A stretch of 28,421 nt of DNA from a virus, in the IMG/VR virus record IMGVR_UViG_3300009285_001633, positions 1-28,421 of that record; one strand, 5' to 3'. Position numbers and translations under genes: made by a program. Shown here piece by piece: positions 1-28,421 of this stretch (positions are counted from its first letter, which is position 1; every line of letters starts with the position of its first letter). The notes below the pieces were generated by a model that worked only from the letters and a program-made list of their open reading frames with translations, was not told where the DNA came from and ran no database searches.

Positions 1-362
1 TACCCCGCCCCTTTTGCTCTAATTATAAAATCTTTATTAGCTTCCCCGCTTACTACTTCAAAAACAGGCGCAGCCATAGTACTTGAAGCAGTTGTCATCT
101 GAAAAGATGAGATATTATCAGCTACGTTAATGAACGCTAACATATCAGTAAATGTAGAGGTAGCATTATCCTCTAAAACCCTAATAACTTTGTCATTGGC
201 AAACTCCAAAATATCCGCTCGCTCGGTAAAAGAACCCGATGAATTATAGACAGGAAAAGCACCAGCACCTTGGATTTTATAGGCAAAGTATCCTATACCT
301 GATAATACCGCTATAATACTCAACGAAAGACCAATTATAATTTTTCTCATATATTTGCTCAT
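1..362 (-). CDS. Partial secreted/anchored tail-region protein, cut by the left edge
   Basis: The reading frame is open from an ATG at 362 to the window edge, so at least 120 residues are present and the C-terminus is missing. A second in-frame ATG at 350 (MRKIIIGLSL) is an equally good start. Residues 5-27 form a basic start followed by a hydrophobic stretch (about IIIGLSLSIIAVLSGIGYFAY), which fits a signal anchor or signal peptide. The rest is Ser/Thr/Ala-rich and probably beta-rich. It lies 16 bases downstream of the next gene on the same strand and belongs to the block of secreted-looking proteins at the end of the structural operon. No family is recognised. A tail fibre, a surface adhesin or a host-modifying protein are all possible. 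Confidence 0.7.
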   Translation of the reverse strand, partial: MSKYMRKIIIGLSLSIIAVLSGIGYFAYKIQGAGAFPVYNSSGSFTERADILEFANDKVIRVLEDNATSTFTDMLAFINVADNISSFQMTTASSTMAAPVFEVVSGEANKDFIIRAKGAG

Positions 363-378
363 AATTTCTATTAGTTAT

Positions 379-1251
379 TTAGTTATCCATATAAGGCGTT
401 TGCATAATCCACGAAGCTTTGGCAGTCCAATACTGATAACAAACCTGATCACCACTTCCCAGTGTAATATTCACATTTCCTTGATTTTTAACACCACTGC
501 TAGCTAACACATCGTCATCTTGAATTGTGATAGTGTTTGCGTCGCTATTACCTAACAAACAAAGTTTCTGTCCATTTGCACCAGTAGGAATATTGGGAGT
601 GGCGGTAATGGTAACTGCCCCACCTGAACCTTGAATTAACAAGTTAGAATAGTTATTTATATCAGTAGAAGAAATACCTGTTACTGTGATATTTCTTGCC
701 GAACCTGGAGGTGTTTGAACCATTCTATAAATTATCAAAGAATTACCGAGAGTATCGGTCATTGTTAAACTTCCGTTTATGTTCGTACTTCCATTTACTC
801 TAAAAGTCCCTGTTACAGTCATAGCGCCAGTTCCATTGTTCCAAATAAGATTTGAACTACCACTTAACAATCCTCCAACACCAGCGTAAAGTATTTGGTT
901 TTGAGTTAATGCGGTATCGGTGATTGAGCCTGCTACAACGGAAGTTGAAGAGGCGAGAGCGGTGATGGTGGATGTTACCGAATTAAGATTTAAAAAATAA
1001 CCATTGGCTATGGGATTACTGGCTGTGCCAGCTGATCCAACAGTAATGGATGTAGAAGTTGATAATAAAACACGTCCTAAATTATCAACGGCTAATGCTG
1101 TGCCACTTTTATCTGTCAAAGTGACAGGAGTAGCATCGTACTTTCCCGGCATGCCATATTGAGCAGGCGATGCGTAAACTATTCCTAAGCCGGCACCGAC
1201 CACAAACAGCCCGACAATCCCTCCACAAAATAACCAAAAGAGTTTCTTCAT
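379..1251 (-). CDS. Secreted-looking tail-fibre-type protein (290 aa)
   Basis: The start chosen is the ATG at 1251 (MKKLFWLF); the frame also runs up to a TTG at 1263, but that would overlap the stop of the upstream gene. Residues 1-28 have two lysines and a hydrophobic run ending near VYAS, like a signal peptide or anchor. The remainder is Ser/Thr/Gly/Ala-rich, with a stretch near 130-150 (IWNNGTGAMTVTGTFRVNG) typical of phage fibre shafts and of repetitive bacterial surface proteins. The C-terminal 110 residues look like a compact beta domain. Residues 33-70 resemble most of the neighbouring 82-aa protein (1253-1501), so the two share a duplicated domain. It probably acts in virion attachment or at the cell surface; which one cannot be told from sequence. 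Confidence 0.8.
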   Translation of the reverse strand: MKKLFWLFCGGIVGLFVVGAGLGIVYASPAQYGMPGKYDATPVTLTDKSGTALAVDNLGRVLLSTSTSITVGSAGTASNPIANGYFLNLNSVTSTITALASSTSVVAGSITDTALTQNQILYAGVGGLLSGSSNLIWNNGTGAMTVTGTFRVNGSTNINGSLTMTDTLGNSLIIYRMVQTPPGSARNITVTGISSTDINNYSNLLIQGSGGAVTITATPNIPTGANGQKLCLLGNSDANTITIQDDDVLASSGVKNQGNVNITLGSGDQVCYQYWTAKASWIMQTPYMDN

Positions 1252-1252
1252 A

Positions 1253-1501
1253 TTATTGACCAATTATATTAATAGTTGTTGATGGTGAAATGACTAAATT
1301 TCCGACATTATCTGTTGATAGTGCCGACCCTGTGCCATCACTAACAACAGTTGAAGTAACTTCATATCGACCTATATTACCATAAATCATATTCGCGCCA
1401 AGTGTAACTTTTTTACTACCTTGATAAGATCCAACACTATACGAAATACCAACTAATAACATTGCTGATAAAACGATAACTACGAGTTTTTGTTTATTCA
1501 T
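1253..1501 (-). CDS. Small secreted/anchored protein with a domain shared with its neighbour (82 aa)
   Basis: ATG at 1501; stop TAA at 1253-1255, with the next gene starting one base later at 1251. Residues 1-25 are a basic start plus a hydrophobic run (LVVIVLSAMLLVGISYSVG), a signal peptide or anchor. Residues 38-80 match residues 33-70 of the 290-aa protein downstream: Y-G..G.Y-[DE]-.T.-[TV]...G-[ST]-A-L-[AS].DN-[LV]-G-[RN]-[LV]-[LV]..S-T. It is therefore a short paralogue containing only the signal and the shared domain. The family is not recognised. No Shine-Dalgarno sequence is visible before the ATG, as for most genes of this operon. Confidence 0.75.
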   Translation of the reverse strand: MNKQKLVVIVLSAMLLVGISYSVGSYQGSKKVTLGANMIYGNIGRYEVTSTVVSDGTGSALSTDNVGNLVISPSTTINIIGQ

Positions 1502-1561
1502 ATTTAATTAGGTTAATTTTCTCTGTTAATCGCTCCAAAGATGAAGCGATTTGAGAGGAAG

Positions 1562-3685
1562 TTAAAAAAACCAATAATTCCTAAACCAATTTCCGAAACC
1601 TCCGTGTCCTGCGCCACCTCCACCTGAACTATCGTGAAGATCATACACCCCAGCACCACAACTCGAATAAGTGGAAACACCTGCCGCCGAACCTGCCGCA
1701 GCATTAGTAGCCCCACCAGCTCCACCAGCCGCTGCCGAACAAGAATCACAATTATTTCCAGATAAACCACCAGCCGCACCGCCAGTACCACCAGCGCCCA
1801 AATAACTGCCACCACCAATTAAGCCAACAGCACCACCATCTTGAACTGCTGTCGCACTCGCACAAAAACCAGCTCCGCCTGTTCCACCTTTCCCACCTGC
1901 ATAAGCTATTATTCCTGAATTTGCAGTTAAACGATTGTAAAGCCCAAGAAAAGAACCGCCGCCGCCACCAGCTTCACCGCCAGAAGAGTGGACGGATTCA
2001 GACGCGTTAACTCCATTACTACCATTTTTGCCACCAACGTTAATTGTTCCTGTAAAATTTAACGCGCCAGCACATTCAATTTTTAACGAACCTCCTCCCA
2101 AACTTGAAGATGTCGCATTTGTTCCTTGCCCTCCTGAACCAGTTATTGTTGCCCAACTTCCTTGCCATAGTAATATATCACTTGCGCCATAACGATTAGT
2201 ATTTGTTACGGCCATATTATATGCTTGCGCGTTTTCAAGATAACCATAACCACGAGTTGATGTTGCCGCTCCCATTCCACTTGCGTCAATTGTCCCTGCT
2301 ATCGTGCAATCACCTCTTGATTTCAAAACGATATAAGAACCTGTTGATGAGGGATTTGAGAAAGCTAAACCCGCACCAGAGGAGATATTTATTGAAGTAT
2401 ATTCTTTTACAATTATACTTGCATTACTTAAATTTATTGTTGTAGTATTAGAAGTTATATTTAATACTCCGTCAGAACCATCACCGCCAAACGCTCCACT
2501 CCAACCTCTTAATGTAGATGAAGCATCACTTATCGGCACAGCATTAGCCGTTGGAGTGTCGGTTTCCTGATAAGCGGACGGACTGAATATCCAGCTCGTA
2601 GCTGATGTAGTTCTGCCAACTATCTTTTTATAAGTCCCTGCTGTTGTGGTTGGTTTACCAGCGTCCGAAACATAGACAACACTTCCAGCTGGGGCGAGAG
2701 TGGTATAAACGATTGAGCCGTCAAGTAAGACCTTGACGGTCGCTCCTGCCGCGCCACCTTCGTAAGCCACACCATAGACTTTATTTATAAGAGATGAATC
2801 GTTTGCTAATACTTTATAAATTCTTCCGTCTGTTGAGGAAACATATACAATATCGCCATAAGCGATTGAAGCATCGCCATTGGTTGCTGTAATCCAGTGG
2901 GAGGTCTTATAATCAAGGATTGAGGTTGGATTGACGAATAGACGAGCGCCTGTTGAGCCAGTGGCTGTGCCAGCGATAAACTCGGCGGATGTGGCTTCCT
3001 CTACAATGCCCTTGGTTGTGGTATTAGCTAAAGCGGTTTCAGCGGCTGGGGTAAAGCCGGTCCAAGATGTGCCCTCACGAACATAGAATTGACCATCTGT
3101 TGTTGAGTAAATAATATCACCGGCGACAGCAGTTAAGGCATCGCGCTGAGTATTTGTCATGGACGGAACACGAATAGTGCCGGCAGTTGTTGACACAATA
3201 AAACCACCTTGAACAGTTGTTAAACCAATAATTGTGGTTGTGCCGGTAATAGTTTGTGAAGCACTTGGCGACGAAACAATCGCTGTGCCTGAAATTTTGC
3301 TTGCGCCAATTGCCGCCGATGCGTTAACATTGGCATTTGTAATATTGCCATTAACCAAGGTATAAAGAGTATCAAAATTTGAATTAACATCGCTTGAACG
3401 TATAACAGTATTTGGACTAAAAGTATATGGTTTTGTAACCAATCCGCCAAGCATTGGTGAATTGTTTGTAATTGATTCACCATCAACAGATAATTCATCT
3501 CCTATTTGTAATTTAGTAGGATCTGTTATGTTGTTTTCTTGCGCTACTTTGCGCCAACCACTTCCAAATAATCCCCACAATGTATCACCACTTTTTACAG
3601 TAATTGTATAAGCGGCCGCAACACTTCCAACTAAAAGACACGAAGTAATGAATAACGATAAGATGATTGTTTTAAATATTTTCAT
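1562..3685 (-). CDS. LysM-bearing, glycine-rich tail/surface protein (707 aa)
   Basis: ATG at 3685, stop at 1562. Residues 1-25 are a signal peptide (MKIFKTIILSLF... ending VAAA); ITSC at 13-16 also fits a lipobox, but the hydrophobic run continues past it. Residues 26-68 form a LysM domain (YTITVKSGDTLWGLFG, later LQIGDELSV), which binds peptidoglycan or chitin-like glycans. The middle has a fibre-type motif around 175-210 (TNTQRDALTAVAGDIIYST, FYVREGTSW). The last 200 residues are Gly/Ala/Ser-rich with many GG pairs and several cysteines, as in glycine-rich phage tip proteins. It follows the nozzle gene and a 64-aa protein, the usual place for fibres or tail tips. A cell-wall-binding tail protein is the simplest reading; a secreted host-surface protein is the alternative. 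Confidence 0.85.
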   Translation of the reverse strand: MKIFKTIILSLFITSCLLVGSVAAAYTITVKSGDTLWGLFGSGWRKVAQENNITDPTKLQIGDELSVDGESITNNSPMLGGLVTKPYTFSPNTVIRSSDVNSNFDTLYTLVNGNITNANVNASAAIGASKISGTAIVSSPSASQTITGTTTIIGLTTVQGGFIVSTTAGTIRVPSMTNTQRDALTAVAGDIIYSTTDGQFYVREGTSWTGFTPAAETALANTTTKGIVEEATSAEFIAGTATGSTGARLFVNPTSILDYKTSHWITATNGDASIAYGDIVYVSSTDGRIYKVLANDSSLINKVYGVAYEGGAAGATVKVLLDGSIVYTTLAPAGSVVYVSDAGKPTTTAGTYKKIVGRTTSATSWIFSPSAYQETDTPTANAVPISDASSTLRGWSGAFGGDGSDGVLNITSNTTTINLSNASIIVKEYTSINISSGAGLAFSNPSSTGSYIVLKSRGDCTIAGTIDASGMGAATSTRGYGYLENAQAYNMAVTNTNRYGASDILLWQGSWATITGSGGQGTNATSSSLGGGSLKIECAGALNFTGTINVGGKNGSNGVNASESVHSSGGEAGGGGGSFLGLYNRLTANSGIIAYAGGKGGTGGAGFCASATAVQDGGAVGLIGGGSYLGAGGTGGAAGGLSGNNCDSCSAAAGGAGGATNAAAGSAAGVSTYSSCGAGVYDLHDSSGGGGAGHGGFGNWFRNYWFF

Positions 3686-3688
3686 ATT

Positions 3689-3883
3689 TTAGTTTATTGA
3701 TTCCCAACCTGCTTGGGTGTTTTTAAATATTTTTAATTTGCCATCAAGCGGATTAAACCACATTTTGCCGGATCGTGGATCGCGTGGCGTAGTAGTTTCA
3801 ATAGATATTAAATCAAGTTTCGCGTAAATATTTTCAAACTCTGTATCTATTTTTGTGTCATCATGACTGTGAATTTTGGGCAT
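3689..3883 (-). CDS. Small tail-region protein (64 aa)
   Basis: ATG at 3883; the stop lies 3 bases before the LysM gene start, and the start lies 1 base after the nozzle gene ends, so it is tightly packed in the operon. The sequence is polar with no signal peptide. The part around residues 34-62 (PRDPRSGKMWFNP, then LKIFKNTQAGWESI) resembles the short fibre motif in which a parameter list is followed by GxW, seen in phage tail and fibre proteins. It could be a fibre-linking or tail-completion protein. Function is not established. Confidence 0.7.
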   Translation of the reverse strand: MPKIHSHDDTKIDTEFENIYAKLDLISIETTTPRDPRSGKMWFNPLDGKLKIFKNTQAGWESIN

Positions 3884-3884
3884 A

Positions 3885-5570
3885 TTAATGGTAACGATAA
3901 GGATTATATTCCTGTTCTATTTTAAATATTTCCATTGGTTGATCAGCGACATTGTTAAAAAATTCATATTGCACTGTTCTACCGCGACCGCCCGGCCTAT
4001 GGCGTGAAATAATCCTATCAGATGATGAAAATGTTCCTACGTCCCATAAAGACACATCCCATACCGCGCCTAATTGTAAGTGGTTAACTACGGCAAATGA
4101 CTCAAATCCATATCCATCAAGATTTTTTCTTATCTCTAAATTGCTTTCAACACTTTGCGCCGCGCCCTCATAAAAAAAAGATTGTAATCTTTTGTAAATT
4201 CCTACCGCCCCCTCATCCCATTCTTTTGTTTGAATATCAAATTTAATTGACGATTCTTGGTCGTTGAAAGTGCCATCATAAAGCTGAATAACCTTTGATG
4301 AATCAGACTCACCAAAATATAAATCATTTAATCCATTTGAATTTTTAAATACCCCCATTACATTCGCGTTAAGCCCTTCAAACTTAGTCCATACACCAAG
4401 CGATGTTGGTATATTAGACCAAATTAAATCCATCACCCAAATTACATCCTTAACTGTACTTGTGGAATTTGCGGCGGCCATTAAATAATATTTATCACTG
4501 AATATAAATCCTGAAATTGCGGTAAATAAACTCTTTTTAAAATCATTTATTGCCGGTTTAATTTTACGACTCAATAGGTACTCATTGGATCCATCAAAGG
4601 CATATACACCATCTTGCGCCAAACAAATACTATATCCACCATAAGAACCAATACTATTTTTAGCCATGCAACCATGAGTATTTTCTCTCCACTTAAAGGC
4701 AAAGTCATCTGCTTGATTCCCCACAACTACGCCTGACTTGCTTTTAGAATAAACAACAATATAGTCTCTTGTACGTCCAATCCCAACTAAGTCCTCGCCG
4801 GTATCAATGTAAGCGTAGCCATCCCATTGCTCGCCATTTCCAAGCCCTGACCAATAAACTTTCGTGCCAAGTATTCCCCACAACCTGCCATTATGAACTA
4901 CTTGATTTGTAAACTTTGGTAAATTGGATATATCAGTAGCTGTTGTTGAAATTATCTTAAAACCAGTATCAGTACCATTATTACAAACCACCGCTTTGCT
5001 TTTAGTATGAATAGAATATACAGACGTAGCATCAGGATTGATATCCCAACGGCCATCAACATATAATACTGTCGCGGTATTTTCTAAAATTGTCTTTACT
5101 TGGCCAACGCCAGTGCCGGATGTTATCTTAACAATGTAATCGCGGTAACCATTAACAGTCCAGCTTGCGCCACCATTAGTCAAAGAATAATCGGCGCCAG
5201 CGGTTGCTGTGCCAGTAGTAACCGACGCAACAGTCGCACATTTAATGTCGCTCATTTCCACATACAAATCAGCAGTAAGGCCAGTTTTAATATCAGTATC
5301 CCAATTACCTGTATTATACTCAACAATCTTTGTGCTTATCGCCTTGAATTTATAGGCAGTACCAGAGTCGTTGGTATAATTTCTCAAAGCATAAACAGGA
5401 CTTGTGTTTAAATCAGTACCATATTCAGAGCTTCCATCTCTTTTTTTCAAAGAACCCTTTTTTGTTAAAACAACATTAACAGCTTCCCGAACTTCATTGT
5501 CGGCCAAATCACCAAGAAAATCTTCCAAATTTATTCCGCCATTAAATTGTTTAGCTATTAATAATGACAT
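3885..5570 (-). CDS. Tail nozzle / tail-tube protein, gp10 (P22) or gp12 (T7)-like by position (561 aa)
   Basis: ATG at 5570. The N-terminus (AKQFNGGINLEDFLGDLADNE..., then KKGSLKKRDGSSEYG) matches the opening typical of podovirus propeller-type tail proteins, in which a start describing the positions to be filled is followed by KRxG. Repeated blocks such as VHNGRLWGIL, VYWSGLGNGEQWD, CLAQDGVYAFDGSNEYLLS and DKYYLMAA recur at intervals and look like beta-propeller blades. It follows the adaptor gene by 1 base, as gp10 follows gp4 in P22 and gp12 follows gp11 in T7. It would sit below the adaptor and close the DNA channel. The order and motifs support a tail nozzle role; the exact family needs a profile search. 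Confidence 0.75.
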   Translation of the reverse strand: MSLLIAKQFNGGINLEDFLGDLADNEVREAVNVVLTKKGSLKKRDGSSEYGTDLNTSPVYALRNYTNDSGTAYKFKAISTKIVEYNTGNWDTDIKTGLTADLYVEMSDIKCATVASVTTGTATAGADYSLTNGGASWTVNGYRDYIVKITSGTGVGQVKTILENTATVLYVDGRWDINPDATSVYSIHTKSKAVVCNNGTDTGFKIISTTATDISNLPKFTNQVVHNGRLWGILGTKVYWSGLGNGEQWDGYAYIDTGEDLVGIGRTRDYIVVYSKSKSGVVVGNQADDFAFKWRENTHGCMAKNSIGSYGGYSICLAQDGVYAFDGSNEYLLSRKIKPAINDFKKSLFTAISGFIFSDKYYLMAAANSTSTVKDVIWVMDLIWSNIPTSLGVWTKFEGLNANVMGVFKNSNGLNDLYFGESDSSKVIQLYDGTFNDQESSIKFDIQTKEWDEGAVGIYKRLQSFFYEGAAQSVESNLEIRKNLDGYGFESFAVVNHLQLGAVWDVSLWDVGTFSSSDRIISRHRPGGRGRTVQYEFFNNVADQPMEIFKIEQEYNPYRYH

Positions 5571-5571
5571 A

Positions 5572-6291
5572 TTAACCTATTGGCGTTGAAAAATGGCGCT
5601 CATTGGATTCATCAATATAAACTTGTGTTGTTCGTGGATTATTTTCACCGATAGTTTCAGAATTAATCTCATATGCTTGATCACTATACATCTTCTCTGC
5701 CATGGCAAAATGAATATTCGCCTTGCTCTCTTGCTCGGCTTCAAGCCAACACAAACCAAGAGCATAGCGAACAATTAATGGACGATATGAAGTTTCAATA
5801 TCTCCATCAATTTCATCGCTATAATCATTGTCAGAATCAGAATCAGATAATCTTGATAAAACTTTATCACAATAAATCTCAATAGCATTGGTAACGGAAG
5901 CACTTGGTTTTGGATAAAGTTTCAAAGTTGCTTTCTCAACACTCCAAGCGAATGGATCTCCAGATTCAGACGTTTCAGTGAAAGTTAAAAAATCTTGAAG
6001 TGGATAATAATTTATTGGTTCAGCGGAAGTGCCATCATTATACCTTATCATTTTAATTTTCTTAATTCCTAAACCAGATAAAGAATATTCCTCCTGATTG
6101 ATAACCGAATTAACTCTTACTCGTCCATCGCGCATTACATATCCGGCTTTTCCCCAAAACCACTCACGCGCGTCATTGATTGAATCAATTAGAAGATCAT
6201 CGCTCCATTCGGTATTGTTTTCAGTAACAGTAATATGTAGCTTGCGTTTTAATTCGTATAAATAATCTTGTAGCGAAGTTGTAAAATTCAC
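5572..6291 (-). CDS. Head-tail adaptor, gp4 (P22) / gp11 (T7)-like by position (239 aa)
   Basis: The start is a GTG at 6291; the next in-frame ATG would delete about 50 residues including the conserved-looking N-terminus, so GTG is preferred. Residues 25-45 (TEWSDDLLIDSINDAREWFW) have the W-D-LID-IN-A pattern of phage adaptor proteins. The protein is mainly helical at both ends with a beta-rich centre, and has an acidic linker (DSDSDNDYSDEIDGD) near 150-165. It sits between the small head genes and the nozzle gene, the place of the protein that docks onto the portal and starts the tail in podoviruses. Confidence 0.75.
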   Translation of the reverse strand: MNFTTSLQDYLYELKRKLHITVTENNTEWSDDLLIDSINDAREWFWGKAGYVMRDGRVRVNSVINQEEYSLSGLGIKKIKMIRYNDGTSAEPINYYPLQDFLTFTETSESGDPFAWSVEKATLKLYPKPSASVTNAIEIYCDKVLSRLSDSDSDNDYSDEIDGDIETSYRPLIVRYALGLCWLEAEQESKANIHFAMAEKMYSDQAYEINSETIGENNPRTTQVYIDESNERHFSTPIG

Positions 6292-6459
6292 ATTATAAAA
6301 AATTAAATTTAATTATTTTAGTATGTTTTCTCATATTACATCCCAAACAAAATGTTTAAAACCTAATTTTTGACCCATATATTTAATCATCTAATCGGGG
6401 GATTGGTATGGAAGCCGGGAGGATTAAAAGCCCCACACCTCTCACCCGACCAGAGGATT
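6292..6459 (-). other. Intergenic stretch with a folded RNA element
   Basis: No gene is seen. On the minus strand the transcript can form a long bulged hairpin at 6449-6395: TCGGG pairs with CCCGA and, inside it, GGTGTGG pairs with CCATACC, leaving a GC-rich apical loop. A separate 7-bp hairpin, CAGAGGA/TCCTCTG (6470-6451), covers the stop codon of the upstream gene. Neither is followed by a T-run, so they look like mRNA-stability or translation elements rather than terminators. Confidence 0.5.
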
Positions 6460-6909
6460 TTATTCCTCTGATTGTTTTGATTTTTTGGAACGTTTGCCAA
6501 TTTTTACTTTCTCAATCATTGGGTCAAATTTTGTTTCCGGCATTTTAACAACCGGCGCTATTCCGACTTCGCTATCAAACAAAAGCGCATTTTTAACTTC
6601 TGTAAGATCATTGCGTGTAATAATATTCTGTTCATTTATTCTCCATTTTTCTCGACCATTATCATCGAGCCCTTCAAACTTTTCTTGTAAAAGTTCAAGG
6701 TTTTTCATTCGGCAAATTTTATCTGCCAAATGTTTAGCGATATGATTCGCTAATGGTTCAGGCAATATTTTCTTTTCGCCTGATTTTAATGTTTGTGGCT
6801 TACCACCATACAAACACTCAAAATCCTCAATTGTTGGATTAAATACGCCCTTGACTCGATTTGGATCGTTATCAAAAGGTATTTTTTCCAATGGTGTAAA
6901 TTCCGCCAT
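6460..6909 (-). CDS. Hypothetical structural-operon protein (149 aa)
   Basis: ATG at 6909. It is a soluble, charged protein without signal or membrane segments. The N-terminal part (PFDNDPNRVKGVFNP) reads like an extended arm, the middle is helical, and the C-terminus is strongly basic (VKIGKRSKKSKQ), which could contact DNA or other head proteins. It lies between the decoration-like protein and the adaptor. I do not recognise the family. A minor head protein or an assembly factor would fit its place. Confidence 0.7.
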   Translation of the reverse strand: MAEFTPLEKIPFDNDPNRVKGVFNPTIEDFECLYGGKPQTLKSGEKKILPEPLANHIAKHLADKICRMKNLELLQEKFEGLDDNGREKWRINEQNIITRNDLTEVKNALLFDSEVGIAPVVKMPETKFDPMIEKVKIGKRSKKSKQSEE

Positions 6910-6945
6910 AAGATAAAGTTAATTAATTAATTCCCGGCCTTTGTC

Positions 6946-6969
6946 TTCCTGCCCATAAATGAGCAGGAA
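6946..6969 (-). other. 7-bp hairpin between two head genes
   Basis: In the 72-base gap, TTCCTGC pairs with GCAGGAA, and CAT with ATG continues the stem after one mismatch. No T-run follows on the minus strand (GACAAAGG), so it is not a typical terminator. It may tune relative expression of the decoration-like gene and the next gene. Confidence 0.45.
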
Positions 6970-6981
6970 AGAAAAGCGAAA

Positions 6982-7461
6982 TTAAGTCGCTTGACAGAAT
7001 ACTCTTTCACCAATCAAATAAACATTAACTAATCCGGCGGCGTTTGTCGCGTATGCTTCTTGAGCAATAGCCACAGAGCCAGTTGTCTTTGTAGTAGCAC
7101 CGGATGTGCCGTCAACAATCAAAGCAACTCCAGCATTGATAACTTCCAAGAAGTCATCTTTTGCGACATCCTGTGAAGTACCATCGCACAATACTTCCGC
7201 GTCGCCCTTATATTGCGCCCAAGCCCAACCAGCCGCTGTTAAAGTTTTGGTTGGAAACACAACTAATTGATAAATAGTTGTTGAAGTGGCGGCCGCAGTA
7301 TTTTTTGGATTATATTCCTCATCGCCATCAAACGTTACGAAATATGGTGTTCCGGCAGTGACGGCCGCAGTAAAATACATATAAATGTATTCCTTGTTGC
7401 CTTCAACTCTTTTGGAACCGGCGACACCACCTAAATCGCTTAAAGATCCTTTAAGTGTCAT
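6982..7461 (-). CDS. Capsid decoration-like protein (159 aa)
   Basis: ATG at 7461. It is rich in Ala, Thr, Val and Gly and predicted to be mostly beta. It contains the pattern AxTAGTPYFVTFDG in the first third and DFLEVINAGVALIVDG...GSVAIAQEAYAT in the second, a layout seen in capsid decoration or stabilising proteins (small beta-barrels encoded just after the major capsid gene). It has no signal peptide, unlike its upstream neighbour. A head-decoration role is inferred from sequence style and location. Confidence 0.65.
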   Translation of the reverse strand: MTLKGSLSDLGGVAGSKRVEGNKEYIYMYFTAAVTAGTPYFVTFDGDEEYNPKNTAAATSTTIYQLVVFPTKTLTAAGWAWAQYKGDAEVLCDGTSQDVAKDDFLEVINAGVALIVDGTSGATTKTTGSVAIAQEAYATNAAGLVNVYLIGERVFCQAT

Positions 7462-7472
7462 AAGATTAAAAG

Positions 7473-8033
7473 TTATTGATAATTAAGATACTCAACGCTT
7501 AATACTCCGTTTGTGGTTGTTGCGGCAGTACTCATAGTACCAACGATGTATTGTGTACTCGTACACAAAGTCCCTGTTCCGCTAACAGTACTTGTAGCCA
7601 AATAATTAGCTGAAGAAGTAGAGAACGTAGCGGTTGTAAGTGTAGTTACCAAAGTAGTTGTCGAACTATTAGCAATACCAAGTGACATTGTACCGGTTGT
7701 ATTTGCCGTTGAACTTGCTGTCAGATAAAATCTCGCGCTCTTGATTAACCAATTATTACAAGAGATTGAGGCTGGTAAAGTAGTACCGGAGGCCGTAACC
7801 TTTGAATAAATTTTGGCTGTTTGGTAAGTATCACCAGCCGCGCCAAGAGTAAAACCAACTGCTGGTTGAGTTTCTTCCACTTTATTACCAAGAATTTGAG
7901 CAAGATAATATCCTGTTTTTTCCGCAATTTGTGAATACAAATCGCCGACATCTGCTTTGACAACACTGAAAGATAGCAAGGCCACTCCCAATATAGTCGC
8001 TATAAATAATTTTTTATATGTTTTCTTTTTCAT
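7473..8033 (-). CDS. Secreted-looking protein within the head gene cluster (186 aa)
   Basis: The start chosen is the ATG at 8033 (MKKKTYKKLF); upstream in-frame codons would overlap the previous gene, whose stop is at 8035-8037. Residues 1-27 are a textbook signal peptide: seven basic or polar residues, a hydrophobic core (LFIATILGVALLSFSV) and a VKA cleavage site. The mature part begins DVGDLYSQIAEKTGYYLAQILG and continues as a Ser/Thr/Ala-rich beta-type domain with SSTANTTGTMSLG and SSTTTLVTTL. Such a signal is out of place beside capsid genes and suggests export to the cell surface. The amphipathic start plus Thr-rich body is reminiscent of Patescibacteria surface proteins. Function unknown. 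Confidence 0.75.
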   Translation of the reverse strand: MKKKTYKKLFIATILGVALLSFSVVKADVGDLYSQIAEKTGYYLAQILGNKVEETQPAVGFTLGAAGDTYQTAKIYSKVTASGTTLPASISCNNWLIKSARFYLTASSTANTTGTMSLGIANSSTTTLVTTLTTATFSTSSANYLATSTVSGTGTLCTSTQYIVGTMSTAATTTNGVLSVEYLNYQ

Positions 8034-8034
8034 A

Positions 8035-8292
8035 TTATAGTATTCTATATTTAAAAGTAGCACCTGATTCAGCATCCGACGAAGTAATAGTAAACGAGCC
8101 ATTACTTATTGCTGATATATGCCAACTACCATTAAAAGCAGATGTGTGCATAAAATCCGGTATAAAGCTATTAGCACGCACGTGAGCGTTGGTAATTGTC
8201 TTTGTGTTGCCAGATGTCCAAGTTTCAGAGCTATCTTCCACATCATCATACTTGAATGATGATAGGTAATTAGCATGGTTTCTGTTAGACAT
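8035..8292 (-). CDS. Small hypothetical protein after the capsid gene (85 aa)
   Basis: ATG at 8292. The first third is polar (NYLSSFKYDDVEDSSETWTSG) and the rest looks like a single small beta domain (HISAISNGSFTITSSDAESGATFKYRIL). It starts 50 bases after the major capsid stop, behind a folded spacer, and ends one base before the secreted-looking gene. Possibly a head-fibre or decoration subunit; not recognised. Confidence 0.65.
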   Translation of the reverse strand: MSNRNHANYLSSFKYDDVEDSSETWTSGNTKTITNAHVRANSFIPDFMHTSAFNGSWHISAISNGSFTITSSDAESGATFKYRIL

Positions 8293-8298
8293 AGTTTT

Positions 8299-8349
8299 CC
8301 CCGTAGGGTCTTAACTCCTCCCTGAGCTATAACTCCGTAGAATTAAGCT
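8299..8349 (-). other. Two UACG-loop hairpins at the 3' end of the capsid gene
   Basis: Read on the minus strand, AGCTTAATTC-TACG-GAGTTATAGCT (8349-8325) folds into a stem capped by a TACG tetraloop and covers the capsid stop codon. CCC-TACG-GGG (8308-8299) is a second, short one. The segment also holds three copies of GGAGTTA (TAACTCC on the plus strand). UNCG-type loops are very stable. They may protect the abundant capsid mRNA or limit read-through; there is no T-run. Confidence 0.5.
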
Positions 8350-9320
8350 GTAACTCCTTTTGATTTCGCATGTCGTGCCGGACGTTTTTGTGTTAATTGT
8401 CCATACATCAAAATAAATCCAACTTGCCCATCTTGATCGTGCGGTTCGCGCATTGGAGTAACTGTAAAGCCGGAGGCATCTGTAGGATGTACCGGGTGAT
8501 CTCCAACAAACAAATCAAGATAACGAGTATTTAAGAAGAACATATCACCAGATGTACAATATTCATCAGCAATAACTTCCGCACCACGATACATTAACTT
8601 GCTAAATGAACCATCAGCAGTAGCAGAACCAGTAAATCTCTGATTAGGTAATAGCAATGCTTCATAAGCATTTTGTACTGTTTCGGTTGTAACAAGCAAA
8701 TCAACTGATTCGGCGCCACGGCCTGACGAAGCGGCTGAATATTGAGTGGCCATATGAGCCAAAGTCAAAGAGCCGACAGCGCTTGATACTGTGGAATTAA
8801 ACCAAGTATAGGTTGCTAATGTGATATCGCCAAGACTTGTGACGTCTGTGCCATCATCAACTAACGCGCGAAGTCCAAGCAAGTCTTTTGAACCATTGCC
8901 TGAACCATCAGCAAATACCATTGTTGAAATGTTATTTTTAAATGTTTCTTTTGCTTCTTCCATATCTTGCTTTAACATATTCACAACAGTTTCCGTACCA
9001 CCTGATTTGCCACCATTTTTAAACAACTCAACATTGCTAACTACGATCGGAGCATAAACTTGCTTCCAATCATATTCAGCGCGAGTGCGTGTATCCTGTA
9101 AATCAGTATCCAATACCTCAAGACCGGAATAAGAACCGCCATTGGTATTAAATTTATATGTAACAGGAACGTGAATTTGAGAACCACCAACAGTTAACTT
9201 TTTAGCTTTGGCTAATAGTTTGCCAAAGAAAGGCATTTCCTTTTTTAACTGATGGACAACTGCAGGCAATACGTAATCACGTGTGATTGACGTAAGGCGT
9301 GCGTAATCGGTAACCGCCAT
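8343..9320 (-). CDS. Major capsid protein, HK97 fold (325 aa)
   Basis: ATG at 9320. The N-terminus (LTSITRDYVLPAVVHQLKKEMPFFGKLL) matches the opening helix of podovirus and siphovirus HK97-type capsid proteins, followed by an extended-loop region (GGSQIHVPVTYKFNTNGGSYSG) and the block YDWKQVYAPIVVSNVELFKNGG common to this family. The A-domain part includes SVDLLVTTETVQNAYEALLLPNQRF and the C-terminus EVIADEYCTSGDMFFLNTRYLDL. Length and position right after the scaffold gene are as expected. It forms the icosahedral shell. Confidence 0.88.
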   Translation of the reverse strand: MAVTDYARLTSITRDYVLPAVVHQLKKEMPFFGKLLAKAKKLTVGGSQIHVPVTYKFNTNGGSYSGLEVLDTDLQDTRTRAEYDWKQVYAPIVVSNVELFKNGGKSGGTETVVNMLKQDMEEAKETFKNNISTMVFADGSGNGSKDLLGLRALVDDGTDVTSLGDITLATYTWFNSTVSSAVGSLTLAHMATQYSAASSGRGAESVDLLVTTETVQNAYEALLLPNQRFTGSATADGSFSKLMYRGAEVIADEYCTSGDMFFLNTRYLDLFVGDHPVHPTDASGFTVTPMREPHDQDGQVGFILMYGQLTQKRPARHAKSKGVTA

Positions 9321-9341
9321 AAGTTTTATATTAATACCTCC

Positions 9342-10223
9342 CTATAAATAAGATTTGATGTCAGAGAATATAGTGGATAAATCTTTGTTGCCATCGCGTT
9401 TCTCATCCCATTTTGGGCTTTCACCATAGCGGTTAGCGCCACCAACCGGAATACCGGCCTGCTTTGCTTTTTCCGCTTCAATTTCCTCAAGAGTTTTTTT
9501 ACCATTCTTGGCTTTACCCTCGTATTGAGCAATCTTTTCATCTTTAAGCATTGCTAAATATGCTTGTCGGAGAGTGCCTAATGGATAATTATTTTCAGCC
9601 GCGTACTTTTTGGATTCATTCACACGTTTAGCGAAATCATCACCATACTCAACTGATAATTCTTCTACCTCTTGTTGAATCTTTGTGGTTGTTTCATTTT
9701 GTTCTTTCAATGGACGATTAAGTGTTTCCATTATTTTACCAACAATCTTCTCCTCTAATTGCGAGAGTTTGCCGTCGTTTGCTTTCATTAGCAAGCGAAA
9801 TCCAGCTTGTGTTTCAGGGTCGGCTGACTGCAATTCAGGAGGTAAATCTTCTTGTTGGTTATCCTCTGACTTTTGCTGGGGCTGTTTAACAAGTTTTTCC
9901 AACTCCTCAATCTTTTGTTTGAGAGTCGGCACTTCTTTAGACATTGCCCTGTCTTTTTGCCAAGCAGACATAAGCCCATTAAAGCGATCCTTAGAATATT
10001 CGCCATCATATTTCCCTGTATCAGGATTAATGGTTGGCTCTTTCTTCTCATCGCCTTTAGCCTCAGGCTTAACTTCTGTCTTGCCAACGTTTAGAGTTTG
10101 TGGCTTTTCCACATTCTCAACTGTTTTACTACCATCCGGCGGATTCGCACTGCTTTCGCCTTTCGGCTTATCAGCGAGTGCTGTGTCAAACGCCTGTGAA
10201 ATGGTGAGATTTGGTTCTTCCAT
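9342..10223 (-). CDS. Scaffold protein (293 aa)
   Basis: The start chosen is the ATG at 10223 (MEEPNLTISQ); an in-frame GTG at 10241 would add six residues. The protein is highly charged and largely helical or disordered: an acidic and Pro/Lys-rich N-terminal third, a coiled-coil stretch around 95-125 (VPTLKQKIEELEKLVKQPQQ), Gln-rich parts and a long helical C-terminal half. The C-terminal tail mixes Lys, Asp and aromatic residues, as expected for a capsid-binding end. Its place between portal and capsid genes is diagnostic for a scaffold that templates procapsid assembly and is then released. Confidence 0.8.
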   Translation of the reverse strand: MEEPNLTISQAFDTALADKPKGESSANPPDGSKTVENVEKPQTLNVGKTEVKPEAKGDEKKEPTINPDTGKYDGEYSKDRFNGLMSAWQKDRAMSKEVPTLKQKIEELEKLVKQPQQKSEDNQQEDLPPELQSADPETQAGFRLLMKANDGKLSQLEEKIVGKIMETLNRPLKEQNETTTKIQQEVEELSVEYGDDFAKRVNESKKYAAENNYPLGTLRQAYLAMLKDEKIAQYEGKAKNGKKTLEEIEAEKAKQAGIPVGGANRYGESPKWDEKRDGNKDLSTIFSDIKSYL

Positions 10224-10287
10224 AAATTGTTTTTTATCCACTTTCTTTAATCGGCGAGCCAGACGACTGCCAGTAAAGATGAGAGGT

Positions 10288-10524
10288 TTAGTTATTATTT
10301 ACTAATTCAATTTTAATTCCAAACCTTGTCCTATCAACTTCAATCAAATTATCTAACCATTCTAATAAATTATCCTTTACAATTTCATCCTCTGTAGAAT
10401 CTGAACAAATTCTATCTTCTATTTCTTTTCTTGCAGTAGAAAGTCCTATTATTAAACCTTCATAAAAATCAGTAGACTTTGTTTCTGTTTCTGATACCCT
10501 TGTTAATAAATGTTCTTTGTGCAT
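10288..10524 (-). CDS. Small helical protein between portal and scaffold (78 aa)
   Basis: ATG at 10524. A soluble, acidic, helical protein (EIEDRICSDSTEDEIVKDNLLEWLDNLIEV). No signal, membrane segment or metal motif. It is separated from the scaffold gene by 64 bases. Function not recognised; a small assembly factor is possible from the context. Confidence 0.65.
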   Translation of the reverse strand: MHKEHLLTRVSETETKSTDFYEGLIIGLSTARKEIEDRICSDSTEDEIVKDNLLEWLDNLIEVDRTRFGIKIELVNNN

Positions 10525-10539
10525 ATTTTATAATTTTAA

Positions 10540-12591
10540 TTACATTGTAGCGTTCATTTGCATAGGTTCACTATTCGCACCCATAGGTTGTTGCTGTCCT
10601 TCTGCCATTTTATTATAATCCTCAATCAGCTGTGCCATAAACTGCTCTTGTTCAGGACTAAACTGATTTGACTTCAAAGCCATCAATAGCATATCGTGGT
10701 GAATCTTTGGATCATCGTCAGCTTGAATTTGCACTTGGTCAAATCTATTAGCTTGAATTGCTTGTATCTTCTCCAATACCCTTTGTTGTTGGTCATCCAT
10801 TCCATCAGTCATAATAGTTTTCTGTTTAATCCACATTTCAAGACGTTTGGCTGTCTTTTCAGGCTCCGGGTCATTCAATCTTTCATACAATGTTAAGGGA
10901 TCAAGAGCGTTAGAACGATATAAATCTAATACTTCCGATCTCTGTGCCTCTTTTGAAACAGGCATCATCGAACCCGACTTCATATAAACTTTAAAATTTT
11001 CGTCAATGGTTTCGTAATCAATAGTTTGTCCGGAGTCAAGCGTATATTTACCAGGCTTATAAATCTTGCGTATCTGAATAACCCACTCGAATAACTCCTG
11101 TAAAGCGTCCTCAATGTTACGTGTTACATAGCGAATAGGCGTTTGGTCAGCCTCTTGTAGCGCTAAAATACCACCTTTTGTCTTGTTTGACGCGTCAGAT
11201 CCACCACGAGATACCTCATGATGTCCCCAAATATTATCTAACTCACGCTTATTAACCTCAATATTATCAAAAAATTGTGTTGGCACCGGAATACCTTGAG
11301 CCACAAAGAACGAACTGCCAAGCGATTTGTTATCACCAGTATTCATTCTCACTACTTCACCCATTGCCTTTCCCTTCTCAATGCGTTTGGCTTGGTCTTC
11401 GTTCATTATCTTGCCATCAACAAAGATGTTTGGTTTACCTAAATACTCACTATTTTGTTGTATATCACGCTTACGATCATTAATGTCATCAATTTCCTCG
11501 CAAGATTGTAAAACAGTACTTCTTGAATATAACTCACCGCCCAAGCGATATGTATCAAATTGAACAAGCGGAATTTTAGCAAATGGTAAATAATTCTTCT
11601 TTGGAGTAAAACTCATCATGGCGTTTGACACTTCTTCGCCAATCTTATCTTGGTTAGTTTCCATTCCAACCACGCCCTTAACGGCGTCAACCGCCTTGCC
11701 TATAGCACTAAACACGCCCGGCTTTTCATATTTACTCTTAATTTTGCTTTCAATTGATTGCTTTTGGCCATCCTCATCAAGTGCCCAAAACGGATTCTCA
11801 ATTGACTCCATTATTTTATGCCCAGCTTTATATGCCCAATGATCAGCTTCCATATAAAGTTGTAGCTTGCAAACATTTTTCAGCGTTTCCTCCGAGCTAT
11901 TGCTATCCTCAAAAGAGATATTAAGCTCATTATGATCAGCAAACATTACGTCTTTGCATTTGTCTTTCCCATATTTACCCCACATCCATTGCTTCGAACG
12001 ATAGAAATCAATAATAATATAATCCGCATAACATACTTCATCAGCATTTGGGTCAATGTGTACACGGCTTGGCTTAATTGCCTCAACCATAACTTGTTTA
12101 AGCTTTTCATCCCAATAAGGCATGACATAATAATCAGAATAAAGCCACATACCGAACACCCATTGCTGTAATTTTGATTGTCCTTTCATTCCGTCCCACC
12201 ATTCCTCTAAACTAACACCTAAATTATCAGCTGTTTTGTTCATTATCTTACGCTCTGCCTCTGGGGTTTCCTCGTGTATATCAACAATTCTCACGGATGG
12301 ATTTGGCTTTGAATCAGTAACAAGCCCGGTCATATTCCTAACAATTGGAAATAATGGATTGTATATCAACGACTCTTTGTTTGGGCTTACTTTGCTTGGG
12401 TCACCATCTAAATATGCTTCTGCCTTGCGCCATTCCTTAACTTTCTTGGAATGTAATTGTTTGGCATTATCAACACGCGCATTAATTTTGGACAATAATA
12501 CAGTATTATCATCTTTTTTCCAATCAATAGGATCTGAATTCTCAGGGATATAGTTCTCAACAGCTTTCTCAATTGTTAAATCGTTTGCCAT
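10540..12591 (-). CDS. Portal protein, P22-like podovirus type (683 aa)
   Basis: ATG at 12591, 2 bases after the terminase gene ends. Length is close to the P22 portal (about 725 aa). The N-terminal region reads ARVDNAKQLHSKKVKEWRKAEAYLDGD, then NPLFPIVRNMTGLVTDSKPNPSVRI, a pattern of podovirus portals. It continues with the wing and stem region (FDTYRLGGELYSRSTVLQSCEEIDDINDRKRDIQQN) and the segment SRGGSDASNKTKGGILALQEADQ. The C-terminus is helical, Gln/Met-rich, like the barrel of P22-type portals. Twelve copies would form the DNA entry channel and the dock for terminase and adaptor. Confidence 0.9.
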   Translation of the reverse strand: MANDLTIEKAVENYIPENSDPIDWKKDDNTVLLSKINARVDNAKQLHSKKVKEWRKAEAYLDGDPSKVSPNKESLIYNPLFPIVRNMTGLVTDSKPNPSVRIVDIHEETPEAERKIMNKTADNLGVSLEEWWDGMKGQSKLQQWVFGMWLYSDYYVMPYWDEKLKQVMVEAIKPSRVHIDPNADEVCYADYIIIDFYRSKQWMWGKYGKDKCKDVMFADHNELNISFEDSNSSEETLKNVCKLQLYMEADHWAYKAGHKIMESIENPFWALDEDGQKQSIESKIKSKYEKPGVFSAIGKAVDAVKGVVGMETNQDKIGEEVSNAMMSFTPKKNYLPFAKIPLVQFDTYRLGGELYSRSTVLQSCEEIDDINDRKRDIQQNSEYLGKPNIFVDGKIMNEDQAKRIEKGKAMGEVVRMNTGDNKSLGSSFFVAQGIPVPTQFFDNIEVNKRELDNIWGHHEVSRGGSDASNKTKGGILALQEADQTPIRYVTRNIEDALQELFEWVIQIRKIYKPGKYTLDSGQTIDYETIDENFKVYMKSGSMMPVSKEAQRSEVLDLYRSNALDPLTLYERLNDPEPEKTAKRLEMWIKQKTIMTDGMDDQQQRVLEKIQAIQANRFDQVQIQADDDPKIHHDMLLMALKSNQFSPEQEQFMAQLIEDYNKMAEGQQQPMGANSEPMQMNATM

Positions 12592-12593
12592 AT

Positions 12594-14039
12594 TTATTTA
12601 TAATTTAAATCGCCCCATTCAGCTTGCGCTTTTTTAAATAAATCCTCTGCGTTTAGGGGTCTCGCCGGAATGACTGGTTTTGGCTCTGGAAGCTTTTTAT
12701 TAAATGGCTCATTCAAAGCCATAAATCCATATCTTACGCTATCAACTGCATCATCAGCACCATCAGTATCTAAATCTTCACTATCATCTTTGTAAACTTG
12801 CAAAGGAATTGTTCTTATTAAATTTGTACAGTTTTTAAAAATCTGCCACCTTGTTTTTGTTTTACCTTGCCCATCAGTATCGTATTTAAAATAACCACGC
12901 ATTAAGTTCCAACCATTAACTCGGCTATGAGCACCCTTGTGAACCAAGCGAATAGAGCAATCAAACTTATTATCCTCAAATACCTCACGCATTTGCGCCA
13001 TTACCGAACGCCCTGACTCTTGTCCAACATTAGCTATGTTATTATCAGCCACTAACCATTCAATTTTTTCATTGTTATTGACTACAAATATCGCTTTTGC
13101 AAGCATTTCGCCGGTATGTTCTCTCACGAATATCTCACGATATGTGTAAACTTTGCCAGTTATTGGATCAATAGCATGCCAATAAACAGCCGCGTAGCCC
13201 TTATCTTCTGTGTTCGAATGGTATCCATAGTCAAGCGATATATATCTTTGCCACGCAATGGGTAATTCAAACGGCTCACAAGTATGAACCCTCTCCTCAA
13301 ACTCTGTAAAATACTGCCCGGCAAATACAGTCCAATCGCCAAATAAATACGCGCGCTTCATCTTTTCAGGCATTGATTCTAATTGTTTTCTGTAACTTAC
13401 GGCGAAGAATGGATTATCTGTCGGTAATGCTTTAACATAAAAAAACTCTTCTGCTTCCGTTTCGTTCTCATCATACTGCCTATCCATCCATAGCTTCTTA
13501 ACCCAACCGTGTCCTATCTGCCCCGGATTTGTTGCGGCCACAAACCTTGTATCTTCAATGCCCGGCCATCTTAAACGCAATCGCAACATGTCAAATACCT
13601 GCTTATTATTCATCGTTAGCTCATCAACAGCCACCAACACGAACTCTGATGACAGATATTTGCTTGGATCGTCCAAGTTCCTTAAAGATAATACCCCACT
13701 TCCATATTGCGATTTGATGTGAAAACCAAGCCCATGCTCTTTGCTCTCTTTAAGCGTTCCAAGCCATTGCGGATATTCATAAGCCATTCGCGAAATGTGT
13801 CTATCTCTTAAACTTGGATAATCTTCACAAAATAATCCGGCGCGTATTCCACGTTGCTTTGTAACATTAAACCATTTTAACAATTTTATTATTGGATACC
13901 ATCTTAACCAATACGACTTTCCCGGCCCCGCTGAACCACCATACAGTAAATATCTATACTTATCTGCCATCTCTGTCGCGTGTTTTTGTTTTTCAAAGAA
14001 ATGGACAAGTTCTGACATCTTAACCGTCTGCTTATCCAT
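12594..14039 (-). CDS. terL: Terminase large subunit (481 aa)
   Basis: The start chosen is the ATG at 14039 (MDKQTVKM); a TTG at 14051 would overlap the terS stop. The ATPase half shows Walker A GGSAGPGKS at about 34-42, Walker B LVAVDE at 135-140 and the coupling motif AATNPGQ at 168-174. The nuclease half shows acidic residues expected for the RNase H-like fold: YISLDYGY (D270), WLVADNNI near 340 and the C-terminal DTDGADDAVDSVRYG. It pumps DNA into the procapsid through the portal and cuts the concatemer. It lies between terS and portal as usual. Confidence 0.95.
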   Translation of the reverse strand: MDKQTVKMSELVHFFEKQKHATEMADKYRYLLYGGSAGPGKSYWLRWYPIIKLLKWFNVTKQRGIRAGLFCEDYPSLRDRHISRMAYEYPQWLGTLKESKEHGLGFHIKSQYGSGVLSLRNLDDPSKYLSSEFVLVAVDELTMNNKQVFDMLRLRLRWPGIEDTRFVAATNPGQIGHGWVKKLWMDRQYDENETEAEEFFYVKALPTDNPFFAVSYRKQLESMPEKMKRAYLFGDWTVFAGQYFTEFEERVHTCEPFELPIAWQRYISLDYGYHSNTEDKGYAAVYWHAIDPITGKVYTYREIFVREHTGEMLAKAIFVVNNNEKIEWLVADNNIANVGQESGRSVMAQMREVFEDNKFDCSIRLVHKGAHSRVNGWNLMRGYFKYDTDGQGKTKTRWQIFKNCTNLIRTIPLQVYKDDSEDLDTDGADDAVDSVRYGFMALNEPFNKKLPEPKPVIPARPLNAEDLFKKAQAEWGDLNYK

Positions 14040-14044
14040 AAATT

Positions 14045-14320
14045 TTAGCAATCAACCGATAAATAAATTGGGGAATCTTCATCACCACTATGTTTAATTC
14101 TATCCGGCGCTTTACTGTTTAAAATATTTGCCGCTTTAATTGCCATGTCGCGCTCATATTGTATCTCGCTCTTTGCGCCTTTGCGGACAGTAGCAATTAG
14201 AAAATCAATAACTTCCGGCAATACAGCATCAAGTTTTGTAAAATACGCCTGCTCTCTATGAGCTGGTTTTCTTCCGCTTCTTCCTTTCTTTCCAAATAAT
14301 GTTCCGCTTGTATTAGCCAT
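14045..14320 (-). CDS. Terminase small subunit candidate (91 aa)
   Basis: ATG at 14320. It has a basic N-terminal arm (TLFGKKGRSGRKPAHREQ) resembling the start of several small phage terminases, a helical middle (LDAVLPEVIDFLIATVRKGAKSEIQYERDMAIKAANILNSKAPDR) and a short acidic tail. It directly precedes terL with 5 bases between. DNA recognition for packaging is inferred from position, size and the basic arm; no clear helix-turn-helix can be asserted. Confidence 0.7.
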   Translation of the reverse strand: MANTSGTLFGKKGRSGRKPAHREQAYFTKLDAVLPEVIDFLIATVRKGAKSEIQYERDMAIKAANILNSKAPDRIKHSGDEDSPIYLSVDC

Positions 14321-14452
14321 AATATTAAAACTATTTATTTGCTAACAATTATCATCTGGGCGGTATATTATACAAGGAAGTTTAGGCCAAGTATAGCGGT
14401 TTTACCGCCCTCTGTGCGTAATCACACAGCTAATGTACCACCTAAATAATAA
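14321..14452 (-). promoter_or_regulatory. Intergenic region before terS with hairpins and a possible -10 box
   Basis: Reading leftward, TATAAT occurs at 14372-14367 after TTG, but no convincing -35 box lies 17 bases upstream. Two short hairpins occur, GCGGT/ACCGC and CTGTG/CACAG. The gap separates the two small leftmost-early genes from terS. It may be a secondary late promoter or only a processing site. Confidence 0.3.
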
Positions 14453-14776
14453 TTAATGTACAAATCTACTTGTCATTGATCCACGTTTCGCCTGCCACCC
14501 GGCCATTTCTAATTTCTCATCAACAGTTTGTTTTTCAATTTCCATTTTCTTTTTTTCCTCATTGATTCGTTTCACACTATCAGGATATATTCGCACAAAT
14601 CTTTTATCCCACAATTGTAATGTGTCGATACTATGCTCAATAGCATATTCATTCCTTGCATCATGCTTTGAAAATCTTTTTTTCTCACCACACTCCGAAC
14701 ACTCCTCAAAAGTATAATTCTCATCTTGCTTAATAACTTCGAATGTATGACTAAATTCTCTACACTTCGCTTTCAT
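14453..14776 (-). CDS. Small CxxC (zinc-ribbon-like) protein (107 aa)
   Basis: The start chosen is the ATG at 14776 (MKAKCREF); the frame extends to a TTG at 14785. It overlaps the upstream gene by 17 bases. A Cys at residue 5 and a His follow at the N-terminus, then CSEC near residue 27, which could bind zinc together. The C-terminal half is helical and charged (SVKRINEEKKKMEIEKQTVDEKLEMAG). Second gene of the leftward transcript after the terminator; could be a late regulator, not recognised. Confidence 0.65.
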   Translation of the reverse strand: MKAKCREFSHTFEVIKQDENYTFEECSECGEKKRFSKHDARNEYAIEHSIDTLQLWDKRFVRIYPDSVKRINEEKKKMEIEKQTVDEKLEMAGWQAKRGSMTSRFVH

Positions 14777-14966
14777 AAATTTCAATTTTTCTACCCATAT
14801 AAAATAACTTCTCTTTTTGTATCATATCATTAAAACTTGCCGGCGCGCTATTAAAATGATATTTATCAAAATAATCATAAACTTTACGCGCTTGGTCAGT
14901 TGTTAATTTCAAAACTTGCGCCTTTGTATTTTCCTCAATCATTTTTTCTAATAATTTTATAATCAT
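14760..14966 (-). CDS. First small protein of the leftward operon (68 aa)
   Basis: ATG at 14966, only about 5 bases beyond the T-run of the terminator at 14971-14995. Helical and amphipathic (MIIKLLEKMIEENTKAQVLKLTTDQARKVYDYFDKYHF). No family recognised. Because it is the first gene behind a terminator that late transcription has to cross, it is a reasonable place for a control protein. Confidence 0.6.
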   Translation of the reverse strand: MIIKLLEKMIEENTKAQVLKLTTDQARKVYDYFDKYHFNSAPASFNDMIQKEKLFYMGRKIEIYESEV

Positions 14967-14970
14967 AATT

Positions 14971-14995
14971 TAAAAAAGACGCAAAAAAAGCGTCT
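14971..14995 (-). terminator. Intrinsic terminator ahead of the leftward genes
   Basis: AGACGC pairs with GCGTCT across a 7-base T loop (14995-14977), followed on the minus strand by five further T before an A. It lies about 10 bases before the first leftward start codon and about 150 bases after the leftward promoter. On the plus strand no T-run follows, so it works leftward. Confidence 0.75.
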
Positions 14996-15126
14996 ATAAA
15001 ATATCTTCCTGAATTGAATTATACCGCCACATAAAGCACGTATGCGGGGCGTAAAATTCGCTCCTAAATTCTCATTACCGTTATGGCTTGTCCTCCATAA
15101 CGAATAATGAAAAATTAATCACCAAT
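14971..15126 (-). ncRNA. Structured late leader RNA (about 150 nt), 6S-like by arrangement
   Basis: The transcript would start near 15126 and end at the terminator. It folds into three hairpins. First, CATTA/TAATG plus CGTTATGG/CCATAACG (15109-15073) with loop AGGACAAG. Second, a bulged hairpin at 15059-15016 built from GAATT/AATTC, TAC/GTA and CCGCATA/TATGTGG. Third, the terminator. No coding frame of note is seen. In lambda, the late promoter pR' likewise makes a short terminated RNA until the antiterminator Q lets polymerase through; HK022 put RNA is another model. That it acts this way here is inference. Confidence 0.6.
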
Positions 15127-15132
15127 AATTTA

Positions 15133-15161
15133 ATATTATCATATCCCAAATTAAAAGTCAA
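15133..15161 (-). promoter_or_regulatory. Leftward (late) promoter
   Basis: On the minus strand, TTGACT (15161-15156), a 17-base spacer and TAATAT (15138-15133) with TGA before it as an extended -10. The geometry is ideal for a housekeeping sigma factor. It drives the structured leader and, if the terminator is crossed, the structural genes. Confidence 0.7.
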
Positions 15162-15186
15162 TAAAATTTGTAAATACTAAAAAAAG

Positions 15187-15195
15187 TTATCCACA
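15187..15195 (+). promoter_or_regulatory. DnaA-box-like site
   Basis: TTATCCACA matches the TTATNCACA consensus exactly. It lies between the divergent promoters. A longer stretch around it (TAAAAAAAGTTATCCACAG) is repeated inverted at 21209-21225, ahead of another promoter. A few such boxes are expected by chance in a window of this size and composition. Confidence 0.45.
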
Positions 15196-15228
15196 GGGGT
15201 ATTTATTTTGCTATGTTATGCGTATTTA

Positions 15229-15248
15229 TCAAGCCACCGACGGCTTGA
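15229..15248 (+). promoter_or_regulatory. Palindromic operator over the -35 box
   Basis: TCAAGCC-N6-GGCTTGA, a 7-bp inverted repeat whose right arm overlaps the -35 hexamer at 15245. The core AAGCCACCGACGGCTT occurs once more as its exact reverse complement at 21265-21280, again over a -35 box. A repressor dimer is expected to bind both. Confidence 0.65.
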
Positions 15249-15273
15249 CAAGTATATAAAAGTATGGTATAAT
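15245..15273 (+). promoter_or_regulatory. Rightward early promoter
   Basis: TTGACA (15245-15250), 17 bases, TATAAT (15268-15273) preceded by TGG as extended -10. Consensus in both boxes, so strong unless repressed through the overlapping palindrome. It starts the early transcript near 15280. Confidence 0.85.
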
Positions 15274-15279
15274 AATTTT

Positions 15280-15422
15280 AGAGTTGATAAAATTTCAACT
15301 CATCGGAGCGGTAACGACTACTCGGACAATGTGAACTTGTTTACATATCGCCTGAATAATCCGTTATCGTTTTACGAGAGTGGTATGGTAAATATCCGCC
15401 ATATCACTTTCACCCGAAAGGG
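15280..15422 (+). ncRNA. Folded early leader RNA
   Basis: The expected RNA begins with a 7-bp hairpin at its very 5' end, GAGTTGA/TCAACTC (15281-15301). A long-range stem CGGTAACG/CGTTATCG (15309-15316 with 15362-15369) encloses the hairpin ATGTGAA/TTTACAT. Then comes a 9-bp hairpin GTGGTATGG/CCATATCAC (15380-15407) and CTTTC/GAAAG. No T-run follows. An open frame crosses this region from 15208, but its first part precedes the transcription start, so it is not taken as a gene. Cis-acting roles such as antitermination or a regulatory switch are possible. Confidence 0.55.
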
Positions 15423-15444
15423 ATTTATTTACAATATTAAAAAT

Positions 15445-15555
15445 ATGAACAAAAAACTATTATATTTTTTTGGAGATATTGAACTTTTATTCAACCGCTT
15501 GTCCCGCAAACTCCGCAATGAGATTAAATGGTATAAGTGGTATTATTCAAGATAA
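15445..15555 (+). CDS. Possible short peptide gene (36 aa)
   Basis: ATG at 15445, the first start after the structured leader, ending TAA at 15553-15555, one base before the next gene. The peptide starts MNKKLLYFFGDIELLF and is basic and aromatic in its second half. There is no clear ribosome-binding site, but most early genes here lack one too. It could couple translation to the next gene or be non-coding. Confidence 0.35.
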   Translation: MNKKLLYFFGDIELLFNRLSRKLRNEIKWYKWYYSR

Positions 15556-15556
15556 T

Positions 15557-16051
15557 ATGAAAAAAGAATTTATACAAAATGCCATTAAAAATGGCTACGA
15601 TAATAACCGTTGTAATGGTTGGGATTGGATACTAGCGAATTTATCTGAATTGGATTATATTTTTCAAACAGAAGAATACAAAAAATGTAAAGGAATGAAA
15701 TTTAAATGTATGCCGTTATTGATTAAAAATGATGTTTTAACAGAATTGGAAACAAGAGTATTGGAAACAGCGTGGTTTTGTAATAATAAACGCGTCCACG
15801 AACTGGAAGAAAAAGATAAAATAAAAAAACTAAATGAAATGGGGTTTTACAACATTGAAAGTGATGAAAAATATGATAAAAAGAAAGTGGAATTTTATAA
15901 AAATAATTCAGATGATTTTTTTGGCGGTATAACAAAGTATGTTGGAAAATTAAAATGGTCACCAGTTGATAAACGTCTAATGGTAATGAAATCAAAACAT
16001 AGACGAAGAGGTTGGTGGATTGACAAAGATATTTATGTTAAATTTTTATGA
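15557..16051 (+). CDS. Hypothetical early protein (164 aa)
   Basis: The start chosen is the ATG at 15557 (MKKEFIQNAIKNG); the frame is open upstream to 15470 but that start would overlap the short peptide. The protein is charged with several scattered cysteines (NNRCNGWDW, KKCKGMKFKCM) and a basic C-terminus (KSKHRRRGWWIDKDIYVKFL). No family recognised. It is the first sizeable gene of the early transcript, so an early host-takeover or regulatory role is possible. Confidence 0.7.
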   Translation: MKKEFIQNAIKNGYDNNRCNGWDWILANLSELDYIFQTEEYKKCKGMKFKCMPLLIKNDVLTELETRVLETAWFCNNKRVHELEEKDKIKKLNEMGFYNIESDEKYDKKKVEFYKNNSDDFFGGITKYVGKLKWSPVDKRLMVMKSKHRRRGWWIDKDIYVKFL

Positions 16052-16215
16052 ACATTATAATAAATAAAACAATCCCTCAATGTGAATTATGCGGAGAAGA
16101 ATGTTTTGACGAAACCAATAATAATTTGGTGGAGGATTACGAAAGTATTGACGAAAATAAGAGATGTATTGGGTGTTATCAAGAGTGGGGTGATAGTTGG
16201 CCGGATAGGGTATAG
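16048..16215 (+). CDS. Tiny zinc-ribbon protein (55 aa)
   Basis: ATG at 16048 overlaps the previous stop as ATGA, so it is translationally coupled. It has CELC at residues 12-15 and CIGC at 40-43, a classic four-cysteine zinc ribbon, in an otherwise acidic protein. One of about ten such small proteins in this genome. Possibly a binder of RNA polymerase, RNA or another protein; unproven. Confidence 0.65.
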   Translation: MNIIINKTIPQCELCGEECFDETNNNLVEDYESIDENKRCIGCYQEWGDSWPDRV

Positions 16216-16216
16216 T

Positions 16217-16225
16217 TGTGTATAA
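16217..16225 (-). promoter_or_regulatory. DnaA-box-like site
   Basis: TGTGTATAA on the plus strand, the complement of TTATACACA, an exact match to TTATNCACA. It sits 7 bases before the -35 box of the promoter at 16233. Chance occurrence cannot be ruled out. Confidence 0.4.
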
Positions 16226-16232
16226 CTCACTT

Positions 16233-16261
16233 TTGACTTTTTGATTATTTTGTGGTATAGT
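16233..16261 (+). promoter_or_regulatory. Promoter ahead of the replication module
   Basis: TTGACT (16233-16238), 17 bases, TATAGT (16256-16261) with TGG before it. Same layout as the promoters at 15245 and 21279. It starts the pseudoknotted RNA that follows. Confidence 0.75.
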
Positions 16262-16267
16262 AGAGAA

Positions 16268-16392
16268 AATTTAATATATGCCTAAAATCTGTTCTCATAA
16301 TAAACTATCACAGGGTCAGCTTCTACACCGTAAAATCGGTGGCCGTTTGAACAGAGCGGTAGGCAAGAAGTTGACCCGATGATAGTTTTTTT
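16268..16392 (+). ncRNA. Pseudoknotted leader RNA ending in a T-run
   Basis: A long closing stem pairs AAACTATCA (16302-16310) with TGATAGTTT (16380-16388), then GGGTCAGCTTCT (16313-16324) with AGAAGTTGACCC (16366-16377) with one G-U. Inside are the hairpin CACCG-TAAAAT-CGGTG and the arm CCG...CGG (16343-16359). The loop of that arm, GAACAGA (16349-16355), is exactly complementary to TCTGTTC (16288-16294) upstream of the stem, giving a pseudoknot. Seven T end the closing stem, so the RNA may terminate here or act as an attenuator before the replication genes. Confidence 0.65.
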
Positions 16393-16395
16393 GTT

Positions 16396-16563
16396 ATGAA
16401 ATTAAACAAAAAATATTTTCTTCAAGGCAGCCATAAAAATTACCATATTTGTAATAATTGCGAAAAAGAAATTGAAGCGTGGTTTTATTATTGGAAAAAA
16501 GCTAATTTTACTTTATGTTTTAATTGTTTGGAAAAAATATGGACAAAACACAATTCCAAATAG
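16396..16563 (+). CDS. Tiny zinc-ribbon protein (55 aa)
   Basis: ATG at 16396, three bases after the T-run of the leader RNA; stop TAG at 16561-16563, overlapping the next gene by 25 bases. CNNC at residues 19-22 and CFNC at 41-44 form a zinc ribbon in a basic, aromatic protein. Its place as first gene behind a possible terminator, ahead of the replication genes, suggests regulation, but no family is recognised. Confidence 0.65.
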   Translation: MKLNKKYFLQGSHKNYHICNNCEKEIEAWFYYWKKANFTLCFNCLEKIWTKHNSK

Positions 16564-17336
16564 AAAATGGAAATTTTACAAGAATTTTAAATTCAATTAT
16601 TGATAATCTATTTAAAATACCTTTTAAAGGATGTGAATTTGAAGTAGCAATGTTTATTATCCGTAAAACCTATGGATTTAATAAAACAGAAGACCAAATC
16701 AGTTTAAGCCAATTTTGCTGTGGGTTAAATAGAAGCAGACCAAGCATAGTAAAGGCTTTAAAAAATTTACAACTAGTTAATATAGTTTTACTAGTTAAAC
16801 AAGGAAATAGTAAAAAATGTAGTAATCTATGGAAATTTAATAAATATAACCCTACTTGGCAACTAGTAAAGATAGCTAAACTAGTTAAACATACATATCC
16901 AACTAGTAAAGAGTACGCACCTAAACTAGTAAAGCGTGCTTTACACACAAAAGACACTATTACAAAAGACACTATTACAAAAGAAAGGCACATTATCCCT
17001 CCAACCCTTGAAATGATACAAAGCTATTGCTCCCAGAGAAATAACAAAATAAACCCACAATACTTTTTAGATCGCAATTCAGCTACTGGTTGGATGTATG
17101 GCAAAACAAAAATGAAAGATTGGCAAGCCGTAATAAGAACGTGGGAAAAACACGAGAAAGATTGGGGTAAAAACAAGCCAGTAATAGACGAGAAACAACA
17201 AAAGGCCATAAGTTTAGTCAAACAATGCGAACAACAATACGGATACGAGAACGGAGCAGAAATAGCAATGTTTCGTTTTTCTACAAAATACGGGAAAGAT
17301 GAAATGTTAAAATACAAGGGTATTTTTAAATTGTAA
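16539..17336 (+). CDS. RepO-like replication initiator (265 aa)
   Basis: The start chosen is the ATG at 16539 (MDKTQFQIENGNFTRI); an in-frame ATG at 16524 is less likely. Residues 1-85 match the N-terminal winged-helix domain of lambda O-type replication proteins: GNFTRILNSIIDNL, then FEVAMFIIRKTYGFNK, then ISLSQFCCGLNRSRPSIVKALKNL. The middle contains repeated KLVK-type segments that are encoded by iterons, and a TKDTITKDTITKE repeat. The C-terminal part (residues about 150-265) is a helical domain expected to contact the helicase. Lambda O likewise carries the origin inside its gene. The following gene is the primase-helicase, as expected. Confidence 0.85.
   Translation: MDKTQFQIENGNFTRILNSIIDNLFKIPFKGCEFEVAMFIIRKTYGFNKTEDQISLSQFCCGLNRSRPSIVKALKNLQLVNIVLLVKQGNSKKCSNLWKFNKYNPTWQLVKIAKLVKHTYPTSKEYAPKLVKRALHTKDTITKDTITKERHIIPPTLEMIQSYCSQRNNKINPQYFLDRNSATGWMYGKTKMKDWQAVIRTWEKHEKDWGKNKPVIDEKQQKAISLVKQCEQQYGYENGAEIAMFRFSTKYGKDEMLKYKGIFKL
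16772..16930 (+). repeat. Iterons inside the repO-like gene: candidate replication origin
   Basis: Six copies of ACTAGT within AACTAGT(T/A)AA(A/G) start at 16772, 16790, 16862, 16880, 16902 and 16925. Spacing is 18, 72, 18, 22 and 23 bases, so several lie about two helical turns apart. They lie in very AT-rich sequence, and a 15-base direct repeat (ACAAAAGACACTATT, twice) follows at about 16947-16976. Iterons within the initiator gene are the arrangement of lambda ori. Confidence 0.7.
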
Positions 17337-17339
17337 AAT

Positions 17340-19151
17340 ATGGGGTCAACAATATATGTTTTAATTGACGACAAAAAACGGCATAGTGGAGCAAGGACTT
17401 TTTTAGTCAAAGATGAACAACAATTTAAAAAACTAAATGAGGATGGCTGGGGGGTGTATTTTTCGGTTAATGAATTTGATAAAACACGAAAAGAAGAAAA
17501 TGTTACTAGTTTACGTTATGTTTACGCGGATATGGATGTGGCAAAGTTTGGCGACAATCAAAATCGTGAGGATAAAGAAAAGAAAAAATCAAAACTTTTT
17601 TCAGCTATGTTGGATTATTGTGAGCCAACAATGATCATTGACACGTCTAATGGTTTACAACCTATTTGGGAATTACAAAACAAAACGGTAAATGAAGAAA
17701 ATAAAATAATATATAAAAAAATTTTAAAAGGAATTGTAGAATGGAGTAAATTATTTGGAAGTGCCGGCGATAATGTTTATGACATATCACGCATAATTAG
17801 ACTACCGAATTATTATCATAAAAAAGCCGAACCATATTTATGTAAGATTGTTTTTAAATCTGATAAAAAATACAATTATGAAGAATTAGAAAAGTTATTC
17901 CCTTTTCAAGAAAAAGAATATATACCTAAAAAAGTTGATACGTATAATTTAAGTTTAATTGATAGAGAAATAGAAAATATAGATTTTCAGGAAATTATAA
18001 TCAAAGCATTTCAAAGTGTAGGGCGAACAGCGGAATTTGATAAACAAAAAAGATTAGTTTTAGACGGGCGATTGACTGGAACTTTTCAAGGTAAAAAAGA
18101 TAGTGGACAATTTCTTGCTTCCACCTCACACGAGCCATTTAAAGGAAATAAAATAACAGCGGTGGCGGATATTTTAAGTGTGTCAAACAAAGAAGCAAGA
18201 AAGTGGATTATTGAACAGTATAATTTGAATTATACTAAACTTGTTGGAAAAGAAAAAATTAATAAACAATTAGAAAATATTGCACAAAAACAAAAAGCTA
18301 AAAAAGACGTTAGATATACTTGGGGAACAAGATTTTTAGATACACATTTTGCTATTATCAAGCCGACTAATTTTATTGTGGCGGCCGCCAAACGTAATTC
18401 AGGTAAAACAACATTCACGTTTGATATGGCTATTAAAAATGCCCAACTTGGACATAAAGTTTTATATATTTCATTGGAAATGGAAACTGATGATATACTT
18501 GACGATTTTGGTAGGAAATATGCTGGCATAACGATTGAAGAAGAATATGACAGAAAGATACCAGAAACAAAAATGATTGCTTATAACAGAAAACAGGATG
18601 GTATTAAAACAATACAAAAACTTATAATTGAGGGTATTAGACGTAATGACGGAATAGGATGGGAAACTATTGTGGAAATAATAAATAAACACGAAAATGT
18701 TGATATGGTTTTTATTGATAATCTTGATTTGATAGCTGGCAATGAGGGTGAGAATGATTGGCAAAGACAAAAAAGGTTAGTGTCGCAAATGATGTCATTC
18801 TGTTCTGAAAAACAAGTGCCAATAATTTTAGTTCACCATTATCGCAAAAGTATTGCTGGTAAGGATTATGGAATGGATGAATTAAGTGGGAGTGGCAAAA
18901 TTGGTGACGGGGCGGATAGAGTAATTAAAGTCGTGAGAAATACAGACCCCGAAGCCCTTTATCCAGATAAATTTAAGTCAACAATTTATCTACAAAAAGG
19001 TCGTGGTTATCCTGAATTTACAACGGATATATATTTTATCAAAGGGACTTTTGTTGATACACCGCCGAGTTTTGATGAGTATAATAATAATCAACCAAAA
19101 TTAACAAATGAAGAAACAAAAGAAATTTATAATATATTTAATGCTATATGA
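17340..19151 (+). CDS. Primase-helicase fusion: AEP-type primase plus DnaB/RecA-like helicase (603 aa)
   Basis: ATG at 17340, 3 bases after repO. Residues 1-200 look like an archaeo-eukaryotic-type primase-polymerase: the metal motif YADMD (D64, D66), SNGLQP at 103-108 in place of the usual sxH motif, and IIRLPN at 152-157. Residues 215-300 form a linker resembling those in phage primases. Residues 325-580 are a RecA-like helicase: Walker A AKRNSGKT (350-357, Ala in place of the usual first Gly), Walker B VDMVFID (454-460), ILVHH (496-500) and a GSGKIGDGADRVIKV arginine-finger region (517-531). It would unwind the origin and prime DNA synthesis. Which superfamily of helicase loads it is not clear. 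Confidence 0.85.
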   Translation: MGSTIYVLIDDKKRHSGARTFLVKDEQQFKKLNEDGWGVYFSVNEFDKTRKEENVTSLRYVYADMDVAKFGDNQNREDKEKKKSKLFSAMLDYCEPTMIIDTSNGLQPIWELQNKTVNEENKIIYKKILKGIVEWSKLFGSAGDNVYDISRIIRLPNYYHKKAEPYLCKIVFKSDKKYNYEELEKLFPFQEKEYIPKKVDTYNLSLIDREIENIDFQEIIIKAFQSVGRTAEFDKQKRLVLDGRLTGTFQGKKDSGQFLASTSHEPFKGNKITAVADILSVSNKEARKWIIEQYNLNYTKLVGKEKINKQLENIAQKQKAKKDVRYTWGTRFLDTHFAIIKPTNFIVAAAKRNSGKTTFTFDMAIKNAQLGHKVLYISLEMETDDILDDFGRKYAGITIEEEYDRKIPETKMIAYNRKQDGIKTIQKLIIEGIRRNDGIGWETIVEIINKHENVDMVFIDNLDLIAGNEGENDWQRQKRLVSQMMSFCSEKQVPIILVHHYRKSIAGKDYGMDELSGSGKIGDGADRVIKVVRNTDPEALYPDKFKSTIYLQKGRGYPEFTTDIYFIKGTFVDTPPSFDEYNNNQPKLTNEETKEIYNIFNAI

Positions 19152-19303
19152 AATTAGAATCAACCAATGTAACTATAATAGCCAATGAAAAAATGGGAGA
19201 AGCTACAATATGTCAAAATGGTCGCCATCCTTGTTTTATTCGTGAAGAATATTTGGAAGAGTTAAAAGATTTGTTAAATGATTATTTAGAATTAAAAAGG
19301 TGA
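19148..19303 (+). CDS. Small hypothetical protein (51 aa)
   Basis: ATG at 19148 overlaps the helicase stop as ATGA. An acidic, mostly helical peptide ending in EELKDLLNDYLELKR. Position between helicase and HNH genes suggests a minor role in replication, not recognised. Confidence 0.6.
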   Translation: MKLESTNVTIIANEKMGEATICQNGRHPCFIREEYLEELKDLLNDYLELKR

Positions 19304-19315
19304 TACTAAAAAATT

Positions 19316-19687
19316 ATGCAACCAGTTGGCAATAAACTTAAAAAAGAAATAGAGGCAAGCCGAAGATTAAAAAAATGTTGGATATGTGGATCGCCATTAG
19401 TTGAAATCAATCATACCTTTCAATATTCAGGTCGCCAAATTTCAGAACTATTTGCTTTATCTTCTCTCTGTAAATTTCACCACACTGGCAAAGATGGTTT
19501 TCATAATAAATTGGAAACCAAAGAACGAGTGGAGTTAATGTGTTTGGAAAATTGCGATATTGGATATTTAATAATTAAATACCCAAAGAGGGATTGGCAA
19601 CAATTATTCAAATATTTAAAAAATAAATATGGAAATCCCGCTAAAAGCCCTATCGGTAAACTGTGCCTTTCAAGGACGAAGATTTAA
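19316..19687 (+). CDS. HNH-like zinc protein upstream of RusA (123 aa)
   Basis: ATG at 19316. Metal-binding residues are ordered like an HNH nuclease: CWIC (21-24), EINH (30-33), LCKFHH (51-56) and GFHN (61-64). It ends in a helical domain. It overlaps the next gene by 59 bases. In many phages an HNH/NinG-type recombination protein precedes the RusA resolvase, so a role in recombination or resolution of branched DNA is likely, though a free-standing homing nuclease is possible. Confidence 0.65.
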   Translation: MQPVGNKLKKEIEASRRLKKCWICGSPLVEINHTFQYSGRQISELFALSSLCKFHHTGKDGFHNKLETKERVELMCLENCDIGYLIIKYPKRDWQQLFKYLKNKYGNPAKSPIGKLCLSRTKI

Positions 19688-19949
19688 AACAAAAGAATAT
19701 AAGGATTATGAGAAAGATTTGTCGTGGTTTTTAAAAGGTAAAAAAATTGAAGGTGAAGTTGAAATACATTATAAATTCTTTTTAAAAAATTACGCGCGAA
19801 CTGATGTATCAAATTTAATTAAACTTTTGGAAGATTGTATTGTTAAAAACGGTTTGATAACCGATGACAGAAAAGTTAAAAGATTTACCGCAGAAAAATT
19901 TAAGTCGGAGGAGGATAAAATGGAAATAATAATCACAAAATACAGTTAG
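19629..19949 (+). CDS. rusA: RusA-type Holliday junction resolvase (106 aa)
   Basis: ATG at 19629, overlapping the previous gene. The RusA signature is clear: YARTDVSNLIKLLEDCIV at 55-72 followed by KNGLITDDRKV at 73-83, with acidic residues D59, D69 and D79/D80 in the places of the catalytic aspartates, and K65. E. coli RusA is 120 aa, so the size fits. It cuts four-way junctions during recombination or before packaging. Confidence 0.9.
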   Translation: MEIPLKALSVNCAFQGRRFKTKEYKDYEKDLSWFLKGKKIEGEVEIHYKFFLKNYARTDVSNLIKLLEDCIVKNGLITDDRKVKRFTAEKFKSEEDKMEIIITKYS

Positions 19950-20162
19950 AGGTCAAAAAACGCTTTTATTGCCCCTACCTGATAAAAAAAAGGGTGAAAA
20001 ATAATTTGGCTAATATAAGGCAAAAAGAGAAAAAAAGAAATTTTAGACACAAAACTCTTTGTTTAAAACCACAAAACGTCTTAAAACCACCAAAGAATGC
20101 GAAATTTACCCCTTTGCGCTTGGAATAGAAACTTTAAAACGCATCTGTGGACAACATACACT
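19950..20162. other. Non-coding spacer with a DnaA-box variant
   Basis: No gene is seen in this very AT-rich stretch. TGTGGACAA (20146-20154) is one base from the DnaA consensus and lies 8 bases before the promoter at 20163. The phrase GAAATTTACCCC occurs here (20100) and again at 20730, after the HNH gene. Confidence 0.45.
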
Positions 20163-20190
20163 TTGACAATTCATTTTTTTATGATATTAT
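20163..20190 (+). promoter_or_regulatory. Promoter of the HNH gene
   Basis: TTGACA (20163-20168), 16 bases, TATTAT (20185-20190). Transcription would begin near 20197, which is the first base of one arm of the pseudoknot described next. Confidence 0.6.
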
Positions 20191-20196
20191 ATACTT

Positions 20197-20280
20197 GCTT
20201 ACAGGCAAAAATATATAAAAAATTTTTTATTTAACAGATAAGTCGTGGAATGCCTGTAAGCTACCACGGCTTTTCTGTTA
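20197..20280 (+). ncRNA. Pseudoknot-forming leader of the HNH gene
   Basis: A 16-bp hairpin with one T-T mismatch (TAACAGA...AAGTCGTGG paired with CCACGGCTT...TCTGTTA, 20232-20280) has a 15-base loop. Eleven loop bases, TGCCTGTAAGC (20251-20261), are exactly complementary to GCTTACAGGCA (20197-20207), the predicted 5' end of the transcript. The two pairings interleave, giving a pseudoknot or two exclusive folds. It ends 17 bases before the HNH start codon, so a translation or attenuation switch is possible. Confidence 0.6.
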
Positions 20281-20297
20281 TACAAAGGATTTTTAAT

Positions 20298-20714
20298 ATG
20301 AATAATTGTGTTTATTGTGGCAGTGAAGCGGCAGTAAGAGACCATTTTATTCCGTGGTCTTATAATCATAGTGGCCAGAGGAGGAGGGCTAAAAAAATAT
20401 TTAAAGGAGAAAATAAAAATATTGTTTCTGCTTGTAGAGAATGTAATGGAATAGCGAGCAACAAAGTTTTTGATACAATAGATTTAAAAAGGGAATATAT
20501 ACAAGAAAGATTAGAACAAAAATATAATAAAATTTTACAATTACCAGATTGGGCAGAAAAGGAATTATTAGAATTGGGAATTAAACTACAAAAAAATACA
20601 GAATTAAAATTGTTAGCTAAAAAATGGATTACAAATCGCATTGCTTATCCAACTATAATTTATTCAGAAGAACCAATACGTGCCCAATTACAAAAAATTC
20701 AAAAATTATTTTAA
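20298..20714 (+). CDS. HNH endonuclease (138 aa)
   Basis: The start chosen is the ATG at 20298, with ribosome-binding site AAAGGA at 20284-20289; the frame also opens upstream inside the folded leader. CVYC (4-7), VRDHFIP (13-19), CREC (46-49) and NGIASNKVF (50-58) give the two zinc knuckles and the D-H / N signature of an HNH nuclease of the ICEA/McrA type. A helical domain follows. It has its own promoter and leader and is flanked by non-coding DNA on both sides, so it may be a mobile homing-type gene rather than part of the replication operon. Confidence 0.8.
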   Translation: MNNCVYCGSEAAVRDHFIPWSYNHSGQRRRAKKIFKGENKNIVSACRECNGIASNKVFDTIDLKREYIQERLEQKYNKILQLPDWAEKELLELGIKLQKNTELKLLAKKWITNRIAYPTIIYSEEPIRAQLQKIQKLF

Positions 20715-20886
20715 TTATATTAAAATTGAAATTTACCCCCATAGCTCTTAAAAAAACATAATCACAACGCCAACCAGTGGAAATTAAAACTACCAAAAAC
20801 TACCTTAAAAATTAAAATAGCTAATATTAGCGAAATATAGAAATGATTTTTTGGAATGGCAAATATCCTAATAATGAAAAAAGTTT

Positions 20887-21165
20887 ATGAAATATCGTAA
20901 AACCAAAAAACAATTAACCCATAAAGAAGCAAACCAGATTTTTCAGAATTGTCAGCAAGCCATCCAAGGAGAAAACGAAAACATAATTTACTGGAAAAAC
21001 AGGAAACTAACCCCGATTGATATTTTCATTCTCAACACCGACAAATTTACTTTACCAGAACAAGCCATTGAAGCCAGCGAAAAAAGGATAAGTTATTGTA
21101 GTGATAAATTAGAAGATATGCGACGCTTTTTTGACCCAAATAAAAAAGTATTAAAAATATTTTAA
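20887..21165 (+). CDS. Hypothetical protein (92 aa)
   Basis: ATG at 20887. A basic, helical protein starting MKYRKTKKQLTHKEANQIF, with a later part ITxEASEKRISYCSDKLEDMRRFFDP. No zinc, membrane or signal motif. It stands alone between the HNH gene and the promoter at 21279. The 172 bases before it hold the palindrome GCTAATATTAGC (about 20820) and nothing else clear. Confidence 0.65.
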   Translation: MKYRKTKKQLTHKEANQIFQNCQQAIQGENENIIYWKNRKLTPIDIFILNTDKFTLPEQAIEASEKRISYCSDKLEDMRRFFDPNKKVLKIF

Positions 21166-21208
21166 TTTATGAAGCGTGACGAAAAAAACAGACAAATACT
21201 TTTATAAC

Positions 21209-21217
21209 TGTGGATAA
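21209..21217 (-). promoter_or_regulatory. DnaA-box-like site
   Basis: TGTGGATAA, complement of TTATCCACA. Together with the adjacent ACTTTTTTTA it is the inverse copy of the sequence at 15179-15195. Confidence 0.45.
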
Positions 21218-21263
21218 CTTTTTTTATCAACACCATAACTTCGCTAAAACAAGCAAAATGATA

Positions 21264-21281
21264 CAAGCCGTCGGTGGCTTG
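21264..21281 (+). promoter_or_regulatory. Second copy of the palindromic operator
   Basis: AAGCCGTCGGTGGCTT (21265-21280) is the exact reverse complement of the operator core at 15231-15246 and overlaps the -35 box at 21279. The same repressor should control both transcripts. Confidence 0.65.
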
Positions 21282-21307
21282 ACAAAATAATAAAAATATG
21301 GTATAAT
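21279..21307 (+). promoter_or_regulatory. Promoter of the recombination module
   Basis: TTGACA (21279-21284), 17 bases, TATAAT (21302-21307) preceded by TGG. Almost the same as the 15245 promoter including the spacer end TATGG. The expected leader is only about 20 bases, unlike the other transcripts. Confidence 0.85.
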
Positions 21308-21334
21308 ATAATCATAATTCACTAACTTAAAAAT

Positions 21335-21598
21335 ATGGGACTTGTCCAAACCATACAACGAGAGGCACAGCTAATTGACTATATGTCAATCTTGCCTCCA
21401 AAAGAAGCTATAATGCTTCACGATGATATTAGATATAGAACAGGAAGCGATTATTCAACCGATGAACTTAAAGCTCCATTATACGAATTAACAAACGAAC
21501 TACATTGTTTTTTCTGTGGTCGTTGGGAAAGCGTAAATTTAACTTATTTAATTGGCAATAAAGTTGTTTGTGATTATTGCCAAGAAAAGGGAGAATAA
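21335..21598 (+). CDS. Small zinc-finger protein (87 aa)
   Basis: ATG at 21335, first gene after the promoter. A helical N-terminal half is followed by CFFC (about 59-62) and CDYC (about 80-83), a four-cysteine zinc ribbon at the C-terminus. Probably a regulator of DNA or RNA processes; not recognised. Confidence 0.7.
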   Translation: MGLVQTIQREAQLIDYMSILPPKEAIMLHDDIRYRTGSDYSTDELKAPLYELTNELHCFFCGRWESVNLTYLIGNKVVCDYCQEKGE

Positions 21599-21599
21599 T

Positions 21600-21959
21600 A
21601 TGGATGAACAAATTATTAAAGACGCACAATATAGGAAGGGGTTGTCAATCGCTTTCTTTAATGCGACTAACGCCTCTATTGAATTATGTAAAGGGTTGAA
21701 TATTTACGCGGAAGAAACAAAAGCAAAAATAGTTGAATTAAGAAATTGGTTTTTAGAAGAACATAAAAAATATTATACCGAAGTTATAATGAATATTGGG
21801 AAACATTACGATTTAAAAACTACAATAGTAAAACTCAATAAAGTTACAACGATTGATGAATTAAAAAATGTGTGGGTTGGATTAAGCGAAGACGAACGAC
21901 AAGATGACGAAGTAATTAAAGAAAAAAATAAACTAAAAGAAAAATATGAAAAAGTATAA
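21600..21959 (+). CDS. Hypothetical helical protein (119 aa)
   Basis: The start chosen is the ATG at 21600; the frame is open upstream but within the previous gene. The protein is helical and charged: a first segment DAQYRKGLSIAFFNATNASIELCKGLNIY and a second ending IDELKNVWVGLSEDERQDDEVI. It overlaps the exonuclease gene by 14 bases. A recombination or DNA-processing helper is suggested only by position. Confidence 0.65.
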   Translation: MDEQIIKDAQYRKGLSIAFFNATNASIELCKGLNIYAEETKAKIVELRNWFLEEHKKYYTEVIMNIGKHYDLKTTIVKLNKVTTIDELKNVWVGLSEDERQDDEVIKEKNKLKEKYEKV

Positions 21960-22569
21960 CACAGAACAAAGGTCGCCAGAGTGGGAACAGTTACGCAAAA
22001 CCCATATTACAGGAACAGCCCTTAAAGGAATTATGGGAACGCCACGAGCAAGGCAAGAGGCAATATACGAAGTTATAGCAGACCGCTTGACTGTTGGCGT
22101 CGAAAGTGATGAGGAATATGAAAATCCAATGGCGAGAGGGACACGTTTAGAGCCAGACGCAATAGCAGAATTTGAATTTGCGACAGGAAAAAAAGTTGAA
22201 AGAGTTGGTTTTTGTGAAAGTGACGACATAAAAGAAGTCGCGCAAAGTCCTGATGGATATATTGCCGATACCAACGATACAGAGGCGATAGAAATTAAAA
22301 GTATGGGAGGAAAAAATCACGTCAAATTGTGGCTAACAAACGAAGTGCCTGATGAGTATTATTGGCAAGTCATTCAATACTTTGTAGTTAATGATAAATT
22401 AGAAAAATTATATTTTGTCGGGTTTAATCCACAAATACCAGTCCATTCTCTTCATATAATTGAAGTCAAAAGAGAGAATTTAGAAAGTGATATAAAAAAA
22501 GCGAAGGAGTCTCAAAAAGTATTTCTTCAAGAGATAGAAAGCATATTATTAACTTTAATAAAAATATGA
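21946..22569 (+). CDS. YqaJ-like / lambda-exonuclease-family nuclease (207 aa)
   Basis: ATG at 21946. PD-(D/E)xK nuclease motifs: RSPEWEQLRK (9-18), MARGTRLEPDAIAEFE (62-77) with the helix-2 acidic residue, SPDGYI (101-106; D103), AIEIK (114-118; E116, K118) and YYWQVIQY (138-145; Q141). This is a 5'-3' exonuclease that resects DNA ends for single-strand annealing recombination. The usual annealase partner (RecT/Beta) is not obvious; the next genes are candidates for substitutes. Confidence 0.87.
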   Translation: MKKYNTEQRSPEWEQLRKTHITGTALKGIMGTPRARQEAIYEVIADRLTVGVESDEEYENPMARGTRLEPDAIAEFEFATGKKVERVGFCESDDIKEVAQSPDGYIADTNDTEAIEIKSMGGKNHVKLWLTNEVPDEYYWQVIQYFVVNDKLEKLYFVGFNPQIPVHSLHIIEVKRENLESDIKKAKESQKVFLQEIESILLTLIKI

Positions 22570-23561
22570 CAGAAACAAAACAACTAACATTGGTGGACAA
22601 AATATCGCAGGAAGTTGGGTTGCCAATAACAGACGCAGAAAAAATAGTAGCCTCTTTCGGCGAAATAGCCAAGAGAATAAATGATTGGGAAAATAAATTA
22701 GTTAAGTTTAATAAAATAGACAATACAGAAATAACAAAAGAAATTTGTGATGAAGCAAGAGAGTTGAGATTGGAAGGAAAAAAGATTAGAACAGATGGAG
22801 ATAAAAAGCACAAAGAAATGAAGGAAAGGTCATTGTTGATCGGCAGAGCCATAGATGGTGTCAAGAATGTTTATAGATTAAAAATAACAGAACGAGAGGA
22901 TAATTTGGAAAAAATAGAAAAGTATTTTGAAGCGTTAGAGCAAGCGAAAAAAGATAAAGTTAATGCCGAGAGAGAACTGCAATTAAGCAAGTATGTGATT
23001 GATATTTCAATGTATAATTACAAGGAAATGAACGACGAGGTGTTCGCCAATTTGCTTTTAACTGTAAAAAAGATTTGGGATACTGAACAGGAAGCGATTA
23101 AAAAAGCAGAAGCGGATAAGATTGAGGCAGAAAAAAAAGAAAAAGAAGAACAAGAGCGAATAAAAATTGAAAATGCTAAATTAAAATTAGAAGCCGAAGC
23201 GAGAGAAAAAGAATTACAAAAAGAAAGAGCGGAACAAAAAAAGAAACTTGAAGCCGAACAACTAAAATCTAAAAAGGAAGCCGAAGCGAGAGAAAAAATT
23301 GAGGCAGAATTAAAAGCCAAAAAAGATAAAGAGGAGCAAGATATTAAAGAAGCAAAGGCAAAAGAACAAGCGGAAAAGTTAAAAAAATTAGAGGAAGAAA
23401 AAACATTGCGATTAGCGCCAGACAAAGACAAATTACTTGCTTATGCCAAAGCTCTTGAAAATATAGATGTGCCAGAATTACAAACGCAGGAAGCTAAAAA
23501 TACATTGGCAAACGCATTAAAATTATTAAGTCAAGTTTTAATCACATTAAAAATAAAATAA
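22566..23561 (+). CDS. Coiled-coil protein of the recombination module (331 aa)
   Basis: ATG at 22566 overlaps the exonuclease stop by 4 bases (ATGA). A helical N-terminal domain (about 1-150) holds LPITDAEKIVASFGEIAKRINDWE and RLEGKKIRTDGDKKHKEMKERSLLIGRAI; a long Lys/Glu/Ala coiled coil runs from about 170 to 285; the end (LRLAPDKDKLLAYAKALENIDVPELQTQEAK) is a small helical domain. Such proteins accompany exonuclease and annealase genes in many phages and appear in lists as DUF1351-like. It may be a scaffold for the recombination proteins; no catalytic motif is seen. Confidence 0.75.
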   Translation: MTETKQLTLVDKISQEVGLPITDAEKIVASFGEIAKRINDWENKLVKFNKIDNTEITKEICDEARELRLEGKKIRTDGDKKHKEMKERSLLIGRAIDGVKNVYRLKITEREDNLEKIEKYFEALEQAKKDKVNAERELQLSKYVIDISMYNYKEMNDEVFANLLLTVKKIWDTEQEAIKKAEADKIEAEKKEKEEQERIKIENAKLKLEAEAREKELQKERAEQKKKLEAEQLKSKKEAEAREKIEAELKAKKDKEEQDIKEAKAKEQAEKLKKLEEEKTLRLAPDKDKLLAYAKALENIDVPELQTQEAKNTLANALKLLSQVLITLKIK

Positions 23562-23562
23562 T

Positions 23563-24012
23563 ATGAAACTTCAAATCAAAAAAGGTGGCGGACTACCTTA
23601 TGCTCGCAAAGAAGCATACGAATACGATGGCAAACAATATCAAGCTGATTTAGAGAATGGCGATGTCGTTAAGATTTTAGATAGTGGCGAAACTGAAATT
23701 GGAAACTTTGGCGAACAAACAGTATTCAAGATTAAAACACGAAATGGAGATAAAAAGTTATCTTTCAACCAAGCCACAATCAATGTGTTGGTGCAGGAAT
23801 TTGGGGAAGATACCGAGCAATGGATAAACAAAGATGTCAATGTTATTTTGTCAAAAAAGATAATTGCCGGCAAAAAAGCCATTGTACCTTATCTGGTAAC
23901 GAAAGAATGGCAAATTGATGAATACGGTGAGCTATATAAATTAAATAACAGCGAACAAAAAACCGACTTCCAAAAAGAAGTAGAGCCAATGGTTGAAGTA
24001 ATACCGTTTTAA
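23563..24012 (+). CDS. OB-like phage protein, possible single-strand DNA-binding (149 aa)
   Basis: ATG at 23563, 1 base after the previous stop. Beta-rich sequence KTRNGDKKLSFNQATINVLVQEFGEDTEQWINKDVNVILSKKII is the pattern of small phage proteins that sit next to exonuclease/annealase genes. A short acidic tail (EKTDFQKEVEPMVEVIPF) resembles the tails of SSB-type proteins. DNA binding is inferred, not shown. Confidence 0.65.
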   Translation: MKLQIKKGGGLPYARKEAYEYDGKQYQADLENGDVVKILDSGETEIGNFGEQTVFKIKTRNGDKKLSFNQATINVLVQEFGEDTEQWINKDVNVILSKKIIAGKKAIVPYLVTKEWQIDEYGELYKLNNSEQKTDFQKEVEPMVEVIPF

Positions 24013-24015
24013 GAT

Positions 24016-24342
24016 ATGCAATTAGAAAAAAAAACAACTCAAAGAACAATCCAACAGAATAAAGCGTTGCATTTGTTTTACAGATTGTTAGCAGAAGAAT
24101 TAAATTCCTGTGGGTTGGATATGCGCGTTGTTTTAAAGCCAGAGATTAGTATTCCTTGGTCGCCAAATGCGGTCAAGGAATATCTATGGCGACCAATACA
24201 AATCGCTCAACTGCAAAAACAAAGCACTATGGATTTAACGAATGTTGAAATAGACAGAATATACGATGTAATAAATAGACATTTAGGAGAGAAATTCGGA
24301 GTTTACGTTCCATTTCCTTCAAATATTAAAGAACAACTATGA
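24016..24342 (+). CDS. Conserved phage protein of the recombination module (108 aa)
   Basis: ATG at 24016. The core RTIQQNKALHLFYRLLAEELNSCGLDM, then SIPWSPNAVKEYLWRPIQ, STMDLTNVEIDRIYDVINRHL and YVPFPS is a widespread phage family: the Q-N-K/R-A/S-L-H opening followed by W...VKE.(L)W. Found in recombination and replication clusters of many phages. The closest functional guess is a NinB-like factor, but this is not established. Confidence 0.7.
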   Translation: MQLEKKTTQRTIQQNKALHLFYRLLAEELNSCGLDMRVVLKPEISIPWSPNAVKEYLWRPIQIAQLQKQSTMDLTNVEIDRIYDVINRHLGEKFGVYVPFPSNIKEQL

Positions 24343-24548
24343 AAAAAACAGATACGCTTGTCCGAAAAAATCCGCACGCAGTAGCATTGTCTAAACTCGT
24401 AAAGACAAAAGATAGATTGATATCATCATCTCTTGGTGGCAAAGCATTGGTTAAGAAGAAATTTGAAGGAATGGATAAAAAAGAAATCAGCGAAATAATG
24501 AAAAAAATCAGCCACGCTCGTTTTGCTAAACTGCCCGTAAAGAGTTAA
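24339..24548 (+). CDS. Small basic protein (69 aa)
   Basis: ATG at 24339 overlaps the previous stop as ATGA. A strongly Lys-rich, helical protein (VALSKLVKTKDRLISSSLGGKALVKKKFEG, then KEISEIMKKISHARFAKL). A DNA- or RNA-binding role is plausible. No family recognised. Confidence 0.65.
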   Translation: MKKTDTLVRKNPHAVALSKLVKTKDRLISSSLGGKALVKKKFEGMDKKEISEIMKKISHARFAKLPVKS

Positions 24549-24555
24549 GAAAACT

Positions 24556-24698
24556 ACCACCTCAATAGAGGGAAACCTCTGCATGGTTGAGACTGGCAAG
24601 GGCTTGATTCAAACGGCACTTTGGCTATTTAATACCCCGCCCGAAATGGGCTAATGAACGACTAATAATCGGTTAAGAGCCGTGAGTAAGGCGGGGTT
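24556..24698 (+). ncRNA. Predicted pseudoknotted RNA element
   Basis: The 161-base gap folds into two parts. Part one is the stem CCA-CTCAA/TTGAG-TGG (24556-24595) enclosing AGAGG-GAAA-CCTCT, a GAAA-capped hairpin. Part two has two interleaved stems: ACGGC-A-CTT (24612-24620) with AAG-A-GCCGT (24674-24682), and ACCCCGCC (24633-24640) with GGCGGGGT (24689-24696). These cross, so they form a pseudoknot. Smaller hairpins (GCCC/GGGC, AACGA/TCGGTT) fit between. It ends 11 bases before the next start codon. No T-run. No known riboswitch class is recognised. Confidence 0.6.
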
Positions 24699-24709
24699 AT
24701 TACTTATAT

Positions 24710-24952
24710 ATGTATCCAAAAAATCACAAATGTAAAACCTGCGGCATAAAGACCGAGCGAAACAAACGAATACGTAGTATGTGTATATTGTGTTTTTGGC
24801 GAAAAAGAAGTAAAGAACCAAAAACGATTGAATACAGAAAAAAGTATTACAGGGAATGGTTTCAACGATTAAAAAAAGATAAGAAAAGGTATAAAATTTG
24901 GAAAATTAAAAACAAAGAACATCAGAAAAAATATGGAAACAAAACCAATTAA
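24710..24952 (+). CDS. Small basic CxxC protein (80 aa)
   Basis: ATG at 24710. CKTC at residues 8-11 and CILC at 26-29 form a zinc ribbon, followed by a very basic helical C-terminus (KKYYREWFQRLKKDKKRYKIWKIKN). Likely a nucleic-acid-binding protein. It overlaps the next gene by 20 bases. Confidence 0.65.
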   Translation: MYPKNHKCKTCGIKTERNKRIRSMCILCFWRKRSKEPKTIEYRKKYYREWFQRLKKDKKRYKIWKIKNKEHQKKYGNKTN

Positions 24953-25133
24953 AACAAGCAAGATGTTTATAAGTTACGCAAATGAGGATTACATAGATGG
25001 ACATTTTGAAGAGCTGTATGGTTTTGAGAAAGGGAGCGAAAAGGCAAAAGAATATTTTAGCAAACTTGATAAGCCACTTACATTGTGGCAGAAAGTTAAA
25101 AGATTATGCGTAAAAACATTAAAACGACAATAA
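24933..25133 (+). CDS. Small hypothetical protein (66 aa)
   Basis: ATG at 24933, overlapping both neighbours. The sequence KTSKMFISYANEDYIDGHFEELYGFEKG looks like a short folded domain, ending in a basic helix. Not recognised. Confidence 0.6.
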   Translation: METKPIKTSKMFISYANEDYIDGHFEELYGFEKGSEKAKEYFSKLDKPLTLWQKVKRLCVKTLKRQ

Positions 25134-25291
25134 TTAAAGAAGTAATTTTGTCCGAGAAAGAGGCAGAGTTAATACTTAAATGTTTGAGATATTGTAAGCA
25201 TCGCTTAACGAGACATTCTGAATCTGGAATTAAATACACGATAAATAGAGATGATTTATTTATTTTAATACAAGGATTAAGTTTGGAATAA
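25106..25291 (+). CDS. Small hypothetical protein (61 aa)
   Basis: ATG at 25106, overlapping the previous gene by 28 bases. The core KEVILSEKEAELILKCLRYCKHRLTRH is helical; the rest is polar. Not recognised. Confidence 0.6.
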   Translation: MRKNIKTTIIKEVILSEKEAELILKCLRYCKHRLTRHSESGIKYTINRDDLFILIQGLSLE

Positions 25292-25292
25292 T

Positions 25293-25640
25293 ATGCCAAG
25301 AAACATACCGGATAGAGCATTTCTAACAATTAAAACCAAACAAAACATTCTTAAACAATGGGAAGCAATAACAGAAGAATTAACTAACCAATTTGTTAAA
25401 AAACATTTTGGAAAATCAGCTTCGTATTATTTTATCGGCGATGAGATTGGTGGAACAATTGAAGTATGCGATAGTTTTTTTAGCCTTGATGATATTGTTG
25501 GTTTTATGCGATATAAATATACAAGTAAACAGATGTTTGATTATTATGATGAAAGACTGGAAAAAGCGATGATAGAAGAGGACGAAGAGGAAAAAAAGGT
25601 TATGCCAAATATTAAAAATTGGAAAAAAATTAATTCATAA
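25293..25640 (+). CDS. Hypothetical protein (115 aa)
   Basis: ATG at 25293, 1 base after the previous stop. A mixed alpha/beta protein (ASYYFIGDEIGGTIEVCDSFFSLDDIVGFMRYKY) with a strongly acidic stretch EEDEEEKK near the end. Not recognised. Confidence 0.65.
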   Translation: MPRNIPDRAFLTIKTKQNILKQWEAITEELTNQFVKKHFGKSASYYFIGDEIGGTIEVCDSFFSLDDIVGFMRYKYTSKQMFDYYDERLEKAMIEEDEEEKKVMPNIKNWKKINS

Positions 25641-25649
25641 ATAAATAAT

Positions 25650-26216
25650 ATGTCTATATCAAATTCAAAAAAAATCAACGAAGAAAATTCATACGGAGTT
25701 AATAGGTCAGACGGAGTTAATGGATCAGACGGAGTTAATTGGTCAGACGGAGTTAATACATCAAACGGAGTTAATGGGTCAGACGGAGTTAATGGGTCAA
25801 ACGGAGTTAATGGGTCAGACGGAGTTAATTGGTCAGACGGAGTTAATTGGTCAGACGGAGTTAATATATCATACGGAGTTATAAATTCTTTCGGAGTTGA
25901 TAAAGCTATTTTTTTAGCTGATAAAAAAAGAATATATAGTATTTTTGGTAAAGAAGTTAGCGAAGATAGATTTGATGAAGTAATGAATAAATTAAAAAGT
26001 TTTAAATGGTATCCGAAATTCAACAATGCTTTTGAACTTTATCTTAAAAATGGGAATGATTGGAAAAAAATAAACGCAGATGAAATAACCGACACATTGA
26101 AAGATTGGAAAAAACCATATAAAGCGTGGAAAGATATGCCAAAAGAAATGTTAGAATATATTCAGAGTTTAAAGGAGTTTGACGCTGTAATGTTTGAAAG
26201 GATAACAGGGATTTAG
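25650..26216 (+). CDS. Protein with a 6-residue repeat solenoid and a C-terminal domain (188 aa)
   Basis: ATG at 25650, stop TAG at 26214-26216. Residues 15-83 repeat SDGVNG/W/T every six residues, about twelve units. Aromatic or small residues alternate at the last position, so a beta-solenoid is likely. The C-terminal 100 residues form a separate helical domain (FGKEVSEDRFDEVMNKLKSFKWYPK, later DEITDTLKDWKKPYKAWKDMPKEMLEYI). After the TAG the frame stays open for 24 more codons (see the next feature). Function unknown; repeat proteins of this kind can act as DNA mimics or adhesins. Confidence 0.7.
   Translation: MSISNSKKINEENSYGVNRSDGVNGSDGVNWSDGVNTSNGVNGSDGVNGSNGVNGSDGVNWSDGVNWSDGVNISYGVINSFGVDKAIFLADKKRIYSIFGKEVSEDRFDEVMNKLKSFKWYPKFNNAFELYLKNGNDWKKINADEITDTLKDWKKPYKAWKDMPKEMLEYIQSLKEFDAVMFERITGI
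25694..25898 (+). repeat. 18-bp tandem repeat within a gene
   Basis: The heptamer CGGAGTT recurs twelve times at exactly 18-base spacing, starting at 25694 and ending with the copy at 25892; the last two copies diverge. The unit is about TCAGACGGAGTTAATGGG. Copy number may vary by replication slippage without changing the frame. Confidence 0.9.
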
Positions 26217-26291
26217 ATTGAAAGTAAAAATAATCAAAAAGAAGATGGGGATATTATAGAAATAAATGGGATTAAATATAAGAGAATATAG
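26217..26291 (+). other. In-frame open extension past the TAG stop
   Basis: After the amber stop the same frame encodes 24 residues (IESKNNQKEDGDIIEING, then IKYKRI) and ends at TAG 26289-26291. The ending DGDIIEINGIKYKRI looks like a genuine protein tail. Either the stop is a recent nonsense change, it is read through, or a separate peptide starts within it. I cannot tell which. Confidence 0.35.
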
Positions 26292-26292
26292 T

Positions 26293-26379
26293 ATGCAAAC
26301 AATAATAAAATATGATGACTACGAACTCATTTTAAGCAATGATGAATTAGAAACTAAACTAGATAAGTTGTTAAAATAA
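26293..26379 (+). CDS. Very short peptide gene (28 aa)
   Basis: ATG at 26293 and TAA at 26377-26379, one base before the next ATG. MQTIIKYDDYELILSNDEL: acidic and compact. Tight packing favours it being expressed, but size makes it uncertain. Confidence 0.4.
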   Translation: MQTIIKYDDYELILSNDELETKLDKLLK

Positions 26380-26380
26380 T

Positions 26381-26677
26381 ATGGAAATAAAACTTGGAGA
26401 CAAAATATACTTTTTTAAATATGGTAAATATCCAATAGGTTATGAAACGATTATAAAAATCACTCCAACAACGTATAAAACTAAAAATTATAAGTTAGAA
26501 CTTAACGGAGAATATTTACGAATTAAAGAAAAATCAAAGTGGGATAATACCATCGCCCAATTAGAAAATCCCACAAACAAAGCATTATTCGAAGAAGCCA
26601 AAAAAATATCGTGGTTTGACAATAAGCAATTTAATATTGATGAGAAAGTAAAAGTTTATGAGATATTAAATATCTAA
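26381..26677 (+). CDS. Hypothetical beta-type protein (98 aa)
   Basis: ATG at 26381. The start KLGDKIYFFKYGKYPIGYETIIKITPTTYKTKNYKLELNGEYLRIKEKS is typical of a small SH3-like or KOW-like barrel; the end is helical. Nucleic-acid or protein binding is a guess from the fold. Confidence 0.65.
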   Translation: MEIKLGDKIYFFKYGKYPIGYETIIKITPTTYKTKNYKLELNGEYLRIKEKSKWDNTIAQLENPTNKALFEEAKKISWFDNKQFNIDEKVKVYEILNI

Positions 26678-26716
26678 CTAATTAAGCCAATAATTGGCAG
26701 AAAGTAAAATAATAGT

Positions 26717-26890
26717 ATGGAAGAAAAATCAAAATGTTGTGGAGATAGGGCGAGTTGGAATTTTGTTTTTAAGTATTGTAATAAATGCGGTAAACGATTT
26801 GAACCTATAGATGAACTTTATGGAAGTGATGAAAGTATAGAAAATGAACAAATTGCTACTAATAAGGAAAATAATTATAAAAATTTATAA
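26717..26890 (+). CDS. Tiny zinc-ribbon protein (57 aa)
   Basis: ATG at 26717. CCG at residues 7-9 and CNKCG at 21-25 form a zinc ribbon in the N-terminal half; the C-terminal half is acidic and looks flexible. No family recognised. Confidence 0.6.
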   Translation: MEEKSKCCGDRASWNFVFKYCNKCGKRFEPIDELYGSDESIENEQIATNKENNYKNL

Positions 26891-26899
26891 TCCCCTCTC

Positions 26900-26925
26900 A
26901 CTAACTATCTATTAAGGTAGTTAGT
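26900..26925 (+). other. 8-bp hairpin in the gap before the membrane protein
   Basis: ACTAACTA pairs exactly with TAGTTAGT across a 10-base loop. It is not followed by a T-run. TATAAT follows at about 26930 but without a -35 box at the right distance. The hairpin could be a weak terminator or an mRNA-processing site. Confidence 0.4.
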
Positions 26926-26952
26926 AGGATATAATTAAAGTAAAGCAAATAT

Positions 26953-27135
26953 ATGGAAAAATTGTATAAGTTTGTGCGTAATTTGGATATTTTAATAGAC
27001 TCATTTATCAAGGGATTTGCTATCTATCTTATATTTTGGCAAAAAGATTATTTTCACGCCACAATAGTATTGGGAATGAGTGGCTTGTGGTGTTTATCAA
27101 TGGTCGCTGAAAGATTATTAAACAAAAAAGATTAG
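26953..27135 (+). CDS. Small membrane protein (60 aa), possible holin
   Basis: ATG at 26953. Two hydrophobic segments (SFIKGFAIYLIFW at about 17-29 and ATIVLGMSGLWCLSMV at about 37-52) with a charged start and a basic end fit a two-pass inner-membrane protein. Size and layout suit a holin, but no endolysin is near, so a superinfection-exclusion or other membrane role is equally possible. Confidence 0.55.
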   Translation: MEKLYKFVRNLDILIDSFIKGFAIYLIFWQKDYFHATIVLGMSGLWCLSMVAERLLNKKD

Positions 27136-27136
27136 T

Positions 27137-27327
27137 TCCTTCCGTTCTTCCTTGTTAAATTGGCGAGAAGCTATTAATCTAATCCAGCTGGATACGGCTT
27201 CAAAACCTCCGATATTCAAGGAAGAGCAGAGAGAATTAAATTAGTTTTTTCAAATTGCGGGCGTGCGTGTCCCATACACACAAGTGAGTAAGGGCAAACC
27301 CTTCTTGTCCACTTCGCCCCCGCTTTG
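27137..27327 (+). ncRNA. Folded leader of the GC-rich zinc-ribbon operon
   Basis: Two domains. The first (27144-27227) is closed by GTTCTTCCTTG/CAAGGAAGAGC (11 bp, one G-U) and holds GAAGC/GCTTC and the palindrome ATCCAGCTGGAT. The second (27251-27327) is closed by CAAA-GCGGG/CCCGC-TTTG and holds two arms: GTGCGTG/TACACAC-type, and AAGTG/CACTT with AAGGG-CAAA-CCCTT. GTGAGTAAGG in the second domain also occurs in the element at 24681-24690. A cis-regulatory leader is likely; class unknown. Confidence 0.5.
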
Positions 27328-27351
27328 AGAGAATTAACCAAAGGAGAAACA

Positions 27352-27504
27352 ATGGAAAGATTTATCATCACTCTGGTGAGTTTTTGCCACAGGTGTAACA
27401 AACTCCAACCCCACGATGTGTACGCTGGAATTTCACCAAGACAGTATGTTCATACTGCTGTCTGCAAAGTCTGCAAAACCAAAAAAGAAATAGCAATCGA
27501 TTAG
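27352..27504 (+). CDS. Zinc-ribbon protein 1 of the GC-rich operon (50 aa)
   Basis: ATG at 27352 with a strong ribosome-binding site AAAGGAG at 27340-27346. CHRC (12-15) and CKVC (38-41) make a zinc ribbon in a small basic protein. Unlike other genes here it has a good Shine-Dalgarno sequence and higher GC, so it looks imported. Confidence 0.65.
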   Translation: MERFIITLVSFCHRCNKLQPHDVYAGISPRQYVHTAVCKVCKTKKEIAID

Positions 27505-27513
27505 GAGATGGGA

Positions 27514-27684
27514 ATGAAAAACGTAGTTGACATCGTCAAAGGTGGCGAGGAGTTCAGTTGGTGTCCGAACTGCCGAGCTCATCGCTGGTTCTGGCTTCAC
27601 AACTACGTCAACGCCCACGGTGGAATCGTGAAGCAGGTCTACACGTGTTCCAAATGTGGCCACAACAAGGGGCAAAAGAAATGA
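27514..27684 (+). CDS. Zinc-ribbon protein 2 of the GC-rich operon (56 aa)
   Basis: The start chosen is the ATG at 27514, with AGGAG at 27503-27507; an in-frame ATG at 27508 is too near that site. CPNC (17-20) and CSKC (45-48) with basic residues form a zinc ribbon (HRWFWLHNYVNAHGG between). It overlaps the next gene as ATGA. Likely nucleic-acid binding by similarity of layout, not shown. Confidence 0.65.
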   Translation: MKNVVDIVKGGEEFSWCPNCRAHRWFWLHNYVNAHGGIVKQVYTCSKCGHNKGQKK

Positions 27685-27926
27685 GGTGGTGGTGCAAAAA
27701 GTGCAGGGACAATAAAAACTGGATACCCAATCACAAGGTAATGTACAGAAAGGGTAATCTGTACTACATCCAGCACGATTGTCCCGAGTGTTCCCAAAAA
27801 TGGGACGTGTCGTTTGATAGCTGGTCGTTTGATAACAGGCTGGCTTATCTCGGCATAACAATTAACAAGGAGGAATTGGAAATCAAAGAAAACCCGGCGC
27901 GGAAAGTCAGGAGGTATCGGAGATGA
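27681..27926 (+). CDS. Zinc-ribbon protein 3 of the GC-rich operon (81 aa)
   Basis: ATG at 27681, translationally coupled to the previous gene, and to the next by ATGA. CKKC (5-8) and CPEC (about 37-40) form a zinc ribbon with WIPNHKVMYRKGNLYYIQHD between them; the end is basic (NPARKVRRYRR). The frame is open upstream from 27558 but that belongs to the previous gene. Confidence 0.65.
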   Translation: MRWWCKKCRDNKNWIPNHKVMYRKGNLYYIQHDCPECSQKWDVSFDSWSFDNRLAYLGITINKEELEIKENPARKVRRYRR

Positions 27927-28129
27927 CCAGATGTGATTGCGGGTGCAATCAGTTCAGGCTTATGCTCATTCAGTCGGCGTACATTGACTATAAGTGGTGT
28001 ATTCCGATGTATTGTCAGGCCTGTGATTACGAACTCACCTTGCACGTTGACCAAACTGGTTATGATAAGCTCTATAATCAGAGCAACGGTAACGTGTGTA
28101 TCGTATCACTTGGAAAGGAGGAGAATTAA
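27923..28129 (+). CDS. Zinc-ribbon protein 4 of the GC-rich operon (68 aa)
   Basis: ATG at 27923 with AGGAGGT at 27909-27915. CDCGC (4-8) and CQAC (about 32-35) form the cysteine pairs, followed by a beta-type tail. The last codons contain AAAGGAGGAG (28114-28123), a ribosome-binding site with no gene behind it. Confidence 0.65.
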   Translation: MTRCDCGCNQFRLMLIQSAYIDYKWCIPMYCQACDYELTLHVDQTGYDKLYNQSNGNVCIVSLGKEEN

Positions 28130-28141
28130 AGTCAAAGGGTC

Positions 28142-28159
28142 GGCCGTCCCTTAACGGCC
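28142..28159 (+). other. GC-rich hairpin at the end of the island
   Basis: GGCCGT pairs with ACGGCC across a 6-base loop. No T-run follows (ATACTAAATAA), so it is at best a weak terminator. It marks the return to AT-rich DNA. Confidence 0.5.
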
Positions 28160-28182
28160 ATACTAAATAATAACCATTAAAT

Positions 28183-28368
28183 ATGTCCAACACTAAATAC
28201 AATTTAGACCTTTTGCTTGACACAACCTGCGTAATGCCAGACCAAACCTATACATTTGAAGAAGTGCGAGAAATTCTTTTGCAAGTTAAAGATGACTTAT
28301 TAAAAATAACAAATATTAATAAATACAAAGAATTAAGAAGGGAAGTAGAAAGATATTTTAAAATATGA
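28183..28368 (+). CDS. Small helical protein (61 aa)
   Basis: ATG at 28183. Mostly helical and acidic in the middle (TYTFEEVREILLQVKDDLLKITN), basic at the end (LRREVERYFKI). It overlaps the next gene as ATGA. Not recognised. Confidence 0.6.
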   Translation: MSNTKYNLDLLLDTTCVMPDQTYTFEEVREILLQVKDDLLKITNINKYKELRREVERYFKI

Positions 28369-28421
28369 AACTATCAATAGAACAATGCTCTAATGGCTGG
28401 GAATTATCTTGGTTGGAAGAG
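28365..28421 (+). CDS. Partial gene cut by the right edge
   Basis: ATG at 28365 overlaps the previous stop as ATGA and the frame is open to the last base: 19 residues (MKLSIEQCSNGWELSWLEE). Too short to assign. Confidence 0.5.
   Translation, partial: MKLSIEQCSNGWELSWLEE

Follow-up and report, generated by a model that had tools for sequence, protein, structure and literature searches.

In phage lambda, the late promoter pR′ produces a short terminated RNA (6S) until the antiterminator Q acts. The put RNA of phage HK022 acts on RNA polymerase without a phage protein, via the β′ zinc-binding domain. It is about 70 nt long, with two adjacent stems, and is present on both early transcripts (PMC9378689). 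The dfn leader of Bacillus velezensis is a proven antitermination leader, in which a UNCG-type hairpin, recognised by the NusG paralogue LoaP, and an intrinsic terminator stand ahead of a long operon (PMC12691694). In the case of conAn (pLS20) and canT (Tn916), an RNA leader with a terminator heads a long mobile-element operon (PMC8955417, PMC11658703). Little is known of how late genes are timed in uncultivated phages that do not follow lambda or T7, and the compact leader described here, with its compensatory changes and fixed terminator, offers a putative switch that is directly testable.

The window is the whole stretch of DNA that was analysed, a virus record of 28,421 bases with a GC content of 0.36; the virus is tailed-phage-like and uncultivated. 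The late leader region sits between two divergent operons: reading leftward from 14966 are the genes for packaging and the virion (large terminase, major capsid protein and further virion proteins), and reading rightward from 15445 are those for replication and recombination, i.e., an O-like initiator, a DnaB-like helicase, RusA and a YqaJ-type exonuclease. Shine–Dalgarno sites are near-absent from the phage genes of the window. A search with the terminase gave the relative L004, and a search with the capsid protein gave L101 (the same contig as L004), L102 and L103. The capsid protein is 78% identical to that of the window in L101 and about 70% identical in L102 and L103. Despite this, the large terminase of L102 and L103 is only 36% identical to that of the window, a mismatch which would point to recombination at the head of the late operon.

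Structural genes had been said to follow the terminator directly, and this holds in part: terminase, capsid and virion genes do follow, but the first two genes of the operon encode a 68-amino acid protein and a zinc-ribbon protein, respectively (Table 1). The 68-amino acid protein has homologues in both L102 (L102:2675) and L103 (L103:2680), and L004 has a small ORF in the equivalent position. The CxxC zinc ribbon of the second protein has a weak match to the TNB domain of Cas12f1/TnpB (E 6e-4), which is below the cut-off.

Table 1. Positions of the features discussed in the text, in window coordinates.
Feature	Position	Strand	Details
Large terminase subunit, fourth gene of late operon	12594..14051	-	phrog_2, 6e-27
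Major capsid protein	8343..9320	-	phrog_9953, 4.5e-53
Second late gene, zinc-ribbon protein	14453-14776	-	CxxC zinc ribbon; conserved in L004
First late gene, 68 aa, no assigned function	14760..14966	-	ATG 14966
Intrinsic terminator	14971..14995 (stem 14995-14977)	-	AGACGC-TTTTTTT-GCGTCT then TTTTTT
Hairpin B	15024..15049	-	9-bp stem, one bulge; CCCCGCAUA ... UAUGUGGCGG
Single-stranded linker UUUAGGAGCGAAUUUUACG	15050..15068	-	Sequence-conserved (alignment with L004/L101)
Hairpin I	15069..15113	-	18-bp stem, one bulged U, 8-nt loop AGGACAAG
Late promoter, extended -10 (predicted)	15133..15161	-	-35 TTGACT 15161-15156, N17, -10 TAATAT 15138-15133, extended TG
DnaA-box-like site TTATCCACA, perfect	15187..15195	+	About 25 bp upstream of late -35
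Divergent early promoter	15245..15273	+	TTGACA-N17-TATAAT, 12/12, extended -10
Early leader, several hairpins, no terminator	15280..15444	+	z -5.1 for 15279-15560
Replication operon promoter	16233..16261	+	TTGACT-N17-TATAGT, extended -10
Second leader with terminator	16268..16395	+	z -7.3; strongest fold of whole window

The original prediction had proposed a leftward promoter, a folded leader and a terminator at this locus, and the positions of all three were confirmed by sequence and folding checks. On the minus strand, the promoter is followed by a folded leader of about 130 nt and then by an intrinsic terminator, which lies 10 nt ahead of ATG 14966. To call the promoter near-ideal was too strong, as it has nine of the 12 consensus bases together with the extended TG, and the perfect promoter is the divergent early one at 15245. 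Such sites number 38 in a 6-kb stretch (28.5 ± 4.9 in shuffles), so that the late promoter is unremarkable when taken alone. It is rendered credible by the conservation of its geometry across four phages: the pattern TNGAC(A/T)-N14-TGN-TANNNT is also found where the late operon begins in L004 (TTGACA-N17-TAGAAT, with identical TG geometry) and in L102 and L103 (TAGACA-N17-TATAAT with TG). Judged by these elements the promoter is of the sigma70 type, and transcription would start at about 15126. A promoter scan found no other leftward promoter of this kind ahead of the late genes. L004, L102 and L103 likewise have a TTATCCACA or TTATCCACT box, at about -18 to -26 relative to the late -35, and the window has four TTATNCACA sites where 1.8 are expected. 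The conservation of a DnaA-box-like site in four phages hints at a further tie to replication, which is only a lead. In L004 the site close upstream of the late promoter is at about 452-462, and the window has another DnaA-box-like TTATCCACA at 21209-21217.

The fold of the late leader has a predicted energy of -47.0 kcal/mol (z = -4.9), and none of 200 shuffles was as low. A z of about -4.9 is reached by about 1% of the 157-nt stretches across the window, so the fold alone is suggestive and it is covariation that decides. The linker between the two hairpins, including the last bases of hairpin I, has the consensus GAAUUNAGGAGCNAAUUUNA. The terminator had been described as a classic intrinsic one; it is indeed present, and it is conserved with three compensatory pairs, but its stem, with 6 bp and -8.1 kcal/mol and six T after it, is modest, and because the stem is short the terminator may leak. 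Terminator-like sites in 6 kb number four, against 3.8 by chance, i.e., there is no excess. An Rfam search of the whole window gave no match at E <= 1, including EAR, T-box and riboswitches, and a DNA similarity search of the late leader region against the phage collection gave no match. CsrA-type GGA sites in the loop were considered and rejected, since they are not conserved in L004, and the AGGAG in the linker is unlikely to be a ribosome site, since this phage does not use Shine–Dalgarno sites.

A covariance model built from the window leader alone was used to search 957 kb of related loci and found the L004/L101 leader at the same position (E 9.6e-8 over 957 kb). With models R1 and R2, searched over about 1 Mb of related loci, the only credible matches were the window and L101; a match in L175 (E 0.19) was judged to be chance, and a reverse-strand match in L101 (E 0.007) was the complement of the same hairpin. 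Thus, the leader covariation that had been proposed as a check was found in one relative. The alignment of window and L101, which consists of two sequences fitted to the structure and so favours the structure, has 33 pairs, with standard pairs in all 64 cells and 100% of the aligned pairs kept. Both sides have changed in nine pairs: six of the 18 in hairpin I, three of the six in the terminator and none in hairpin B. In hairpin I a further three pairs have changed on one side and none is broken; in hairpin B, two of the nine pairs have changed on one side and none is broken, which is weak covariation. No control shuffle out of 500 was as good, and versions of the structure slid along the alignment fell to 33–52% paired. 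Unless the RNA is under selection, it is difficult to account for 18 pairs of hairpin I remaining unbroken across strongly diverged sequence.

The linker GAATTNAGGAGCNAATTTNA has been kept in sequence between the window and L004 while its flanks have diverged, and this conservation suggests that it could serve as a recognition site. An IUPAC pattern of the conserved linker had five matches over viral_contigs, the L004 contig being the one real match; the other four look like chance, having no promoter, terminator or homologous phage genes. The L004 leader is also folded (z -5.6), and its terminator (-8.0 kcal/mol) has an interrupted T tract; in both the window and L004, the terminator lies about 10–12 nt ahead of the first gene. 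In L004 the minimum-energy structure contains a competing pairing, GGAGC:GCUCC, which would be possible there as the main second hairpin, but in the window one of its pairs becomes A.C, and hairpin B is weakly preferred over it.

In L102 and L103, the late leader is about 45 nt long and unfolded, with neither the hairpins nor the terminator, and is followed by the homologue of the 68-amino acid gene. Relatives lacking both hairpins and terminator had been named as an outcome that would count against the proposal: two of the three that span the operon head are of this kind, and L004 is not. As L102 and L103 have the same operon and the same kind of promoter without the terminator, the hairpin–terminator element is lineage-specific, and the putative switch is not essential in the group. 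When a host was sought among 380 genomes of the phylum to which the Roizmanbacteria terminase hit belongs, model R2 and the capsid profile matched nothing.

How does this locus compare with the systems described above? It resembles LoaP/dfn in the succession of a small leader hairpin, an intrinsic terminator and a long operon, read-through in dfn being brought about by an RNA-bound factor. Unlike the UNCG-type hairpin of dfn, hairpin I has 18 bp and the loop AGGACAAG, and no NusG paralogue or KOW match was found among the window proteins searched. It resembles HK022 put in being a promoter-proximal folded phage RNA with two main stems, but it lies on the late transcript and has its own terminator. 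The comparison with put, drawn in the original prediction, fails on sequence: when putL and putR were located by inverted repeat in NC_002166, the late leader had only chance matches of 5–10 nt to them. Nor is the structure repeated in the early leader, as model R2 found no related copy on the early transcript (15200-16420), scoring at most 11.5 bits, on the opposite strand. With lambda pR′ it shares the anatomy for a short terminated RNA between late promoter and late genes, as far as can be known from sequence; the differences are the conserved RNA structure and the want of a recognisable Q-like gene among the early ORFs searched, and the analogy to pR′ and Q, also drawn originally, would leave the compensatory changes in the hairpin unexplained. 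Likened by description, conAn and canT differ in belonging to a plasmid or ICE of Gram-positive hosts, canT RNA being larger and the pLS20 operon of conAn having many internal terminators, unlike the late operon here. What was found is the general arrangement of an attenuator, in which an intrinsic terminator separates the promoter from the first gene; this terminator is conserved in L004. We class the late leader as an attenuator-type leader of what appears to be a new RNA family, separate from the put, Q and LoaP systems.

The terminator stands between the only good leftward promoter found and the first late gene, so the late genes can be expressed only if read-through is possible. On balance, the late leader is probably a cis-acting attenuator and antitermination leader of the late operon. 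Transcription from the late promoter would start early or constitutively and would by default end at the terminator, so that a short RNA of about 150 nt would be produced; a trans-acting factor would then recognise hairpin I, the linker or both as the RNA emerges, and its binding would allow RNA polymerase to read through into the late genes. The factor could be a protein encoded early by the phage, or an elongation factor of the host with an activity altered by infection. Among the window and early proteins searched, no Q, N or NusG-like gene was recognised (an unrecognised analogue is possible), so that an early protein, a host factor or the RNA acting alone may be responsible. If a protein is needed, there would be an unrecognised antiterminator among the early genes without assigned function. 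The conservation of RNA structure favours control at the level of RNA, and DNA loading of the Q type is less likely. By analogy, the style of mechanism would most resemble the RNA-loaded antitermination of lambda N/nut, of LoaP and the dfn hairpin, and of conAn and canT, rather than that of DNA-loaded Q. An energy-based terminator scan of the late operon found no convincing series of intergenic terminators; thus, local attenuation would suffice and processive antitermination would not be required. Of the late antitermination switch first proposed, the general idea survives, in that the terminator and the conserved folded RNA fit antitermination or attenuation, and the findings above count against the specific analogies to lambda and put.

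Other explanations can be given for the same anatomy. The leader could be a processive antiterminator of RNA only, in the style of HK022 put or EAR, which would bind RNA polymerase directly and take it past adjacent and later terminators, the terminator itself merely stopping stray transcription not begun at the late promoter. This would be a new antiterminator RNA, and the order of promoter, folded RNA and terminator is that of the put, canT and conAn systems, with a structure conserved by compensation; it is nevertheless unlikely, given the lack of sequence similarity to putL/putR and of any Rfam match (EAR included), an early leader without a second copy, and the scarcity of convincing internal terminators. 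Moreover, a self-sufficient RNA beside its own terminator would provide no timing. A factor loaded on DNA, for its part, would have no need of an 18-bp RNA hairpin kept by compensation, and a Q family match is absent from the early genes searched. These points make it quite improbable that an early protein loads on the promoter DNA as at lambda pR′, with the RNA as a by-product like 6S RNA, even though the layout of a short terminated RNA ahead of the late genes is that of pR′ and a DnaA-box-like site is conserved immediately upstream of the promoter.

Perhaps the terminated RNA of about 150 nt is itself the product, e.g. a trans-acting regulator, and the late genes are expressed by leaky read-through. 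The RNA is compact, promoter-driven and terminator-ended, and its conserved structure leaves a conserved linker exposed. We regard this as decidedly unlikely, since in both phages the RNA occupies the same place, heading the late operon, L102 and L103 keep the promoter alone in that role, and no other such leftward promoter was found ahead of the late genes. Translation could also be coupled to attenuation, if a ribosome on a short leader ORF ending at the terminator blocked folding of the terminator: L004 has an 18-codon ORF, with its ATG after AGGAG, which stops at the terminator base, and a 12-codon ORF of the window (MWRYNSIQEDIL) stops at the same point. However, the start codons are at different places, the window having ACG where L004 has ATG, and Shine–Dalgarno sites are almost never found on the phage genes, which leaves this very improbable.

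The replication operon seems to have a leader and terminator of its own, so that the gating of operons by terminators looks like a general trait of this phage. The second leader has a long hairpin and a T run 2 nt ahead of ATG 16396, and its 5′ segment (16279-16294) is complementary to the apex of the terminator hairpin (16349-16365): UGCCUA-AAA-UCUGUUC with GAACAGA-GCGG-UAGGCA, at -18.9 kcal/mol, with 2 and 6 of 1000 shuffles as low. If the 5′ segment pairs before the 3′ arm has been transcribed, the terminator could be impeded. In L103, a different sequence of like design follows a TTGACT-N17-TATAAT promoter; there, ACATCGTCAAA pairs with the terminator-hairpin loop TTTGACGATGT (6 and 43 of 1000 shuffles as low), and the terminator hairpin precedes the next gene. 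This unit of L103/L187 lies on the reverse strand of L187, from about 10535 of the reverse complement. That the replication operon repeats the layout suggests that expression across the whole genome is gated by RNA, in contrast to cascades of sigma factors or repressors. Tentatively, and with rather low confidence, these leaders might represent a new class of phage antitermination RNA in uncultivated phages nearly without Shine–Dalgarno sites, in which folded leaders with terminators, close to the promoters, would gate both replication and late operons, and the release of each would depend on an RNA element of its own (in the late operon a hairpin with the linker; in the replication operon the pairing between 5′ segment and terminator apex).

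The early leader was rejected as a second copy of the late leader, with which it is not homologous; early leaders are folded in L102, L103 and L004 as well, that of L004 being a partial leader. In L102, a long early leader on the reverse strand at about 2500-2140 has four hairpins in a row, of which L103 keeps the first two with base changes and is missing the other two. The palindrome CAAGCCACCGACGGCTTG overlaps the -35 of the early promoter at 15245, and a third rightward promoter (21279), with the same operator palindrome, has a short leader. In general form, CAAGCC(RY)CG(RY)GGCTTG occurs at 15230-15247 and 21264-21281, overlapping the -35 of two perfect TTGACA/TATAAT promoters, and is a probable phage repressor operator.

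Elsewhere in the window, the region 27145-28130 has a higher GC content, at least one strong Shine–Dalgarno site (AGGAGG before 27923) and small zinc-ribbon-like genes; with the rest of the genome almost without Shine–Dalgarno sites, it may be a recent import or an assembly chimera. Among the early-strand genes, a collagen-like protein with 18-nt repeats is encoded at 25650-26216 (+). The ORF 6460-6909 contains, at 6600-6907 (-), an RNA fold predicted to be very stable (z -5.6 to -7.0).
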